A stretch of 64,000 nt of DNA from Blautia sp. (lineage in GTDB: Bacteria; Bacillota; Clostridia; Lachnospirales; Lachnospiraceae). The position numbers and the translations under genes were made by a program. Positions 1 through 64,000 of this stretch are shown piece by piece (position 1 is the first letter of the stretch; each line of letters starts with the position of its first letter). The notes under the pieces are model-generated. The model was not told where the DNA came from, did not search any database, and saw only the letters and a list, made by a program, of their open reading frames with translations. The stretch covers positions 62,001 through 126,000 of the forward strand of contig JAFTPT010000020.1 in assembly GCA_017463155.1 (NCBI GenBank), read 5' to 3'.

Positions 1-158
1 TTACGGCTGTCGCCATTGACAGCAGCCGGATCGACAAAGACCAGCTGGCAAATGTGAAGGATTTCCAGGTCTCCATCTATGAGGAATCCGTACAGGCAGA
101 AGGTGCCGGCGGCTACCAGGACGCCTGGAGCCGGTTTCTGACCCATGCGGGAGGATGA
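1..158 (+). CDS. C-terminal end of a TasA-like (SipW-type) exported protein, partial
   Basis: An open frame enters from the left edge (reading from base 3) and stops at TGA 156-158, giving about 51 residues. The stretch VSIYEESVQAEG followed by an AW-F pattern resembles the C-terminal part of TasA/camelysin-type matrix proteins, and the next gene has a matching VTIRADAVQ segment. It lies 13 bases upstream of that gene on the same strand, so the two are probably co-transcribed paralogues. The N-terminus lies outside the window, so the signal peptide cannot be checked. The family call is an inference from a short match. Confidence 0.55.
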   Translation, partial: TAVAIDSSRIDKDQLANVKDFQVSIYEESVQAEGAGGYQDAWSRFLTHAGG

Positions 159-171
159 GAAAGGAGCAGAC

Positions 172-1350
172 ATGAAGAAAAATAAGATCCTGTCCGCCGC
201 GCTGCTGGCGGGCACATTATCCATGCTCCTGATCAGAGGATCCTACGCGCTGTACACGGATTCCATCTCGGTCACGAGCCATGTGAAGACGGGAAATGTA
301 AACATTCACATCGAAGAATATGAAAAGGATGGCGGCAGCGAGATCGTCTACCGGAACCCGAAGACGGTCATGCCTGGCGACGTGGTCTCCAAGATCCCGA
401 AGATCTGCAACGACGCCGAGGATTGCTGGATCCGGGCCCGGGTCATCTTTGAACCCGCGGACGACGGCCCGGTGCTGACAGAAGACGCGATCGGCGGAAT
501 TCCGGATGTGTGGAAACACGTCGGCGATTATTACTATCTGACGGAACCTCTGCCGTCCGGGGAGTCGAAGACTTTTTTTGAGGAGATCCACATCCCGGAG
601 GAATGGACCGAGCGGCAGGAAGACCGGCAGTTTTCCGTCACGATCCGGGCGGACGCGGTGCAGATGACACATTTTACGCCGGATTTCGACGCAGCCTCCC
701 CGTGGGGCGACCAGTCGATCGATCTGTGTGTCCGGGAGAAAGACAATTACGAGATTGGGAAGCAGTCGAACATTCAGTTCAGCGTCAAGCTGCAGGGCGA
801 CGCGCCGAAGCTGGTCGTCATGCCCGAAGACTTTTTCAGTAATTTCGGGCGGCTCATGCCGGGCGATTCCATGACTGACCGGGTCCTCCTGCATAATACG
901 ACAAAAAGGAAAGCAGAGCTTTTCTTCTCGGCGGGATATCAGGACCAGACACCGGAGCAGGTAGAACTTCTGAAGGCGCTGGAGCTCACCATCGAGTATA
1001 AAGGAAAGGAACTGTACAAGGGACCGCTGACCGGTGATGATCTGAATCGTGAGATATCCCTCGGCAGATACAAGGCCGGAGAAAAGGGAGAACTCGTCTA
1101 CACCGTGCGAATGCCGGAAGAGCTAGAAAACGCTTTTGCCCTCCGGGACGCAGACGTGATCTGGAACTTCCGCGTGGAGCAGAAGGAGCCCTCGGGAGGA
1201 TATTCTCCGGGCGGAGGAACATCCTACGGAAGAGACCCCGTCAAGACAGGGGATGAAACGCATGCGGAGGCGGCTTTTGTGACGGTCGTTCTGGCCATGC
1301 TGCTCGGACCCTTATGCGCGAACCGATTACACAGGAGGAGACGAGAATGA
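172..1350 (+). CDS. SipW-dependent-type (TasA-like) cell-surface protein
   Basis: A protein of 392 residues. ATG 172 is chosen because GAAAGGAG precedes it at normal spacing and the product then starts with a classic signal peptide (MKKNK, then a hydrophobic core). After the core comes SYALYTDSISV followed by TGNVNI, the pattern of signal peptides cut by SipW-type signal peptidases in TasA/CalY biofilm matrix proteins. The C-terminus has a Gly/Ser-rich stretch, then VKTGDE, a hydrophobic segment and a basic HRRRRE tail, which resembles a non-canonical sortase signal. It is therefore probably exported and wall-anchored, possibly as a fibre or biofilm component. The stop codon overlaps the next start (ATGA), indicating translational coupling to the adhesin. 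No SipW peptidase or sortase gene is in the window. Confidence 0.75.
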   Translation: MKKNKILSAALLAGTLSMLLIRGSYALYTDSISVTSHVKTGNVNIHIEEYEKDGGSEIVYRNPKTVMPGDVVSKIPKICNDAEDCWIRARVIFEPADDGPVLTEDAIGGIPDVWKHVGDYYYLTEPLPSGESKTFFEEIHIPEEWTERQEDRQFSVTIRADAVQMTHFTPDFDAASPWGDQSIDLCVREKDNYEIGKQSNIQFSVKLQGDAPKLVVMPEDFFSNFGRLMPGDSMTDRVLLHNTTKRKAELFFSAGYQDQTPEQVELLKALELTIEYKGKELYKGPLTGDDLNREISLGRYKAGEKGELVYTVRMPEELENAFALRDADVIWNFRVEQKEPSGGYSPGGGTSYGRDPVKTGDETHAEAAFVTVVLAMLLGPLCANRLHRRRRE

Positions 1351-4169
1351 AAAAAAGAGTTTGCAGCCTGCTGACCGCTTTCGTGCTGGTGATCGGCAGT
1401 TCCTCCATTCCCGCGATCCGGGCTACCGAGCTCGGCTATGAATCCGGGGCGGATGAAGCGGGATCCGTCATGGAGGAGGAAGTGGTCCTCACGCAGGATG
1501 AAGAAGAGCCGGAGGAGACAGAAGAAGCGGAGGATATGCTGGACGACGGCGGTCTATCCGGGGAAGACATGGACGGATCCGAAGGATCCGGGGATCCGGA
1601 ACCGGAGGTGCCCCCGGAAGATGAAGGAGGGGAAGAAACGGACCCCGACCTGATCGACATGATCCCGGTGGGAGAAGAGGAGGAAGAGGACCTTCTGACA
1701 GCCGGTGAAGGACTCGAGGAGGAAGACGGGAGCGGCTACGTTTTTGCCGGATATCTCCCGGACGGAACACCGGATTTTATCTGGATGGGAGAAGGGCCGG
1801 AGCCGGAGATCCTGGCTGATCTCGATGAGCTGTTGGTGGAAGGGGACGAGGAACTTCTTCTGAGTTCGCTCTTCACGGCAAAGGCCGCTTCCGTCGGAGC
1901 CGCGGACACAGTCAATTATTATGTCTCCGCGCCGAAATATCCTGCGTACCACAATTACGCAAAGATGTCCTCCTCCAAAAACACATCGATCAAGGACGGC
2001 ATCCACAAGGACAGCCAGGGAAGAGCCCGGGCCTACAAGGGCGGAAAATACTTTATCGACGGATCCTTCTCCCTGAACGGCAAGACGTATTACGCGGATA
2101 CAGACGGGTATCTTCTGAGCGGCTGGGCAAGAATGCGTGTAAACTCCGTTGCGAAGGAACGAGGTCATACAGCCTACCGTTTCTATTATTTTGATCCGGA
2201 CAACTATACCAGGAGCAAAGGCCTGAGGACTATCGACGGGATCCCGCATTACTTTGACGATACCGCAGGTTATATGCTGTACAATGTGGGCGTGGACATC
2301 GACGGAAAGCTGTACTATGCGGACCGGTACGGGATCTGTGACCGTCCGAAGCTCCGGTACGGAAATGTGGTACAGACTGACGAAGAAAGCGGGCCGGACG
2401 CATCAAACAGCGCGTATCTCGCGGTCAACAACACGACCGCCGTCGACATCGCCACCTTTGCCGGACAGGACGGCGAATACAGCTTTCGTCCCAGGATGCT
2501 GGCCAACACGACGGTCGAGCCCTTCGGCTTTACGCCGATCAATCTTTCGAACGGGTTTTACTGTAAGCTCTATGACGAATCCCTGAAGGGCAGGATCGGA
2601 TGCTGCTACCGGAATGTCGGAAGGTACAAGGGCCGGGAAGTCGACATGCGGCTGACCGTGACGGACTATACGTTCTTTGAACTGGACGGCTACAAAGAGA
2701 TGGGCTACTTCTACGTCGTAAACGACAGGATCGGGATCAACGCCACAAACCTTCGTGATATCACGGCCAACATGCAGTTTTATGATCACGAAACCCAGCA
2801 GCCGCTGACGCTGAAAGGTTTTGCGACGCTTTCCGATATTGATATCTCCCAAAGCGTCACCATCCTGAGCGATGTGACGGACGTCTATGTGGACAAGAAC
2901 AGCGTTCTTTACCGGGAACCCGGGACACTGACGTTTACAGCGCCCTTCAATGTTGCCAAGCATGGAAGCTATGCAAACGATGACGACCTGGAATACGCCA
3001 TGCAGGTCAACTACAATTCCGATCATCTGACCTTCCGTTTCGGGGCGGCCTACCACGACTATGTCTTTTCGGGATCCAATCTTCCGATCAACGGGGAATC
3101 CAGACAGGTCTGGGCCTATGATTATACGGGGAATGATAACGACTACGCCATCGTAAATGACCAGGGAACCCTCTGGCAAAGCTGGCAGGGACTGTATTAC
3201 AAGCGATTCGGACGCGTATCCCTGCCACCTGTCACAAAGACCGTCTCCGATTCGGATGAGACGGACGTGACGGACAATCGCCTGAAAAACCGTGAGGAAG
3301 CCTTCACCTATTCACTTCATAACACGGTGCCGGGCGAGATCGAGCAGTTTTATTATTCTTCGTATCAGATCACGGATACGATCCATCAGGATCTTTTGAT
3401 CGATGAATCCACCCTGAAGGTCGTCGACGACGGCGGTACGGATGTGAGCGGCTGGTTTACCGCCAATATCGCGGGCCAGAAGATCACCATCTCCGCGAAG
3501 CCCGATGTCCTTACTGATGACGCGTTCTATGACCGCGGCTACAACTTTAAGATCGGCGTGCGGATCCGTCCGGAGAGGAATCTCGGGACAGGAAGCGAAT
3601 ATACCGTGGAAAACAGCTGTACGGTCTCGATCGACCGGAGCACAGGCCCGGAGAAGAGCGACAGCAACAAGGTCGTCACGCACGTTCCCCTCTCGATCCC
3701 GGTCGGAGAGATCCGTATCACCAAGAGGATCAGGGCCGACGAGATCGTCTGGGCAAATGGCAATCCGACGTTTTTATTCAGGGCAGAGGGGAAGGATCAG
3801 AGCGGAAAGCTTCACCGCTACGAAGACTTCCTCTGCTTCAGAAAAGGCAGCTATACCACGGACGGAGAAGGGTATGCGGTCCTGAGCACTGTGATCAAAA
3901 ACGTCCCGGCCGGAAGCTACGATGTCAAGGAACTCCGGGTCGTCGATTATTATCTGACGGGCGCTTCCGCGGATACCTCCAACATGACGATCCATACGGT
4001 GGGAAGTCCGGGAAGAGACAAGGATCCCTCCCAGGTCTTTTACGGGACAGCCCAGCTCAGTGAAAAAAACCTTACGGCCGGCATCACCTTTACCGACAAA
4101 AAAGGCGACTATCACGGCTGCAGGCATACGGATGTCGTAAAGAACACCATCCCGCTTGTATTCTCGTGA
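1347..4169 (+). CDS. large wall-binding adhesin with isopeptide/Cna-B-type domains
   Basis: A protein of 940 residues; ATG 1347 follows AGGAGG at 1333-1338 and overlaps the previous stop. There is a signal peptide (MKKRVCSLL), then a very acidic stretch of about 130 residues. At roughly residues 210-340 there are glucan/choline-binding-type repeats with aromatic-Gly spacing (GKTYYADTDGYLLSGW, GIPHYFDDTAGYM, GKLYYADRYG). A central beta-rich region is followed by VTKTVSDSDE at about residue 630, the start of an isopeptide-forming fimbrial-type domain, then a Cna-B-like domain near the end (YDVKELRV). No LPXTG-like signal follows it; the protein ends in VKNTIPLVFS. Attachment is therefore inferred to be through the N-terminal repeats. 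It is probably a partner of the TasA-like genes before it. Confidence 0.75.
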   Translation: MKKRVCSLLTAFVLVIGSSSIPAIRATELGYESGADEAGSVMEEEVVLTQDEEEPEETEEAEDMLDDGGLSGEDMDGSEGSGDPEPEVPPEDEGGEETDPDLIDMIPVGEEEEEDLLTAGEGLEEEDGSGYVFAGYLPDGTPDFIWMGEGPEPEILADLDELLVEGDEELLLSSLFTAKAASVGAADTVNYYVSAPKYPAYHNYAKMSSSKNTSIKDGIHKDSQGRARAYKGGKYFIDGSFSLNGKTYYADTDGYLLSGWARMRVNSVAKERGHTAYRFYYFDPDNYTRSKGLRTIDGIPHYFDDTAGYMLYNVGVDIDGKLYYADRYGICDRPKLRYGNVVQTDEESGPDASNSAYLAVNNTTAVDIATFAGQDGEYSFRPRMLANTTVEPFGFTPINLSNGFYCKLYDESLKGRIGCCYRNVGRYKGREVDMRLTVTDYTFFELDGYKEMGYFYVVNDRIGINATNLRDITANMQFYDHETQQPLTLKGFATLSDIDISQSVTILSDVTDVYVDKNSVLYREPGTLTFTAPFNVAKHGSYANDDDLEYAMQVNYNSDHLTFRFGAAYHDYVFSGSNLPINGESRQVWAYDYTGNDNDYAIVNDQGTLWQSWQGLYYKRFGRVSLPPVTKTVSDSDETDVTDNRLKNREEAFTYSLHNTVPGEIEQFYYSSYQITDTIHQDLLIDESTLKVVDDGGTDVSGWFTANIAGQKITISAKPDVLTDDAFYDRGYNFKIGVRIRPERNLGTGSEYTVENSCTVSIDRSTGPEKSDSNKVVTHVPLSIPVGEIRITKRIRADEIVWANGNPTFLFRAEGKDQSGKLHRYEDFLCFRKGSYTTDGEGYAVLSTVIKNVPAGSYDVKELRVVDYYLTGASADTSNMTIHTVGSPGRDKDPSQVFYGTAQLSEKNLTAGITFTDKKGDYHGCRHTDVVKNTIPLVFS

Positions 4170-4187
4170 TCCAAAAGATCAAACCTC

Positions 4188-4229
4188 AAAAAGCAGCTTA
4201 TGGCTTCTGTCCACAGGCTGCTTTTTTTG
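4188..4229 (+). terminator. intrinsic terminator of the surface-protein operon
   Basis: AAAAGCAGC at 4189-4197 pairs with GCTGCTTTT at 4217-4225 and is followed by a T run, 20 bases after the adhesin stop codon. Confidence 0.85.
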
Positions 4230-4262
4230 TGTTTTGTTCCTTCCGGTTTTCGTGTTCGGGAT

Positions 4263-4291
4263 TTGACATGTCTGGGGAAATTCTGTATGAT
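4263..4291 (+). promoter_or_regulatory. sigma-A-type promoter for the miaB-mutS-mutL-miaA operon
   Basis: TTGACA at 4263-4268, a 17-base spacer and TATGAT at 4286-4291. It sits between the upstream terminator and miaB, giving a leader of roughly 40 bases. Confidence 0.8.
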
Positions 4292-4336
4292 AGGAATGTT
4301 ATGGAAGAATACGACCGGAAGGGATGGTAGGCTTTT

Positions 4337-5746
4337 TTGGATAAGCAGAATCAGGAGGCAAAGCTGCAGCTTTCCTATATCGAAAAATGCGCTTCGCTGA
4401 TCATGGAAAAATATAACAGACCGCTTCGGCTTCGCATCCAGAATGAGGGATGCCAGATGAATTCCCTGCAGACAGAGACCGTGGCGGGAATGGCGCTCCG
4501 GATGGGCTGCGTCCGTGTAGAAAAAGAAGAAGACGCGGACCTTGTGATCTACAATACCTGTACGGTCAGGGAAAACGCGAACCAGAAGATCTACGGGCAT
4601 CTCGGGTTTCTGAAGAGCATCAAAAAGAAACGTCCGGATATGAAGATCGTACTTTTCGGATGCATGATGCAGGAGGCACATGTCGTCGAAAAGATCCGCA
4701 GCGATTATCCGTTCGTGGACCTTGTCTTCGGAACGCACAACATCCACAAGTTCCCCGAGCTTTTTTATCATGTGCTGATGACGGACAGCCAGATCATCGA
4801 CATCTGGCAGGATTCCTCCGAGATCGTGGAGGGCCTGCCGGCCGACCGGAAGTATTCCTTCAAGACCGGCGTAAACATCATGTTCGGCTGCAACAATTTC
4901 TGCAGCTACTGCATCGTGCCCTACGTGCGGGGAAGGGAGAAGAGCCGGGAGCCCCAGGCCATCATCCGGGAGATCGAAGAGCTGGTACAGGAAGGCGTGA
5001 CCGAGGTCATGCTCCTCGGGCAGAACGTCAATTCCTACGGGAAAACCCTCGATACGCCGGTCACGTTTGCGGACCTTCTGCGGCAGGTGGACAAGATACC
5101 CGGACTACGCAGGATCCGGTTCATGACCTCCCATCCGAAGGACCTCTCCGACGACCTGATCCGGGCGATGGCGGAATGTAAAAAGGTGTGTCATCACCTG
5201 CATCTTCCCGTCCAGTCCGGAAGCAGCCGTATCCTGAAGCAGATGAACCGGCGTTACGATAAGGATCATTATCTTACGCTTGTACAAAAGATCCGTGAAG
5301 CGATCCCCGATATCTCCCTCACGACCGACATCATCGTCGGCTTTCCGGGTGAGACCGAGGAGGATTTCCTGGAGACCATGGATGTTGTGGAAAAGTCCGA
5401 TTACGATACGGCCTTCACCTTCATCTACTCCAAACGGACCGGGACGCCGGCGGCCAAAATGGAGGACCAGGTCCCGGCGGATGTGATCAAGGATCGTTTT
5501 GACCGGCTTCTCCGGCTGGTGCAGGAGAAGGGGCGGCAGAATTCCTGCCGTTTCACCGGCATGGTGCAGGAGGTCCTGGTCGAGGATGAAAACCGGGAGC
5601 CCGGCGTGCTGACAGGACGGACGGAGCACAACCTGCTCGTCCATTTCAAGGGTCCGCGTGAGCTGATCGGACAGTACGTACCCGTTAAGCTTGATAGCTG
5701 CAAGGGCTTTTATTACTTCGGAAGCCTTCAGCAGGAGGAAAAATAA
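4337..5746 (+). CDS. miaB: tRNA (N6-isopentenyladenosine(37)-C2)-methylthiotransferase MiaB
   Basis: A radical-SAM methylthiotransferase that adds a methylthio group to i6A37 in tRNAs reading UNN codons. The first Fe-S cluster cysteines are in NEGCQMNS, YNTCTVREN and LFGCMMQEA; the radical-SAM cluster motif is CNNFCSYCIVPYVRGREKSR near residue 185. A TRAM-like C-terminal domain covers about residues 405-465. At 469 residues the length is normal for the clostridial form, which has an N-terminal extension. The start is TTG at 4337 with AAGGGA about 12 bases upstream; an in-frame ATG at 4403 is the alternative. The partner gene miaA, which makes the i6A substrate, lies at the end of the same operon. 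mutS begins at the base after its stop codon. Confidence 0.95.
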   Translation: MDKQNQEAKLQLSYIEKCASLIMEKYNRPLRLRIQNEGCQMNSLQTETVAGMALRMGCVRVEKEEDADLVIYNTCTVRENANQKIYGHLGFLKSIKKKRPDMKIVLFGCMMQEAHVVEKIRSDYPFVDLVFGTHNIHKFPELFYHVLMTDSQIIDIWQDSSEIVEGLPADRKYSFKTGVNIMFGCNNFCSYCIVPYVRGREKSREPQAIIREIEELVQEGVTEVMLLGQNVNSYGKTLDTPVTFADLLRQVDKIPGLRRIRFMTSHPKDLSDDLIRAMAECKKVCHHLHLPVQSGSSRILKQMNRRYDKDHYLTLVQKIREAIPDISLTTDIIVGFPGETEEDFLETMDVVEKSDYDTAFTFIYSKRTGTPAAKMEDQVPADVIKDRFDRLLRLVQEKGRQNSCRFTGMVQEVLVEDENREPGVLTGRTEHNLLVHFKGPRELIGQYVPVKLDSCKGFYYFGSLQQEEK

Positions 5747-8377
5747 ATGGCATTGTCACCGATGATGCAGGAGTACCTGAAAACAAAAGAGCAGTATAAG
5801 GACTGTATCCTTTTTTACCGTCTGGGCGATTTTTATGAGATGTTCTTTGACGACGCACTGCTGGTCACCAAGGAGCTGGAGCTCACCCTGACCGGAAAGG
5901 ACTGCGGCCTCCCTGAACGCGCGCCGATGTGCGGTGTTCCCTACCATGCGGCGGAGACCTATATCAACCGGCTGATCGAGCGGGGCCACAAGGTCGCCAT
6001 CTGCGAACAGGTGGAGGATCCGAAGCTGGCCAAGGGTCTGGTAAAAAGGGAGGTCATCCGGATCGTGACGCCGGGTACCACCATCGATGCCATGTCTTTG
6101 GATGAATCGCGGAACAATTATCTGATGGCGATCGTCTGCCTGGAGGACCGGTTCGGGATCTCCATCGCGGACATCAGCACAGGAGACTGTTTTCTGACAG
6201 AGGTCGACAAGCCGCAGAAGCTGATGGATGAGATCAACAAGTTCGTGCCTTCGGAGATCATCTGCAACGAGGCCTTTACGGTCAGCGGCTTTCCGCTGGA
6301 GGATCTGAAGGACCGTCTGGGCATCTGTGTCTTCCCGCAGGAGGCATGGTATTTTGAGGATGAATCCTGCCGGATGATCCTCAAAGAGCATTTCCATGTG
6401 ACGGCACTGGAGGGGCTCGGCATCACCGATTATGACTGCGGCATCATCGCGGCCGGCGCTCTGTTTAAATATCTGAAGGAAACACAGAAATCCACCCTTT
6501 CGCATATGACGATGATCCGCCCCTATACGGCGGACACCTATATGATGATCGACAGCTCCAGCCGACGGAATCTGGAGCTCGTGGAGACCATGCGTGAAAA
6601 GCAGAAGCGCGGCTCACTCATCTGGGTTCTCGATAAGACGAAGACGGCCATGGGGGCCAGAACGCTCCGCGCCTATGTGGAGCAGCCTCTGATCGACCAG
6701 GAGGAGATCGAGGGCCGGCTTGACGCGGTGGAGGAGCTGACCGACAAGCCCATGCTCCGCGACGAGATCCGCGAATATCTGAACCCCATCTATGACCTGG
6801 AGCGGCTCACCAGCCGCATCAGCTGCCAGTCGGCGAACCCGCGGGACATGATCGCCTTTGCCTCCTCCCTGGAGATGCTGCCCTTTATCAAGCAGCTGCT
6901 TGGTGATTTTGATTCAGCCGTGCTCAGGCGTATCAATGAGGATATCGACGACCTGCAGGACCTGGCAGGCCTTGTGCGTTCGGCGATCAGCGACGATCCG
7001 CCCATCGCGCAGAAGGAAGGCGGCATCATCAAGGAAGGCTTTAACGAGGACGTCGACAAATACCGCCGTTCCCGCACCGACGGCAAAAAATGGCTGACGG
7101 AGCTGGAGACAAAAGAGCGGGAGGAGACCGGCATCAAGAGCCTCAAGGTCAAATTCAACCGTGTCTTCGGCTATTCCCTGGAGGTGACCAATACCTTCCG
7201 GGATCAGGTGCCGGAGCGCTATGTGCGCAAGCAGACGCTGGCCAACGCCGAGCGGTACATCACCCAGGAGCTGAAGGATCTGGAGGACCTGATCCTCGGC
7301 GCCGAAGACAAGCTGTACGCGCTCGAATACGAGCTTTTCTGCCAGGTCCGGGACAAGGTAGGGAGCGAGGTCATAAGGATCCAGCGTACGGCCAAGGCCA
7401 TCGCGGCGCTGGACGTATTTGCCTCCCTGTCCCTCGTCGCCTCGCGGAACGGCTACGTGCGGCCGAAGATCAACAATACGGGCGTCATCGATATCAAGAA
7501 CGGACGCCATCCGGTGGTGGAGCGCATGATCGAAAACGACATGTACATCGCCAATGATACATACCTCGACAACAAAAAGAAGCGGGTCTCGATCATCACA
7601 GGCCCCAATATGGCCGGAAAATCCACCTATATGCGCCAGACGGCCCTGATCGTGCTGATGGCCCAGATCGGAAGCTTTGTCCCGGCCCAGGAGGCAAATA
7701 TCGGTCTTGTGGACCGGATCTTCACCCGCGTGGGCGCGTCCGACGACCTGGCGAGCGGCCAGAGTACCTTTATGGTGGAGATGACGGAGGTGGCCAACAT
7801 CCTTCGGAACGCAACGGCACGGAGCCTTCTCATCCTGGATGAGATCGGGCGAGGGACCAGCACCTTTGACGGCCTCTCGATCGCCTGGGCGGTCATCGAG
7901 CATATCAGCAATGTACGCCTCTGCGGAGCCAAGACGCTTTTCGCGACCCATTATCATGAGCTCACGGAGCTGGAAGGCAAGATCCCGGGCGTCAACAACT
8001 ACTGCATCGCGGTCAAAGAGAAGGGGGACGACATCGTATTCCTCCGGAAGATCGTAAAAGGCGGCGCGGACAAGAGCTACGGGATCCAGGTGGCCAAGCT
8101 GGCCGGTGTCCCGGACAGCGTTATTACGAGGGCCAAGGAACTGGTGGAGGAGCTTTCCAAGGCGGATATCACGGCCGCCGTCAAGGATCTGACGGGTGCC
8201 CGCAAAAAGCCGGTGCTTTACGACCAGGTGGACATGGGACAGATGTCCCTGTTCGATACGGTCAAGGACAATGATATCGTGGAGGAGATCAAAAATCTCG
8301 AGATCGGTACCATGACGCCGCTGGAAGCACTCAATTTCCTTAACAACCTGCAGAACAAGATCAGGAATCGTTGGTGA
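5747..8377 (+). CDS. mutS: DNA mismatch repair protein MutS
   Basis: An 876-residue mismatch-recognition ATPase. The mismatch-binding Phe-X-Glu motif is in RLGDFYEMFFDD near residue 27. The ATPase domain carries the Walker A motif GPNMAGKST near residue 621 and a Walker B-like LILDEIGRGTSTFDG. Near the C-terminus, QMSLF matches the consensus of sliding-clamp binding motifs. The length is normal for MutS1. The start is ATG 5747 with GGAGGAAA inside the end of miaB, and mutL follows after a 4-base gap. The miaB-mutS-mutL-miaA order is common in clostridia. Confidence 0.97.
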   Translation: MALSPMMQEYLKTKEQYKDCILFYRLGDFYEMFFDDALLVTKELELTLTGKDCGLPERAPMCGVPYHAAETYINRLIERGHKVAICEQVEDPKLAKGLVKREVIRIVTPGTTIDAMSLDESRNNYLMAIVCLEDRFGISIADISTGDCFLTEVDKPQKLMDEINKFVPSEIICNEAFTVSGFPLEDLKDRLGICVFPQEAWYFEDESCRMILKEHFHVTALEGLGITDYDCGIIAAGALFKYLKETQKSTLSHMTMIRPYTADTYMMIDSSSRRNLELVETMREKQKRGSLIWVLDKTKTAMGARTLRAYVEQPLIDQEEIEGRLDAVEELTDKPMLRDEIREYLNPIYDLERLTSRISCQSANPRDMIAFASSLEMLPFIKQLLGDFDSAVLRRINEDIDDLQDLAGLVRSAISDDPPIAQKEGGIIKEGFNEDVDKYRRSRTDGKKWLTELETKEREETGIKSLKVKFNRVFGYSLEVTNTFRDQVPERYVRKQTLANAERYITQELKDLEDLILGAEDKLYALEYELFCQVRDKVGSEVIRIQRTAKAIAALDVFASLSLVASRNGYVRPKINNTGVIDIKNGRHPVVERMIENDMYIANDTYLDNKKKRVSIITGPNMAGKSTYMRQTALIVLMAQIGSFVPAQEANIGLVDRIFTRVGASDDLASGQSTFMVEMTEVANILRNATARSLLILDEIGRGTSTFDGLSIAWAVIEHISNVRLCGAKTLFATHYHELTELEGKIPGVNNYCIAVKEKGDDIVFLRKIVKGGADKSYGIQVAKLAGVPDSVITRAKELVEELSKADITAAVKDLTGARKKPVLYDQVDMGQMSLFDTVKDNDIVEEIKNLEIGTMTPLEALNFLNNLQNKIRNRW

Positions 8378-8381
8378 TACT

Positions 8382-10394
8382 ATGGCAGAAATTCAGGTTT
8401 TGGATCAGAACACGATCGACAAGATCGCAGCCGGCGAAGTCGTGGAGAGGCCGTCCTCCGTGGTCAAGGAGCTGGTCGAGAACGCGATCGACGCGGGTGC
8501 GACGGCTGTCACCGTGGAGATCACCGATGGCGGTAAAAAACTGATCCGCATTACGGACAACGGAAGCGGTATGGAACCCTCCCAGGTACGCATGGCTTTT
8601 CTTCGTCATGCGACCAGCAAGATCAGGCAGGTGGAGGATCTTTCCCATATCGTGTCGCTCGGGTTCCGGGGCGAAGCTCTCTCGAGCATCGCGGCGGTGT
8701 CCCAGGTCGAGATGATCACCAAGACGCCCTCCGGCATCAGCGGGACGCGCTACGTGATCGAGGGAGGACAGGAACAGAAGCTGGAGGAGATGGGCGCCCC
8801 GGAGGGCACGACCTTCCTCGTTCGGAACCTGTTCTACAACACGCCGGCCCGGCTCAAGTTCCTGAAATCCGACATGACGGAGGCCGGCTATGTCAGCGCG
8901 CTGATGGAGCAGTTTTCCCTTTCCCATCCGGAGGTATCGTTCAAGTACATCCAGAACCGGCAGGTACGTCTTCACAGCTCCGGCAACTGCAGCATGCGGG
9001 ATGTGATCTACAGCATTTACGGCAAAGAGATCACGCGTTCCCTGCTTGAAGTCCGGTATGAGGATGAGCTCCTGTCGATCGAGGGGTTTGTCGGAAAACC
9101 CGAGATCTCCCGCGGAAACAGAAGCTTTGAAAACTATGCGATCAACGGCCGGTTCGTCAAGGACCGGATCGTGGCCAAAGCGATCGAGGACGCCTACAAG
9201 GGCTTTCTCATGCAGCATAAATTTCCCTTTGTCGCCCTGCATATCAGCATGGAGGGCAATGATCTGGACGTGAACGTCCATCCCTCCAAGATGGAGGTCC
9301 GTTTCGCCAGAGGCGCCGAAGTCTATGACACGATCTTCCAGGTGATCCGGAACGCCCTCACCGGGCGGGAGCTGATCCCGCGTGTCAGTGCCGGCAAAGA
9401 GAGCCCGGCCAGGGAGGAGAAGCAGCCCGTCGTAAAACCGGCGGATCTTCCGGAGCCCTTTGAGATCAGGCGCCAGCAGCAGTTTGTAAAGGAAAGATCC
9501 GGAGGTTACGGCGTACCGGCCTATAAGCGGCCGGAACTGAAGCCGCAGCGGCCGGGAGAGAAGACCTTCTCCGCGGCGGAGGAGCAGATGTTTACGGGGA
9601 CTCTTACGGATGCCGAACCTGACGTGCAGAAGCCGAAGGCACCGGAAATACCTGCACCTGCAAACGCCGCTCCGGAAGAACGGAAGCCTGAATCGCCCGC
9701 ACCTGCGGACGCCGCGCCGGAAGTCCGGAAGCCGGAAACGCCAGCACCTTCCGTAGCTTCAAAGGAGCCGGAGCAGATGGAGCTGTTTCAAGAGGAGCTT
9801 CTGACGCCGGAGGCGCGAAAGCGCCACAAGCTGATCGGACAGCTGTTCGATACCTACTGGCTCGTGGAGTTCGATGAGCAGTTCTACATCATCGATCAGC
9901 ACGCAGCCCACGAAAAAGTGTACTATGAGCGGTTCGTCAAACGTTTCCGCGAACGGACCGTGGAATCCCAGATGATCAGCCCGCCGCTGATCGTCACATT
10001 GAATATCGAGGAAGAAGCGCTTCTGAAGGCGAATATGGATTACTTTGAAAAGGCCGGCTTTGAGATCGAGAACTTCGGCGGACGTGAATTTGCCATCCGC
10101 GCGGTCCCGGTCGATCTGTACCAGATGAAGGAAGAGGAGCTGTTTCTCGAGATGCTGGATCATCTGGCGTCGGAAGGAGAGAAGGATTCCCTTTCGATCT
10201 TCAACCACAGGCTGGCGACGATGGCCTGCAAGGCGGCCGTCAAAGGCAACAACCGGCTGAGCACGCAGGAGGCGAATCAGCTGATCGAGGAGCTTCTCTC
10301 GCTGGAAAACCCGTACCATTGTCCGCACGGCAGGCCGACGATCATCGCCATGACAAAGCAGGAGCTCGAAAAGAAATTCAAGCGGATCGTATAA
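8382..10394 (+). CDS. mutL: DNA mismatch repair endonuclease MutL
   Basis: A 670-residue GHKL-type ATPase with the N-terminal motifs ENAIDAGA, DNGSGM and GFRGEALSSI. The C-terminal domain holds the metal-dependent nicking endonuclease motif DQHAAHEKVYYE near residue 506, plus ACKAAVKG and NPYHCPHGRPTI, so it is the nuclease-active type found in bacteria without MutH. The linker (about residues 345-465) is rich in Pro, Ala and Glu and contains near-repeats of PAPADAAPEVRKPE. EQMELFQ at its end could be a clamp-binding motif. The start codon ATG lies 4 bases after the mutS stop. Confidence 0.97.
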   Translation: MAEIQVLDQNTIDKIAAGEVVERPSSVVKELVENAIDAGATAVTVEITDGGKKLIRITDNGSGMEPSQVRMAFLRHATSKIRQVEDLSHIVSLGFRGEALSSIAAVSQVEMITKTPSGISGTRYVIEGGQEQKLEEMGAPEGTTFLVRNLFYNTPARLKFLKSDMTEAGYVSALMEQFSLSHPEVSFKYIQNRQVRLHSSGNCSMRDVIYSIYGKEITRSLLEVRYEDELLSIEGFVGKPEISRGNRSFENYAINGRFVKDRIVAKAIEDAYKGFLMQHKFPFVALHISMEGNDLDVNVHPSKMEVRFARGAEVYDTIFQVIRNALTGRELIPRVSAGKESPAREEKQPVVKPADLPEPFEIRRQQQFVKERSGGYGVPAYKRPELKPQRPGEKTFSAAEEQMFTGTLTDAEPDVQKPKAPEIPAPANAAPEERKPESPAPADAAPEVRKPETPAPSVASKEPEQMELFQEELLTPEARKRHKLIGQLFDTYWLVEFDEQFYIIDQHAAHEKVYYERFVKRFRERTVESQMISPPLIVTLNIEEEALLKANMDYFEKAGFEIENFGGREFAIRAVPVDLYQMKEEELFLEMLDHLASEGEKDSLSIFNHRLATMACKAAVKGNNRLSTQEANQLIEELLSLENPYHCPHGRPTIIAMTKQELEKKFKRIV

Positions 10395-10399
10395 AACAT

Positions 10400-11368
10400 A
10401 TGAAAGAACCTTTGATCGTTTTGACAGGACCGACAGCCGTCGGGAAGACGAGTCTGTCTATCGCACTTGCAAAGGCTGTCGGCGGAGAGATCATCTCCGC
10501 CGATTCCATGCAGGTATATAAACATATGGATATCGGATCCGCCAAGATCCGTCCGGAGGAGATGCAGGGAGTCCCGCATCATCTCATCGATATCCTGGAG
10601 CCCGAGGAGGAGTTCCACATTGTGCTGTTCAAGCAGCTGGCTGAGCAGGCCATGGAGAAGATCCGCACGGCCGGCCATATTCCGATCCTTGTGGGCGGCA
10701 CCGGCTTTTACATCCAGGCCGTGACCCGGGATATTGATTTCACCGAGGCGGAGATCGATCATGCCTATCGGGAGGAACTGGAGGAGCTGGCCCGTGAAAA
10801 GGGAGAAGGTTTTCTTCACGATATGCTGTCGCAGGTGGATCCGGAAAGCGCGAAAGAACTGCACCCGAACAACGTAAAGCGTGTGATCCGGGCGCTGGAA
10901 TTCTACCGCCAGAACGGCATTCCGATCTCCAGGCACAATGAAGAGCAGAAGCAGAAGGGTTCTCCCTATGCGCTCGCCTATTTTGTCCTGAACAGCCCGA
11001 GAGAGCTTCTGTACAGGCAGATCGATCAGCGCGTGGATGCGATGATGGAGCAGGGACTCCTTGCGGAGGTACAGGCTCTCAAGGACCGGGGACTCACCCG
11101 GGACATGGTCTCCATGCAGGGGCTTGGTTACAAGGAACTGCTGGATCATCTGGACGGAGCCTTTGACCTTGCGGAGGCGGTACGGATCATCAAGCGGGAC
11201 ACACGGCATTTTGCAAAGCGCCAGCTGACCTGGTTCCGAAGGGAAAACGAAGTGATCTGGGTCAATAAAGAGGACTTTTCTTATAATAATGATTTAATTC
11301 TGGAATTTATGCTTCGGAAATGCACAGAAAAAGGAATTATTCCCTGTAATTTACCGAAGAATTGTTGA
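10400..11368 (+). CDS. miaA: tRNA dimethylallyltransferase MiaA
   Basis: A 322-residue enzyme that transfers a dimethylallyl group from DMAPP to N6 of A37, making the substrate for MiaB. The P-loop GPTAVGKTSLSIAL lies at the N-terminus, followed by DSMQVYKHMDIGSAK and GGTGFYIQAV; RQLTWFRRE is near the C-terminus. I chose ATG 10400, because the family begins just before the P-loop; the frame is open upstream inside mutL, but that part has no family match. The ribosome binding site is weak, so translation may be coupled to mutL. The last 20 or so residues are an atypical Cys/Asn-rich tail (GIIPCNLPKNC). Confidence 0.95.
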   Translation: MKEPLIVLTGPTAVGKTSLSIALAKAVGGEIISADSMQVYKHMDIGSAKIRPEEMQGVPHHLIDILEPEEEFHIVLFKQLAEQAMEKIRTAGHIPILVGGTGFYIQAVTRDIDFTEAEIDHAYREELEELAREKGEGFLHDMLSQVDPESAKELHPNNVKRVIRALEFYRQNGIPISRHNEEQKQKGSPYALAYFVLNSPRELLYRQIDQRVDAMMEQGLLAEVQALKDRGLTRDMVSMQGLGYKELLDHLDGAFDLAEAVRIIKRDTRHFAKRQLTWFRRENEVIWVNKEDFSYNNDLILEFMLRKCTEKGIIPCNLPKNC

Positions 11369-11381
11369 AAGGAACAGACGT

Positions 11382-12677
11382 ATGATAAAGGAAATCTACC
11401 AGGTTCTCGGCATCTCCGCCGAGGTCTATGCGTACGGAGCAGCCATCGAAAAAGAGCTCTCCGAACGGTTTTTACAGTTTGACCGCACGGCGGAGTATAA
11501 TCAGTTGAAGGTGCTTCTGGCCATGCAGAAGAACCGTGTCAGCGAAGAATGCTTCGGTTCTTCCTCCGGCTATGGCTACAATGACTACGGACGTGAAACG
11601 CTCGAAAAGGTCTACGCGGACACTTTCCACACAGAAGCCTGCCTCGTACGGCCGCAGATCACCTGCGGCACCCACGCGTTGGCCATCGCTATGTTCGGAA
11701 ACCTGCGTCCCGGGGATGAGATCCTGGCCCCGGCCGGCAAGCCCTACGATACGCTGGAGGAAGTGATCGGCATACGTCCTTCCGCCGGCTCGCTCGCCGA
11801 ATACGGCGTCACGTACCGCCAGGTCGATCTTCTTCCGGACGGGAGCTTTGACTATGAAAACATCCGGAAGGCCATTCGGCCGAATACCCGGCTCGTTGAG
11901 ATCCAGCGCTCCAAGGGATATCAGACACGGCCATCCTTCTCGGTTGCGCAGATCGGTGAACTGATCCGGTTTGTCAAGGAGATCAAACCGGATGTGATCT
12001 GCATGGTCGACAACTGTTATGGTGAATTCGTGGGCACGATCGAGCCCAGTGACGTGGGCGCGGATATGACCGTCGGTTCCCTGATCAAAAACCCCGGCGG
12101 CGGCCTTGCACCGATCGGAGGCTACATCGCCGGCACCAAAGCCTGTGTAGAGAACGCGGCGCACCGCATGACCTGCCCGGGACTCGGGAGTGAGGTCGGA
12201 GCGACGCTCGGTGTGAACCGTTCCTTCTTCCAGGGCTTTTTCCTGGCGCCGATGATCACGAAGGGCGCTCTGAAGGGAGCTGTTTTTGCCGCGAATGTAT
12301 TTGAACGGCTTGGCTTTCCGGTCATTCCGAACGGAAAGGAACAGAGGAATGACATCATTCAGGCCATCACCTTCAACGAACCGGCCAAAATGACGGCTTT
12401 CTGTAAAGGGATCCAGCACGCGGCTCCTGTGGACAGCTACGTGGATCCGGAACCCTGGGATATGCCGGGGTATGACAGTCCCGTGATCATGGCCGCCGGT
12501 GCCTTTATCCAGGGATCCTCCATCGAGCTCTCCGCAGACGGTCCCATGAAGCCGCCCTATGCGGCTTATTTCCAGGGGGGCCTTACCTATGAGCATGCAA
12601 AGCTCGGTGTCCTGAAAGCGCTGCAGTACATGCTGGATGAGAATCTGCTTAAAGCGGCAGATCTTTTGCGGTCATAA
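11382..12677 (+). CDS. methionine gamma-lyase family PLP protein (aluminium-resistance/YnbB-type)
   Basis: A 431-residue fold-type I PLP enzyme of the family named Met_gamma_lyase or 'aluminium resistance protein', related to B. subtilis YnbB. Conserved stretches are FGSSSGYGYNDYGRETLE, RPQITCGTHALA, MVDNCYGEFVG and the presumed PLP-lysine region GSLIKNPGGGLAPIGGYIAG near residue 235. The physiological substrate of this family is not settled; a Cys-S-conjugate or methionine lyase role is only suggested by fold. It lies 13 bases after miaA, with GAAAGGAA before the ATG, so it is probably the last gene of the operon. Confidence 0.85.
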   Translation: MIKEIYQVLGISAEVYAYGAAIEKELSERFLQFDRTAEYNQLKVLLAMQKNRVSEECFGSSSGYGYNDYGRETLEKVYADTFHTEACLVRPQITCGTHALAIAMFGNLRPGDEILAPAGKPYDTLEEVIGIRPSAGSLAEYGVTYRQVDLLPDGSFDYENIRKAIRPNTRLVEIQRSKGYQTRPSFSVAQIGELIRFVKEIKPDVICMVDNCYGEFVGTIEPSDVGADMTVGSLIKNPGGGLAPIGGYIAGTKACVENAAHRMTCPGLGSEVGATLGVNRSFFQGFFLAPMITKGALKGAVFAANVFERLGFPVIPNGKEQRNDIIQAITFNEPAKMTAFCKGIQHAAPVDSYVDPEPWDMPGYDSPVIMAAGAFIQGSSIELSADGPMKPPYAAYFQGGLTYEHAKLGVLKALQYMLDENLLKAADLLRS

Positions 12678-12679
12678 AC

Positions 12680-12708
12680 TTGCAGGAGTCCTGAACCGGC
12701 TGTATTTT
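12680..12708 (+). promoter_or_regulatory. possible promoter for the two flavoprotein genes
   Basis: TTGCAG at 12680-12685, a 17-base spacer and TATTTT at 12703-12708, in the short gap before the flavoprotein gene at 12736. The -10 box is only a fair match. Confidence 0.45.
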
Positions 12709-12735
12709 ACGATCATTTGAATAGGAATCACTATC

Positions 12736-13917
12736 ATGAACAGGAAAAAGATCATCATCGTCGGAGCCGGCGCTTCCGGACTAATGGCCGCGATCGCGGC
12801 GGCGGAGAAGGGCGCTTCCGTGACGATCCTGGAGCAGAACGACCGGCCCGGCCGGAAGCTTCTCGCGACGGGAAACGGACGATGCAACCTGACCAATCTT
12901 GGGATCGATCCGGATGCATATCACGGAACGGATACGGATTTCTGCAGGGATGCACTCCGGTTTCTGCCGGTATCGGATACGATCCGCTTTTTTTCAAAGC
13001 TCGGCATCTATACAAGGAACAAGGACGGGTGGATCTACCCGGGAAGCATGCAGGCTTCCTCTGTGCTGGAACTGCTTCTTCTGAAAGCGCAGGATCTCGG
13101 TATACGCATCCGGACCGGCACCAGGGCAGAGCAGCTTATCCCCGGCTGGACCGTAAAGGTCCCCGGCTGGGAGTATGAAGCAGACGCCGTGATCCTCGCA
13201 TGCGGCTCCAGGGCCTCCGGGATCACAGGCTCAGACGGCAGCGGCTATGAGCTTGCCCGTATGGCCGGCCACACGATCGTAAAGCCTCTGCCGGCACTGA
13301 CGGGGCTGGTCTCAAAAGAAACGCCTGCCTGGGGCGGCGTACGCGCATACGGCCGTGTCACGCTTTTTTCGGACGATCATGTCGCTGCGGAGGAGAGCGG
13401 TGAACTGCAGCTTACCGAATACGGGATTTCCGGAATTCCGGTATTCCAGATCAGCAGCCGGGCGATCCGCGCCCTGGACGAGGGACGGACAATACATGTA
13501 TCCCTCGATTTTGTCCCTGATTTTTCCCTTCAGGAGCTGCGAGCCTTTTTGAAGGTCCGGCAGGAGGATTGTCCGTACAAACATGAAAAGGATCTGTTCA
13601 CCGGGATGCTGCCCGATAAGCTGTGCGGCATACTTGCAAAAACAGCGGATCCGGCCGCGGCGGCCAAGGATTACCGTCTGACGATCACGGCCGGACGGCC
13701 CTTTGAGACAGCCCAGGTCTGCTCCGGCGGCGTCCGGACGAGCGAGGTCGATCCCGTGACCATGGAATCACGGCTGGCAAAGGGACTTTATTTTGCCGGA
13801 GAGCTTTTGGATATCGACGGCCCCTGCGGCGGCTATAACCTGCAGTGGGCCTGGTCGAGCGGGGCGTGCGCCGGCCATTTTGCCGCATGCATGGATGAGG
13901 AAGACAACGTGAGGTAG
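12736..13917 (+). CDS. NAD(P)/FAD-dependent oxidoreductase, HI0933/aminoacetone-oxidase family
   Basis: A 393-residue flavoprotein of the HI0933 (BaiN-like) family. The Rossmann motif GAGASGLMAAIAAAEKGASV is followed by an acidic residue (LEQND) that would bind the FAD ribose, then by RPGRKLLATGNGRCNLTN, the signature of this family. The C-terminus has GLYFAGELLDIDGPCGGYNL, the second FAD-contact motif. Members are cytosolic and their reactions are mostly unknown. A second, unrelated flavoprotein gene follows 4 bases after the stop, so the two probably form one transcript. Confidence 0.88.
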   Translation: MNRKKIIIVGAGASGLMAAIAAAEKGASVTILEQNDRPGRKLLATGNGRCNLTNLGIDPDAYHGTDTDFCRDALRFLPVSDTIRFFSKLGIYTRNKDGWIYPGSMQASSVLELLLLKAQDLGIRIRTGTRAEQLIPGWTVKVPGWEYEADAVILACGSRASGITGSDGSGYELARMAGHTIVKPLPALTGLVSKETPAWGGVRAYGRVTLFSDDHVAAEESGELQLTEYGISGIPVFQISSRAIRALDEGRTIHVSLDFVPDFSLQELRAFLKVRQEDCPYKHEKDLFTGMLPDKLCGILAKTADPAAAAKDYRLTITAGRPFETAQVCSGGVRTSEVDPVTMESRLAKGLYFAGELLDIDGPCGGYNLQWAWSSGACAGHFAACMDEEDNVR

Positions 13918-13921
13918 ACGT

Positions 13922-15526
13922 ATGATACGGATCACACAGCTGAAGCTCCCGGTCGGGCACAGCGAACAGGAGCTGCGGGAACGAATCGCAAAGACCCTCC
14001 GGGTGCCGCCGGACGGCTTTTCCTATGAGAAGATCCGGCAGTCGCTGGACGCCCGGGAAAAAAGCGCAAAGATATTTGTCTATACGGTGGACGTAACGCT
14101 TCCGGAGGAACAGAAGGTCTTCCGGAAGCTTACTGCGCGCCATAAGGGTAACCATAATAATATTATGTTAACCAATCCGGTCCCTTACACCTTCCCGGTA
14201 CCCGGAACCGAACCTTTGAGAGAACGTCCGGTGATCGTCGGGTGCGGACCGGCCGGCCTTTTCTGTGCCTGGTATCTGGCCAGAGCCGGTTACCGGCCTC
14301 TCGTCCTTGAAAGAGGCGATGAGGCACGGATCCGCCGCGAAAAGGTCGACGCCTTCTGGGAAAAGGGCGTCCTCGACCCGGATTCCAATGTCCAGTTCGG
14401 CGAGGGCGGGGCAGGAACCTTTTCGGACGGAAAGCTGAATACGCTTGTCAAGGATCCGAACGGGCGGAACCGCGAAGTCCTGAAGCGGCTGGTCGACGCC
14501 GGGGCGCCCGAGGAGATCCTCTACCAGCAAAAGCCGCACCTGGGCACGGACGTGCTCGTGGGGATCGTGGAAAAGCTCCGTCATCAGATCGAAGACATGG
14601 GCGGAGAGGTACGATTCCGAACCTGTGTCACGGACTTTCAGATCAGGGACGGAAACCTGACAGGCCTCGTTCTGAACGAAGGCGAGACGCTTCCCGCTAC
14701 GTGCTGCGTCCTGGCGATCGGCCACAGCGCCCGCGATACCTTCCGGGTCCTCCATGAGCGCGGGATCCATATGGAGCCGAAGGCTTTTGCCGTGGGAGTC
14801 CGGATCGAACATTCCCAGGCGATGATCAACCTGGATCAGTACGGAAGCGAAGAGGAACCGCTCCTCGGGGCGGCCGCCTACAAGCTGACACACAGCTGTG
14901 AGAACGGCAGAGGCGTGTACACCTTCTGCATGTGCCCCGGCGGATATGTGGTCAACGCTTCGACCGAGGAAGGGCGTCTGGCCGTCAACGGTATGAGCTA
15001 CCAGAAACGGGACAGTCAGAATGCCAACAGCGCACTGATCGTCACGGTAAAGCCGGAGGATTTTCCGGAGGACGGACCGCTCGGCGGCATCCGGTTCCAG
15101 CGTGATCTGGAGGAGGCAGCTTTCCGTGAGGGAAATGGCCGCATTCCTGTCCAGCTCTATCAGGATTTTAAGGAAGACCGTATCTCCGCAGGCCTTCAGG
15201 GCGTCACTCCCTGCATGAAAGGAGCGTGGAGCTTCGGCAATCTCCGGAAGGTTTTTCCGGTTTACATAAGTGAGTCCCTGATCGAGGGCATCGAGTCCTT
15301 CGGACGTAAGATCAAGGGCTATGACCGCCCGGACGCGGTGCTTTCCGGCGTGGAGAGCCGGACCTCTTCTCCGGTGCGGATCCTGCGGAATGAGGCGCAT
15401 CTTGCCAATATCGGCGGGATCTACCCCTGCGGTGAAGGCGCCGGCTATGCCGGAGGGATCACTTCCGCCGCGATGGATGGCATCAAAATCGCCGAGGCCA
15501 TTGCAGGAAGGTTTTATTTATGTTAA
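13922..15526 (+). CDS. uncharacterised FAD-dependent dehydrogenase (COG2509-like)
   Basis: A 534-residue flavoprotein. Its N-terminal 95 residues form the small domain typical of this family. FAD binding follows at GCGPAGLFCAWYLARAG near residue 105, then NVQFGEGGAGTFSDGKLNT, a strongly conserved family stretch. The C-terminus has GIYPCGEGAGYAGGITSAAM, the second FAD contact. The family is widespread in clostridia and has no assigned reaction; a reductase or dehydrogenase role is inferred from the fold. The ATG lies 4 bases after the preceding flavoprotein gene, so the two are likely translationally linked. Confidence 0.85.
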   Translation: MIRITQLKLPVGHSEQELRERIAKTLRVPPDGFSYEKIRQSLDAREKSAKIFVYTVDVTLPEEQKVFRKLTARHKGNHNNIMLTNPVPYTFPVPGTEPLRERPVIVGCGPAGLFCAWYLARAGYRPLVLERGDEARIRREKVDAFWEKGVLDPDSNVQFGEGGAGTFSDGKLNTLVKDPNGRNREVLKRLVDAGAPEEILYQQKPHLGTDVLVGIVEKLRHQIEDMGGEVRFRTCVTDFQIRDGNLTGLVLNEGETLPATCCVLAIGHSARDTFRVLHERGIHMEPKAFAVGVRIEHSQAMINLDQYGSEEEPLLGAAAYKLTHSCENGRGVYTFCMCPGGYVVNASTEEGRLAVNGMSYQKRDSQNANSALIVTVKPEDFPEDGPLGGIRFQRDLEEAAFREGNGRIPVQLYQDFKEDRISAGLQGVTPCMKGAWSFGNLRKVFPVYISESLIEGIESFGRKIKGYDRPDAVLSGVESRTSSPVRILRNEAHLANIGGIYPCGEGAGYAGGITSAAMDGIKIAEAIAGRFYLC

Positions 15527-15550
15527 TATAATGACTGTACATTCCATACG

Positions 15551-15579
15551 GGAGCCGGAATCTGATCCGGCGGCTTTTT
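15551..15579 (+). terminator. intrinsic terminator after the flavoprotein pair
   Basis: GCCGGA at 15554-15559 pairs with TCCGGC at 15566-15571, followed by GGCTTTTT. It lies between the COG2509-like gene and radC. Confidence 0.6.
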
Positions 15580-15595
15580 CTTCTGAAGCAGAAGA

Positions 15596-16306
15596 ATGAG
15601 CGAAAAAATTAGAGAATTACCAAAAGAGCAGCGTCCTTACGAAAAATGCCTGCGCGACGGGGAACAGGCCCTGAGCGATGCGGAGCTTCTGGCCGTGCTC
15701 CTAAGGTCCGGCACGCGGACAAAAAGCGCGCTCGGCCTGGCCGGAGAGCTTTTGTCGGCGACACAGTCCACCGCGTTTCCGGGTCTTCCCGGCCTGATCC
15801 ACATGTCTGTACAGGACCTTACCGCACTGCCGGGGATCGGAGAAGTCAAGGCCGTCATGCTGAAATGCGTGGCGGAGCTTTCCAGGCGCATGGCATCGGC
15901 CATCGCGAGACCGGCCATGACCTTTGACCAGCCGGTCACGATCGCCAGGTATTTTATGGAACGGCTGCGGCATGAAGAGCAGGAGCACCTTTATGTCCTG
16001 ACGATGGATAATCGGAATCATCTTCTCGGGGAATACCTGGTAAGCCTTGGCACCGCCACGAGCGCACTGGTCTCGCCCAGGGAGATCTTTCTGGAAGCGC
16101 TGAAGCAGAGGGCTTTGGGAGTAGTCCTCGTGCACAATCATCCCAGCGGTGATCCAAGCCCGAGTCTCTGCGATATGGAGATCACGGAACGGATCTTCGA
16201 GGCCGGCTCGATCGTCGGCATCGAGCTGCTGGACCACATCGTGATCGGCGACCAGAAGTATTACAGCTTCCGGGAACAGGGGTTGATCAAGGAAAATGAT
16301 ATTTGA
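15596..16306 (+). CDS. radC: RadC-type JAB/MPN domain protein
   Basis: A 236-residue member of the RadC family. An N-terminal helix-hairpin-helix region (LPGIGEVKAVMLK near residue 80) precedes a JAMM/MPN metalloprotease-like domain with VLVHNHPSGDPSPS near residue 178 and a following Asp, the predicted zinc-binding set. The historic label 'DNA repair protein' is not well supported and the biochemical role is unclear. It overlaps the mreB-like gene by 11 bases, and radC upstream of mreBCD is a common order in Firmicutes. Confidence 0.93.
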   Translation: MSEKIRELPKEQRPYEKCLRDGEQALSDAELLAVLLRSGTRTKSALGLAGELLSATQSTAFPGLPGLIHMSVQDLTALPGIGEVKAVMLKCVAELSRRMASAIARPAMTFDQPVTIARYFMERLRHEEQEHLYVLTMDNRNHLLGEYLVSLGTATSALVSPREIFLEALKQRALGVVLVHNHPSGDPSPSLCDMEITERIFEAGSIVGIELLDHIVIGDQKYYSFREQGLIKENDI

Positions 16307-17309
16307 AAAGACCTATGGGATCGATCTGGGCAACAGTGAAGTCAGGATCTTTTCCTATCTTCGGAATCAGCAGTATTCCGAAAAAAATATGATCGCGGCC
16401 AGAGGACGCGAGATCATAGCCGTGGGTGATGAAGCCTATGAGATGTTTGAGAAGGAACCCTTGAACATCTCCGTGAAATCACCGATGGCTTTTGGCATGA
16501 TTGCAGATCTTGAGCTGCAGGAGATCATGCTGTACACGATGCTTCGAAAGATCGATCCGGTCATGGCCTTCGGCTCCGTATTTTTCTTTTCGGCTCCGCT
16601 CGATATGACCGCGATCGAAAAGCGTGCCTACTACCATGTGGTCAACGGGCACTGGCTCCGGAACAACCGCGTCTTCATGGTGGAATCGCCCGTGGCGGAC
16701 GCTCTGGCGATCGGGATCCCCATCGAGGACAATGTGGGCAGCATGATCGTCAATATCGGCGCCGAGAGTACGCAGCTTTCCATCATCGCAGGCGGACGGA
16801 TCATCATGAGCCGGAAGATCGCCATCGGCGGCAAGCAGCTGAACGAGGCGATCTGCAGCGAGATCCGCAGGCGCTATCATCTGCAGATCGGCACCCGTAC
16901 CGCCCAGCGGCTCAAGCTTGTGATGGGGCGCCTGAGCGACCAGAAAAAGGACGCCCGCAAGGTGGTCGGGATCGACAGTGTGTCCGGACTCCCCAGGGAG
17001 GAGATCGTTTCCTCCTATGTGGTCAATGCCGGCATCATGAACTGTGTGAATGAGATCGCCGCCGAGATGAAGATCTTTCTGGAGAGGACGCCGCCGCAGA
17101 TCTCGTATCATGTGGCCCGGGAGGGCATTTATCTCACTGGCGGGAGCACGCGTCTTCCCTTTATCGACAATTATCTGGCCAGCTATACGGGCTTCAGCTT
17201 TAACCTGTCGGACCTGTACGAGAAGTCCTCTGTCACGGGTCTCGAGAAGATCATCCGGGAGAAGGAGCTCCGCAAATGGGCTTCCCCGGTCAGGCAGCGG
17301 AAGCTCTGA
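16296..17309 (+). CDS. mreB: MreB-like rod-shape protein, divergent
   Basis: A 337-residue actin-fold protein at the mreB position of an mreBCD-PBP2-rodA cluster. It would polymerise along the membrane and guide lateral wall synthesis. The fold is recognisable from YGIDLGNSEVRIF (phosphate 1), IVNIGAESTQLSII (phosphate 2) and GIYLTGGSTRLPFI (adenosine motif). The first two differ from the usual MreB GIDLGTANT and DIGGGT: Asp is replaced by Asn and the second Gly-rich turn by AES. ATP handling may therefore be altered. Membership is clear from context and overall pattern. The start codon is inside radC. Confidence 0.85.
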   Translation: MIFEKTYGIDLGNSEVRIFSYLRNQQYSEKNMIAARGREIIAVGDEAYEMFEKEPLNISVKSPMAFGMIADLELQEIMLYTMLRKIDPVMAFGSVFFFSAPLDMTAIEKRAYYHVVNGHWLRNNRVFMVESPVADALAIGIPIEDNVGSMIVNIGAESTQLSIIAGGRIIMSRKIAIGGKQLNEAICSEIRRRYHLQIGTRTAQRLKLVMGRLSDQKKDARKVVGIDSVSGLPREEIVSSYVVNAGIMNCVNEIAAEMKIFLERTPPQISYHVAREGIYLTGGSTRLPFIDNYLASYTGFSFNLSDLYEKSSVTGLEKIIREKELRKWASPVRQRKL

Positions 17310-17322
17310 GAGGTAGATACCG

Positions 17323-18204
17323 ATGAAAAGAAAAAAAGTCCAGTTTCGTATCAACATCAAAAGCAGGCATCTCTTAGTGATCATGACCCTGTTCTGTTTC
17401 AGCTGTATTGTCGCGACCTTTGCCTCCGGGGCCGGGAGCGGCGTGCTGCAGGAATCGGCAGGGCTTCTTGTGGTGCCATTCCAGACCAGCATTGCCCGGA
17501 TCGGCGATTATTTCCGTGACATGGGAAAAAGCTTCCGGGACAAGAGCGACCTGGTCAAGGAGAATGAAGACCTCAAGAACCAGCTGGAGACGCTGACGGC
17601 GGAAAACAACCGGCTGATCCTGGATCAGTCGGAGTATGAGCGCCTGCAGAAGATGTACGATCTCGATATCGAATATGAGAACTACGAGAAGGTAGCCGCC
17701 AGGATCATCTCCAAGGATCCCGGGAACTGGTATGACACCTTCATGATCAACAAGGGCTCCGCCGACGGCATCCGTGTGGACAACAACGTGATCGCCGGCA
17801 AGGGACTCGTCGGGATCGTCACGCAGGTGGGAAGCCGCTGGGCGACGGTGCGCTCCATCGTCGACGACAGCAGCCATGTCAGCGCCATGACCGTGGGAAC
17901 CCAGGACAACTGCGTGGTGGACGGTGATCTGGAGCTTCTGGACGAAGGCAAGCTCCGGTTTGAGCAGCTCTACGACCAGGACGACGTGGTGACGGTGGGA
18001 GAGCGTGTCGTCACCTCCAACATCAGCGAAAAGTTCGTTGAAGGCCTTTTCATCGGCTATATCAGTGAAGTCTACCAGGATACCAACAATCTGACCAAAA
18101 CAGGGACCATCGTGACGCCGGTCGATTTCCGGCATCTTCGCGACGTCTTTGTCATCACGACCAACAAGCAGGACCTTCTGGAGGATTCGGACAGTGAGAA
18201 GTAA
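17323..18204 (+). CDS. mreC: rod shape-determining protein MreC
   Basis: A 293-residue protein with a short basic N-terminus, one transmembrane segment (about residues 13-33), a coiled coil (about 65-105, ending in LTAENNRLILDQSEYERLQ) and an extracytoplasmic beta domain with ISKDPGNWYDTFMINKGS and GLVGIVTQVGSRWATV. MreC links MreB to the penicillin-binding proteins of the elongation machinery. AGAGGTAGATACCG precedes the ATG, and the gene lies 13 bases after the mreB-like gene and overlaps mreD by 11 bases. Confidence 0.95.
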   Translation: MKRKKVQFRINIKSRHLLVIMTLFCFSCIVATFASGAGSGVLQESAGLLVVPFQTSIARIGDYFRDMGKSFRDKSDLVKENEDLKNQLETLTAENNRLILDQSEYERLQKMYDLDIEYENYEKVAARIISKDPGNWYDTFMINKGSADGIRVDNNVIAGKGLVGIVTQVGSRWATVRSIVDDSSHVSAMTVGTQDNCVVDGDLELLDEGKLRFEQLYDQDDVVTVGERVVTSNISEKFVEGLFIGYISEVYQDTNNLTKTGTIVTPVDFRHLRDVFVITTNKQDLLEDSDSEK

Positions 18205-18721
18205 AATCGTACTGGCAGTGACGATCCTGCTGAGTTTTCTCGTGCAGAGCACACTGCTTGAAAGGATCGCCATCGGCTCCATCACGCCGAACCTGCTCCT
18301 GATCCTGAGCGCTTCGATGGGGCTGATGCGGGGGCGCAAGAGCGGTCTGTGGACCGGCTTTTTTTCAGGTCTTCTGATCGACCTGTTCTACGGGTCCCTG
18401 CTCGGCGTTTACGCGCTCATCTACATGTATGTCGGCTTTTTCAGCGGCTACGCGCACCGGATCTGCTATGACGATGATCTGAAGGTGCCGCTGTTTCTGG
18501 TCGCCGTGTCGGATCTCATCTACGGGATCGCCGTGTACGGGATCCAGTTTCTTCTCCGGGGAAGGCTCGGCTTCGGCCGTTATCTGACCAGGATCATCCT
18601 CCCGGAGATCTTTTACACGGTGTTCCTGACACTGATCGTGTACCGGATCTATTACTTTATCAATTATCATTTCATGAAGACGGCCAAAAAGGAAAGTGAA
18701 TCGATTTGGGTGCTAAAATAA
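18194..18721 (+). CDS. mreD: rod shape-determining protein MreD
   Basis: A 175-residue integral membrane protein with about five hydrophobic segments, matching MreD in size, sequence style (TPNLLLILSASMGLMRG, GLLIDLFYG) and position. The start is taken as GTG 18194, because GGAGG at 18180-18184 sits at ideal spacing and the product then begins directly with the first membrane helix. The upstream in-frame ATG at 18149 lies inside mreC. It acts in the elongation complex with MreC and RodA. Confidence 0.92.
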   Translation: MRSKIVLAVTILLSFLVQSTLLERIAIGSITPNLLLILSASMGLMRGRKSGLWTGFFSGLLIDLFYGSLLGVYALIYMYVGFFSGYAHRICYDDDLKVPLFLVAVSDLIYGIAVYGIQFLLRGRLGFGRYLTRIILPEIFYTVFLTLIVYRIYYFINYHFMKTAKKESESIWVLK

Positions 18722-21603
18722 AAGCATTTCTCCGTAAACTGCATATACAGAGAACGACGATGCTCATGCTGGTCTTCGCGATCATGGGCTACGTCCTGGT
18801 GCATCAGCTGTTTGAACTGCAGATCATCCAGGGCGAAGACTATATCCACAAGTTCCAGACCCGCACTACCAAGACCAGGGTCATCAAGAGCACACGCGGC
18901 AATATCTACGACCGGAACGGTACGATCCTGGCGTCCAACGTGCTGTCCTATTCACTGACGCTGGAGGATAACGGAAGCTATCCGTCCACCCGTGAAAAGA
19001 ACCTCACGCTGAACGGAGTCGCCTACCGTGTCCTTCAGATCCTCTCGTCAAACGGTGATTCCCTGAGCAACTCGTTCCACATCTATGTGGACGAGAATGG
19101 AGAGTACGCGTTTGACGTCGATGAAGGGTTTACGCTGAACCGTTTCCGCGCGGATATCTTCGGCTATCCGCTGATCGACGATCTGAAGGAGGACGAGAAG
19201 ACCGCTACGGCCGACGATATCGTCAGCTTCCTGTCCGGCGAAAGAGGCTTTTCGGTCGTGCTGACCGGTAATTCCGCATACACGGAGGAAGAGCTGACAA
19301 GCCACGGGCTTCCGCTGGAGCTTTCCAGACAGGAGATCCTGGACATTTCCATCATCCGCTACCAGCTCAATACCAACAGCTTCAAAAAATACATGCCGGT
19401 GACCATCGCCACCAATGTAAGCTCCAAATCCGTGGCCGCCATCATGGAGAACCAGGCTCTTCTGCAGGGGATCGACGTCGTCGAGGACTCGGTCCGCAAA
19501 TACATCGATGAGGAGAGCATGGCGCCGATCCTCGGCTACATAGGAAAAGCCTCCGCCGAGGAGCTCGCCTCCCTCCGGCAGGACAATCCGGACTACTCGA
19601 ACGACGCCATTATCGGAAAGGCCGGCATCGAGCAGTATATGGAGCTGACGCTGCAGGGCACGGACGGCCAGGAGACGGTCTCCGTCGATAATCTGGGCAA
19701 GGTGCTGAAGATCGACAAGAATACGCAGATCTCGCCGGTGGCCGGAAATGACGTATATCTCACGATCGATACGGAATGGCAGCGGGCGATCTACGAGATC
19801 CTGAAGCAGAGGGTCGCCGGGATCCTTCTTTCCAAGATCGAACCGATCAAGGTATTTGAGTATGACATCGTCAAGGACGCCGCAGCCATCAAGGTACCGA
19901 TCTACGATGTGTACAACGCGCTGGTGGAGAACAGCGTCATCGACATCACCAAATTTGAGCTGGAGGATGCCTCCAAGGTCGAAAAACAGCTCTACAAAAA
20001 GTTTACGAAAAAGCAGGAGCAGGTCTTTAAGATCGTGACGGACCGTCTGACCGGCGACAATCCGCCGGCCTTCAAGGACGAAGAGGAGGAGATCCAGGAC
20101 TACTGTACCTATATCTGTGATACGCTGCTCCGGGACACCCTCGGCATCATCTCCAAGGACGCGGTGGATACGAGCGACAGTGTCTATATCTCCTACGCGA
20201 AGGACGGCAAGATCAGCCTCAAGGAGTACCTGAACTATGCCGCCAGCCAGAACTGGATCGATATTTCCAGGACCTCTCCGGAAGGAGAGTACCTGGATTC
20301 GGAAGAGGTCTACAATGCCCTTACGGACTATGTGACCGACTATCTGAAGACGGATACGGGCTTCAGCAAGCTTCTGTACAAGTACATGCTCTTTGAAGAC
20401 ACCATCTCCGGGCAGGAGCTCTGCCTGGTGCTCTATGAGCAGGGCATCCTCTCCAAGGAGGATGACACCTACGAGTCCCTGGCCTCCGGGGCCATGGGAG
20501 CCTACGATTTTATGATCAACAAGATCTGGAATCTCGAGATCGAGCCTGCCCAGCTGGCACTGGAACCCTGTTCGGCTTCCTGTGTCATCAGCGACGTGGA
20601 CACCGGCAAGGTCATCGCGTGCGTCTCGTATCCCGGCTATGACAACAATCGTCTGACCAACAACATGGATACAAAGTACTACGCGAAGCTGGCCCTGGAC
20701 ATGTCCAGTCCCTTCTTCAACAAGGCGACGCAGCAGCAGACGGCTCCCGGCTCCACCATGAAGCTTCTGTCGACCATCGCGGGCATGATGGAGAAGGTCA
20801 TCGATGATAATACGTTCTTCAGCTGCTCCGGCTCCTTCGACTACGTCCAGCCGCCGATCAACTGCTGGAACAAGTACGGCCACGGACCGCTGGAGATCCG
20901 CGAAGCCATCCAGGAATCCTGCAACTATTTCTTCAACATGGTCGGCTTCCAGATCGGCAAGAACGGGGATAATGAATTCTCGGAGTCCCAGAGTCTTGCA
21001 AAGCTGAAGCAGTACGCGGATCTGATCGGTCTCAGCAAAAAGACCGGGATCGAGCTGACCGAAACCGCGCCCCATGTGTCGGATGCCTACGCGGTTCCGT
21101 CCTACATCGGGCAGGGCACCCACCTGTATACGACGACGCAGCTGTGCCGGTACGCGGGAACGCTTGCGAACTCCGGCTACGTCTATGAGCTGAGCCTTCT
21201 TGACAAGGTGGTCGCGCCGGACGGAGAGATCGTTCGTGAATACGATCCGGAGCTCGTCAACACGACGGACGTTCCCAAGAACGTCTGGGAGGACATCCAC
21301 GACGGTATGATCCGTGTGGTCCAGACGCACAAACAGTTCGATGATCTGGACCTGCAGGTGGCCGGAAAGACCGGTACCGCCGAGCTGGATATCTATCATC
21401 CGAACCACGGTCTGTTTATCGGCTATGCACCGGCCTACGAGCCGGAATACGCGATTTCCGTGCGTATCCCCAACGGATACTCCTCCGGAAACGCGTGCCT
21501 GGCCGCCGCGGACATTTTCAAGTATATCTTCCAGATGGTACCGGAGGAGAGCATCCTGACGGGAATCGCCTCCAGTACGACAAGTGATACTTCCAATGAC
21601 TGA
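18706..21603 (+). CDS. mrdA: penicillin-binding protein 2 (elongation transpeptidase), with large insertion
   Basis: A 965-residue class B PBP. It has one N-terminal membrane segment and a dimerisation domain with TRGNIYDRNGTILASN. The transpeptidase active-site motifs are STMK (Ser683-Lys686), SCN (Ser738-Asn740) and KTGT (Lys888). It crosslinks peptidoglycan outside the membrane with RodA. Typical PBP2 proteins have about 600-700 residues; the extra length is an insertion of roughly 235 residues (about 382-617) between TIDTEWQRAIYEIL and SCVISDVDTGKVIACV. The start is TTG 18706 with AAGGAAAG upstream, overlapping the mreD end. The divisome PBP (FtsI/SpoVD) is less likely given the neighbours. 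Confidence 0.93.
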   Translation: MGAKIKAFLRKLHIQRTTMLMLVFAIMGYVLVHQLFELQIIQGEDYIHKFQTRTTKTRVIKSTRGNIYDRNGTILASNVLSYSLTLEDNGSYPSTREKNLTLNGVAYRVLQILSSNGDSLSNSFHIYVDENGEYAFDVDEGFTLNRFRADIFGYPLIDDLKEDEKTATADDIVSFLSGERGFSVVLTGNSAYTEEELTSHGLPLELSRQEILDISIIRYQLNTNSFKKYMPVTIATNVSSKSVAAIMENQALLQGIDVVEDSVRKYIDEESMAPILGYIGKASAEELASLRQDNPDYSNDAIIGKAGIEQYMELTLQGTDGQETVSVDNLGKVLKIDKNTQISPVAGNDVYLTIDTEWQRAIYEILKQRVAGILLSKIEPIKVFEYDIVKDAAAIKVPIYDVYNALVENSVIDITKFELEDASKVEKQLYKKFTKKQEQVFKIVTDRLTGDNPPAFKDEEEEIQDYCTYICDTLLRDTLGIISKDAVDTSDSVYISYAKDGKISLKEYLNYAASQNWIDISRTSPEGEYLDSEEVYNALTDYVTDYLKTDTGFSKLLYKYMLFEDTISGQELCLVLYEQGILSKEDDTYESLASGAMGAYDFMINKIWNLEIEPAQLALEPCSASCVISDVDTGKVIACVSYPGYDNNRLTNNMDTKYYAKLALDMSSPFFNKATQQQTAPGSTMKLLSTIAGMMEKVIDDNTFFSCSGSFDYVQPPINCWNKYGHGPLEIREAIQESCNYFFNMVGFQIGKNGDNEFSESQSLAKLKQYADLIGLSKKTGIELTETAPHVSDAYAVPSYIGQGTHLYTTTQLCRYAGTLANSGYVYELSLLDKVVAPDGEIVREYDPELVNTTDVPKNVWEDIHDGMIRVVQTHKQFDDLDLQVAGKTGTAELDIYHPNHGLFIGYAPAYEPEYAISVRIPNGYSSGNACLAAADIFKYIFQMVPEESILTGIASSTTSDTSND

Positions 21604-21617
21604 TATGTGGAGATCTT

Positions 21618-22781
21618 ATGCTGAAACAATATAAACTCAGGTTCTACAATTTCAGACTGGTTTTGCTGCTCCTCGCGATCAGCGGCATCGGCATCGTCCT
21701 GGTGGGTACGGCCAAGTCTTCCCTGCAGAACAGGCAGCTGGCCGGCGTGGCGCTGGGCGTGATCATCATGGTCGTTCTTTCCCTGATCGACTATTCCTGG
21801 ATCACCAATTTCCAGTGGATCATGTACGGCTTCAACATCGTCATGCTGATGGCGGTCCGTATCTTCGGCGACAGTGCCAACGGTGCGGCCCGCTGGATCG
21901 ACCTGGGCTTTATCCGTTTCCAGCCGACCGAGCTTTCCAAGATCATCATCATCGTGTTCTTTGCCCGGTTTTTTATGGATCACGAAGACAACCTGAACAC
22001 CATACCGACGCTGTTCAGGGCGGTGGCGCTTTTGTTCGTGCCGCTGATCATGATCTACATCCAGCCGGACATGAAGAACACGATCACGATCCTTCTGCTT
22101 TTCTTTATCCTGATCTACATCGCGGGGCTTTCCTACAAGATCATCGGAGGGGCGGTGCTGATCGCCGTACCGCTTATAATCATATTCCTGTCGATCGTGG
22201 TACAGCCGGACCAGAAGCTGATCAAGGATTACCAGCGTGACAGGATCATGTCGTTTCTGTATCCCGAGAACGAGGAGTACTCGGACAATATCGAGCAGCA
22301 GAACAACTCCAAGACGGCCATCGCCTCCGGCGAGTTGGTCGGAAAGCGTATCCAGGGGAATGAGGACGTCTCCTCCGTCAACGACGGAAACTTCGTTTCG
22401 GAGAACCAGACAGACTTTATCTTTGCGGTGGCAGGAGAGGAGTTCGGCTTTATCGGCTGCTGCATTGTCGTGGGGCTTCTTCTTCTCATCTCCGTGGAAT
22501 GTGTGCTGATGAGCCGGCGGGCCAAGGACCTGTGCGGAAAGATCATCTGCTGCGGGGTGGGCAGCATCGTGGCGATCCAGAGTTTTCTGAACATCTGTGT
22601 CGCGACGGGGATCGCCCCGAACACAGGAACACCGCTTCCCTTTGTCAGCTACGGCCTGACCTCCCTGGTCAGCCTTTTCATCGGCATGGGGATGGTACTC
22701 AATGTGGGCCTGCAGAGCAGTGCCTACAATAAGGAACTCAAGCAAAAAGAACCCTATCAGAAGGAAGACGATTACCTATGA
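21618..22781 (+). CDS. rodA: RodA/FtsW-family peptidoglycan glycosyltransferase
   Basis: A 387-residue SEDS protein with about ten membrane segments. Family motifs are ARWIDLGFIRFQPTELSKI near residue 92, QPDMKNTITI, and FIFAVAGEEFGFIGC plus NTGTPLPFVSYGLTSLV near the C-terminus. It polymerises lipid II for the elongation machinery together with the PBP2 encoded 14 bases upstream. A long hydrophilic loop (about residues 195-265) separates the two halves. The stop overlaps the next start. Confidence 0.94.
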   Translation: MLKQYKLRFYNFRLVLLLLAISGIGIVLVGTAKSSLQNRQLAGVALGVIIMVVLSLIDYSWITNFQWIMYGFNIVMLMAVRIFGDSANGAARWIDLGFIRFQPTELSKIIIIVFFARFFMDHEDNLNTIPTLFRAVALLFVPLIMIYIQPDMKNTITILLLFFILIYIAGLSYKIIGGAVLIAVPLIIIFLSIVVQPDQKLIKDYQRDRIMSFLYPENEEYSDNIEQQNNSKTAIASGELVGKRIQGNEDVSSVNDGNFVSENQTDFIFAVAGEEFGFIGCCIVVGLLLLISVECVLMSRRAKDLCGKIICCGVGSIVAIQSFLNICVATGIAPNTGTPLPFVSYGLTSLVSLFIGMGMVLNVGLQSSAYNKELKQKEPYQKEDDYL

Positions 22782-23929
22782 TTGCAGCAGCCAGTGATAC
22801 CAGCGCAGGAAAAAAGCCGGGCAGTGCCTCCGCAAGAGGGCAGAACAACCCCGCCCGGCCGCAGAACACGTCTGCAAGGCCGCAGAACACCGCGGTCAGA
22901 AGCCGCTCCTACAATGCCCGTAAAAAGCGTGTCCGCCGGAGAAAGATCCTCCGCACGGTCCTGCTTCTCCTTCTTCTCGCCGTGCTTATCGCGGCAGGAG
23001 GCTTTGCCATCTATATGCTGCGGGGGCGGAACTTTACGACGCCGAATATCCCGTTCTCCCTGTCCAGAGAGTACGCCAACAGCCTTGTCAAAAAGGAAGC
23101 GCAGAAGGCGGAGGGCTTCGCGTCCGACCTCTGTGTCGTGACGAACGAGGTACCACTGGAAACGTCTACCCTGGCGGATTCGCAGGCCGGGCTTCTTCTT
23201 GATCTTGACAATCATTCGGTCATGTACGCGCAGAAGCCCTTCGAAAAGGTCTATCCCGCCAGTATCACCAAGATCGTGACGGCCATCCTCCTCCTGAAGA
23301 GCGGGAGACTGGACGAGACGGTCACGATCCAACCGGAGGACCTGATGCTCGAGGAGGGCTCCCAGGTCTGCGGCTTCTGGTCCGGCGACCAGGTGACGCT
23401 GAACCAGCTGCTCCATTGCCTTCTCGTCTACTCCGGCAATGACGCAGCCCTCGCCATCGCGAGGACCATCGGCGGCAGTACCGAGAAATTCGTGGACATG
23501 ATGAACGAGTACGTCCAGTCCATCGGCTGCACGGGCACCCACTATACGAGCCCCCACGGCCTGCAGGATGAAAACCATTACACGACGCCCTACGACATCT
23601 ATCTGATGCTCCGTGAGGCGCTCAAATATCCGCAGTTCACCGAGATCACCCAGCAGCCTTCCTACGTGTGCAACTACACCCACCAGGACGGCTCCGAGGG
23701 TGTTGTCCGGCTGGAATCCACGGACCATTACCTGACCGGCGAATCGACGCCGCCCAAGAATGTCACGGTGCTCGGCGGAAAGACCGGTTACACCAGCATC
23801 GCGGGCAACTGTCTTGCGCTGCTTTCCCAGAACGCCTTCGGGAAGCCGTTTGTGTCCGTCGTCATGGGCGCGAACACCAAGGACGTTTTGTACGCGCAGA
23901 TGAACTCACTGCTGCAGGCGATCAACTGA
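22778..23929 (+). CDS. D-alanyl-D-alanine carboxypeptidase (PBP5/DacA family), membrane-anchored
   Basis: A 383-residue S11-type peptidase that would trim the terminal D-Ala of peptidoglycan stem peptides. The catalytic motifs are SITK (in YPASITKIV), SGN (in YSGNDAALA) and KTG (in GGKTGYTSIAGN). A basic, low-complexity N-terminus of about 60 residues (near-repeats of ARPQNT) is cytoplasmic, followed by one membrane segment (about residues 65-85), so this is a signal-anchored form. It overlaps rodA by 4 bases (ATGA) and is the last gene before a terminator, so it is likely co-expressed with the elongation cluster. Confidence 0.9.
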   Translation: MIAAASDTSAGKKPGSASARGQNNPARPQNTSARPQNTAVRSRSYNARKKRVRRRKILRTVLLLLLLAVLIAAGGFAIYMLRGRNFTTPNIPFSLSREYANSLVKKEAQKAEGFASDLCVVTNEVPLETSTLADSQAGLLLDLDNHSVMYAQKPFEKVYPASITKIVTAILLLKSGRLDETVTIQPEDLMLEEGSQVCGFWSGDQVTLNQLLHCLLVYSGNDAALAIARTIGGSTEKFVDMMNEYVQSIGCTGTHYTSPHGLQDENHYTTPYDIYLMLREALKYPQFTEITQQPSYVCNYTHQDGSEGVVRLESTDHYLTGESTPPKNVTVLGGKTGYTSIAGNCLALLSQNAFGKPFVSVVMGANTKDVLYAQMNSLLQAIN

Positions 23930-23989
23930 CGCTCTGTACTGAGATCAGGCAATACAGCGAAGGGACTTCTGTAAAAAAGCTGTATATTG

Positions 23990-24033
23990 GCGGCCGGGAA
24001 TCAATCTGTTGACTCCCGGTCGCTACTTTTTTC
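23990..24033 (+). terminator. intrinsic terminator of the mre/PBP2/rodA cluster
   Basis: GCGGCCGGGAATCAA (23990-24004) pairs, with one wobble and one mismatch, with TTGACTCCCGGTCGC, leaving a TCTG loop and followed by TACTTTTTT. Confidence 0.85.
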
Positions 24034-24042
24034 GATTAGGCA

Positions 24043-24071
24043 TTGAATTATTCGCAATAATGCACTATAAT
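24043..24071 (+). promoter_or_regulatory. sigma-A-type promoter of the small P-loop gene
   Basis: TTGAAT at 24043-24048, exactly 17 bases, and a perfect TATAAT at 24066-24071, about 120 bases ahead of the gene at 24193. The intervening leader is AT-rich and shows no motif that I recognise. Confidence 0.8.
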
Positions 24072-24192
24072 TGAATCATATTAAATATGGTTTTTGTCAT
24101 TTTTAACCTATTTGATATATCCGGAATGCTTTTATCAGTGGCTGCGTTCCGGCAAAGCTCAAACTATAAACGTATCCAAGGAGGAAGATAAC

Positions 24193-24612
24193 ATGGTAGA
24201 ACTGATTGTAGGGAGGAAAGGAAAAGGCAAGACAAAAGTACTCTTGGACAAGGTCAATGCCGCCATCAAGGAAGCGAACGGCAGCATTGTCTACATTGAC
24301 AAGAGTACCAAGCATATGTACGAGCTGAACAATAAAGTCCGCCTGATCGATGCCTCCGTATATCCTCTTAAGAATGCTGATGAGTTTATCGGTTTTCTGT
24401 GTGGGATCATTTCACAGGACCATGACCTCGAAGAGATCTATCTGGACAGTTTCCTGAAGGTAGCCAAGCTGGAAGGTCTCGATGTCAGCAATGCACTTAC
24501 CCAGATCAAGGCAGTGGGAGAGAGCTTCAACGTCAAGTTCATCATCAGCATGTCCCTTGACAAGGAAGAGATCCCCGAGGCCTGCCAGGATATGATCTCC
24601 GTCGCACTTTGA
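24193..24612 (+). CDS. small P-loop NTPase-like protein of unknown function
   Basis: A 139-residue protein. ATG 24193 follows AAGGAGGAAG at good spacing; the frame is open further upstream, but that part is unlikely to be translated. The Walker A-like motif GRKGKGKTKVLLDKV lies at the N-terminus (about residues 6-20). IYLDSFLKV near residue 80 may be a Walker B strand, and KFIISMSLD near the end suggests a sensor strand, so it looks like a minimal RecA/ABC-type core. Similar clostridial proteins are sometimes labelled 'PilT-like', but there is no pilus gene here. It is a single-gene unit between its own promoter and terminator, which suggests a stand-alone role. Confidence 0.75.
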   Translation: MVELIVGRKGKGKTKVLLDKVNAAIKEANGSIVYIDKSTKHMYELNNKVRLIDASVYPLKNADEFIGFLCGIISQDHDLEEIYLDSFLKVAKLEGLDVSNALTQIKAVGESFNVKFIISMSLDKEEIPEACQDMISVAL

Positions 24613-24641
24613 TCTTACAACTGCATATATAATGAAAATAT

Positions 24642-24690
24642 GCCGCAGAACCGTTCGTATCGCCATGTACGTCTGATTCTGCGGCTTTTT
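24642..24690 (+). terminator. intrinsic terminator of the P-loop gene
   Basis: GCCGCAGAA at 24642-24650 pairs perfectly with TTCTGCGGC at 24677-24685, followed by TTTTT. Confidence 0.9.
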
Positions 24691-24793
24691 CATTTCATAA
24701 AGATTGACAGATCAAAAGTATATGATCCTCCCTGATCAGGCGAAAAGACAGCTGGATATCATTATGTGTAAGGTGCACAAAAATCGATCGCAA

Positions 24794-24843
24794 ACTTTGT
24801 TAATTAATTATCAGAATCAGTATTGACAATGAATTAACAAAGT
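24794..24843. repeat. 12-bp perfect inverted repeat over the riboswitch promoter
   Basis: ACTTTGTTAATT at 24794-24805 is the exact reverse complement of AATTAACAAAGT at 24832-24843. The right arm fills most of the -35/-10 spacer, and the -35 box itself lies between the arms. This looks like a pair of regulator half-sites. No regulator can be named from the sequence. Confidence 0.75.
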
Positions 24844-24851
24844 GCTATCAT
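24823..24851 (+). promoter_or_regulatory. promoter of the Mn2+-riboswitch operon
   Basis: TTGACA at 24823-24828, 17 bases, TATCAT at 24846-24851. Transcription would start near 24858, directly ahead of the aptamer. Confidence 0.88.
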
Positions 24852-24860
24852 ACAATCAAT

Positions 24861-24958
24861 CCAAGTAAGGGAGTAGCCAGACACCCGGAAGGGTGGATTT
24901 GAGATCGTCAGTACGATCCGATGGATCCGTATCAAATGAAATGGCAAGACTTACATTG
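24861..24958 (+). promoter_or_regulatory. Mn2+-sensing riboswitch aptamer (yybP-ykoY type)
   Basis: The leader contains the hallmark AAGGGAGTAGCC (24867-24878), ATCGTCA (24904-24910) and, at the 3' side, GGCAAGACTTAC (24943-24954), which match the conserved loop and closing segments of yybP-ykoY RNAs. Visible helices are P1 GTAAG (24865-24869) with CTTAC (24950-24954), a hairpin CACCC-GGAA-GGGTG (24882-24895), and a third helix ATTTGA (24897-24902) with TCAAAT (24932-24937) enclosing an inner hairpin. This class binds Mn2+ and usually turns genes on. Assignment is by eye against the known consensus; a covariance-model scan (Rfam RF00080) would settle it. Confidence 0.85.
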
Positions 24959-24988
24959 TGACAACGGTCATGATGTGAGTCTTTTTTT
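24946..24988 (+). terminator. riboswitch-controlled intrinsic terminator
   Basis: AAGACTTACAT (24946-24956) pairs with ATGTGAGTCTT (24973-24983) with one G-U pair, followed by a T run to 24988. Its 5' arm includes the CTTAC that closes aptamer helix P1, so ligand-stabilised P1 and the terminator exclude each other. This predicts that Mn2+ switches expression on. Confidence 0.88.
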
Positions 24989-25054
24989 GATTCATAGGAA
25001 AGCACTCCGTACTTTTCCTATGAGAGACTTACTATGATAAGGAGGTACATGAAA

Positions 25055-25282
25055 ATGACAGGAATGATCATCTTTTTGCTGCTGATGGCAGCGATCGGCT
25101 CCAGGGGTTCCTATAACGCCGGACGCCGTTCCGTCTGGGGAATGCTTCCGTTGTGCCTGCTTGGCCTGATGTTCTTCAGTCCAGTGCTGGGACTCGGCCT
25201 GATCCTCGTACGATTGGTTTTCAAGGTCCTGATCGTTTTGTTTCTGATCAGGTTCGCAGCTGCCTTCCTGGCGCGCCTTTGA
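25055..25282 (+). CDS. very small membrane protein under Mn2+ riboswitch control
   Basis: About 75 residues, almost entirely hydrophobic, with two or three probable membrane segments (MIIFLLLMAAI, WGMLPLCLLGLMFF and LGLILVRLVFKVLIVLFLI) separated by a short basic loop (GSYNAGRRS). ATG 25055 is chosen because AAGGAGGT ends 8 bases upstream; in-frame ATGs at 25034 and 25049 are less well placed. I recognise no family. It is the first gene after the riboswitch terminator and has the same direction as the next two genes, which suggests a membrane role tied to Mn2+ or to the stress signalled by Mn2+. Confidence 0.75.
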   Translation: MTGMIIFLLLMAAIGSRGSYNAGRRSVWGMLPLCLLGLMFFSPVLGLGLILVRLVFKVLIVLFLIRFAAAFLARL

Positions 25283-25336
25283 CCGGAAGGTCTGTGGGCG
25301 AAGCCGGTGGGACAGATCGGAAAGGAGGAGGGGAAG

Positions 25337-25495
25337 ATGAATCCGATCCTGGTGTTTTATCTGTTTGTTGGCGCCGTGATCCTTTGGGGACTGCTGGTTT
25401 GGCTGTTTCCGAAGATCGGCAAGTTTTTGAAAGACTATGGGAAAGAATTCTCAGATATCATGAACGAGGAGGATGACGATGATGATGGAGAATGA
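25337..25495 (+). CDS. tiny single-pass membrane protein with acidic tail
   Basis: About 52 residues: one membrane segment (ILVFYLFVGAVILWGLLVWLF), an amphipathic basic stretch (KIGKFLKDYGKEF) and a tail ending in EEDDDDDGE. ATG 25337 is chosen because AAAGGAGG sits 8 bases before it. No family is recognised. The polyacidic tail could bind divalent metal ions, which would fit control by a Mn2+ riboswitch, but this is inference. Its 3' end may overlap the next gene if the upstream start of that gene is used. Confidence 0.65.
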   Translation: MNPILVFYLFVGAVILWGLLVWLFPKIGKFLKDYGKEFSDIMNEEDDDDDGE

Positions 25496-25589
25496 TCCGA
25501 ACATGACCGAAAGAACCGAAGGTACTGTAACCGAAGCAAAAACGAACGAAACACTGCAAAAGAACAATCATTTTCAGAGGAGAAGAACC

Positions 25590-26567
25590 ATGAAGGAACG
25601 TAAACCAATGACCAGAGGAAAACTCGGAGCGATCGTAACAGGTGTTGTTATATTCGTTCTTTTGATCACAGGCATCAAATGTATGGAAAAGATCCCTGCC
25701 GGCTATGTCGGAATCGTCTACAGCATGAACGGCGGTGTCTCGGACGACGTGCTGACCCAGGGCTGGCACCTGGTAGCGCCGACCAAGGAAGTGACACTGT
25801 ATTCCGTAGGAATCGAGCAAAGCTACCTGACATCGACGCGCGAAGGTGATTCCCAGAACGACGACAGCTTTGAGGTCCCGACCTCCGATGGAAAAGGCCT
25901 CATCGTTGATCTTACCTTTACCTACCGGTATGATCCGGAGGACGTCACAAAGCTGTTTACCAGATTTAAGGGCCAGTCCGGCAAGGAAGTTCGTGATTCT
26001 TTTATCAAACCGAATATCATTTCCTGGACCAAGGAAGTGACGGCCAAATATCCGGTCACGGAGATCCTCGGCGACGAGCGTGCAAACCTGAACATAGCCA
26101 TTTCCGAGTATATCAAGAACAAATTTGAGCCCTACGGGATCATCGTGGAGAATGTCAGCCTGATCAACATTGACGCCGACGCGGATACGCGTGCAGCCGT
26201 ACAGCGTAAGGTCACCGCCCAGCAGGAACTGGAGCTCGCGCAGATCGAGCAGAAAACAGCCAATGTGCAGGCCCAGAAGGACAAGGAAGTCGCCTTGATC
26301 CAGGCTCAGCAGAACAAGGAAACCGCCGAGATCGAGGCTGAACAGGCCAAGATCAAGGCTGAAGGTCAGGCCGAAGCCATCCGCATCAAAGCCGAGGCGG
26401 AAGCCGCCGCCAACAAACTGATCGCGGAATCCCTGACTCCGGAACTGATCGAGAAACAAAAGATCGACAAATGGAACGGCGACGTTCCGAAGGTGTCCGG
26501 CAGCGGCGCGTCGATCATCAGCATCGACGGTATCGGTGTGAATGACAGCAAAGCAGCAACCGAATAA
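25590..26567 (+). CDS. SPFH/Band-7 (prohibitin/HflC-like) membrane scaffold protein
   Basis: 325 residues from ATG 25590, which has AGAGGAGA 7 bases upstream. The frame stays open to 25473 and another GAGGAGG lies there, so a form with about 39 more residues, overlapping the previous gene, is possible. One N-terminal membrane segment (about residues 11-28) precedes an SPFH domain starting at KIPAGYVGIVYSMNGGVSD, with the typical LTQGWHLVAP and FTYRYDPEDV. A long Glu/Ala/Lys coiled coil follows (about residues 205-280, EVALIQAQQNKETAEIEAEQ). Such proteins form ring-like membrane scaffolds that organise or control proteases and transporters. It is the main product of the riboswitch-controlled transcript. 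Confidence 0.88.
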   Translation: MKERKPMTRGKLGAIVTGVVIFVLLITGIKCMEKIPAGYVGIVYSMNGGVSDDVLTQGWHLVAPTKEVTLYSVGIEQSYLTSTREGDSQNDDSFEVPTSDGKGLIVDLTFTYRYDPEDVTKLFTRFKGQSGKEVRDSFIKPNIISWTKEVTAKYPVTEILGDERANLNIAISEYIKNKFEPYGIIVENVSLINIDADADTRAAVQRKVTAQQELELAQIEQKTANVQAQKDKEVALIQAQQNKETAEIEAEQAKIKAEGQAEAIRIKAEAEAAANKLIAESLTPELIEKQKIDKWNGDVPKVSGSGASIISIDGIGVNDSKAATE

Positions 26568-26599
26568 CACGCGAAAATGACCAGGTAAACGCAAGGTCA

Positions 26600-26648
26600 T
26601 AAAAAGCCCCCGGATCCGGAAATCCATTGATTTCCGGGTCTGGGGGCT
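26600..26648 (-). terminator. intrinsic terminator, mainly for the minus-strand phosphatase
   Basis: AGCCCCCGGATCCGGAAATC (26605-26624) pairs with GATTTCCGGGTCTGGGGGCT (26629-26648) with two imperfections. Only the minus-strand reading is followed by TTTTT. On the plus strand the hairpin could still help end the SPFH transcript. Confidence 0.8.
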
Positions 26649-26721
26649 AAAATCCATATAGATCTATTTGAAAAACTCGGGTTTGTCGTATAGATGTGTC
26701 AATCTGCTTCCCATTTCCGTT

Positions 26722-28779
26722 TCATTTCAGGAATGTCAATCCCAGCATGGTGATGTCGTCAAACTGTTCGGCGTCTCCGACAAAGCTCTGGATATCCTGG
26801 CGTACCTCTGTCAAGGTATCCTGCATGGAATGCTCTTTCAATTCGTTCAGTTTCTTTACCAGGCGTTCCGTGCCGTATTGCTCGGTATTCTCGTTGATCG
26901 CTTCCGGTACACCGTCTGTATACACGAATAAACGGTCTCCGTGCTGAAGCGTAAGCTCATACTCCTTATACGGCATATCTTCCATCGCCGCCAGTGCCAG
27001 GCCGTGCTTATCCTTTACGAGTTCATAATCGCCGGAAGCTCCTTCCGTAAGGTCCGGAACATGCATGATCACCGGATATTCGTGACCGGCATTCGCGCAG
27101 CGCATATGACCGGTCGTAAGGTTCAAGATCCCGATCCAGGCTGTCACGAACATCTGTGCGTCATTTCCCTCGCAAAGCCGATTGTTGGCAGCGGAAAGGA
27201 TCTTCGAAGGAGAACGGCCCTCTTCGGCCAGACTCCGGATCGCGGTCTTGCTCTGCATCATGAACAGTGCCGCCGGTATTCCTTTTCCGGAAACGTCGGC
27301 GATGACGAGCGCCAGCTCTTTATCATTGACAAAGAAGAAATCATAAAAATCGCCGCCGACCTCTTTGGCCGGGTCCATGGAGGCATACAGATCAAAATGA
27401 CCGATCGAGGCATAGAACTTTTTGGGAAGAGCCGAATCCTGGATCTTCCGCGCAAGCTCCAGCTCCTCCTCCATTCGCTTTTCGGCTGCGGAGATATAGC
27501 CCTTCAGCACCTCGACCGTATAGTTGATATCATCGGAAAGGGACGCGAACTCCGAAGAACTGCGTACCTTAACCTCTTCCGACAGGTCCCCGCTCGCGAT
27601 CCGGCTGAGTGATCTGTTGACGAGATCAAGATTATTTACAACGATCTGCTGAACCAGCTGCGATACCAGCATATACACGACCGTAAGAAGAAGGATCGAT
27701 GCCAGGCCGGTTTCATAAGCCTGCTCCTCCCGGTCCTCATAGACCTCCGACATGGGAATCGTCGTCAACAGCCGTAATCCGGCATTAAGATCATCGACCC
27801 GGCAGAGGGATTCTTTTCCAAACATGACGGACTGGAAGCATTTTCCCTTCTCCGCCTTGTTGACGGACTGCAGATCCTGCAAAGAAAGTGATCTTTCGCC
27901 GTGATTGCCGAGCTTGATGAGGCCCGAGCTTCCGATCAGATCCAGGGTGCCTTCCGTCCCGGCGTGAAAATAGGAAAAGGACTCACCCAGGATGTTCTTC
28001 TCATAGATACTGGTCAGATCCTCCGCCACCGTATCGATCGTGGCTCTCGCATACTGGACGGCACGCTGGGTCTGGATCGCATACGAACCTAAAAAAGACC
28101 CCAGGAGGATCAACGTCATCACGCCAAAAAGCCAGAACTGGAACTTCTGGGAGACCGTGATCTCCTCCCCTTTCAGATGGAAGTAGAGCTTTTTACCGGT
28201 GCTCTTAAGGATGACCAGCGAGCAGACGGCCATTCCGATGCCCGTAAAGATGATCATGGGGCCGGCACAGTTCTTGACCACGTAGAACGCCATATCCATA
28301 TCACTGCGGTGCGTGATGAATACGACGTACATGTGAAAGACTTCCATCACGGCGCCCAGGAAAAAGGAATAAAGAATGGACGGCTTTTTACGTTTCAGGA
28401 TAAACACACTCACGCCGGCCGCGACAAAGCCGGCCAGACATGTGGAGACACTGCAGGCGATGCGCGTATAGGAGCCCACGCCCCAGTATGTGCCTGCAAT
28501 GTAACGCTCAATGCCGCCGATCAGCCCTGCGATGATACCGGAAACAGGATCAAAGAAAAGGCCGGCCGCAAGCGGGCCCATATCCCGCACATTCATCATC
28601 ATGTGCTTGTAGTCTACCCCGAAATGCGTGGATAAGACTGCCATCCCACCGTAGATCAGGCCAAACAATATCTTCCGGGACACTGTCAGCTTCTTACCTT
28701 CCATCCACTTCCAGAGAAAAAAGGTGAGGATCACGTACAGCGCCGCCGCCCCGGACATCTTGATGATCATTAAAAACAT
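26722..28779 (-). CDS. SpoIIE-family protein phosphatase with 5TM-LYT sensor and HAMP
   Basis: A 685-residue membrane phosphatase. The N-terminal 190 residues form a five- to six-helix 5TM receptor of the LytS/YhcK type (NVRDMGPLAAGLFFDPVSGIIAGLIGGIERY). A further membrane helix, an extracytoplasmic sensor stretch and another helix lead into a HAMP domain (about residues 385-440) and a coiled linker (ARKIQDSALPKKF). The PP2C/SpoIIE phosphatase domain has GGDFYDFF and DVSGKGIPAALFM near residues 475-510 and DRLFVYTDGVPEAIN. Such enzymes dephosphorylate anti-anti-sigma-like proteins in partner-switching systems; no partner is encoded nearby. The target is therefore unknown. Confidence 0.88.
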   Translation of the reverse strand: MFLMIIKMSGAAALYVILTFFLWKWMEGKKLTVSRKILFGLIYGGMAVLSTHFGVDYKHMMMNVRDMGPLAAGLFFDPVSGIIAGLIGGIERYIAGTYWGVGSYTRIACSVSTCLAGFVAAGVSVFILKRKKPSILYSFFLGAVMEVFHMYVVFITHRSDMDMAFYVVKNCAGPMIIFTGIGMAVCSLVILKSTGKKLYFHLKGEEITVSQKFQFWLFGVMTLILLGSFLGSYAIQTQRAVQYARATIDTVAEDLTSIYEKNILGESFSYFHAGTEGTLDLIGSSGLIKLGNHGERSLSLQDLQSVNKAEKGKCFQSVMFGKESLCRVDDLNAGLRLLTTIPMSEVYEDREEQAYETGLASILLLTVVYMLVSQLVQQIVVNNLDLVNRSLSRIASGDLSEEVKVRSSSEFASLSDDINYTVEVLKGYISAAEKRMEEELELARKIQDSALPKKFYASIGHFDLYASMDPAKEVGGDFYDFFFVNDKELALVIADVSGKGIPAALFMMQSKTAIRSLAEEGRSPSKILSAANNRLCEGNDAQMFVTAWIGILNLTTGHMRCANAGHEYPVIMHVPDLTEGASGDYELVKDKHGLALAAMEDMPYKEYELTLQHGDRLFVYTDGVPEAINENTEQYGTERLVKKLNELKEHSMQDTLTEVRQDIQSFVGDAEQFDDITMLGLTFLK

Positions 28780-28785
28780 AGGTTT

Positions 28786-29526
28786 TTACCGTTCCCGAAG
28801 TTCTTTGACAGTTTCTTCGATCTCCGGAATGTAATCCTCCATCAGATCCTGCCACTCATCCTCATAGTCGTATGTCACGTCGTTTCCGGAATGGATCCTG
28901 GCGATATAGCCCTTCAGCAGCTCAAAATCCTTTTCATAACAATGAAAGGAATTGGCCCGGTGCGTGTAGGTACCGACAGGAACAGAAAGTTCATCCGCGA
29001 TCCTCTTCTGCAGCATGATCAGTGCAAAGGCGTTCATGAAGGCCGCCTTGCAGGCATCGTTGCTGCGGAAAAGCACCTTGCAGTGAAGCTTTTCGTCACG
29101 GATAAAATACTGGATATGCTGCAGGCAGGCCGGGTCGTCAGACCCCATGTCCGCGTCCTTGTCACGGATGGTCATCACGGCCCTCCGGCTTGACGGGTTG
29201 CGCTTCAGCTCCGACACGATGAACGGCACCTGGTCCGCGTACCGCTGATGATAGGTGTAGGCCCAGTTGCCCTTCTCTACTTCAAAATCAAGGATACCGT
29301 CCAGCATTTCCATCACATACTGCTGCAGCTCCTTGGCTCCTCCGATAAAGCATCGCGAGATCATGGGCTCCGAGAGCGGCTCCTCCACGAACATGGTCAT
29401 GCAGACTTCCTTCTGGGTCGTATTCCAGTCCGCACACTCCGTGACTGGCCCCTTCTCCTCCAGGATCGTCAGGGCTTTATGATATGTCTCAGGCAGATTT
29501 TTCCCCTCCGCCAGATATTCTCTCAT
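28786..29526 (-). CDS. divergent thymidylate synthase (ThyA)-like protein
   Basis: 246 residues from the ATG at 29526, preceded by AGGAGGATACGAG; the longer open frame upstream has no family match. The C-terminal half shows a ThyA-type pattern: DPACLQHIQYFI with a candidate nucleophile Cys134, KVLFRSNDACKAAFMNAFAL in place of the usual RS-D/FN motifs, and GTYTHRANSFHCYE in place of HIY-NH. ThyA converts dUMP to dTMP; related enzymes hydroxymethylate dCMP. The altered motifs leave the exact substrate open. It sits 6 bases upstream of the SpoIIE gene and downstream of panE. Confidence 0.65.
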   Translation of the reverse strand: MREYLAEGKNLPETYHKALTILEEKGPVTECADWNTTQKEVCMTMFVEEPLSEPMISRCFIGGAKELQQYVMEMLDGILDFEVEKGNWAYTYHQRYADQVPFIVSELKRNPSSRRAVMTIRDKDADMGSDDPACLQHIQYFIRDEKLHCKVLFRSNDACKAAFMNAFALIMLQKRIADELSVPVGTYTHRANSFHCYEKDFELLKGYIARIHSGNDVTYDYEDEWQDLMEDYIPEIEETVKELRER

Positions 29527-29594
29527 CTCGTATCCTCCTGTTCCACCATTTCTGTTCCCGATTATTTTATCATGAAGAGGCGTCTCAGGCAACC

Positions 29595-30494
29595 TCAATC
29601 CTTTGTAAAGAATTGCAGATACAGGTCGTTGACCGGCGTTTCGATCCCGTGCTTCCGGCCGAGGCTGCAGACCGTGCCGGCAAAAAGCTCCACCTCGGTC
29701 TTCCGTCCGGCCTTGTGGTCCTGCTGCATGGAAGGCTCGCTTTCCGGGGTCAGGCGGTCGATCACGCTGATCCACGCATCCACGTCTTTTTCGGTCAGGT
29801 CGATCCCTTCGGCCCCGGCGACGGCCGCGCATTCCAGCATACCTCTCCTCATCAGGTCACGGGGCTCTCCCGGGACCTGTACGGTCTCGTAGGTGCCGTT
29901 ATAGTAGGCGACTGCCTGGTTCACGCCCACATTGCAGATGAGCTTGCTCCAGAGTGCCTTTTGCACGTTTTCGGCGATTGTATAGGGGAATCCTGCCCTG
30001 TCCAGAAATTCTGTCAACGCGGACAGCCTCTCGGGAGCTCCGTCCTTCGTGATGCCGAGGGTGAGGTCCCCGATGGTGCTGTAGGTCACCTGATTCAATT
30101 CTTTTTTGGCGTCCATCTTCTGCGCCGTACAGTAGATGACCTTTTCTGCCCCGAAGGCGGCGGAAAGCTCCTCCTCGCTCCGGATGCCGTTGATGATCGC
30201 AAAGATCACCGTATGCTCGTCCACAAGATGACGTACCGTTTCGATGGCCGCCTTCAGGCCGCCGTATTTCGTGGCAAAGCACAGCAGTTCGGAAGGCGTT
30301 TTCTCATCTTCGGCGACGCAGAGAGGAAAGTCCTTCTTTTCACCGTTTATGTATATGCCCTCTGACCGGTAGCGATCGATGCGCCCCCGGTCTGCCAGTA
30401 TCCGTACATGGTCCGCGCCAAGCTTCTCCGTATAATAATCCGCGTACATGGCTCCGACGGCCCCAAGGCCGATGATATCGATCCTGTTGATCAT
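29595..30494 (-). CDS. panE: 2-dehydropantoate 2-reductase (ketopantoate reductase) family
   Basis: 299 residues from the ATG at 30494 with GGGGAGGAAATC before it. The N-terminal NADP-binding motif is IIGLGAVGAMYADYY, followed by CFATKYGGLKAAIETV and the helical C-terminal domain with KLICNVGVNQAVAYYNG (the Lys-Asn-X-X-Asn-type catalytic region) and KTEVELFAGTV. It would reduce ketopantoate to pantoate in coenzyme A synthesis. No other pan genes are nearby, and family members can act on other 2-keto acids, so the substrate is inferred. It may be in one transcript with the AmmeMemoRadiSam genes upstream. Confidence 0.85.
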   Translation of the reverse strand: MINRIDIIGLGAVGAMYADYYTEKLGADHVRILADRGRIDRYRSEGIYINGEKKDFPLCVAEDEKTPSELLCFATKYGGLKAAIETVRHLVDEHTVIFAIINGIRSEEELSAAFGAEKVIYCTAQKMDAKKELNQVTYSTIGDLTLGITKDGAPERLSALTEFLDRAGFPYTIAENVQKALWSKLICNVGVNQAVAYYNGTYETVQVPGEPRDLMRRGMLECAAVAGAEGIDLTEKDVDAWISVIDRLTPESEPSMQQDHKAGRKTEVELFAGTVCSLGRKHGIETPVNDLYLQFFTKD

Positions 30495-30516
30495 GATTTC
30501 CTCCCCTGTCTTCCAT

Positions 30517-31377
30517 TCAGCAGTTTCCTGTATATACATATTTCAGCTTTTCCCGGGCCACGTCCGCCAGGCGGTAGATCCTGCCTACGTCTGTGGCTTT
30601 CCTGTCCGTCATATGAAAGCGTGGGAAAAAGCGCGAAATATGAAGCGGGATGTCCGCTCCCTCTTTTCCGTCAAAAACATCCGTATGTCCTGCGATCCAC
30701 CCAGTGATCGCGCGCATCTCCTCTTCGGAATCATTCTCCCCCGGGATGACCAAAGTCGTAAGCTCCACATGGCAGTGCCGGACCGCCTCCGTGATAAAGT
30801 CCATGACCATCTTCCGGTCGCCATGAAGGATGTCCCGGTAATAATGATCCGTAAAGCCCTTGAGGTCGATATTCATAGCGTCGATATAGGGGATCAGTTC
30901 CGTCAGCACCGAAAGCGACGCCGTCCCGTTGGAGACCAGCACATTCTTCATGCCTTTTTCATGGACCAGCCGTGCCGTATCCCGCACAAATTCCCAGCCG
31001 ATCAGCGGTTCATTGTAGGTGAACGCGATCCCGATATTGCCCATGCTCCGGTACCGGTCCGCCAGGTCCGACAGCTCTTCCGGCGAGAAAAACTCCGCCT
31101 TGTCCTTCATGGCCAGGGCTTCCTCCGACCAGGAGATCTGGTAATTCTGGCAGAAGGGACAGCGTAGATTGCATCCGTAGCTGCCCGCCGACAGGATCAT
31201 GCTGCCGGGATAAAAGCGGTTCAGCGGCTTCTTCTCGATCGGATCGAGAGCCAGAGACGTGAGCCGTCCGTAATTCTGTGCCGTTACACGGCCTTCACGG
31301 CATGTCCTCGCCCCGCAGAAGCCGGTTTTTCCCTCCGGTATCTCACAATGCCGGAAGCATACACTGCATACCCCCAT
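30517..31377 (-). CDS. AmmeMemoRadiSam system radical SAM enzyme
   Basis: A 286-residue radical-SAM protein with the cluster motif CNLRCPFCQNYQIS near residue 69, preceded by a Cys-containing N-terminus (CSVCFRHCEIPEGKTGFCG) seen in this family. Further conserved stretches are IGIAFTYNEPLIGWEF and MNIDLKGFTDHYYRDI. GAAGGAGGAATCC precedes the ATG. Family members occur beside MEMO/LigB and AMMECR1 proteins, and the next gene upstream is exactly such a fusion. The reaction of the system is not established; modification of a small molecule or protein is assumed. Confidence 0.9.
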   Translation of the reverse strand: MGVCSVCFRHCEIPEGKTGFCGARTCREGRVTAQNYGRLTSLALDPIEKKPLNRFYPGSMILSAGSYGCNLRCPFCQNYQISWSEEALAMKDKAEFFSPEELSDLADRYRSMGNIGIAFTYNEPLIGWEFVRDTARLVHEKGMKNVLVSNGTASLSVLTELIPYIDAMNIDLKGFTDHYYRDILHGDRKMVMDFITEAVRHCHVELTTLVIPGENDSEEEMRAITGWIAGHTDVFDGKEGADIPLHISRFFPRFHMTDRKATDVGRIYRLADVAREKLKYVYTGNC

Positions 31378-31449
31378 ACCAGGATTCCTCCTTCCGTTCC
31401 GAATGATACATACGGGCGTTTCCGTTTATGTGGATCCCACAGAAAAGGC

Positions 31450-32835
31450 TCACGTATGCCGGATCACCTCAAAACGCTCCAGTGTATATGGTTCTCCCTT
31501 GCGGATGCCGCCCTTCTGCATGGCAATGGAGATCTGCTGTTCGACCGTGTCCACGCCGTCCAGATCCGGAAGCAGCAGTCCTCTCCGGCCACCGCAGCTT
31601 ACGATCACGCCGTAGCGCTTTACATCCAGCTGCTCCGGAGAATCGATACGCTCCGGTTTTCCAAGCACATCCACATTGATCTCGAGCCATGGAAGCTCGT
31701 CCTCCCGGATCTCCTCGAATCGCGGATCCCGGGTCGAGGCGCTGATGGCGTTGTCAATGATCTCCTGGGCCACAGATCCCGTAACCGGCAGGATGGTACC
31801 GATACAGCCCCGCAGCTTGCCGTGTTCATGGATCGACACGAACGCGCCGGCCCTTGTGCGGGTCATCTCCTCAGGAAGATCATCCGGTACCCGGATCTTT
31901 TTGCGTTGCTTTATGTAGCTTTCCAAAGACATCCTTGCCAGGCGGACATAGGCATCCTCCCTGCTGCGCTGCTTAAGGAGTTTTTCCTCCTGTCCGGCAA
32001 GAAATCTGTCAAGGAAATGTCTCGATCCGTCCTCTCCCTCCGGGTAAAAGGTGCAGATCCCGTAGCCGACGCCGGTCACATCCTCATGGGAAAGGCGTGT
32101 CGCTTTTACGGCTGTGCCGTCGAAGGCGCCTGCCATGATCACAAACGACCGGTGACCGCATTCCGCAGCCTTTTCACAGAAGGTCTCGCTGAAATCGAAG
32201 AGCTCGCCGAAGGCCGCCCGTCCGCACACGTCCATGATGCGCTCATCGTACTGCGGTCCTTCGTCCGCGAATCCGTAGGGTCCGTAGGTCTGCAGCTTGT
32301 GGGAAAGATCTCCGCTGGCTACGATCACGGTTCTCCGGCCGGTCATGTCGACCGCCTCCCGGATCAGCCGGCCCAGATGATAGTGTTCTGTAAGAGGCAG
32401 ACCGGAAAGACCGATCCTGATGATCTTCCCTTCTGTATATCTCTGCCGGATAAACCACAGGGGGACCATGGTCCCGTGATCAAGCTTTGCATTCCGCTCT
32501 CCGAGTGTTCCGGCCGGGAACTGCTCCTCCGCCGCCAGGAGGCAGATCCGGTCGACCAGCTCCTCGTCATATTCTTCTTCGAACCGGACCCCGGATGCCC
32601 TGAAATCGGCAAAGGATCCCCGGGTTTTTTTCCCCGGAGAAATATGAAAATAATCCGCGTACATCGTGGCATGCGGGCTCGTGATGAGGATCGTCTCCGG
32701 CTTCAGGTCCGCGATCTCGCGGGCAACGGTCTCGTAAGCCAGGGTAGTCCTTCGTATCTGTTCTTCGCTGCCTCTTCCGACAGCAGGAACGATCATCGGC
32801 GGATGCGGTAGCATAAAGGATGCAAGGATCGGCAT
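31450..32835 (-). CDS. AmmeMemoRadiSam protein: LigB-like dioxygenase domain fused to AMMECR1
   Basis: 461 residues. The N-terminal domain (about 1-270) resembles the LigB class of extradiol dioxygenases (LPHPPMIVPAVG, ILITSPHATMYADYF, VIVASGDLSHKL), whose His residues bind Fe(II). The C-terminal domain (about 285-461) is AMMECR1, with the signature LRGCIGTILPVTGS and a conserved DPRFEEIREDELPWL. This two-domain architecture is a known member of AmmeMemoRadiSam loci and lies 72 bases upstream of the radical-SAM partner. The start is the ATG at 32835 after GAAGGGGGAACAAG. The substrate is unknown. Confidence 0.88.
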   Translation of the reverse strand: MPILASFMLPHPPMIVPAVGRGSEEQIRRTTLAYETVAREIADLKPETILITSPHATMYADYFHISPGKKTRGSFADFRASGVRFEEEYDEELVDRICLLAAEEQFPAGTLGERNAKLDHGTMVPLWFIRQRYTEGKIIRIGLSGLPLTEHYHLGRLIREAVDMTGRRTVIVASGDLSHKLQTYGPYGFADEGPQYDERIMDVCGRAAFGELFDFSETFCEKAAECGHRSFVIMAGAFDGTAVKATRLSHEDVTGVGYGICTFYPEGEDGSRHFLDRFLAGQEEKLLKQRSREDAYVRLARMSLESYIKQRKKIRVPDDLPEEMTRTRAGAFVSIHEHGKLRGCIGTILPVTGSVAQEIIDNAISASTRDPRFEEIREDELPWLEINVDVLGKPERIDSPEQLDVKRYGVIVSCGGRRGLLLPDLDGVDTVEQQISIAMQKGGIRKGEPYTLERFEVIRHT

Positions 32836-32858
32836 GCTTGTTCCCCCTTCCTATATAA

Positions 32859-32880
32859 GAAGCCCGGCTTCCCGGGCTTC
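32859..32880 (-). terminator. hairpin between the SRAP and LigB-AMMECR1 genes
   Basis: GAAGCCCGG (32859-32867) and CCGGGCTTC (32872-32880) pair perfectly around a 4-base loop. The minus-strand reading continues TTATATAGG, so the T run is poor; it may be a weak terminator or a processing site. Confidence 0.45.
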
Positions 32881-32904
32881 CTGCGTATATTTCTGTCATA
32901 TGGA

Positions 32905-33567
32905 TCATAAAGACCAGAGCGTCTGCTGCTCATATTCAGAGCTTCTCTTAAGAAGCGGTGGTATCTCCTGCAAAAGCCGCACTGCTTTTTCAGCTGAGAA
33001 GAGCCAGTCTGCCGCACTCTCCCGTCCGACCAGAACCGGCATACGGTCATGGACCGGCGCCATGGAGCTGTTGGCCTCTGTTGTCAGGATCGTAAAACGT
33101 TCTCCTTCCGGAAAGGCTTTACAGAGTCCCGCCATCAGAAGCAGAGATGCATCTTCGGACCGGAAATCGTTTTTTTCCTTCTGCCGGTTCCACTCATAAA
33201 AGCCTCTCGCCGGAACCAGGATACGTCCTGAAAGAAAGCTGTCCCGGAACATCGGCTTTTCCCGGACCGACTCGGATCTGGCATTAAAGATCAGCCCGGT
33301 GCCTTTGTACGGGGGAAATCCCCACTTCTGCATCCGTAGTACGGGAAAGGACTCGTCCATACAGATGACAGGTGCCGTGTCCGATGGATGGATATCCCCG
33401 GTGGTTATCCCGGTAAGAGGCTGATACTGCGCCGCCCGGTCTTCCAGGACATCAGCAGCCTCATCAGCTCCTTGAAAATAATTCTGCCGGATCTGTTTTT
33501 CAATCTCTACATAGATCCGGTCCAGCTCATCATAGATCAGCTGATCGATATAATATCTGCCGCACAT
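32905..33567 (-). CDS. SOS response-associated peptidase (SRAP/HMCES/YedK family)
   Basis: A 220-residue SRAP protein, which covalently traps abasic sites in single-stranded DNA through Cys2 and protects them. Cys2 follows the start Met (MCGRYYI). NARSES near residue 96, ILVPARGFYEW near residue 115 (Glu) and MAPVHDRMPVLVG near residue 169 (His) supply the other active-site residues. The length is normal. It ends 70 bases before the LigB-AMMECR1 gene and starts 6 bases after the secreted protein gene, on the same strand. Confidence 0.93.
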   Translation of the reverse strand: MCGRYYIDQLIYDELDRIYVEIEKQIRQNYFQGADEAADVLEDRAAQYQPLTGITTGDIHPSDTAPVICMDESFPVLRMQKWGFPPYKGTGLIFNARSESVREKPMFRDSFLSGRILVPARGFYEWNRQKEKNDFRSEDASLLLMAGLCKAFPEGERFTILTTEANSSMAPVHDRMPVLVGRESAADWLFSAEKAVRLLQEIPPLLKRSSEYEQQTLWSL

Positions 33568-33573
33568 CTGCTG

Positions 33574-34440
33574 TTATGCTCCGACCGCCTTGGCGTAGGC
33601 CGTAAAGGACATGGCTGCTTTCTTTTTGGTCTTGATCGTATAGCGGTAGCATTTGCCTCCGCCGTTGGTCGTGTAATAAATGTATTTGCTCGTGATCTTG
33701 CCGACATTGAAGGCTTTGAAGCCGGTCTTGATGGTCTTATACTTGCGGCTGCTGAGAGAATAGGAACGGATCTTGTATGTGTAATTGTTATAATTGCCGC
33801 CGGTCTTCTGCGCAAAGTAGATCGTACTGCCACTGCGGCTCCATCCGCCGCATTTTGATGTCAGAGTCGTCAGCTTCTGTTTGGCGGTGTCATAGACCCG
33901 CAGATGGAACAGGAAGAACGAGCCCATCGTAAGGGTATCGTCGAGCAGTATGTATTTCCCGTAACGCTCCGCGTAGGAGGATGCAGCGAGCTTTTTCAGC
34001 TTTTTGTTTTTGATATACCAGCGGTAGCAGGATGCATTGTCCGACGGATTCCATCCTGTCAGGTACAGGCTTCCTGAATAGAGATCGTTCACATCAAAGC
34101 TGAAGTATCCTGTCGGAAGCTTGCAGAGCAGGGTGACGAGCTTTTTGTCGGTGGAGTACGTATACAGATAGTTGTTCTTGCCCTGATAGCCTTTGTAGGT
34201 CGTGAAATAGATGAGCTTTCCGTCCCTGACGGCCCCGTATCCGACCTGGAGACTCCCGTCCAGCTTGAAGGAGGCGACAGTCGTACCTTTGGTTGTCCGG
34301 ACCGTGACAACGCCGGAAGAATTGGAGGTTGCCCTGCATTTTTCAGCGCCGTGCGCATACGCCGGAAGAAGGAACAGACAGCTGCATAGCAGCGTAAACA
34401 GGAACAGACGACGAAGACAACTGCGTTTTTTTGTTCTCAT
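33574..34440 (-). CDS. secreted protein of unknown function, probable beta-propeller repeats
   Basis: 288 residues with a clear signal peptide (basic start, LFLFTLLCSCLFLLPAYAHGAE). The mature part is rich in Tyr, Lys, Gly and Thr and repeats a pattern of a short beta strand ending in YY or LY followed by a turn (GKLIYFTTYKG, YSGSLYLTGWN, GSTIYFAQKTGG, SKYIYYTTNGG), as in DUF5050-like propellers. It is basic, so it could bind the wall or a polyanion. CAAGGAGGATCATGTC precedes the ATG. It is divergent from the AraC gene across a 219-base AT-rich gap. Confidence 0.75.
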   Translation of the reverse strand: MRTKKRSCLRRLFLFTLLCSCLFLLPAYAHGAEKCRATSNSSGVVTVRTTKGTTVASFKLDGSLQVGYGAVRDGKLIYFTTYKGYQGKNNYLYTYSTDKKLVTLLCKLPTGYFSFDVNDLYSGSLYLTGWNPSDNASCYRWYIKNKKLKKLAASSYAERYGKYILLDDTLTMGSFFLFHLRVYDTAKQKLTTLTSKCGGWSRSGSTIYFAQKTGGNYNNYTYKIRSYSLSSRKYKTIKTGFKAFNVGKITSKYIYYTTNGGGKCYRYTIKTKKKAAMSFTAYAKAVGA

Positions 34441-34607
34441 GACATGATCCTCCTTGTGAAATCGTTTGAATACTTACTCTTTCATTATAATTGTTTTTCA
34501 CAATATACGCAACTGTCTCTTCAGTATTCTGCATATATCAGCCTTTAAAATGCGTACATTTTAGTACATTATTTTTTCCATTTTTTCGACATTTTCTTGT
34601 CAAAGTG

Positions 34608-34616
34608 TGATATAAT
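34608..34616 (+). promoter_or_regulatory. extended -10 promoter for the AraC-family gene
   Basis: TGATATAAT (TG plus a perfect TATAAT at 34611-34616), 43 bases before the start codon. A convincing -35 box is missing, as is usual for extended -10 promoters. The rest of the 34441-34659 gap is AT-rich and shows no other motif that I recognise. Confidence 0.6.
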
Positions 34617-34659
34617 TTACATGTATCATGATTTTATTCGAAAAGGAGCACATTAACCC

Positions 34660-35880
34660 ATGAAACAGAGCATTTTTTCTTCTGCATTGGATCTGTTTAC
34701 ATCTTATACCAAAATCCCGATCCGTCATTATACTGACTTTATGAAGGATCATCTCAGCACTCCTTCCTGGATGCCCGGAGACTGCTTTGATCATTTTTCG
34801 ACAAGTCCGTCTGATTTCGAACAGGAAAGCGGTCTGCTTGATCACGGGGAAATGGGTTTATACGGGTATGTACATGATCAGACGACGGATTCCTACTTTA
34901 TCGCGGGACCGGTTTTCCGGAATACTCCCTCCGAGGATTCGATCGAAGCAATGATCGACTTTTTTGAGATCTTGCCTGAAGAACAAACTGCATTCCGTAA
35001 AGGGATCCATTCTCTTCCCACGGTTACGGATATTCAGTTCCTGACGCTTTTAAACGCGATCCTGAACTTTCTGAACTTCCGTATCGCAAGAAATAGGACG
35101 ACCCTCTCTCCGGAACTGACCGACCAGCTGTTCAAGCTTCTTGAAAAAGAAAAGATCGAAAGATACAGTGAGCTTCACGCAGACGCCGGTGTCCTGGTCG
35201 ATGTGATCAACGAAGAAAACGCATTTCTGGAGACGATCCGGAACGGCGATACCGAAGCAGACCAGAAAAGGATCCTTGTCAAGAACTTCAATTATGCCTT
35301 TCCCTCGCTGTTTTCCGGACAGAAGGACCTGGTTGATCTTTTTATCGTCGTCTCCACACTGATCTCAAGAGCCGCGATCGACGGCGGCATGGAAAAATCC
35401 GCTGCGCTCTTCCTGCAGCGTGCCTACATCCGCAAAAGCAAGGACTGCGAGACGCCGGAAGAGATCCTTGCTCTTCAGATCCAGATGGCCGGCGTGTATA
35501 CCATGCAGGTCCGGTTTGCGAAGGATAGCTCGATCCGTTCGCATGTTGTCAGGGACGCCGTCAACTATATCAACCTGAACCTTTCGTCGCAGCTTACGAC
35601 CCAGGAGATCGCAAACGCCCTGATGATCAGCCGTGGCCATCTGTCGAACCATTTCAAAAAGGAAACCGGGCAGAATATCTCCAACTACATTCTGATGCAG
35701 AAAACAAAAGAAGCCCAAAGGCTTCTCTTATATACCAATATGAGTATTGCGGAGATCAGCGACCTGCTTTCCTTCAGTTCGCAGAGTCATTTCACCTCCG
35801 TCTTCAAAAAATACAGCGGAGGCGCGACCCCGACAGCCTTCCGGAACAACAAGGAGAACAGGATCAACAAAGACCACTGA
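34660..35880 (+). CDS. AraC-family transcriptional regulator
   Basis: A 406-residue regulator. The C-terminal 100 residues form the two helix-turn-helix motifs of AraC proteins (LTTQEIANALMISRGHLSNH, then MSIAEISDLLSFSSQSHFTS and FKKYSGGATPTAFR). The N-terminal 300 residues form a sensor region of the type found in Lachnospiraceae regulators, without a membrane segment; the effector cannot be told. GAAAAGGAGCAC precedes the ATG. It is divergent from the secreted propeller-like protein, which is one possible target. Confidence 0.9.
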   Translation: MKQSIFSSALDLFTSYTKIPIRHYTDFMKDHLSTPSWMPGDCFDHFSTSPSDFEQESGLLDHGEMGLYGYVHDQTTDSYFIAGPVFRNTPSEDSIEAMIDFFEILPEEQTAFRKGIHSLPTVTDIQFLTLLNAILNFLNFRIARNRTTLSPELTDQLFKLLEKEKIERYSELHADAGVLVDVINEENAFLETIRNGDTEADQKRILVKNFNYAFPSLFSGQKDLVDLFIVVSTLISRAAIDGGMEKSAALFLQRAYIRKSKDCETPEEILALQIQMAGVYTMQVRFAKDSSIRSHVVRDAVNYINLNLSSQLTTQEIANALMISRGHLSNHFKKETGQNISNYILMQKTKEAQRLLLYTNMSIAEISDLLSFSSQSHFTSVFKKYSGGATPTAFRNNKENRINKDH

Positions 35881-35901
35881 ACGGACCGGCCGGAGAACCG
35901 G

Positions 35902-36381
35902 TCAGTCCGCCGTCACCTTCTCGAGGCTTGCATTTGTAACCTCGAGAAGATCCCTGACCCGGACCTTCAGCGTCAGGCCGATCCTGCCGCCGCTCACATA
36001 GATCTCTTCAAAATCACCGGCTGCGGAGTCAAAGACCGTTCTGTACGGCTTTTTCATGCCGATCGGGCTGCAGCCGCCGCGTACATAGCCAGTGATCTTC
36101 AGAATGTCCTTGACGTGGATCATATCCACGGTCTTCTCTCCGACCGCCTTTGCAGCGGCCTTCCTGTCCACTTCCTTCTCGATCGGGACCACAAAAACAA
36201 AATAATTGCCGCTCTTCCCCTCCATGACAAGTGTCTTGAACGACTGTTCATAGGGAGCCCCGGTCAGATCCGCCGCATGAAGGCCGTCCACGAATTCATC
36301 GCATTCATAGGTCAGCACTTCGTAGGGGATCTTTTTTTTGTCCAGCATTCTCATTGCATTGGTTTTTGCTTCTTTGGCCAT
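35902..36381 (-). CDS. ybaK: Cys-tRNA(Pro)/Cys-tRNA(Cys) deacylase YbaK
   Basis: A 159-residue trans-editing factor of the YbaK/EbsC family that hydrolyses mischarged Cys-tRNA(Pro). Conserved stretches are AMRMLDKKKIPYEVLTYE, GAPYEQSFKTLVMEG and the Lys-containing GGCSPIGMKKPYRT near residue 101. The length is normal. The start codon at 36381 lies 31 bases inside the end of the preceding DUF4203-type gene, so the two are probably translationally coupled. Confidence 0.93.
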   Translation of the reverse strand: MAKEAKTNAMRMLDKKKIPYEVLTYECDEFVDGLHAADLTGAPYEQSFKTLVMEGKSGNYFVFVVPIEKEVDRKAAAKAVGEKTVDMIHVKDILKITGYVRGGCSPIGMKKPYRTVFDSAAGDFEEIYVSGGRIGLTLKVRVRDLLEVTNASLEKVTAD

Positions 36382-37178
36382 TTCAGTTCCTCCTGCCCAT
36401 CCTTCAGATCCTCCAGGTCCAGTTCTTCAAATAACTCCGGATCGATCCTTGCGTAGTCGATCTCATCGAGATCGGGAAGCCCTTCCTCTTCCTCATCCTG
36501 TTCTTCTTCGTCTTCCCCGTCATCCTCCTCATATTCATCCCTGTTGGTCAGGAACTGGATCAGGATCCCGACTAAGGCGGCTCCGAGGCCGATCAGCAGG
36601 CTGTAGGGGATCTCGGAGAGCTCCAGAAGATGTGCCCCTGAGAAGCCGGCGAACGCACCTCCAACAAGGCTTGTCCCGATGATCAGGACCTCCTTTGAAT
36701 ACCGGATCGCCAGAGACCCGAGCACCACGCCGATCAGGATACACAGGAAAAACACGGCCGAGCTGGTCGGATGCAGCAGATAGATGCTGATACCGATCCC
36801 AAGGCCTGCCCCGAGAACAAAGATACCGGCTTTATAGACCAGCATCGCGATCACGGCCACAAGGATACCTCCTCCGACGGCCGCGCCAAGCTGTATCATG
36901 TGATCGGCTTCCGGAAGCATCCGGTCTGCCGCGTAGAGAGCCGCGGCCGCTCCGATGCCGAAGCCGGCAAGCATGACCCAGAACCGTAGCATCCGGTAAC
37001 CAAGAAAGCAGTTTAAAAGCCCGAACACCAGAAACGCAGCCAGTATGAGCATGATCTCGTTCGTCAAAGGCTGCTGAAGCTTCTGGTAAAATGACCGTAT
37101 AAATCCCACTGCCCTGTCAATGACCGGGTTGTCATTTGTCTCTCCGAAGATCCAGCCGAGGCTGTTGATGAAATCCAT
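36351..37178 (-). CDS. multi-pass membrane protein, DUF4203/TMEM198-like
   Basis: 275 residues with seven or so membrane segments from about residue 40 to 210, starting with EIMLILAAFLVFGLLNCFLGYR, a Gly-rich arrangement typical of the TMEM198/DUF4203 fold. A strongly acidic cytoplasmic tail follows (long Glu/Asp run near residues 215-232). No function is established in bacteria. It is followed by ybaK with a 31-base overlap and preceded, after 15 bases, by the transglutaminase-like gene, suggesting a single transcript. Confidence 0.75.
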   Translation of the reverse strand: MDFINSLGWIFGETNDNPVIDRAVGFIRSFYQKLQQPLTNEIMLILAAFLVFGLLNCFLGYRMLRFWVMLAGFGIGAAAALYAADRMLPEADHMIQLGAAVGGGILVAVIAMLVYKAGIFVLGAGLGIGISIYLLHPTSSAVFFLCILIGVVLGSLAIRYSKEVLIIGTSLVGGAFAGFSGAHLLELSEIPYSLLIGLGAALVGILIQFLTNRDEYEEDDGEDEEEQDEEEEGLPDLDEIDYARIDPELFEELDLEDLKDGQEELKWPKKQKPMQ

Positions 37179-37193
37179 TGTTTTCTCCTTGCC

Positions 37194-38444
37194 TTAAAAG
37201 ATATAGTAGATCGTCTTGAACGTATCCAGGACGCCGAAATGGTACTCCACTCTGTCCAGACCGTTCCTGGTCATGTAGTAATTGGCCACTTCGCTCGCGG
37301 AGTCACCTTCGCCCCACTCGCTGACGGCTCTTTCAAAATCCTCCTGCCTAGCGAAACGGAACCGGACGACGGCCGCATTGTTGTCGATCCGCAGCCTGCA
37401 AAGATCATAGACCTTCTGCCAGTCATAGTCGTCAAAGCAGGCGTTGTTCCGCACATAGAAATTATCGGCATGGGCCGTACAGGCAGGAACCTGATACTCA
37501 TCGGCCGGTGTGTAGATCGCCGCGTATTCCTCAGGGAACGGGCACAGATAATCCATGATAGTCGTCTTGTGCTCCGCCAGCATAGCGGCGTTCCCCTGCA
37601 GGAAATCCGGCTGGTCGCCGTTGGTCGCGTCCACGATGTATGGTTCTCCGTCGATCCAGACGATATTCCAGGCGTGGCCGTCGGAGGATTCCGAAGAGTC
37701 TCCTTCGACATAGATGCAGGGAATGCCGAGACGGTCCAGCAGATATTTGACGGCGCCTGCATACCCTGCGCACACGGCCTCTTTGGCCCAGAAAACACCT
37801 GCAATGCTCTGGTCATGCTCCGTCACGACATATTCACAGTAATCGATCACCCAGGTGTAGACGGTCTCCACCTTCCGGTATGTATCCGCCTCTTCCGGGA
37901 TCATTGCCCTGACAGACTGATACGCGCTTTCCATGGAACCGAGGATCTCATTCATCTCGGCTTCCGTATAGGTATAACCGGGTGAAAAACGGCTGTAATC
38001 CTGGTTTGAATAGCTGGTCATATAGACGTGTTCCCGGTTGTGGATCCAGAACAGCTCCGGATGATCCTTCAGAACCGCGCTGTAGACATGCGTCACATCA
38101 TCGCCGGTCACCGTGACATAGAATGATTCCTCCCTGTTCCGGATCGCCGTCAGCATCTGCCGGTATCCACGCTTCTGGTCATCGTTCAGCTGTTCAAAAT
38201 AATACTCGTAGAAGCCTTCCTCTTTTCCGGTGACCTCCTGGGCTTTCAGCTCCCGCACCTCCGTCGGTTCGCCGGTGAATAAGCTGATCGCGTCATCCAG
38301 AAGATCTCCGCTCACAAAAGGCATCGGGATCGTCTCTGTCTGTTCTTTGCCGAAGCGTACCTTTCCAAAGAGCGTGCCAAAAGCTACGAGCAGCAAAAAG
38401 ATGAGCAGTAAAAAACGCCATGGCCGTTTTCTTTTATGGTTCAT
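37194..38444 (-). CDS. membrane-anchored transglutaminase-like protein
   Basis: 416 residues: a basic N-terminus and one membrane segment (FLLLIFLLLVAFGTLFG), then an extracytoplasmic region. The transglutaminase-like core has the Cys in EAVCAGYAGAVKYLLDRLGI near residue 225, the His in DGHAWNIVWIDG near residue 257 and the Asp in YIVDATNGD near residue 273, a full catalytic triad. It could act as a peptidase or crosslinker at the cell surface; the substrate is unknown. The gene is first in a minus-strand set with the DUF4203-type protein and ybaK. Confidence 0.85.
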   Translation of the reverse strand: MNHKRKRPWRFLLLIFLLLVAFGTLFGKVRFGKEQTETIPMPFVSGDLLDDAISLFTGEPTEVRELKAQEVTGKEEGFYEYYFEQLNDDQKRGYRQMLTAIRNREESFYVTVTGDDVTHVYSAVLKDHPELFWIHNREHVYMTSYSNQDYSRFSPGYTYTEAEMNEILGSMESAYQSVRAMIPEEADTYRKVETVYTWVIDYCEYVVTEHDQSIAGVFWAKEAVCAGYAGAVKYLLDRLGIPCIYVEGDSSESSDGHAWNIVWIDGEPYIVDATNGDQPDFLQGNAAMLAEHKTTIMDYLCPFPEEYAAIYTPADEYQVPACTAHADNFYVRNNACFDDYDWQKVYDLCRLRIDNNAAVVRFRFARQEDFERAVSEWGEGDSASEVANYYMTRNGLDRVEYHFGVLDTFKTIYYIF

Positions 38445-38481
38445 AGTACTCCTTTCCTGCCTGCCGTCTGTAAAAAAGGGA

Positions 38482-38510
38482 TTGCTCTTTTTACGTTAAC
38501 CTGCTAAACT
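38482..38510 (+). promoter_or_regulatory. possible promoter for the PduL-like gene
   Basis: TTGCTC at 38482-38487, 17 bases, TAAACT at 38505-38510, 34 bases before the start codon. Both boxes are fair rather than strong matches. Confidence 0.5.
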
Positions 38511-38544
38511 GTAAAATCATCAGTATGGAAAGCAGGTTGAAACA

Positions 38545-39183
38545 ATGAGTGTAAAGATCCCGATCGAGACCTCTGCAAGGCATATTCATCTGAGCAGAGA
38601 AGATTTTGAGGTTCTGTTCGGCCCCGGCAAGGAACTCCATTTTGTAAAGGAGCTCAGCCAGCCGGGTCAGTATCTGTGTGAGGAAAGACTGACCGTCCGC
38701 GGTCCCAAGGGCCGGTTTGAGAACATGGCCATTCTCGGACCTTTCCGGTCCCGTTCCCAGGTAGAAGTATCACTGACCGACACCAGGCAGCTGGGCCTTC
38801 CGGGCGTGATCCGTCAGTCCGGTGATATCGCCGGTACACCCGGCTGCACCCTGATCGGTCCCATGGGTGAGTTCGAGATGAAGGAGGGCGTCATTGTTGC
38901 CAAGCGTCACATTCACATGACGCCTGACGAGGCCCTGGTCCTTCGCGTCCGGGACAATGACCAGGTCTTTGTTCTTACCAAAAGCTACGGCCGCACCGTC
39001 ATCTACGCCGATGTGGTGGTCCGTGTCAACCGGAGCTTCCGTCTGGCCATGCACGTCGATACGGACGAGGCGAACGCCTTTTCAAGTGATGCGGAGCCCT
39101 ACGGCGTGATCGTTCAGCTCTTCGGCGACAACTATGATACACACAAGTGGATCGAGGAGGAATTGTCCGGGATCCACAGGTAA
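38545..39183 (+). CDS. pduL: PduL-type phosphate acyltransferase
   Basis: A 212-residue enzyme that interconverts acyl-CoA and acyl-phosphate. The two half-domains each carry a zinc-binding motif, ARHIHLSREDFEVLFG near residue 11 and KRHIHMTPDEALVL near residue 120, and GVIRQSGDIAGTPG lies between them. There is no N-terminal encapsulation peptide and no microcompartment gene nearby, so it probably works free in the cytosol, for example as a phosphotransacetylase. It is a single-gene unit ended by a strong terminator. Confidence 0.9.
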   Translation: MSVKIPIETSARHIHLSREDFEVLFGPGKELHFVKELSQPGQYLCEERLTVRGPKGRFENMAILGPFRSRSQVEVSLTDTRQLGLPGVIRQSGDIAGTPGCTLIGPMGEFEMKEGVIVAKRHIHMTPDEALVLRVRDNDQVFVLTKSYGRTVIYADVVVRVNRSFRLAMHVDTDEANAFSSDAEPYGVIVQLFGDNYDTHKWIEEELSGIHR

Positions 39184-39205
39184 GCTTAAGCCGGATCATC
39201 TATGA

Positions 39206-39249
39206 AACAACAAAAAAGTGTCTCGCACGCGAGACACTTTTTTGTTGTT
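39206..39249. terminator. bidirectional intrinsic terminator
   Basis: AAAAAAGTGTCTCG and CGAGACACTTTTTT form a perfect hairpin with a 4-base loop and A/T flanks on both sides. It separates the convergent PduL-like and NlpC/P60 genes. Confidence 0.93.
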
Positions 39250-39257
39250 TTTAAAGA

Positions 39258-42131
39258 TCAGAACTCTGATACGACAGAATCGTCAAGGATGAAGCCTTCC
39301 GGAAGCTCATACTCGTCGGAATCCATGAGGATCTGCTCCAGTTCTTCCTCGGAAAGGATCCCATCTCCGTCAAGATCGTACATATCGATCTCTTCATCGG
39401 TAAGCTCCTCGCCATTCCTGATCCGGCGCGCTGCATTCATCTTCAGTGCCTTTGCCTCTTCCTCAGGATCGACTTCCTCGTCGTTTGCCGCGTCTCCGTC
39501 GGAGATCAGCTCTTCGGCATCCTCATCGTCTGCACCGGCCGATACCGATACAGCTTCCGTCTCAGACAGATCGGAGCCGATTTCCTCGTTCTTTGTCCCG
39601 GAAACATCCTCACCGCCTGTGATCACGTCATCCGTGACTGCAGCCGGTTCTTCTGCTGCGGGTTCATCGAACGATACGGTTTCGGAAACATCCGTGAGCT
39701 CTGCGGCCGGAGCCGGAGTCTCAACGTTCATCTCCTTATCTTCAACCTCGTTGGATACTGCTTCATCCGCTTCGATCTTCGCATCTTCCGCCGGAGCAGA
39801 AGCGTCAGCTTCGGCATTCTCTTCTTCTGCCGGAGCAGAAGCATCAGCCGCGTCTGTTTCCTGCTCTTCATCTGTCGAAGAAGTATCGTCCGTCTGCTCC
39901 TGTTCATCCGGAGTCTCGGCTGCTTCCTCTGCAGGTGTCTCAGGATCGGTTTTTTCGATCAGATCTTCCTCGTCGATCACGGCATCAGCCACGCTGCTCT
40001 CGGGAATGAGATTCTCTTCTTCTGGTTCGGTCACGGTGTTGTCCACGACCTTCGCGGCTTCGTGCATTTCCTGCACTTCGGCTTCGGACGGATAGAAATC
40101 AGGCTGACGGATATAACGGAAGCTTGCGCTGTAGGCTTCGCCAACGGTAACACCGTTCTTGGAAGAAGAACAATGAACCGCGATCCAGTCGCCGGCGTCG
40201 GTCTGTCCGACAAGGATGCCGACATGGTTCTGGCTGCCGGCCTCCGGACCTCTCTGGAATACCAGATCGCCGGGCTGTGCCTGCCGTTCGCTGATCACGC
40301 TGGCTTTCTCCCACTGGGTGGAAGTCCCGTCACCGATGCTGCTGTGCATGCTCTTTGTCTCGTAGCCGTTGATCACGGCCCAGGTCACGAAACCGCTGCA
40401 GTCAAGCCCGTATGCACGGAGTGTACCGGTACTGCGGCTTCCCTTGGCGGTAACCTTCGCGGCACTGCCCCAGCGGGAATCTTCACCGAGTGCGGTGGAC
40501 TTGCCGCCCCAGAAATAACCGACCTTGCCGACCAGCGAGAATGCAGCCGCGATGACGTTGACACGCTCTTCGGCGACATTATCGCCCACGCTCTCACGAA
40601 CAAAGCCCTTGGCCGCCGTGACGACCGCGCATAGAAGCTTGCAGTCGGTCTCGAGATATTTTGCGAGTACAGCCTTGTCCGTCTCGGAGAGCTTATGCTC
40701 CCGTGCGTAATAATCGATGTGGCGGTTTGCAAATGCAACCTTGCTCTGGTCAGCGGAATCGTGGAGGATCGGATTCATCTCCGCAAAGATCGCTGTGAGC
40801 TCCACCTTGCTGTCGGAATTCAGTGTGTAGCTTGTCTCGCCCTTCTTGTAATGGTTCAGGACGTAGATCGCGAGGATATCCTGCCAGTTCCGGACCAGCA
40901 GACTGTCGGAAGAAGTCGTGACCGAATCCGGGTCGAACTTGATATCGTTCGCTTTCTTGTATTCGTTTTCGATCTGCTCCATGATGGAAGCAAAGTTGTC
41001 GGAGAAGGTCAGGTGGTAGGCGTCCTTCAGGCTGTTCAGGTAGAATTCCTTGCCGGCGTGAAGGTTGGACACCATGTTGGTGTAGTAGATCGGGGTCCCC
41101 TCGAGCGCCTCCGCCTCTTCTTCCTTCTTCTTGAGTTCCTCCTCGGCGATACGCGCCTCTTCTTCGAGCCTGGCGATCTCGGCCTCGGCTTTGGTCAGTG
41201 TCTCGTAATTGGTGACCAGCGCCTTGTCCTCTTCGCTCAGGCTGTCATAGGCGGCTCTTGCTTCGCTCACATAAGCCTTATGATCAAGTGTGATGGTGAT
41301 GCCTTCAAGTTCGCCGATCTTGGCGATCACGGACTGCGCGGTGAACGTCTCCTGGCCCGGCTGCTCTGCTTCAAGCTTTGCGATCTCGGCTTCAGCTTTG
41401 GTCAGGATCTCATAGTTCGTGACCAGGGCCTTGTTCTCTTCGCTCAGGGTGTCGTAGGCGGTCCTTGCCGCGGCGACATCGCCTTTACTCTCCAGGGTGA
41501 TGATGACGCCGTCCAGCTTGCCGATCAGCTCGATCACTCTTTCGACCGTCGCTGCCTCTGCCGGTTGTTCTTCTGCCGGTGTCGGTGTAACAGCCGGATC
41601 TTCTGTCTGCTCAGACGGATCCGCGGCCGGAGTGACTGTCGGGTCTGCCGGCTGCTCCTCCTGACCCTCTGCCGGTTCCGGTGTAACGGAAGGATCCTCG
41701 GCAGGCGTTTCTCCCTCCTGGGCAGGCGTCGTATCCTCTTTCTGCTCTCCGGAGTCCGGCGTTTCAGGTGTCGTCCCTTCCTGTCCGGACGGCTCCTGTC
41801 CCTCTGACGGGGCGGCCGGTTTCGGGGCGGACGGCTGTGCCGGCGTTTCGGCAGGTGTCTCGGCCTGCTCCTGTGGTTTTGCCTGTTCCTGCGGTTTTGT
41901 TTCCTCCTGGGCAGCCGGCTGCTCCTGCGGCTTCGGCTGCTCCTGCGCCTTGGGCGGTTCAGGAGCCTTCGTCGGCACCGGGGTAGGTGTCGGCGTAGGC
42001 GTCGGAGTCGGTTCCGCCTGTTCTTTTTTTGATTTTTCCTCTGACATAGTCATGACCGGTGCAGATGTTGCCAGCATCACAGTCGCGATCGTCAGACATA
42101 GGATTTGTTTGATATTCTTATATTTCAACAC
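39258..42131 (-). CDS. large secreted NlpC/P60-type surface protein with EF-hand-like tail
   Basis: 957 residues with a signal peptide (ILCLTIATVMLATSAPVMTMS). A low-complexity wall-spanning region (about 35-190) is made of Pro-Thr repeats, then PKPQEQ and AETPAQP-type repeats. Two copies of a helical repeat follow (about 190-330; ESKGDVAAARTAYDTLSEEN and its near copy). The NlpC/P60 core (about 550-690) has Cys in YGLDCSGFVTW, His in NHVGILVG and a second His in IAVHCSSS. An acidic region and an EF-hand or dockerin-like DLDGDGILSEEEL end the protein. It probably cleaves peptidoglycan or surface peptides. The start is GTG 42131; TTG 42128 is an alternative. Confidence 0.82.
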   Translation of the reverse strand: MLKYKNIKQILCLTIATVMLATSAPVMTMSEEKSKKEQAEPTPTPTPTPTPVPTKAPEPPKAQEQPKPQEQPAAQEETKPQEQAKPQEQAETPAETPAQPSAPKPAAPSEGQEPSGQEGTTPETPDSGEQKEDTTPAQEGETPAEDPSVTPEPAEGQEEQPADPTVTPAADPSEQTEDPAVTPTPAEEQPAEAATVERVIELIGKLDGVIITLESKGDVAAARTAYDTLSEENKALVTNYEILTKAEAEIAKLEAEQPGQETFTAQSVIAKIGELEGITITLDHKAYVSEARAAYDSLSEEDKALVTNYETLTKAEAEIARLEEEARIAEEELKKKEEEAEALEGTPIYYTNMVSNLHAGKEFYLNSLKDAYHLTFSDNFASIMEQIENEYKKANDIKFDPDSVTTSSDSLLVRNWQDILAIYVLNHYKKGETSYTLNSDSKVELTAIFAEMNPILHDSADQSKVAFANRHIDYYAREHKLSETDKAVLAKYLETDCKLLCAVVTAAKGFVRESVGDNVAEERVNVIAAAFSLVGKVGYFWGGKSTALGEDSRWGSAAKVTAKGSRSTGTLRAYGLDCSGFVTWAVINGYETKSMHSSIGDGTSTQWEKASVISERQAQPGDLVFQRGPEAGSQNHVGILVGQTDAGDWIAVHCSSSKNGVTVGEAYSASFRYIRQPDFYPSEAEVQEMHEAAKVVDNTVTEPEEENLIPESSVADAVIDEEDLIEKTDPETPAEEAAETPDEQEQTDDTSSTDEEQETDAADASAPAEEENAEADASAPAEDAKIEADEAVSNEVEDKEMNVETPAPAAELTDVSETVSFDEPAAEEPAAVTDDVITGGEDVSGTKNEEIGSDLSETEAVSVSAGADDEDAEELISDGDAANDEEVDPEEEAKALKMNAARRIRNGEELTDEEIDMYDLDGDGILSEEELEQILMDSDEYELPEGFILDDSVVSEF

Positions 42132-42208
42132 AAAGTGCCCCCCTCTGGATCAGCTTTTTTATCCCCTGCAAAAGCGATCCGCATAGTATACTGACCATAA
42201 CCTATCCT

Positions 42209-42237
42209 ACTATATCATAACGTCAGCGAAAAATCAA
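42209..42237 (-). promoter_or_regulatory. promoter of the NlpC/P60 protein gene
   Basis: On the minus strand, TTGATT (42237-42232), 17 bases, TATAGT (42214-42209), about 78 bases ahead of the start codon. Confidence 0.75.
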
Positions 42238-42324
42238 TCGTTTTTCATCGAAAAATTACGAAAATATGAACTGATTTAATAAATGATTCATCTGAATAAA
42301 CAGTGCGTTTTTTGGATCGTCCGC

Positions 42325-43245
42325 TTAAAACGGAGTGCCGTACAGATCGTAGGGCGTGCTCTGATAAACATAATAATTCAGCCAGTTTGTATACAGGTTG
42401 TTGGCATGGGCCCGCCACATCAGGAGCGGCTTGTTACCCGGATCATCATTTCTGTAATAATTTACGGGGACATCGATCGGCAGGTTTTTGGAGAGATCCC
42501 GCTTGTACTCCCCGTCCAGGGTGACCCTGTCATATTCCGGATGGCCCATGACAAAGATCTTGCGGCCCTCTTCGGCCATGGCAAGAAAAAGACCGGCTTC
42601 TTCCGATTCCGCCAGGATCGTAAGGGCACTGCAGTTCCGGACATCCTCGATGCTGACCTCCGTGTGCCTCGAATGCGGTGCCAGGAACATATCGTCAAAG
42701 CCGCGCACCAGCGGGATCCGCCGGTTCTGGACCTTATGCCAGAAAAGGCCGAACATTTTGTGGTCCAGCATCCTTTTTTTGAGTCCGTAGTGATAATAGA
42801 GTCCCGCCTGGGCAGCCCAGCACAGGTAGATCGTGGAGGTCACGTGCCTTTCCGACCAGCTCATGATCTCTTTCAGTTCTTCCCAGTAATCCACTTCCTC
42901 GAACTCCATCTGCTCCACCGGGGCCCCCGTGATGATCATCCCGTCAAAACGCATTTCCCGAAGCTCGTCAAAGGTCTGGTAGAATTTATTCAGATGGCTC
43001 ATCGAGGTATTCTTTGCTTCGTGGCTCTGTACAGCCATGAACGTAACATCCACCTGCAGAGGGGTATTCGAAAGGGAACGAAGCAGCTGCAGCTCCGTGT
43101 CCTCCTTCAGCGGCATCAGGTTCAGGATCAGGATCTCGATGGGACGGATATCCTGATGCAAGGCCCTGTTCTCGTCCATGACAAAAATGTTTTCTTTTTC
43201 AAGTATTTCCTTGACGGGCAGATTACTCTGTACTTTGATCGGCAA
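42325..43245 (-). CDS. metA: homoserine O-acetyltransferase, MetA family
   Basis: A 306-residue enzyme of the MetA family that activates homoserine for methionine synthesis. The catalytic Cys142 is in LCWAAQAGLYYHYG, with His in MGHPEYDRVTL and Glu nearby. Residue 111 is Glu (GAPVEQMEFEEVDYW). In this family Glu at 111 is known to favour acetyl-CoA, whereas Gly favours succinyl-CoA, so the acetyltransferase (MetAA) activity is predicted. It lies 1 base downstream of ligA on the same strand, so translation is probably coupled. Confidence 0.93.
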   Translation of the reverse strand: MPIKVQSNLPVKEILEKENIFVMDENRALHQDIRPIEILILNLMPLKEDTELQLLRSLSNTPLQVDVTFMAVQSHEAKNTSMSHLNKFYQTFDELREMRFDGMIITGAPVEQMEFEEVDYWEELKEIMSWSERHVTSTIYLCWAAQAGLYYHYGLKKRMLDHKMFGLFWHKVQNRRIPLVRGFDDMFLAPHSRHTEVSIEDVRNCSALTILAESEEAGLFLAMAEEGRKIFVMGHPEYDRVTLDGEYKRDLSKNLPIDVPVNYYRNDDPGNKPLLMWRAHANNLYTNWLNYYVYQSTPYDLYGTPF

Positions 43246-43246
43246 T

Positions 43247-45220
43247 TCAGTCTCCTCCTGTTGTCTTTTCTTCTATCATCCTGAGCAGGTCCTCCTCCGA
43301 CAGGATCGGGATCCCTAACTCCCGCGCCTTCCGGTTCTTCGTGGATCCGGAGGTCACGTCATTGTTGATCAGGTAATTCGTTTTTGAAGTAACGGAACCT
43401 GTGACCTTTCCGCCCAGTGATTCGATTCGTTCTTTTAATTCGTTTCTGTTTGCGAAGTGTTCGACGCTTCCTGTGATAACGAACGCAGTTCCTTTCAGGG
43501 TCTGTTCGTTTTGATTCTCTTCCTTTTCGATGTGCAGCATGGAAAGAAGGTGGTCCAGCTTCCGGTTGTTCTCTTCATCTGCCAGATAATCCGAAAGGCT
43601 TCCCGCGATGACCGGACCGATATTGGGGATCGACGCGACCTCCTCCTTTGATGCGCTTTTGATCTTTGCAAGATCGTCGTCAAAGAAACGGCAGATCAGC
43701 TTTGCGTTTGCGGCCCCGATGTTCGGGATGCCGAGGCTGTAAAGTACCCGGGACAGTGTCGTCGTCCTGGCACTTTCAAGACTGTTCATCAGATTCCGGT
43801 AGGATTTGTCTCCGAAGCCCTCCATCTCCACGATCTCATCTTTGTGACGTGAAAGAAGGAAAAGGTCCGCGAATTCATGGATAAATCCCCTGGCGATGAA
43901 CTTCTCGAGGGTCGCCTCGGATAGACCGTCGATGTTCATGGCATCCCGGCTGACGAACAGGGAAAAGGATTTGATCTGTTTTGCCGGGCAGGCGGGATTC
44001 TCGCACATCAGTACTTCCGAATCGTTATCCATCCGGATCCGGGTCGGACCGCCGCAGGCCGGACATCGGTCCGGGATCACAAGCGTATCGCTCCGGGTCT
44101 GGTTTTCGGAGATCTGCGGAATGATCATATTTGCCTTGTAGACAGTGACCGTATCTCCCTCTCCCAGGGCCAGCTGCCTGATGATGCTGATGTTGTGAAG
44201 GCTGGCCCGGGTCACGGTCGTACCCTCCAGCTCGACCGGTTCAAAGACAGCGACCGGATTGATTAGCCCCGTCCGGGACGGACTCCACTCGACATACCGG
44301 AGGACCGTTTCCCGCTCCTCATCCGCCCATTTGAAGGCGAAGGAATTCCGTGGGAATTTGGCTGTCTGTCCGAGCGAGGCCCCATAGGAGATGTTATCGT
44401 AAAGCGCGACCAGGCCGTCCGACGGAAACGGATTCTGTCCAAGGGCATCCCGGAAATAATCCATCGCCTGATCCAGCGTCTCCGCTGTGACCATCCGGTA
44501 TTCGACCGTGTCAAAGCCCTGGCTCCTAAGCCAGAGCAGTTCCTTTTCATGAGAGTTCTCAAAGTCCACGCCATCGGCGCTGACAAGGCCGAAAGCATAG
44601 AAACGCACATTCCGCCCGGCGGTGATCTCGTTGTTCAGCTGGCGGACCGATCCGCTGCAGAGATTCCGCGGATTCTTGTACTGTGCGTCCGCGTCCCCGA
44701 TCTCCTCGTTGATCTTCTCAAAATCCGCGTAGGTGATGATCGCTTCGCCGCGAAGCGAAAGGCGCCCCTTATAAGGGATCTGTACGGGAATGTTCCGGAA
44801 GACCCTGGCATTGTTGGTAACGACCTCCCCGACCGTCCCGTTGCCGCGGGTGACGGCCTTTAAAATGGCCCCGCCTTCGTAGGTGAGTACGATCGTGAGT
44901 CCGTCCATCTTCCAGGAAAGGATCGTCCTGTTGTTACCGATAAAGGAGCGAAGGACCTCCACCTCCTTGGTCTTGTCCAGGGACAGCATCGGACGCTCAT
45001 GCGTCTCCTTGGGCAGGCCGTCCACAGCCTCATAGCCCACATGCACCGTGGGACTGTCCGCCATGACGAGCCCTGTCTCCTTCTCAAGCTGTACCAGTTC
45101 GTCATACAGGCGGTCATATTCAAGATTCGACATGATCTCCCGGTCCTCGGCATAGTAGGCCTTCGAAGCTTTATTCAGAAGATCACAAAGCTCCCGGATC
45201 CTTGTCTGTTTATCTGCCAT
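43247..45220 (-). CDS. ligA: NAD-dependent DNA ligase LigA
   Basis: A 657-residue ligase that seals nicks using NAD+. It has an N-terminal Ia domain, the adenylated lysine in SWKMDGLTIVLTYEGG near residue 114, an OB fold, a four-Cys zinc finger (CPACGG then CENPACPAKQ, about residues 395-425), helix-hairpin-helix motifs and a C-terminal BRCT domain (GTAFVITGSVEHFANRNELK). All expected domains are present and the length is normal. The start overlaps the pseudouridine synthase gene by 11 bases and metA follows directly. Confidence 0.96.
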   Translation of the reverse strand: MADKQTRIRELCDLLNKASKAYYAEDREIMSNLEYDRLYDELVQLEKETGLVMADSPTVHVGYEAVDGLPKETHERPMLSLDKTKEVEVLRSFIGNNRTILSWKMDGLTIVLTYEGGAILKAVTRGNGTVGEVVTNNARVFRNIPVQIPYKGRLSLRGEAIITYADFEKINEEIGDADAQYKNPRNLCSGSVRQLNNEITAGRNVRFYAFGLVSADGVDFENSHEKELLWLRSQGFDTVEYRMVTAETLDQAMDYFRDALGQNPFPSDGLVALYDNISYGASLGQTAKFPRNSFAFKWADEERETVLRYVEWSPSRTGLINPVAVFEPVELEGTTVTRASLHNISIIRQLALGEGDTVTVYKANMIIPQISENQTRSDTLVIPDRCPACGGPTRIRMDNDSEVLMCENPACPAKQIKSFSLFVSRDAMNIDGLSEATLEKFIARGFIHEFADLFLLSRHKDEIVEMEGFGDKSYRNLMNSLESARTTTLSRVLYSLGIPNIGAANAKLICRFFDDDLAKIKSASKEEVASIPNIGPVIAGSLSDYLADEENNRKLDHLLSMLHIEKEENQNEQTLKGTAFVITGSVEHFANRNELKERIESLGGKVTGSVTSKTNYLINNDVTSGSTKNRKARELGIPILSEEDLLRMIEEKTTGGD

Positions 45221-45998
45221 TCTTTCCTCCTGTCACTGCCGGCTGTGCATTCTTTTCTTTCGACGAAAGCATGGCAAGCAGCTCATTCTTTTCATTTTCA
45301 GTCATCTTCCGGTACTCGCCGGGCTTCAGACCGTCAAGCGTAAGGTTCATGATGCGGACGCGTACGAGTCTTCGCACCCGGTAGCCAAGATATTCACACA
45401 TGCGGCGGATCTGCCGGTTCAGGCCCTGGGTCAGGATGATGCGGAAGGTGTTTTTTCCCAGTTTTTCCACAAGGCACCGGCGCGTCATCTGTCCAAGGAC
45501 CGGGATCCCGGAACTCATCGCACGGACGAAATCATCCGTGACAGGACGGTCCACCGTGACGATATATTCTTTTTCATGATATTCCGAAGCCTTCATCATC
45601 CGGTTTACGAGCTCTCCCTGGTTGGTCATGAGGAGAAGGCCTTCCGAATCCTTGTCAAGCCGGCCGGCCGGGTAGATGCGCTCCGGCCAGGCGAGATAAT
45701 CCGTCACGGTCTGCTCGTCTCTCTGCCGCCTGGTACTGCAGACGATGCCTCTTGGCTTATAAAAAAGCAGCAGGATCCCGGAGGCTTTTCCGGAGACCTT
45801 TTTTCCGTCACAGACGATCTCGTCATCCGGAAGCACCCGGTCGCCCGGGACAGCCTGCCGCCCGTTGATCGATACACGGCCCTCCGCGATCAGCCTGTCG
45901 GCCTCCCGGCGGGAGCAGATCCCCGCCTCGCTCAGATATTTGTTGATGCGGCATCCGCCGCCGTTTTCCGGAACCCTGGTAAGCAAACGCAGTTCCAT
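45210..45998 (-). CDS. rRNA pseudouridine synthase, RluB/RluF family
   Basis: 262 residues: an N-terminal S4 RNA-binding domain (RINKYLSEAGICSRREADRL) and a pseudouridine synthase domain with the catalytic Asp in PAGRLDKDSEGLLLMTNQGE near residue 115 and GLNRQIRRMCEYLGY. The sequence style is closest to RluF, which acts on 23S rRNA position 2604, but RluB- or RsuA-type specificity cannot be excluded. It heads the operon with ligA and metA and overlaps ligA by 11 bases. Confidence 0.88.
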   Translation of the reverse strand: MELRLLTRVPENGGGCRINKYLSEAGICSRREADRLIAEGRVSINGRQAVPGDRVLPDDEIVCDGKKVSGKASGILLLFYKPRGIVCSTRRQRDEQTVTDYLAWPERIYPAGRLDKDSEGLLLMTNQGELVNRMMKASEYHEKEYIVTVDRPVTDDFVRAMSSGIPVLGQMTRRCLVEKLGKNTFRIILTQGLNRQIRRMCEYLGYRVRRLVRVRIMNLTLDGLKPGEYRKMTENEKNELLAMLSSKEKNAQPAVTGGKNGR

Positions 45999-46027
45999 CC
46001 TTTCCCTTCGATAGAATGATATGTACC

Positions 46028-46056
46028 ATTATATATGCTTTTTTTCGTTTGGGCAA
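46028..46056 (-). promoter_or_regulatory. promoter of the pseudouridine synthase-ligA-metA operon
   Basis: On the minus strand, TTGCCC (46056-46051), 17 bases, perfect TATAAT (46033-46028), 29 bases before the gene start. Confidence 0.75.
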
Positions 46057-46118
46057 GCAGTGATGGCCAAAACGCGGAGTTCCTTCCCGTAAACACGAAG
46101 TGCACGGCAAAAAGTGGG

Positions 46119-46147
46119 TTGTTTTTTGGAGCCGACTATTGTATTAT
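46119..46147 (+). promoter_or_regulatory. promoter of the polysaccharide deacetylase gene
   Basis: TTGTTT at 46119-46124, 17 bases, TATTAT at 46142-46147, 38 bases before the start codon. Confidence 0.7.
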
Positions 46148-46185
46148 GTAGACTAGACAAGCATTTACAAGGAGGAAACTGTTCC

Positions 46186-47544
46186 ATGGATCAGAAGAAA
46201 AAGCGGACCAGTCCGCTTCTGGTGATCCTTTCGCTGCTCATCTGTATCGGATCCGCAGCCGCGGTCACATATACATCCTCGGAGCCTTCGCCTGCCGACA
46301 GCAATTCGTTTACGGATCTCTTGTCGCTGGTGATGCCGAAGGAACGCACATTGGCTTCCGCCGTCACGGATTCCGGTACGGCAGAAAAAGCCGCTTCCGC
46401 TGATGGTACGGCCGCTTCCGAGGCAGCCGCAACCGGGGAGGATGAAGTCATCATTCCCGAGGAAAACTTCCAGAGCGTCCTGCCGTCCATCGATCTTCCC
46501 GAGGAGGATCCTTCCTATCAGCGGCCGGTATCCGAATTTGCCGACCGGGGCACCTGGACCAAGACCAAAGGACGCTGGTATTTCATGGTGGACGGAGCCG
46601 CGATCACCGGATGGCTCTATGACAGCGACGGCAAGACCTATTACTTCGATCACGAGACCAATTACATGCTGAAGGACTGGCAGGAAATCGACGGTGTCCG
46701 CTACTTCTTTGACAAGGACGGCATCCTGCAGACCTTTAAAGCCACCTATAATGACCAGATCTACTATTTCCATCCCGATGGTACCATCAACGAGGAACGC
46801 ACTTCAAAAGAAGCCCTGCAGGCCGTAGATGATATTTTTGCGCAGAAGGCCGCCGAGGCCGCTTCTGCCGAAGCGGAAAACTCCGCCGATGCCTCAGAGG
46901 TTCTCACGGAAGAAGAAATTGCCAAGGCCGCTGCAGGAAGCAGCGGCCTTGTTGCTTTAACCTTTGACGACGGTCCTGGTTCTTTTACGGGACGTCTGCT
47001 CGACTGCCTCGAAAAATACAATGTCAAAGCAACCTTCTTTATGGTAGGCCGGGAGATCGAATCCTTCCCCGAAGAGGTTGCGCGCATGGAAAAGCTTGGC
47101 TGTGAGCTCGGCAATCATTCCTACGATCACACGGATCTCACGACTCTGAACGCCGACCAGATCCGGAAGCAGATCGAGAAGACCGATTCACTGATCTCCT
47201 CCGCGGCCGGTCATCCAGCCACGCTGATCCGCCCGCCTTACGGGAACATTAACAAGACCGTACGCAAAACGCTCGGCGTCCCCATGATCCTATGGTCGAT
47301 CGACACACTGGACTGGGAATCCCAGGACCCGAAACAGATCGTTCCTCTCGCGCTCTCCGAGGTCACGGACGGATCGATCATACTGATGCATGACATCTTC
47401 AGTACCTCTGTGGATGCGGTCGAAAAGCTGATCCCGAAGCTGATCAAAAAAGGCTACAAGCTGGTCACCGTGTCGGAGCTGGCCGCAGCGCGCGGCGTCA
47501 CACTGGAAGCCGGAACCGCATATGGTTCCTTCTATCCTGAATGA
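46186..47544 (+). CDS. secreted polysaccharide deacetylase with wall-binding repeats
   Basis: 452 residues from ATG 46186, which follows AAGGAGGAAAC. After a basic start and one membrane segment or signal peptide comes a Ser/Ala/Glu linker. Glucan-binding-type repeats follow (about 145-225; GRWYFMVDGAAITGWLYD, GKTYYFDHETNYMLKDW, GVRYFFDKDGIL). The NodB deacetylase domain (about 262-450) has TFDDGPGSFTGRLL, GNHSYDHTDL, RPPYGNINK and LMHDIF, i.e. all five catalytic motifs with the metal-binding Asp-His-His set. It probably removes acetyl groups from peptidoglycan or another wall glycan and is held at the wall by the repeats. Confidence 0.9.
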   Translation: MDQKKKRTSPLLVILSLLICIGSAAAVTYTSSEPSPADSNSFTDLLSLVMPKERTLASAVTDSGTAEKAASADGTAASEAAATGEDEVIIPEENFQSVLPSIDLPEEDPSYQRPVSEFADRGTWTKTKGRWYFMVDGAAITGWLYDSDGKTYYFDHETNYMLKDWQEIDGVRYFFDKDGILQTFKATYNDQIYYFHPDGTINEERTSKEALQAVDDIFAQKAAEAASAEAENSADASEVLTEEEIAKAAAGSSGLVALTFDDGPGSFTGRLLDCLEKYNVKATFFMVGREIESFPEEVARMEKLGCELGNHSYDHTDLTTLNADQIRKQIEKTDSLISSAAGHPATLIRPPYGNINKTVRKTLGVPMILWSIDTLDWESQDPKQIVPLALSEVTDGSIILMHDIFSTSVDAVEKLIPKLIKKGYKLVTVSELAAARGVTLEAGTAYGSFYPE

Positions 47545-47563
47545 ATCTTCTATTGTAAAAGAA

Positions 47564-47604
47564 CGGAGGCTGATGCAATCATGCATCAGCCTCCGACTGT
47601 TTTT
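47564..47604. terminator. bidirectional intrinsic terminator
   Basis: CGGAGGCTGATGCA (47564-47577) pairs perfectly with TGCATCAGCCTCCG (47582-47595). A T run follows on the plus strand, and the minus strand continues TTCTTTTAC. It lies between the convergent deacetylase and SH3 genes. Confidence 0.9.
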
Positions 47605-47612
47605 GTAACTGA

Positions 47613-48545
47613 TCAGCTCAGCAGATCCTGGTAGATATACCCTGTCTGCCCTTCATAATCGATCTGGACCCACTGGCCTTCCTGGCCGGTCTTCTTGACC
47701 TTGGTACCTTCGGAATAGCCTCCGATGATCTCGGAATCCCCGTCAGCGGCCGCACGAACGTTGGCGTCTGTGTTGACTGTCAGGGTCTCTCCCTCTTCTT
47801 CGGCCGGCTTCTCGGCCGTATCAGACGCGGAAGCCGTCGCTGTCGTATCTTCCTCGCCCAGGTTCTTTAAGAACTCCGCCAGCTCAGGATCGGTCTCCTG
47901 CGCTTTTTCGTTCTCATTCCGGACCTTGGTCGTCAGAGCCTGTACATCGGCATCCTTCTTGAGGTTCTCGGTGTACGAAGAAATACTTGCATTGCCGGCC
48001 GCTCCGCCGTCGATCTTGAGGGCCCCGTCCGCATCAGTCACCACATAGAACTGGCTGAGAGCCGGTACCGGTGTGGAGATACCCTTGCAGATATAGTTGA
48101 AGCACGCGTATACGACGTAGCTTGTATCTTCAAGTCCTTCCTTGGAATAGACGTTTTCCACCTCGTATCTGTCGATGTAGTCCTTGGCATTGGTTACCTT
48201 AGCCTCATCCGCGGCGGAAAGATTGATCTCGATCTCCTTCAGCGCATCGATATCCTTGTCTCCAAGTGCTTTGTAATAGCTTTCGATCAGTTCCTTCACA
48301 TCCGCATCCGCCTCGACGAGAGGATTCTCGATCTTGCCTTCTGCCTCGGTATCCGCGGAACTGTCCGTTGTCTCAGGTGTTTCCTGTTCAGCCTGCTCAG
48401 GTGCCGAATCGGTGGTATCGGATGAACGTCCTCTGCCTGCGCAGGCACGGATACCAAAAAACAACACCAGCACGACGAGCAGAATGGCTCCGCCAAGCAT
48501 AAAATAGCGGAGATTATCGGACAACCACTCCCTGAAATCATCCAT
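47613..48545 (-). CDS. membrane-anchored protein with C-terminal bacterial SH3 domain
   Basis: 310 residues: a short cytoplasmic start, one membrane segment (YFMLGGAILLVVLVLFFGI), an acidic Ser/Thr/Glu linker, a folded region of about 130 residues (about 75-205) resembling an NTF2-like or DUF4440-like fold, a second linker and a C-terminal SH3b domain (VRAAADGDSEIIGGYSEG to WVQIDYEGQTGYIYQDLL). SH3b domains bind wall peptides. No catalytic motif is visible. ATAAGGAGGGGTGGAAT precedes the ATG. The tRNA-Arg gene lies just upstream. Confidence 0.82.
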   Translation of the reverse strand: MDDFREWLSDNLRYFMLGGAILLVVLVLFFGIRACAGRGRSSDTTDSAPEQAEQETPETTDSSADTEAEGKIENPLVEADADVKELIESYYKALGDKDIDALKEIEINLSAADEAKVTNAKDYIDRYEVENVYSKEGLEDTSYVVYACFNYICKGISTPVPALSQFYVVTDADGALKIDGGAAGNASISSYTENLKKDADVQALTTKVRNENEKAQETDPELAEFLKNLGEEDTTATASASDTAEKPAEEEGETLTVNTDANVRAAADGDSEIIGGYSEGTKVKKTGQEGQWVQIDYEGQTGYIYQDLLS

Positions 48546-48561
48546 ATTCCACCCCTCCTTA

Positions 48562-48592
48562 TAAAAAGTGCCGAGAGTCCCCTACTCCCGGC
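48562..48592 (-). terminator. intrinsic terminator of the tRNA-Arg transcript
   Basis: On the minus strand GCCGGGAG (48592-48585) pairs with CTCTCGGC (48577-48570) with one mismatch, followed by ACTTTTTA. It separates the tRNA from the SH3 gene. Confidence 0.75.
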
Positions 48593-48595
48593 AAA

Positions 48596-48667
48596 CACAC
48601 CTGAAGGGAATCGAACCCCCGCACATGGTACCGGAAACCACTGCTCTATCCACTGAGCTACAGGTGC
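48596..48667 (-). tRNA. tRNA-Arg, anticodon CCG
   Basis: The minus strand folds as a full cloverleaf. The acceptor stem GCACCTG pairs with CAGGTGT, the D arm is GCTC/GAGC, and the anticodon stem GTGGT/ACCAT surrounds the loop TTCCGGT with anticodon CCG (reads CGG). The T arm is GGGGG-TTCGATT-CCCTT with two G-U pairs. The discriminator base is G, and CCA is not encoded. Coordinates exclude CCA. Confidence 0.93.
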
Positions 48668-48703
48668 GTATAAAACACAGGTAAACCTGTTACCTTCGCA
48701 TAC

Positions 48704-48732
48704 AATATAGCACACTTTTGTGCTATTGTAAA
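48704..48732 (-). promoter_or_regulatory. promoter of the tRNA-Arg gene
   Basis: On the minus strand TTTACA (48732-48727), 17 bases, TATATT (48709-48704), 36 bases before the tRNA. The spacer contains the inverted repeat TAGCACA/TGTGCTA. Confidence 0.75.
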
Positions 48733-48764
48733 GTTTTTTCGGGTTAATTCAGATTATTTGATGT

Positions 48765-48812
48765 ATGCAGTATAAGCTCCTGCCAGCGCGTGGCAGCAGC
48801 TCATTACTGCAT
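48765..48812. repeat. long imperfect hairpin between the NhaC and tRNA-Arg genes
   Basis: ATGCAGTA (48765-48772) pairs with TACTGCAT (48805-48812), and inside it AGCTCCTGCCA (48775-48785) pairs with TGGCAGCAGCT (48791-48801) with one mismatch around a GCGCG loop. No T run follows on either strand, so it is not a standard terminator. It may end or stabilise the nhaC message. Confidence 0.6.
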
Positions 48813-48872
48813 ATATCATACATGAACTCCGGTTCTTATCTGTAAAGTCTGTTTTCCCGAAGGGCGTACCAT

Positions 48873-50498
48873 TTACGCCGTCTGCTTAAGATCCGAGAAT
48901 TTTGCCTTGATCAGGAAGACCACCAGCAGCATCAGGATGATCGAGACCGGCAGGCAGATCACCACATTTCTTACAAATCCCGCGATCAGGTAGGAAACAA
49001 AGGACACGGCCGCCGCGACGATCGCGTACGGGAGCTGTGTCGATACATGATTCACATGATCGCATTGGGCGCCGGCCGACGCCATGATCGTGGTGTCCGA
49101 GATCGGTGAGCAATGGTCGCCGCACACGGCGCCGGCCATGCAGGCCGAGATCGCGATGATCATAAGGCTTGTATCCGTCGCGGAAAATGCTTCGACAACG
49201 ATCGGGATCAGGATACCGAAGGTACCCCAGGAGGTGCCTGTCGCGAACGAAAGGAAGCACGCGATCAGGAAGATGATGGCCGGCAGGAAGTTCATCAGGC
49301 TGCCGGCGGAAGCCTTGATCCCGTTGGCAACGAATTCCGCCGCGCCAAGGCTGTCGGTCATGGCCTTCAGCGTCCAGGCAAAGGTCAGGATCAGGATGGC
49401 GGGCACCATAGCCTTGAATCCGTCCGGAATACAAGCCATGCACTTTTTGAAGGAAAGGACTCTCCTGCACATGTACAGGATGACCGTAATGATCAGGCCG
49501 AAAAAACTTCCGATCGCAAGTCCGACGGAAGCGTCACTGTTTGAGAAAGCCGTGATAAAGCTTTCTCCGGAGAAGAAACCGCCGGTGTAGATCATGCCGA
49601 TGACACAGCAGATCACGAGGCTCAGGATCGGGATCAGCAGATCGATGACCTTTCCGCTCGGATTTCCCTCGCCCTCCGGCTCCGCGTTGAGATACGGGCG
49701 GGCGTCGGTGGTATAGATATCTCCTTTGAGGGCGTTGCTCTCATGCACGCCCATCGGGCCGAATTCGACCTTAAGGATGACCATGGACACCATCATGATG
49801 ATCGTGAGGATCGCGTAATAATTCCACGGGATCGCCTTGACAAACAGGGACAGTCCTTCTTCTCCCTTGACAAAGCCGCTGACGGCGGCCGCCCAGGATG
49901 AGATCGGTGCAATGATGCAGACCGGAGCCGCGGTCGCGTCGATCAGGTAGGCCAGCTTTGCGCGGGATACATTGTGTTTGTCGGTGATGGGACGCATGAC
50001 GCTTCCGACCGTCAGGCAGTTGAAATAGTCGTCGATGAAGATCAGGACGCCGAGCAGGATCGTGGAAAGTTCCGCGCCCACACGGGTCTTGATGTGCTTA
50101 CCGGCCCATCGCCCGAAGGCGGCCGAGCCCCCGGCCCGGTTCATCAGGCAGACCATGGAGCCGAGGATCACGAGGAACACCAGGATGCCTACGTTGTAGG
50201 AATCGGACAGAACGCTGATGATGCCTCCGTTAAAGATATGCAGTACCGTCCCTTCAAAGCTGAAATTCGAATAGAACAGCGCGCCGACCAGGATCCCGAT
50301 GAACAGGGAGCTGTATACCTCCTTCGTGATCAGTGCCAGAACGATGGCTACGATCGGCGGGATCAAAGCCCAGAAGGTGGCGTACATCTTCGGGGTATAC
50401 GCTTCCTCCTCTTCCGCCATGACAAGCACAGAGCATGCCAGGGCAAGAAACAGCGTGACCGGAATGGTGAATCTCCATTTATTCATGAGTCTCCGCAT
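48873..50498 (-). CDS. Na+/H+ antiporter, NhaC family
   Basis: A 541-residue polytopic membrane protein with about 12-13 helices. It begins with a signal-like helix, then TFWALIPPIVAIVLALITKEVYSS; further family stretches are IFIDDYFNCLTVGSVMRPITD, SFATGTSWGTFGILIPI and ACMAGAVCGDHCSPISDTTIM, all typical of NhaC-type transporters. These exchange Na+ for H+ or carry amino or carboxylic acids; the exact substrate cannot be told. GAAGGAGGAGATAGA precedes the ATG. It is a single-gene unit with its own promoter. Confidence 0.9.
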   Translation of the reverse strand: MRRLMNKWRFTIPVTLFLALACSVLVMAEEEEAYTPKMYATFWALIPPIVAIVLALITKEVYSSLFIGILVGALFYSNFSFEGTVLHIFNGGIISVLSDSYNVGILVFLVILGSMVCLMNRAGGSAAFGRWAGKHIKTRVGAELSTILLGVLIFIDDYFNCLTVGSVMRPITDKHNVSRAKLAYLIDATAAPVCIIAPISSWAAAVSGFVKGEEGLSLFVKAIPWNYYAILTIIMMVSMVILKVEFGPMGVHESNALKGDIYTTDARPYLNAEPEGEGNPSGKVIDLLIPILSLVICCVIGMIYTGGFFSGESFITAFSNSDASVGLAIGSFFGLIITVILYMCRRVLSFKKCMACIPDGFKAMVPAILILTFAWTLKAMTDSLGAAEFVANGIKASAGSLMNFLPAIIFLIACFLSFATGTSWGTFGILIPIVVEAFSATDTSLMIIAISACMAGAVCGDHCSPISDTTIMASAGAQCDHVNHVSTQLPYAIVAAAVSFVSYLIAGFVRNVVICLPVSIILMLLVVFLIKAKFSDLKQTA

Positions 50499-50543
50499 TC
50501 TATCTCCTCCTTCTGCGAGATTGCTTTGTTCCTTTATTACTTT

Positions 50544-50572
50544 AATGTAGCAGATTTTCAGGAAAATAGCAA
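50544..50572 (-). promoter_or_regulatory. promoter of the NhaC gene
   Basis: On the minus strand TTGCTA (50572-50567), 17 bases, TACATT (50549-50544), 46 bases before the start codon. Confidence 0.7.
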
Positions 50573-50600
50573 CACTTTTATCGCCGGAGGCAGTGATTAC

Positions 50601-51407
50601 TCAAAGAACCCGGTAAACATAATGCTGCATGGTCTCCGCGGTCCTTTGAAGACCCGCCTCGTCAAGATACGAACAGACGGCGGAGGTCTTTACAGGCGCG
50701 ATATAGTGGATCTTCAGATCCGAAAGGGCTTTTTGGAAGCGTTCCTGATCCACGGAAAAATCCTCATAATAAAACACCTGCCAGATGGCATTGTCAGGGT
50801 CCTCATGGCGGCGCACAAACGTCTCCTCGTCGCATTTTTCGAGCTGGGTCAGCCTTTTCTTGGACAGGATGCTACGCACCGTCGGATCATAGACACGGTA
50901 GGTCGTCATGAGCTCCGCCCCGTACAGGACCCTGGGAACCCGGTGTCCTCCTTCGTGGAAAGCCGCGTTGAGCTCGATCAGCTCACTTCGCACGAAAGCC
51001 GCGTTCTCCGCCGGATGGTAATCCGGCGCGTCCGCGGAAAGGAAAACCGGTTTTCCGATCAGGCAGATGAGAGCGACGGCCGCCGCAGCCCCGGCCACCT
51101 TCAGGATGCCTTTCAGCCTGAAGATCAGCTGCGTACAGGCATAGGCGATCGTGATGTAAAAGACCAGCATCCAGAAAAACCTGGGATAGCGGTTCCGCAT
51201 CCCCTGGGTCCGGACAAAAAGGCCGGTCAGGAGCGGATTGAACACCGTAAGGGCCAGCGCCAGCAGAGGAAGTAAAAGAAACATCTTCCGCCTCTTCTCC
51301 GAAAACAGAAGGATGTAAAGAAGCGCGGCCGCGTACAGGATCCATATGTAATTCCCTCCTGCGTATGTGAGGAAGGCGTCTCTGATAAACAGAACATGCT
51401 CCGGCAT
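50601..51407 (-). CDS. membrane protein, second copy of module part B
   Basis: 268 residues from the ATG at 51407 (GAGGAGAAAACA before it). It has four or five membrane segments in the first 130 residues (YIWILYAAALLYILLF onward), then a soluble domain ending in AETMQHYVYRVL. It aligns by eye with the 260-residue protein encoded at 52538-53320: an aromatic-rich NYPRFFW/FRIYWIF stretch after the third helix and a C-terminus of the form YLVVP/YIAPV then HYGVFRL/HYVYRVL. It appears to be the C-terminal half of a glycosyltransferase-like (GT-C-type) membrane protein whose N-terminal half is the gene upstream. Function unknown. Confidence 0.65.
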   Translation of the reverse strand: MPEHVLFIRDAFLTYAGGNYIWILYAAALLYILLFSEKRRKMFLLLPLLALALTVFNPLLTGLFVRTQGMRNRYPRFFWMLVFYITIAYACTQLIFRLKGILKVAGAAAAVALICLIGKPVFLSADAPDYHPAENAAFVRSELIELNAAFHEGGHRVPRVLYGAELMTTYRVYDPTVRSILSKKRLTQLEKCDEETFVRRHEDPDNAIWQVFYYEDFSVDQERFQKALSDLKIHYIAPVKTSAVCSYLDEAGLQRTAETMQHYVYRVL

Positions 51408-51482
51408 TGTTTTCTCCTCATCAATGTCCCGCCCGGTCATTCGGACAGGATCGTAAAAATCTGATCGATGGAAGGCCGCTCC

Positions 51483-52541
51483 CTACAGGAATCTGTGAAG
51501 CAGAAGCCATACCATGGAAGGTACCAGAACGAGAAAACCGCGCAGGACTCTCCGGGCAAGGCGGTCCCCTTCATTGCTTTGTTCTTTTAAAAGGGACGGT
51601 ACCAGAAAAGCGGCCGTCATCACCGGCACCACATAGATGGCGCTGTTGCTGAAGCAGACGCCGCACACACCGGTCAGAAAAAGGCCCGTATAGCCCCACG
51701 TCTTCTCCCCTTCCACGATCGCCGCCGCAAACACAAAGATGGCTGCGGTACACAGGTATGCCGTGATGGATTTTCCTTCGTAGGTCCGGTAGGCGAAATA
51801 ATGCGATACACCCGCGATGATGCTGAAGGAAAACCAGAGCGAAAGTAAAGAGAGAAGGACAAAAACGAAGCTTTTGCGATCGTCGTCCCCGAACAGCAGG
51901 CGCCCTCCCTTCAGAAGGAAAAGCCCGAAGACGGTCGAAAAGACCATGGTCATCGAGAAAACCTCCTGCAGGGCCGGATGAAGGCCCAGGAGCTGGAACA
52001 GCACGGCGCTGTTGTTCACATAGGTATTCAGAAGATAATAATGCTGCGGCGCATCGAGAAGGACGCCCGTATAGGGATCCATCCGTTCTATGGTATTGGA
52101 ATAGACGCTGGACGTGGGAAGCCCCAGATAATAGCCGGCGTCCAGGTCCGACACATGCTCGATATTAAAGCCGAGAACGACCGCGATGACGAGCAGAAGC
52201 AGCAGGACCAAAAGCAGCCACGGGGAAGTCCTGAGCTTCCCACAAAAAGCGCCGAATGCCTCCGCGATCTCCTTTCGCCGGAAGAACGCGCCGATCAGCA
52301 TCGCCGCCAGGCATACACCGGCCCAGGAAAGCGACAGGATCTTAAGAGATGAACCGATCATCTTCAGGGGCAGCGCCACGAGCTGGAATCCCGAAAAATA
52401 AAGCCCAAATCCCAGAAGAACCATATTCAGAAGAGAATTTCCGTGTATCTTTCTGCCCGGCAGTGAACCGAACAGGCAAAATACAACGAGATAGCCCGCC
52501 GCCAGTAAAAACCCGGCCGCATAGCCGATCATGCCAGTCAT
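51483..52541 (-). CDS. membrane protein, second copy of module part A
   Basis: 352 residues with about nine membrane segments. After the fourth helix comes an extracytoplasmic loop with SDLDAGYYLGLPTSS and RMDPYTGVLLDAPQHYYLLN, then LGLHPALQEVFSMTMVF. The 348-residue protein at 53327-54373 has the same layout (NVDADDSFFVGMAAGEV, HIDPYTGLAYKTLPKRYVYA, AGMHPAVLAHTFYPVV), so the two are paralogues. The early Asp-X-Asp-like acidic pair in the first loop is reminiscent of GT-C glycosyltransferases, but this is inference. It overlaps the 260-residue part B gene by 4 bases. Confidence 0.65.
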   Translation of the reverse strand: MTGMIGYAAGFLLAAGYLVVFCLFGSLPGRKIHGNSLLNMVLLGFGLYFSGFQLVALPLKMIGSSLKILSLSWAGVCLAAMLIGAFFRRKEIAEAFGAFCGKLRTSPWLLLVLLLLLVIAVVLGFNIEHVSDLDAGYYLGLPTSSVYSNTIERMDPYTGVLLDAPQHYYLLNTYVNNSAVLFQLLGLHPALQEVFSMTMVFSTVFGLFLLKGGRLLFGDDDRKSFVFVLLSLLSLWFSFSIIAGVSHYFAYRTYEGKSITAYLCTAAIFVFAAAIVEGEKTWGYTGLFLTGVCGVCFSNSAIYVVPVMTAAFLVPSLLKEQSNEGDRLARRVLRGFLVLVPSMVWLLLHRFL

Positions 52542-53320
52542 TCTTTTTCTCCTTTGTCTGCGAGGCGGAAAACACCGTAGTGGTTCACCGTCGTGATCAT
52601 CTGATAGCCGCTCTGTTCCATCACGGGCTGGCTCTCCTCATCCCGGAGGGGGACGACCAGATAGCTGCAGCCTTCGGAAATGCCGATCGTGGCCAGGCGG
52701 CTGTAATCCCGCTCTCCGTCTTCCATCAGCGCATAGAGTTCCTTTCGCTCCGCGGAACCTGCGCTTCGCCCCTTCCGGCCGTAGGGCATATACCAGGCAG
52801 GCTCATAGACCCTGATATACGTGGCGATCTGGTCGTTGGAGGCGACCTTGACCTCTTTTCCTTCGCTGTCCTGCCGGATTGCCTCACAGATCACGGCGAC
52901 CTCGTCCGGTACCTTCTGCCGGTTATGCAGTGTTTCGTAGTTGCCGGTCTCCCACTGGCTCGTCCCGCCCAGGGCAAAAAGAACAGCGCAGGCCGCTGTC
53001 AGCAGAAGTTTCAGCCAGAATGCTCCGGCCTTTGAACACAGATACGCAGCCGCCGCCGCGATCAGGATCATGGCCGGGAAGATCCAGTAGATGCGGAAGT
53101 AGAAATAGGGACCGATCGCGGTCTGGATCAGTTTGGCCGTCGGCGGAAAAAAGCACACGAATCCAACCACCGCCGTAAACAGCAGCAGGTCCCGGATCAC
53201 CCTGTTCTCTTTGATCACAAACAGTAGAACGACCATCGACAGAAGCAACAGGTACGGATACCAGCTGTCACCCCAGTACTCCGCCCATTTGGCGACGGCC
53301 TTCAAAAAAGCCTGTTTCAT
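52538..53320 (-). CDS. membrane protein, first copy of module part B
   Basis: 260 residues. Four membrane segments (YPYLLLLSMVVLLFVI onward) are followed by a soluble extracytoplasmic domain with YEPAWYMPYGRKGRS and a C-terminus CSYLVVPLRDEESQPVMEQS then HYGVFRLADKGEKE. It matches the 268-residue protein at 50601-51407. The start lies 6 bases after the part A gene upstream and the end overlaps the second part A gene, so A1-B1-A2-B2 is one tightly packed transcript. Function unknown; part A plus part B together would resemble one long glycosyltransferase-like membrane protein. Confidence 0.65.
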   Translation of the reverse strand: MKQAFLKAVAKWAEYWGDSWYPYLLLLSMVVLLFVIKENRVIRDLLLFTAVVGFVCFFPPTAKLIQTAIGPYFYFRIYWIFPAMILIAAAAAYLCSKAGAFWLKLLLTAACAVLFALGGTSQWETGNYETLHNRQKVPDEVAVICEAIRQDSEGKEVKVASNDQIATYIRVYEPAWYMPYGRKGRSAGSAERKELYALMEDGERDYSRLATIGISEGCSYLVVPLRDEESQPVMEQSGYQMITTVNHYGVFRLADKGEKE

Positions 53321-53326
53321 AGCAGT

Positions 53327-54373
53327 TCACCTGACAACATACAAGATTCCGACAGCCATTGCCGGAAGGACGCAGATCCCCCACGTGATAAGCCGTTTAA
53401 TGCTTCTGTACCGCACAAGATCCAGGAGTCCGAAGCATCCCAGGATCAACGGCGCGATCATTACGCCGAGCGACGAGCAAAGGCAGGCGCCCATGACGGC
53501 CATGAGCAGATAGTACCACGGATAGGCAGGCTCTTTTTCGAGCATGACGGTAAGGCCCAGATAGATCAGCACGGGCACTAGGATCGCCGCCAGCACGGCT
53601 TTTCCCTGCCAGAGACGGATCATCATCAGATTCAGCGCGTTTTTCTGCGTATAGCCCGAGAACCAGCCCATAACGGCCAATAACAGAAGAAAGATGCCCT
53701 GCGCCTCTCTCTTTCCCGGGAACAGCCTCTTTCCCAGCATATAAAGAAACAGATACGCAGCCGGCAGCAGTACCACGGGATAAAAGGTATGTGCCAGCAC
53801 CGCCGGATGCATGCCGGCCGACAGCACACTGTTCATCGCGAGAAGCGTCGGATACTGCGCGTACACGTAGCGCTTCGGCAAAGTCTTGTAGGCAAGCCCT
53901 GTGTAGGGATCGATGTGAAAAACAGTATCTGTCTCAACCTCCCCTGCCGCCATGCCCACAAAAAAGCTGTCATCCGCGTCCACATTGCCGTAGTGAAAGA
54001 CGATCACGACCTGAACAAGGATCAGGACGATCGCGGCCGCAAGGAACAGGTTCTCTTTTGTAAGAAAGCTCTTCGTATGATGCGAAAGACCGGCCGCACC
54101 GCCGGATTTTTTAAGGTCCAGGATAAAGGTGCGGATCCCCCACAAAGCCACGGCCAGCATGATCCCTCCATAGATCCAGGAAAGGATATGCAAGGGGCCC
54201 TGCACAGCCGTAAACAAAAGCGTCAGCAGCCATGCAAGCGCATAGGAAAACAAAAGTCCTGCAAGCAGGCTGTCGCCAAACCGGTATTCTTTTTTTGCCG
54301 ACAGTCCCCTCCCTGCCAGAACAGGGACGGCCAGCAGCCAGAAAAGCGCAAGCGCGCTCCGAATAACCATCAA
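53327..54373 (-). CDS. membrane protein, first copy of module part A
   Basis: 348 residues with about nine membrane segments and the same loop motifs as its paralogue at 51483-52541 (DADDSFFVG, IDPYTG, GMHPAVLAHTF). It ends in a membrane helix (MAVGILYVVR) without a soluble domain; the soluble part is supplied by the next gene. GCCTTTGATGG before the start gives only a weak ribosome binding site, though CTGAAGGAGAAGCC lies just upstream at good spacing. It follows the DUF362 gene by 24 bases. Confidence 0.65.
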   Translation of the reverse strand: MMVIRSALALFWLLAVPVLAGRGLSAKKEYRFGDSLLAGLLFSYALAWLLTLLFTAVQGPLHILSWIYGGIMLAVALWGIRTFILDLKKSGGAAGLSHHTKSFLTKENLFLAAAIVLILVQVVIVFHYGNVDADDSFFVGMAAGEVETDTVFHIDPYTGLAYKTLPKRYVYAQYPTLLAMNSVLSAGMHPAVLAHTFYPVVLLPAAYLFLYMLGKRLFPGKREAQGIFLLLLAVMGWFSGYTQKNALNLMMIRLWQGKAVLAAILVPVLIYLGLTVMLEKEPAYPWYYLLMAVMGACLCSSLGVMIAPLILGCFGLLDLVRYRSIKRLITWGICVLPAMAVGILYVVR

Positions 54374-54397
54374 AGGCTTCTCCTTCAGGTATTTGTA

Positions 54398-55498
54398 TTA
54401 ATCGTTTCGGTTTATATACTCTTTCAGGAATTCATAGATCTGCTGCTCCGTCGGCGGACAGCCCTCCACATGGTGCCGGAACAGACGTGTACAGTGACCG
54501 ACGCCAAGCTGTCCTTCCTTTCCGCGGAAGCCCTGCCCGATGCAGATCTTTTCGTTCAGGCGGTCCAGCAGTCCTTCCTGCCGCAGCATGTCAAGCGCAG
54601 GCAGCAGGTACCCGTAACAGGCGCTGCAGGATTCCACCTCTTCCACCTTGTCCTGCACCTCCACGACCTTCCGGGACAGCGGGATCTCGGAAGGCATCTT
54701 TTGTCCGATCACGCGGATGTCCGCCTTGTGAAGATCCGCGCATCCGACACCCAGGCCTTCGGCGAGCGTTATATACGGAACTTCGGCCGTCTCATAGTGC
54801 ATCAGATGACAGACATAGCTGTCGATCAGTACCGGGTCCCGGCCGGCCAGAATGCGGTTCATCACCACCGGATTTCCTCCGTCCTCAAAATCCAGATCGC
54901 CGCAGATGTTATCGACGACGATAAAATCCTGACGGATCGCGGTATTCAGGTGCGCGATGGGCTTGTGAAGCCCCATGGAATGAAAGCGTCTTTTTTCGCT
55001 GTTGGGGATCAGCCCCTTCATGTTCTTGAGCGCGCAGGTCACCCTGGTCTGGCAGTGTCCCTTGAGCACCGGAACGTTGATCAGAAAATCGATGTCCTGC
55101 ACCTTCCGGCAGATGGACAGCTCCATGCCGGCGCAGTCCGTGCGTATGCCTTTTTCCTTCTGCATATCATAGAACGGAACATCGTACCGTTCCGCCAGTC
55201 GGTCATAGCCGCATACGCGTACGGATGACGCAGTCTTTTCACCCACCCAGGAGCTTTCCAGCATACAGATCTTTGTAAAGCCGTTCTCCTGCAGGTATTC
55301 GATGATGCCGGCCACCACCTCCGGATGGGTCGTAGCGCCGTTCGACGCCGGCGAGGCGGAGACGAGGTTCGGCTTGATGCCGATCCGGGTCTTTCTGTCC
55401 CCGATCAGCTCCGAAAGCCCGCACGCCGAAAGCAGCTCCTTTGTCATCGAAAGGTATTCGGTTCCGCAGATAATATTGATCTGATTTTTATTCATCAT
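54398..55498 (-). CDS. DUF362 domain protein
   Basis: A 366-residue member of the DUF362 family, without the ferredoxin domain that many members carry. Conserved stretches are IGIKPNLVSASPASNGATTHPEVV, DFLINVPVLKGHCQTRVTCALKNMKG and ILAGRDPVLIDSYVCHLM. Cysteines occur in VESCSACYGYLL and near the C-terminus (GVGHCTRLFRHHVEGCPP), which could bind a metal or cluster. No activity is established for the family. It has its own promoter and heads the transcript that continues into the A-B-A-B membrane genes. Confidence 0.85.
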   Translation of the reverse strand: MMNKNQINIICGTEYLSMTKELLSACGLSELIGDRKTRIGIKPNLVSASPASNGATTHPEVVAGIIEYLQENGFTKICMLESSWVGEKTASSVRVCGYDRLAERYDVPFYDMQKEKGIRTDCAGMELSICRKVQDIDFLINVPVLKGHCQTRVTCALKNMKGLIPNSEKRRFHSMGLHKPIAHLNTAIRQDFIVVDNICGDLDFEDGGNPVVMNRILAGRDPVLIDSYVCHLMHYETAEVPYITLAEGLGVGCADLHKADIRVIGQKMPSEIPLSRKVVEVQDKVEEVESCSACYGYLLPALDMLRQEGLLDRLNEKICIGQGFRGKEGQLGVGHCTRLFRHHVEGCPPTEQQIYEFLKEYINRND

Positions 55499-55542
55499 AA
55501 ACAGCAGCCTCTGTAAGAGAATTTGTTTTGCATACCGCTCCT

Positions 55543-55572
55543 ATTCTACCATAAAAGCACATATTTCCTCAA
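55543..55572 (-). promoter_or_regulatory. promoter of the DUF362 operon
   Basis: On the minus strand TTGAGG (55572-55567), 18 bases, TAGAAT (55548-55543), 45 bases before the start codon. Confidence 0.7.
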
Positions 55573-55603
55573 CCATTACTTCAGAAGGGTCCCTTCCCCG
55601 AGA

Positions 55604-55629
55604 GAAGAAAAAAGAGCCGAATCGGCTCT
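55604..55629 (-). terminator. terminator-like hairpin with no gene in front of it
   Basis: AAGAGCCGAATCGGCTCTT is a near-perfect palindrome. The minus-strand reading ends in TTTTTTC, the form of an intrinsic terminator. No recognised minus-strand gene lies to its right before the divergent hydrolase. The 55499-55800 gap otherwise holds the two divergent promoters and the hydrolase leader. Confidence 0.6.
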
Positions 55630-55705
55630 TATTCCGGAAAGTGTTTTGTCAGGCGCGGACGCCAAGAATGGAAAGCATGACACAAAAAGACTCCATTTGC
55701 AAGCA

Positions 55706-55735
55706 TTGACATGGGATAGCCGGACAGGATAAAAT
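55706..55735 (+). promoter_or_regulatory. promoter of the alpha/beta hydrolase gene
   Basis: TTGACA at 55706-55711, 18 bases, TAAAAT at 55730-55735, about 65 bases ahead of the start codon. Confidence 0.75.
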
Positions 55736-55762
55736 GATCCTGCAGATTGATTCTTTGACGAG

Positions 55763-55796
55763 TGCTCCTTGAAGGGCGTTCGTGAAGAAAGGAGCA
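55763..55796 (+). promoter_or_regulatory. hairpin that covers the hydrolase ribosome binding site
   Basis: TGCTCCTT (55763-55770) is the exact reverse complement of AAGGAGCA (55789-55796), which contains the Shine-Dalgarno sequence just ahead of ATG 55801. The 18-base loop between them is free, so translation may be limited by this fold. Confidence 0.55.
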
Positions 55797-55800
55797 TGAC

Positions 55801-56724
55801 ATGAAGATCAAAAAGAAGATCGTAATCCCGGCCGTCCTTTCGGCAGGCTCTGTCGCCGCAGCCGGCGGTCTCAGCGCTTACCTGGCCTCCTTCGTCGCCC
55901 ATGGAAAAAGGCAGACCCTCGAAGAAGCCTGTGAATGGCAGAAAAGCCAGTACGACCTCTCCTTCTATGAGGATCTCGGTAAGTCCGACTACACCGTCGA
56001 CAGCTACGACGGATACACCCTGCACGTACAGCTTTGCAGGAACCCGGCCGGCGGCCGCAAATATGTGATCATCTCCCACGGCTACACGGATAACCGGTAC
56101 GGCGCAGTCAAATACATGCGCACCTATCTGGAAGCCGGTTATCACTGCATCATCTACGATCTCCGCGGCCATGGTCTCAACGAGCCCGACTACTGCACCT
56201 ACTCGGTCCGGGAAGCCCAGGATCTGTACACGCTGATCCAGGATACCCGTGCACGGTACGGACTGGATATCCTCCTCGGTCTTCACGGGGAATCCCTGGG
56301 CGGAGCCACCACCTGCGCGGTTCTCAAATATGAGCAGAACCTTGCCTTTGCGGTCTCCGACTGCGGCTTTGCCGATATCTCCAACGTGCTGAAGGTGGCC
56401 ATGAAACGGATGCATGTGCCTGGCTTCATGCTCTACCCAACGAGCGGGATGTCCAGACTTCTATACGGCTTTACCTACCGCGAAATGCAGCCCGTCAAGG
56501 CCATCGAAGGAAACAGGGTCCCTGTTCTTTTCCTCCATGGTGAGGAAGACCATTTTATCGTGCCGGACAACAGCCGGCGGCTGCAGGAAAAAACAGCCGG
56601 ATACAGCGAGCTGCATCTGATCCCCGGGGCCGGACATGCCAAGTCCGTGCTGACGGAACCGCAGCTGTACGATACGTATGTAAAGAATTTTCTTTCGCGT
56701 GTCGAGAACGGAACCCTTGCATAG
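55801..56724 (+). CDS. alpha/beta hydrolase, membrane-associated
   Basis: 307 residues with a basic N-terminus and one hydrophobic segment (VIPAVLSAGSVAAAGGLSAYLASF), which anchors or exports the protein. The hydrolase core has HGYTDNRYGAV (oxyanion region), the nucleophile Ser in LLGLHGESLGGATT near residue 164, the Asp in LFLHGEEDHFIVPDN near residue 247 and the His in IPGAGHAKSVL near residue 278. It resembles serine-aminopeptidase-like or lysophospholipase-like families common in Firmicutes. The substrate is unknown. Confidence 0.85.
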   Translation: MKIKKKIVIPAVLSAGSVAAAGGLSAYLASFVAHGKRQTLEEACEWQKSQYDLSFYEDLGKSDYTVDSYDGYTLHVQLCRNPAGGRKYVIISHGYTDNRYGAVKYMRTYLEAGYHCIIYDLRGHGLNEPDYCTYSVREAQDLYTLIQDTRARYGLDILLGLHGESLGGATTCAVLKYEQNLAFAVSDCGFADISNVLKVAMKRMHVPGFMLYPTSGMSRLLYGFTYREMQPVKAIEGNRVPVLFLHGEEDHFIVPDNSRRLQEKTAGYSELHLIPGAGHAKSVLTEPQLYDTYVKNFLSRVENGTLA

Positions 56725-56754
56725 GCACAGTACGGAATACTATCCTATGAAACG

Positions 56755-56820
56755 AAAAAAGCACCCGCTTTGTCTGCTCTCCTTCTTTCGAAGACAGGAC
56801 AGTCTGGCTGGTGCTTTTTC
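56755..56820. terminator. bidirectional intrinsic terminator
   Basis: AAAAAAGCACC (56755-56765) pairs with GGTGCTTTTT (56810-56819) around a loop of about 44 bases that can itself fold. T runs are present for both strands. It lies between the convergent hydrolase and small exported protein genes. Confidence 0.75.
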
Positions 56821-56838
56821 TTTCAGATCCATTTTTCT

Positions 56839-57330
56839 TTATTCAGCCGCCTCTTCCTCCATCGGCTGCGGGTCGGATACAACGACCTTGTGGTCATACC
56901 ATTTTCCCTTGGTTCCGATCAGGGCAAGGTCAAATTCCTCGTCGAGAGCCGGAACCGGAACATCAAACCCATAGACCTCTTCGGTCATCCCGTCACTGTA
57001 GGTGACCGGGTCCGTAGTCGGCTCAAGGAGTTCGGCGCCTTCCTTTTTGGCGTCCTCCGCCAGGCCGCAGAACAGGTTTACGATACTCTTGGATACCAGG
57101 GTGATATGGAGAGTCATCTCTCCGTCCTTCACCGTCAGGATCCCGCGGCCGTCGCACGTTTCATTGACATGGAACATCGAGCTGTCAGTCTCGAACACGG
57201 CCGAGTAGGTTCCGTCCTCAAGGACCGTCCCGGTGGTTTCCTCAGCTTTTTTTTCCTCCGCCATTACCGGCAGGCAGAAAAGAAAAGCCGCAAGCAAAGC
57301 CGCCATGGCGGCTGTCATGATCTTCTTCAT
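56839..57330 (-). CDS. small exported protein downstream of the cobaltochelatase
   Basis: 163 residues from the ATG at 57330 (GGAGGGAACGAAAGA before it). A signal peptide (MKKIMTAAMAALLAAFLFCLPVMAEE) precedes an acidic mature domain with DGTYSAVFETDSSMFHVNE, GRGILTVKDGEMTLHITLVS and GKWYDHKVVVSDPQP, suggesting a beta-sandwich. A Cys in the signal region is not in a clear lipobox. I do not recognise the family. It lies 102 bases after cbiK on the same strand, separated by an attenuator-like hairpin, so it may share B12 control and bind a tetrapyrrole or metal; this is inference. Confidence 0.7.
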   Translation of the reverse strand: MKKIMTAAMAALLAAFLFCLPVMAEEKKAEETTGTVLEDGTYSAVFETDSSMFHVNETCDGRGILTVKDGEMTLHITLVSKSIVNLFCGLAEDAKKEGAELLEPTTDPVTYSDGMTEEVYGFDVPVPALDEEFDLALIGTKGKWYDHKVVVSDPQPMEEEAAE

Positions 57331-57350
57331 TCTTTCGTTCCCTCCGATCT

Positions 57351-57392
57351 TTAAAAGGAGCCGGCAGCATGCTTTTGGCTGCCGCCGGCTCC
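57351..57392 (-). terminator. attenuator-like hairpin between cbiK and the small exported protein
   Basis: On the minus strand GGAGCCGGC (57392-57384) pairs with GCCGGCTCC (57365-57357), followed by TTTTAAAG. It probably reduces read-through from cbiK into the next gene. Confidence 0.65.
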
Positions 57393-57432
57393 GGATCATC
57401 TCATGCAAAGCAGCAAGATGATATCATTGTTC

Positions 57433-58644
57433 TTATTCTGCGCTCAGGGAGTCGATAGCGGCCTGGGTATGAGCAACATACAGATCCTCGACAGCCGGGA
57501 TACGGCCAAGGCCTTCGATCTGTGTGGTCACTTCAAGACCGGCTGCAGTGAACATGCTCAGCCAGGAATCCTCATCCTCACCGGCCATATCGTTGTTGGC
57601 GTGATCACCGGCAACGACCATCAGCGGGCGAAGGATAACCTTCTGGAATCCGGCTTCCTGAACAGCTGCGATCACGTTGTCGCAGGCGGTCTCTTCCGGC
57701 TCGCCCTCGACGGTGCCGATAAAGACGTTCTTGTAACCAAGCTCGTTCATCTGGGTCTGCATCTGGTTGTAGGTTACGTTAGCGGTATGGGAAGTGCCGT
57801 GGCCCATGAATACGAATGCGACGGAATCATCCGCGGCTGCATCGGTGGTCTCATAGCCGGCGATCTCAAGAGCAGATGCGACAACAGCTTCTGCGACAGC
57901 CTTCTTGTCATCGTTGATGACGGTTGCGTCTTCACCGACCTCACCAAGGAGCGGCTCTGCGACAACAACGTTTTCAAAGTTGTCCGCATACTCTTCGAGA
58001 GTTGCGCACATTTCATCGTACTCGGCGCCATGCATCAGATGGGTCGGCTGCACGATCAGATTCTTGACGCCGTTGGCAACAGCGCGGTCAAGAGCCTGGG
58101 TCATGTTGTCGATGACTTCGCCGTCTCTGGCCTGTACATGGTTGATGATGATCTGAGCAGTGAAGGCTCTGCGTACGGCATAGTCCGGGAAAGCAGCTTC
58201 CAGCGCATCCTCGATGCCCTTGATATCGGTAGCACGGCTCTCATTGAAAGAGGTACCGAAGCTCACGACCAGCAGCTCGTTCTCGCCGATCTCGTCGCCG
58301 TTGCGGGGATCATCCTCGGAAGCATCGCCGGTATCTCTTCCGAAATAATCCGGATCAGCGTCTTCGCCTTCGACCAGTTCCTTCTGCTCGTCGGTCAGAG
58401 CATCCCAGCCGGCCTTGGCGGCTTCGATCTGTGCATCGGTCTCGTCGGTGCGTTCCTGTACATAGATCGCATCGATCAGTGCGGCTACTTCGTCAGCGGC
58501 TGCCTGGTCATCACCGGCTGCCTCTTCGGTAACTTCTTCGGTTGCTTCTTCTGCTTCCTCAGCGAAGGTGCAGACATTGCCCATGGCCAGAAGGGTCGTC
58601 ATGGTAAGTCCAAGTGCGAGTGCTTTTACTACTCTGTTCTTCAT
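57433..58644 (-). CDS. cbiK: exported sirohydrochlorin cobaltochelatase (CbiK type)
   Basis: 403 residues. The C-terminal 270 residues are CbiK-type chelatase, starting with ELLVVSFGTSFNESR; the metal-binding His residues are in PTHLMHGAEYDEMC and RPLMVVAGDHANNDM, and VFMGHGTSH is also conserved. It inserts Co2+ into sirohydrochlorin in anaerobic B12 synthesis. Unusually, the N-terminus has a signal peptide (ALALGLTMTTLLAMGNVCTFAEE) and an acidic helical linker of about 100 residues, so the enzyme is probably outside the membrane. A cobalamin riboswitch lies upstream. No other cob/cbi genes are in the window. Confidence 0.88.
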   Translation of the reverse strand: MKNRVVKALALGLTMTTLLAMGNVCTFAEEAEEATEEVTEEAAGDDQAAADEVAALIDAIYVQERTDETDAQIEAAKAGWDALTDEQKELVEGEDADPDYFGRDTGDASEDDPRNGDEIGENELLVVSFGTSFNESRATDIKGIEDALEAAFPDYAVRRAFTAQIIINHVQARDGEVIDNMTQALDRAVANGVKNLIVQPTHLMHGAEYDEMCATLEEYADNFENVVVAEPLLGEVGEDATVINDDKKAVAEAVVASALEIAGYETTDAAADDSVAFVFMGHGTSHTANVTYNQMQTQMNELGYKNVFIGTVEGEPEETACDNVIAAVQEAGFQKVILRPLMVVAGDHANNDMAGEDEDSWLSMFTAAGLEVTTQIEGLGRIPAVEDLYVAHTQAAIDSLSAE

Positions 58645-58736
58645 GTTACATCCTCCTAAAAAAAATAGATCTATACCAGGGCCTCATGGCCTTAAGTATC
58701 CGTAAGCCCTAAGAGAAAGAGATCATGATGTGAAAC

Positions 58737-58767
58737 AAAAAACGCCGCTTTGCAAGGCAAAGAGACG
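58737..58767 (-). terminator. terminator of the cobalamin riboswitch
   Basis: On the minus strand CGTCTCTTTGC (58767-58757) pairs with GCAAAGCGGCG (58753-58743) with one mismatch and one wobble, followed by TTTTTT. It sits between the aptamer and cbiK and would be used when cobalamin is bound. Confidence 0.8.
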
Positions 58768-58834
58768 TCAGACTTCCGTAATCGGCGGCACGATCAGTTT
58801 CTCGTGATCTGGGGGGCTCTCCCCTGTACCAATC

Positions 58835-58999
58835 CATCAGGCAGGTTTCCTGGCTCGCAGATCGATGCGGCATATGCGCCTTCCCGGTTTCCCAGTGACA
58901 TTCATGCAAATGCTGCTCCCTGCATACAGTGACGAGTTCGCGCAGGCCTTACACCTGCTTCCCTATTATCCCGCGGAACGATTCCGCAGGCACCTGATG
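58835..58999 (-). promoter_or_regulatory. cobalamin (adenosylcobalamin-type) riboswitch
   Basis: The minus strand shows the conserved elements in order. The closing helix P1 is CATCAGG (58999-58993) with CCTGATG (58841-58835). Inside are GGGAAGCAGGTGTAAGGCC, GAACTCGTCACTGT, GGGAGC, ATGAATGTCACTGG (the B12-box region) and CTGGGAAACCGGGAAGG, then GAGCCAGGAAACCTGCC. It controls cbiK and probably the small exported protein. A covariance scan with the cobalamin models would confirm it. The rest of the 58645-59134 gap holds the terminator, the leader and the promoter. Confidence 0.93.
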
Positions 59000-59010
59000 C
59001 ACAAGTATGA

Positions 59011-59079
59011 AATTAGGATGTTCACCCGCAGGGATCGTTCCGGATCCGGCCGGAAAAACACTGCGGAAACATCCTAATT
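59011..59079. repeat. 12-bp inverted repeat in front of the cobalamin leader
   Basis: AATTAGGATGTT (59011-59022) and AACATCCTAATT (59068-59079) are exact reverse complements. CCGCAG and CTGCGG form an inner pair. The outer right arm abuts the -10 box of the cbiK promoter, so it may be an operator or an RNA hairpin at the 5' end. Confidence 0.7.
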
Positions 59080-59108
59080 ATCTTATCATATCAATGAACG
59101 GATTGCAA
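59080..59108 (-). promoter_or_regulatory. promoter of the cbiK leader
   Basis: On the minus strand TTGCAA (59108-59103), 17 bases, TAAGAT (59085-59080), giving a start near 59073 and a leader of over 400 bases. Confidence 0.7.
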
Positions 59109-59134
59109 CCGTTCTGTCATATTTCTATCCTTTT

Positions 59135-60388
59135 TTATCGCCGGGCAAGCTCGTCCGTGATCTCCTCCCAGGTCACGCCCTTCTCTACCATCAGTACCAT
59201 CACATGGTACAGGAAATCGGAGATCTCATACTTGATCTCCTCCTTGTCCGGATTCTTGGCGGCGATGACGATCTCGGTACACTCCTCCCCGACCTTTTTG
59301 AGGATCTTGTCGATCCCCTTGTCAAAGAGATAGTTCGTGTAGGAGCCTTCCCGGGGATTGGCCTTCCGGTCCAGGATCACCTCGTACACGTCCTGCAGCA
59401 CATGGGCGGTGTTCGTGTCGTGATATTCCTTCCGGAGGATCGGCCGGTAAAAGCAGCTCTTGTTCCCCGTGTGGCAGGCGGCCCCGATCTGGTCCACCTT
59501 TGCCAGGATCGTATCATTGTCGCAGTCGAGCCAGAGCTCCTTGACATACTGAAAATGCCCGGAGGTCAGTCCCTTGACCCACTGCTCCTTCCGGCTGCGG
59601 CTGTAATACGTCATCCGCCCCGTCCGGATCGTAGTCTCAAAGGCTTCCTTGTCCATGTAGGCCAGCATCAGCACCTCATCGGTCTTATAATCCTGCACGA
59701 TCGCGGGGATCAGTCCCTTCTCATCGGTCTTCAGTTCGTCCCACGTAAAGGCGCTCACGATCTCCTCGATGGCGATGCCGGATTCCTTGCATGTATCCTT
59801 AAAGGCCATAAGATTTCTGTCAGGCGCATTTACAAAAGCACCCGTAAGGCCCGCGCATTTTTCCTCGGAAAGAAGGGATAACAGCATCTGCTCATCCGTC
59901 GTGTCCGTTTCCATGATCACGGTGTCACAGACCTCCTGGGTCAGCAGCTCGGGCCTGTCCGCAGGAAGAAGCAGCGCCGATCCGTAGGTCCGGATCTTTT
60001 CGCCGCAGGCAGAAAGTATTTCAGCGCCGGAGACGGCCGCGATGACCTTGTCCTTTCCGAATCTTCTGGACGCCTCCTCGAGAAGCACTGCCTGCTTTTC
60101 TTTTACGATATCCACGGCGACACAGGCGCAGCCGGCATACAGGAGCTTTTTGACATCCTCGAGCCTTTTGACGTGGCCGCGTCCCATGACCGGGATCTCG
60201 GCCGCCGCGCAGATCTCCTTGATCAAAAGGATCGCCGCGTCGCAGGAAGCATCGTCCGCCGCGTCATTGACGACCAGCAGCTCATCGGCCCCGTTCTCCC
60301 GGTACTGCTGTGCCAGCCGGATAACCGACGCATTGTCCGTACCGGCCGCACCGTCTACATGGATGCATGGGATCATTCGTCTGTTCAT
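59135..60388 (-). CDS. hisIE: HisF/HisA-like domain fused to HisI-HisE
   Basis: 417 residues from the ATG at 60388 (GAAAGGAGCAGTC before it). The N-terminal 210 residues resemble the HisA/HisF barrel ([39 protein letters not shown]), but the catalytic Asp of HisF (IPCLDV) is His here, so this part is probably inactive. The PRA-CH domain HisI follows (about 225-325; [32 protein letters not shown], with zinc Cys in [13 protein letters not shown]). HisE (about 335-417) has [19 protein letters not shown] and [14 protein letters not shown]. It carries out steps 2 and 3 of histidine synthesis and ends the operon within the window. Confidence 0.9.
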
Positions 60389-60404
60389 GACTGCTCCTTT
60401 CCCG

Positions 60405-60992
60405 TCAGAGGCTTCCCTTGGTGGAAAGCACGCCGCTGATCCGTTCATCGGTCCTGACCGCCATATCGAGGGCTTTTGCAAAGCTCTTGAACATGGCTTC
60501 CGCCATATGATGGCTGTTGCCTCCGTCCAGGATCTTCAGGTGCAGGTTCATGGCGGCGCTGTAGGAAACCGCGTAGAAGAACTCCCGAACCATCTCCGTG
60601 TGCATGCTTCCGATCATCTCGGTGCCGAACTCCGCCTGGTAACGGAAGTAGGGCCTGCCGCAAAGATCGAGCGCACAAAGGCACAGCACCTCGTCCATGG
60701 GCAGGATGCAGCTGCCGTAGCGGCAGATCCCGGCCTTGTCTCCCAGGGCTTCCCGGATGGCACTTCCCAGGACAATGCCGGTATCCTCGATCGTATGATG
60801 ATCGTCAACCTGAAGATCTCCCTTTACCTGTACGGTCAGGTCGAACAGGCCATGGCGGGCAAATCCCTCCAGCATATGGTCAAAAAAGCCGATCCCCGTA
60901 CTGATATCGCTTTTTCCCTGCCCGTCCAGGCAGATCGATACCAGGATGTCCGTCTCTTTTGTTTTCCGGCTCAGGGTCGCTTCCCTTTTCAT
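60405..60992 (-). CDS. hisB: imidazoleglycerol-phosphate dehydratase HisB
   Basis: A 195-residue enzyme for step 6 of histidine synthesis. Family motifs are [45 protein letters not shown] and [19 protein letters not shown], whose His and Glu residues bind manganese. It is the single-domain form without the phosphatase part seen in E. coli. The start overlaps the hisD end by 4 bases, and hisIE follows after 16 bases. Confidence 0.96.
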
Positions 60993-62290
60993 GAATCTTC
61001 CTCCTCAAAACGAACCGCGATCGAATTGGCATGCGCTGTCAGCTGCTCCGCCGTGGCAAAACGGATGATGTCCTTGTGAATATCCCGGAGTGCCTCGCGG
61101 GAATAATAGACGATGCTGGATTTTTTGATAAAATCATCGACCGACAGCGGTGAGAAGAACTTGGCCGTGCCGTTGGTCGGCAGTACATGGTTCGGACCGG
61201 CAAAATAATCGCCAAGCGGTTCCGAACTGTTCTCCCCGATAAAGATCGCACCTGCATTGTGCACCTTCAGCATGACCTCGAAGGGATTCCTGGTCACGAT
61301 CTCCATGTGCTCGGATGCGATGGCGTCCGCCGCCTCGATCGCCTCATCCATCGTTTCCGCCAGAAGGATATACCCGAACTGATCAAGGGATTTCTGTATG
61401 ATCTCACGGCGGGACAGCTTTTCGGTAAAGGCACGGATCTCCTTGTCCACCTGCTCCGCGAGGGAACGGCTGGTCGTCACGAGGATGGCGGATGCCAGCT
61501 CGTCATGCTCTGCCTGCGAAAGCAGGTCTGCCGCCACATACCGCGGATTGGCGGTCTCATCGGCCAGCACCAGGATCTCGCTGGGGCCGGCGATGGAATC
61601 GATGCTCACATGGCCGTAGACGGCCTTTTTGGCCAGGGCGACAAAAATGTTCCCGGGTCCGACGATCTTGTCGACCTTGCGGATACTCTGTGTGCCGTAG
61701 GCGAAAGCCGCGATGGCCTGGGATCCGCCTACCTTGTAGACTTCGTCCGCACCGGCCTCCTTCGCCGCGACGAGCGTCGTCGGGTTGACCTTCCCGTCGG
61801 CACCGGGCGGCGTCGTCATGATGATCTCCGGCACGCCGGCCACCTTGGCCGGAACGATATTCATAAGGACGGAAGAAGGATAGACGGCCTTACCGCCCGG
61901 TACATAGACACCGACCCGGCGAAGCGGCGTCACCTTCTGCCCCAGCATGGTTCCTTTGTCCGTGTGGGTAAACCAGCTGTTCTGCAGTTGTTTTTCGTGA
62001 AAAGCCCGGATATTGACAAGGGCTTTGCGGATGACATCGATCAGGTCCGGATCGACCGCCTCATAGGCTTCCTTTATCTCCTCATCGGTGACTCGGATCG
62101 TTTCCTTAGTGATCACGGCCTTGTCAAAGCGCTCCGTGTACGCAAAAAGGGCTTCGTCGCCTCGCTCCCTGACGTCCGCAAGGATGTCCTTCACGACCGT
62201 CTCATACTCGGAATACTGGCTCGGGCTCCTCTTCAGGAGATTCTCGAGAATGCCCTTTGTGGATTCTTTGGTTAATGTCACAATATTCAT
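60989..62290 (-). CDS. hisD: histidinol dehydrogenase HisD
   Basis: A 433-residue enzyme that oxidises histidinol to histidine in two steps with NAD+. Conserved stretches are RVGVYVPGGKAVYPSSVLMN, GGSQAIAAFAYGTQSIRKVD, DSIAGPSEILVLADE and the zinc-binding LLSQAEHDELASAIL, with PTNGTAKFFSPLSVDDF near the C-terminus. The length is normal. It lies between hisG and hisB. Confidence 0.97.
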   Translation of the reverse strand: MNIVTLTKESTKGILENLLKRSPSQYSEYETVVKDILADVRERGDEALFAYTERFDKAVITKETIRVTDEEIKEAYEAVDPDLIDVIRKALVNIRAFHEKQLQNSWFTHTDKGTMLGQKVTPLRRVGVYVPGGKAVYPSSVLMNIVPAKVAGVPEIIMTTPPGADGKVNPTTLVAAKEAGADEVYKVGGSQAIAAFAYGTQSIRKVDKIVGPGNIFVALAKKAVYGHVSIDSIAGPSEILVLADETANPRYVAADLLSQAEHDELASAILVTTSRSLAEQVDKEIRAFTEKLSRREIIQKSLDQFGYILLAETMDEAIEAADAIASEHMEIVTRNPFEVMLKVHNAGAIFIGENSSEPLGDYFAGPNHVLPTNGTAKFFSPLSVDDFIKKSSIVYYSREALRDIHKDIIRFATAEQLTAHANSIAVRFEEEDS

Positions 62291-62301
62291 GTACGACTCC
62301 T

Positions 62302-62937
62302 TTACAGTACGGCTTTCAGTTCGTTGATCAGACGGCGGATCCTCTCATCCTCCATCTTCATGCTGACCTGGTTGACCACCATCCGCGCGGAAAGCGGACA
62401 CACCTCCTCCAGGACCTCAAGGCCGTTCTCGCGCAGTGTGCTGCCGGTCTCAACGATATCACAGATCACATCCGAAAGGCCGACGATGGGCGCCAGCTCG
62501 ATGGAACCGTTCAGCTTGATGATATCCGCGGTCTGGTGCCTGCGGTTAAAGAAATAGTCCTTGGCGATGTTCGGATATTTGGTAGCCACCCGGATCTGCC
62601 CATGCCCGTTCAGCAGCTCCCTTGCCTCCGGCGGTCCGCAGATGCACATCCGGCAGAGCCCGAAGCCCAGGTCCATGACCTCGTAGAGCTTCCGCCCTTC
62701 CTCGAGAATGGTATCCTTTCCGACGATGCCGATATCCGCGGCCCCGTATTCCACATAGGTGGGGACATCCGGGCCTTTGGCCAGGAAAAAGCGAAGCTTC
62801 AGTTCCTCGTTTACGAAGATCAGGCGCCTCGTGCCCTTGTCCTTCATCTCCTCACAGGTGATGCCGGTCTTCTCCAGGAGCTCCATCGTTTTCGACGCAA
62901 GCCGGCCCTTGGTAAGCGCAAATGTCAGATATCTCAT
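62302..62937 (-). CDS. hisG: ATP phosphoribosyltransferase HisG, short form
   Basis: A 211-residue catalytic subunit for the first step of histidine synthesis. Motifs are YLTFALTKGRLASKTMELLE, GAADIGIVGKDTI, ATKYPNIAKDYFF and the PRPP-binding region SDVICDIVETGSTLRENGL. The short form lacks the regulatory C-terminal domain and needs HisZ, encoded directly upstream with a 4-base overlap. Feedback by histidine would act through the HisG-HisZ complex. Confidence 0.96.
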   Translation of the reverse strand: MRYLTFALTKGRLASKTMELLEKTGITCEEMKDKGTRRLIFVNEELKLRFFLAKGPDVPTYVEYGAADIGIVGKDTILEEGRKLYEVMDLGFGLCRMCICGPPEARELLNGHGQIRVATKYPNIAKDYFFNRRHQTADIIKLNGSIELAPIVGLSDVICDIVETGSTLRENGLEVLEEVCPLSARMVVNQVSMKMEDERIRRLINELKAVL

Positions 62938-64000
62938 GCCTTCGCCTCCTCTTCCCGGAGCAGCCGGACCGCACGCCCTTCCTTTCGGAGGGCGGTCGCC
63001 TCCCTGACTGCTTTCTCCCGTGTTTCGGCGGTAAAGCGGATGACCCGGATCTCTTCATCCTCACAAAGCCTTATATGCTGGCTCTGCAGGGCCAGAAGAA
63101 GGCTGTCGATGACGATCGCGAAGCCGGTGGCCGGCGAAGGCTTTCCGAAATGCTTCATCAGTTCGTCATACCGTCCGCCCTTGATGATGGGTTCGCCGGT
63201 CCCGTAGGTGAAGGCCTGAAAGATGATGCCCGTATAATACTGGTATTTGCTCAGCATTCCGAAATCATAGCTGATGTATTTTTCATACCCGTAGAGCTTC
63301 AGGATCTCGTTGATCTCCGACAGCCGCTTAACGCTTCTTAGTGCTTCCGGATTCTTTGTGAGCTCCCCCGCCCTTACAAGGATATCGGCCGATCCGAAAA
63401 GCTGCGGCAGGGCCGCGAACGCTTCCTTCTGCTCCGCGGAAAGATCCTCGTCCTTCAAAAGCTCCAGAACGCCGAATTCGTTCTTCTGGGAGATCAGCTC
63501 CCGGAGCCGGAGTTCCGTCTCCCGGGAGAGGCCTGCCTCCCGGATCAGGGCCTTGAAGAATTCAACCTGTCCTACACTCACCTGGAATTCCGTGAGACCC
63601 GAAGAAAGCAGGCACTCGACGGTCAGCGCCAGCAGATCCGCGTCAGCCTCGGCCGAAGCATCCCCGATGAACTCCGCGCCGGCCTGGGTCGTCTCCTTTA
63701 AGCGACCCCGGAGGCTGGAGCTGTTGATAAAGGTATTCCCGGTATAGCAAAGCCGGACCGGCACATTAGCCGGATCCATGTACGTGGCACAGGCTCTCGC
63801 CATGGAAGGCGTAAAATCCGGGCGGAGCACCAGCGTGTCCCCCTCCCGGTCAAAAAACTTATATAACTCTCTTGAAGGGATCGTTCCGACCGCGCTGCTG
63901 AACACTTCAAAGTATTCAAACGTCGGCGTCTCAATCTCCTCGCAGCCGTACCGCCGGAATACGCTCCTGATCCGGTCCTGCAGTGCCAGCTTTTCGCGGC
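62934..64000 (-). CDS. hisZ: ATP phosphoribosyltransferase regulatory subunit HisZ, partial
   Basis: The frame is open from the right edge to the stop at 62934, giving about 354 residues; the N-terminus lies outside the window. It is a class II histidyl-tRNA synthetase paralogue: YGCEEIETPTFEYFEVF, LVLRPDFTPSMARACATY and TGIIFQAFTYGTGEPIIKGGRYDELMKHFG match motifs 2 and 3 of HisRS-like folds. The reading frame has an ATG at 63905, but coding sequence with a family match continues upstream of it. HisZ binds the short HisG and senses histidine. Confidence 0.93.
   Translation of the reverse strand, partial: REKLALQDRIRSVFRRYGCEEIETPTFEYFEVFSSAVGTIPSRELYKFFDREGDTLVLRPDFTPSMARACATYMDPANVPVRLCYTGNTFINSSSLRGRLKETTQAGAEFIGDASAEADADLLALTVECLLSSGLTEFQVSVGQVEFFKALIREAGLSRETELRLRELISQKNEFGVLELLKDEDLSAEQKEAFAALPQLFGSADILVRAGELTKNPEALRSVKRLSEINEILKLYGYEKYISYDFGMLSKYQYYTGIIFQAFTYGTGEPIIKGGRYDELMKHFGKPSPATGFAIVIDSLLLALQSQHIRLCEDEEIRVIRFTAETREKAVREATALRKEGRAVRLLREEEAKA

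What the first reader, a model, noticed from the sequence alone, without database searches (positions are those of the whole stretch)
24823..26567. Mn2+-type riboswitch controls two tiny membrane proteins and an SPFH protein
The sequence shows a strong promoter, the conserved yybP-ykoY elements, and a terminator whose 5' arm shares CTTAC with aptamer helix P1. It is established that this class senses Mn2+ and usually controls Mn2+ exporters (MntP), TerC-type proteins or P-type ATPases. Here the genes are a membrane protein of about 75 residues, a 52-residue single-pass protein with a Glu/Asp tail and an SPFH scaffold protein. It is inference that they form a membrane complex for Mn2+ handling or Mn2+-linked envelope stress.
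Basis: partly seen in the sequence, partly recalled or inferred. Interest (0 to 1): 0.85.

Follow-up and report, generated by a model that had tools for sequence, protein, structure and literature searches.

The report
Manganese-type riboswitch controlling membrane scaffold genes
An RNA switch of the kind that senses manganese sits in front of a membrane-scaffold (SPFH) gene and two tiny membrane proteins, and related switches in this group of bacteria repeatedly precede scaffold and envelope genes instead of metal pumps.

Summary
Window 24862-24957 carries a yybP-ykoY-type aptamer between a near-consensus promoter and a 17-pair terminator that shares CUUAC with helix P1. A covariance model built from 16 other aptamers, without this one, finds it at 78.9 bits (E 6e-18), the only hit in the window. 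Rfam's RF00080 misses it, but at its gathering score it also misses 20 of 20 related loci tested, so that failure says little.

It is not a one-off. Of 69 aptamer sites sampled without regard to gene content, 17 precede SPFH genes. Sites whose metal-sensing loop L3 has a two-base linker precede SPFH or c3/YccF genes in 64 of 64 assigned cases and transporters in none; with longer linkers 59 of 76 precede transporters (relatedness not corrected). Outside the order, 16 of 16 readable sites among the best-scoring loci precede transporters.

The window's own L3 is canonical, so Mn2+-ON control is likely. Ligand, polarity and function are inferred; nothing was tested at the bench.

The parts
24823..24851 (+). 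sigma-70-type promoter TTGACA-N17-TATCAT with extended -10 TG
   Evidence: 11 of 12 matches; sequence
24862..24957 (+). yybP-ykoY-type (Mn2+ riboswitch) aptamer, three-way junction without P4
   Evidence: covariance model R1 made without this site: 78.9 bits, E 6.3e-18; pattern
24906..24915 (+). L3 metal-sensing strand CGUCAGUACG; A24910 aligns with the Mn2+-contacting A41 (L. lactis)/A48 (X. oryzae), U24912 with U43
   Evidence: sequence; numbering of known aptamers from passages of PMC6754395; assignment by alignment, inferred
24946..24988 (+). intrinsic terminator (hairpin 24946-24983, then U 24984-24988) whose 5' arm contains the 3' strand of P1 (CUUAC 24950-24954)
25055..25282 (+). 75-aa hydrophobic membrane protein (start 25049 or 25034 possible); RBS AGGAGG 25040-25045
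   Evidence: weak similarity to tiny proteins beside related aptamers; no NCBIfam hit and no Pfam hit over cut-off
25337..25495 (+). 52-aa single-pass protein with Glu/Asp-rich tail
   Evidence: no Pfam hit
25473..26567 (+). SPFH/Band_7 protein, 364 aa (325 aa if it starts at 25591, which also has an RBS-like stretch); overlaps the 52-aa ORF
   Evidence: PF01145 E 2.6e-29

Best explanation
A yybP-ykoY-type riboswitch acts as an ON switch by transcription attenuation. Without ligand, the 3' strand of P1 joins the terminator and transcription stops near 24988. When Mn2+ fills the L1-L3 site, P1 is held, the terminator cannot form fully, and the operon for the 75-aa protein, the 52-aa protein and the SPFH scaffold is transcribed. 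Shown: sequence and structure elements, mutual exclusion of P1 and terminator on paper, gene order, recurrence of aptamer-SPFH pairs. Inferred: ligand Mn2+ (canonical L3 with A24910 and U24912), ON polarity (from the L. lactis homologue), and the role of the products, which I think most likely is membrane quality control when Mn2+ rises (scaffolding of FtsH, translocon or transporter complexes), not Mn2+ transport itself.
For: Covariance model made without this site: 78.9 bits, E 6e-18. On the 16 relatives it was built from, 14 of 26 pairs change on both sides and the covariation score is 0.381 against 0.166 in shuffles. Terminator -20.6 kcal/mol, lost when the P1 strand is removed. SPFH genes after 17 of 69 order-wide aptamer sites, although Band_7 genes number only 1-7 per genome in the own genome and 20 relatives. 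Sister aptamers precede an MntP-like gene (NCBIfam 97.7 bits, cut-off 214), Na/Ca exchangers (PF01699 for L026) and P-type ATPases (recognised from sequence), which supports metal sensing. In B. subtilis FloT, FloA and FtsH are listed as co-purifying with the TerC protein MeeF (FloA and FtsH also with MeeY), and meeY is under a Mn2+ riboswitch (passages of PMC10550928).
Against: RF00080 does not recognise the RNA. No P4 hairpin, so not the four-way junction of the solved structures. Most other SPFH- or c3/YccF-linked aptamers have an altered L3, so this regulon may follow another signal. On the training alignment one covariation measure, further pair types, is not above shuffles (84 of 500 as high). 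SPFH homologues of six relatives (L003-L008, 1.5 kb flanks) have no aptamer hit, so the gene does not always come with the switch. No ligand or expression data.
Confidence: 0.78

Rival explanations
1. The aptamer belongs to a yybP variant lineage that senses another ion or another state, and the envelope regulon (SPFH, c3/YccF, tiny membrane proteins) responds to that signal; the window copy is part of this lineage despite its canonical linker.
For: Overall sequence is closest to the short-L3 subfamily: 78.9 bits with R1, transporter-linked sites 23.0-66.5 (caveat: R1 was trained on SPFH- and c3-linked sites, most of them short-L3). Two-base L3 goes with envelope genes in 64 of 64 assigned sites and with transporters in 0. 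PMC7266159 section 13 (passage seen) expects yybP variants with altered divalent specificity.
Against: The window's linker is GUA, as in 26 of 51 transporter-linked three-base sites; discriminator A and U43 equivalent retained.
Confidence: 0.2
2. The switch reports cytoplasmic alkalinisation together with basal Mn2+, so the operon is an alkaline or proton-motive-force stress response.
For: E. coli alx and mntP leaders respond to alkaline pH, and the mntP leader binds Mn2+ 17-22-fold more tightly at pH 8.5 (passages of PMC9603457). Envelope genes fit such a stress.
Against: No pH data for this lineage; the effect was shown in E. coli only.
Confidence: 0.12
3. The leader is a decayed or constitutive attenuator; SPFH is expressed from another promoter.
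For: Rfam model below threshold.
Against: Core motifs intact, promoter and terminator in place, no further promoter-like site on the + strand between 24852 and 25473 in the simple scan.
Confidence: 0.05

Closest known systems
yybP-ykoY (Mn2+) riboswitch, RF00080; L. lactis and X. oryzae aptamers
   Same: L1 GGGAGUAGC, L3 CGUCA...CG/CCG, GCAAGAC, P1-P2-P3 order, P1/terminator competition (L. lactis sequence details beyond L3 recalled)
   Different: no P4 (three-way junction); below Rfam detection; SPFH and tiny membrane proteins downstream instead of a Mn2+ exporter, TerC or P-type ATPase
Flotillin (FloT/FloA) and HflK-HflC SPFH systems
   Same: SPFH domain after an N-terminal membrane segment; flotillin-like and HflK/HflC-type genes sit behind sister aptamers
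   Different: window protein is a distinct single Band_7 type (26-30% identity to the nearest aptamer-linked ones); weak HflC match 19.9 bits, cut-off 134.4
Phage-shock-type tiny membrane proteins such as PspG (recalled, not compared)
   Same: short, two hydrophobic stretches, linked to envelope stress
   Different: no Pfam match over cut-off for the window proteins or four of the tiny neighbours

Membership tests
yybP-ykoY riboswitch | conserved L1 GGGAGUAGC and 3' GC(A/G)AGAC closing P1 | tested here: met
   present at 24869-24877 and 24944-24950; its invariance in the 52 sites is no evidence, since the sites were selected by that pattern
yybP-ykoY riboswitch | L3 with invariable Mn2+-contacting adenosine | tested here: met
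   CGUCA at 24906-24910; UCAGUAC here against UCA41AU43UC in L. lactis
yybP-ykoY riboswitch | P1, P2, P3 with internal loops L1 and L3, supported by covariation | tested here: met
   covariation measured on relatives, not on this site
yybP-ykoY riboswitch | four-way junction with P4, as in the solved structures | tested here: not met
   only UGAAA joins P3 and P1 here. I do not treat it as required: read by eye, sites in the same set occur with a hairpin there (e.g. L074, L075, L079) and without
yybP-ykoY riboswitch | RF00080 score over gathering cut-off | tested here: not met
   also 0 of 20 related loci; one match, 17 of 45 bits, in a lax scan of 12 loci; over the cut-off in 2 of 14 control genomes
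yybP-ykoY riboswitch | selective Mn2+ binding | not testable with these tools
   needs in-line probing or calorimetry
SPFH/Band_7 proteins | PF01145 domain over cut-off | tested here: met
   103 bits, cut-off 23.6
HflC equivalog | TIGR01932 over cut-off | tested here: not met
   19.9 of 134.4 bits

The most novel reading that the evidence does not exclude
Lachnospirales carry a distinct lineage of yybP-type riboswitches with a contracted metal-sensing loop (two nucleotides between CGUCA and CG, loss of the U-turn base) that has left metal export altogether and runs an envelope-maintenance regulon: flotillin-like, HflK/HflC-type and single Band_7 proteins, a new 140-residue family with YccF, and tiny two-segment membrane proteins. 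Its ligand may not be Mn2+. The window is a member of this regulon that still has the canonical loop, perhaps an intermediate.
Probability: 0.4. Interest if true: 0.85.

Novelty: new variant of a known kind. Interest (0 to 1): 0.7.

Why it matters
The physiological signals for bacterial flotillins and HflK/HflC are largely open. If a metal-sensing RNA switches them on, it gives a direct handle on when these scaffolds are needed, and links Mn2+ (or a related signal) to membrane quality control. The contracted L3 loop that tracks gene content gives a ready test of the published expectation (PMC7266159) that some yybP variants sense other divalent ions. It also suggests that RF00080 undercounts these switches in Lachnospirales (0 of 20 loci).

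Tried and rejected
Rfam as arbiter: rejected after 20 of 20 related loci failed too at gathering and a lax scan of 12 loci gave one RF00080 match, 17 bits. Orthologues of the window SPFH protein as a route to the same cassette: 7 of 61 genomes including the own one have a match at E<=1e-10; the other six loci show no aptamer. First pattern with gap 30-60 found nothing because the spacing is shorter. The base after CCG as discriminator of gene class: rejected, U also occurs at 19 transporter sites. L3 length as an absolute rule for SPFH: rejected, 13 SPFH sites, the window among them, have three-base linkers. Structure prediction of the c3 family: tool off. Longest-ORF gene calling misread several SPFH loci because of long antisense frames, so gene classes come from profile searches. 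Those profiles were trained on part of the same loci; representatives of flotillin-like, HflK-type, single Band_7, YccF, MntP-like, OadB, CitMHS and Na/Ca classes were checked with Pfam and/or NCBIfam; the P-type ATPase class was named by recognising its sequence and not scanned. Closely related species were not collapsed, so Fisher values overstate independence.

Full report
OBSERVATION. A promoter (TTGACA-N17-TATCAT, 11 of 12 matches, extended -10) ends at 24851. The aptamer runs 24862-24957. A 17-pair terminator hairpin follows, 24946-24983, with U at 24984-24988. The 5' arm of the hairpin contains CUUAC (24950-24954), the 3' strand of helix P1 (GUAAG 24865-24869). Folded alone the terminator gives -20.6 kcal/mol (z -5.96, 0 of 200 shuffles as good); without the nine bases that P1 and L1 use it gives -5.3 (z -0.08, 93 of 200 as good). 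P1 and terminator are therefore mutually exclusive, as in L. lactis, where Mn2+ stabilises P1.1 and prevents termination (passages of PMC11087558).

IDENTITY OF THE RNA. RF00080 gives no hit at gathering in the window, none at E<=10 in the leader, and in the whole genome only a 13.1-bit match on another contig. The best Rfam match to the leader is RF02617 (SSRC10), 15.3 bits against a cut-off of 56. To learn whether this is the RNA or the model, I collected aptamers by the pattern GGAGTAGC-N15..45-CGTCA-N15..45-GCNAGAC in 392 genomes of the order: 68 have a match; the reversed pattern, the tool's control, occurs in 5 by my count. RF00080 found none at gathering in 20 of these loci, including sites before P-type ATPases (L011, L055), a Na/Ca exchanger (L026) and OadB (L022). 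In a lax scan of 12 loci it gave one match, 17 bits. In the tool's 14 control genomes it is over its cut-off in 2. I conclude that the failure is the model's. I then built a covariance model, R1, from 16 SPFH- or c3-linked relatives with the window's site left out. On that alignment 14 of 26 pairs change on both sides (1 of 500 shuffles as many) and the covariation score is 0.381 against 0.166 (0 of 500), while further pair types are not in excess (84 of 500); related sequences can inflate such counts. R1 finds the window at 78.9 bits, E 6.3e-18, and nothing else in 64 kb at E<=10. The 70 pattern loci given to it all scored (E<=0.042), and none of the six SPFH-homologue loci of relatives did at E<=1.

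GENES. Products are a 75-aa hydrophobic protein (25055-25282; the RBS spacing favours 25055 over 25049), a 52-aa single-pass protein with an acidic tail (25337-25495) and an SPFH protein (25473-26567; PF01145 E 2.6e-29), which may instead start at 25591. The simple scan shows no promoter-like site between the leader and the SPFH gene on this strand. A long frame on the other strand, 26722-28779, converges on the unit.

RECURRENCE. Across I have 187 CM-confirmed sites, 165 after removal of identical ones. By first downstream genes: SPFH 31, c3 and/or YccF 54, transporters 60, unassigned 15, too short 5. In the only set chosen without regard to L3 length or gene content (69 order-wide sites) SPFH follows 17. 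Band_7 genes number 1 to 7 per genome, 68 in 21 genomes by my sum, so with a few thousand genes per genome chance would give well under one. The SPFH genes are of different types: flotillin-like (e.g. L047, with Pfam Flot but below NCBIfam's FloT cut-off; L194 Butyrivibrio proteoclasticus P6B7; L049, identical to L225 Butyrivibrio sp. MC2021), HflK/HflC-type pairs (L060, L070, L071, L073, L140, L193; HflK of L073 over the NCBIfam cut-off), single Band_7 proteins (L050-L052, L082, L102, and the window). YccF (PF03733 for L043) comes with a ~140-aa family, here called c3, for which two members gave no Pfam match over cut-off and no NCBIfam match (alignment), e.g. in Blautia schinkii (L192), Faecalicatena faecalis (L208), Anaerostipes sp. 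MSJ-23 (L226). In the class-wide search (58 of 391 genomes with a match, stricter filters) I examined the 19 best loci apart from the window: two could not be read by motif; the 17 others, 16 of them outside the order, precede transporters. The envelope association thus looks like a Lachnospirales innovation, within this sample; four SPFH-linked short-L3 sites lie in a second family of the order (G120, G171, G187, G209).

THE METAL LOOP. In the solved aptamers Mn2+ is held by N7 of an invariable adenosine in L3 (A41 in L. lactis, UCA41AU43UC) with U43 making a U-turn (passages of PMC6754395). I measured the linker between CGUCA (or CGACA) and the CG below P3.2 by script. Two-base linkers: SPFH 17, c3/YccF 47, transporter 0, unassigned 8, too short 4. 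Three-base: SPFH 13, c3/YccF 4, transporter 51, unassigned 7, too short 1. Four- and five-base: transporter 8. Five sites could not be parsed (SPFH 1, c3/YccF 3, transporter 1). Note that the sites were selected for the two-base form and the sites by a model trained mostly on it. In the unselected 69, 14 of 14 assigned two-base sites are envelope-linked against 9 of 49 with longer linkers, Fisher p 2e-8; in the set 18 of 18 against 8 of 27, p 1e-6; both ignore relatedness. Among three-base linkers the middle base is U at 44 of 51 transporter sites but 4 of 17 SPFH/c3 sites (counts). The window has GUA, the commonest transporter form, so it is one of the exceptions, while its overall sequence is nearest the short-L3 group. 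I read this as Mn2+ sensing retained here, with an open question for the short-L3 group. A review expects yybP variants with altered specificity (PMC7266159 section 13, passage seen).

TINY MEMBRANE PROTEINS. Several unassigned, truncated or c3-linked sites carry a tiny very hydrophobic protein near the aptamer: L122, L124, L125, L149, L174, L176, L224, L228. The window's 75-aa protein aligns over nearly its whole length with L176 (score 58, 0 of 200 shuffles as high) and scores 50 with L125 (0 of 200), less with L224 (2 of 200) and L228 (9 of 200); nine comparisons were made for it, the other five gave z of 2 or less, and composition shuffles are a weak control for membrane proteins. I treat homology as suggestive. 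The 52-aa protein matched none of them (z of 2 or less).

MECHANISM. Steps shown: aptamer, exclusive P1/terminator, gene order, recurrence. Steps inferred: ligand, polarity, co-transcription, function. The best link to function is published: in B. subtilis FloT, FloA and FtsH are listed as co-purifying with the TerC protein MeeF, FtsH is essential without MeeF and MeeY, and meeY is under a Mn2+ riboswitch (passages of PMC10550928). An SPFH scaffold under the same kind of switch would fit a role in quality control of Mn2+-related membrane or secretion complexes.

LITERATURE. In the held library no paper joins 'manganese riboswitch' and 'flotillin'; 'yybP-ykoY' with 'flotillin' gives two entries, the TerC paper and, as I read the listing, its preprint; 'riboswitch' with 'YccF' gives one Listeria cold-stress study (listing only); any two of 'yybP-ykoY', 'riboswitch', 'SPFH': 89 papers, none of the 30 listed contains SPFH (listing). 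Dambach 2015 and Price 2015 are not held, so a mention of SPFH genes there cannot be excluded.

VERDICT. It is a known riboswitch class with a kind of target I found no report of in the searches named above, plus a probable L3 variant. Ligand and function need the bench.

Noticed in passing
window 58823-59012 (-): Cobalamin riboswitch, 108 bits.
   Followed up: no
L053 5825-5915 (-), = G000:C2:26831-26906 region: A second, canonical aptamer in the same genome, upstream of a CitMHS/ArsB-like permease.
   Followed up: partly
Rfam RF02617 (SSRC10) against L022, L038, L021, L018 and the window: SSRC10, filed as a Streptococcus sRNA, is the best Rfam match (15-36 bits, below its cut-off of 56) to these yybP-type leaders, and its consensus shares GGGAGUAGC, CGUCAAUACG and GCGAGAC; it may itself be a Mn2+ riboswitch.
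   Followed up: no
e.g. L192 5955-6377 (-), L211 3385-3804 (-): Uncharacterised ~140-aa family (motifs W-G-x-x-D...GG...KH and FADFFFDG) often followed by YccF behind short-L3 aptamers; two members scanned gave no Pfam match over cut-off and no NCBIfam match.
   Followed up: partly
L022, L023, L024, L072, L084, L285, L287: Na+-translocating decarboxylase beta subunit (OadB; PF03977 confirmed for L072, others by profile) directly behind canonical aptamers.
   Followed up: no
G614 loci L122, L127, L130, L133: One Lachnospiraceae genome has four R1 aptamers: before a tiny membrane protein, an unknown gene, a flotillin-like gene and a CitMHS permease.
   Followed up: partly
L112, L113, L114, L107: Short-L3 aptamers with CGACA instead of CGUCA in the metal loop, otherwise intact; L112 precedes c3 and YccF, L107 precedes c3.
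   Followed up: no
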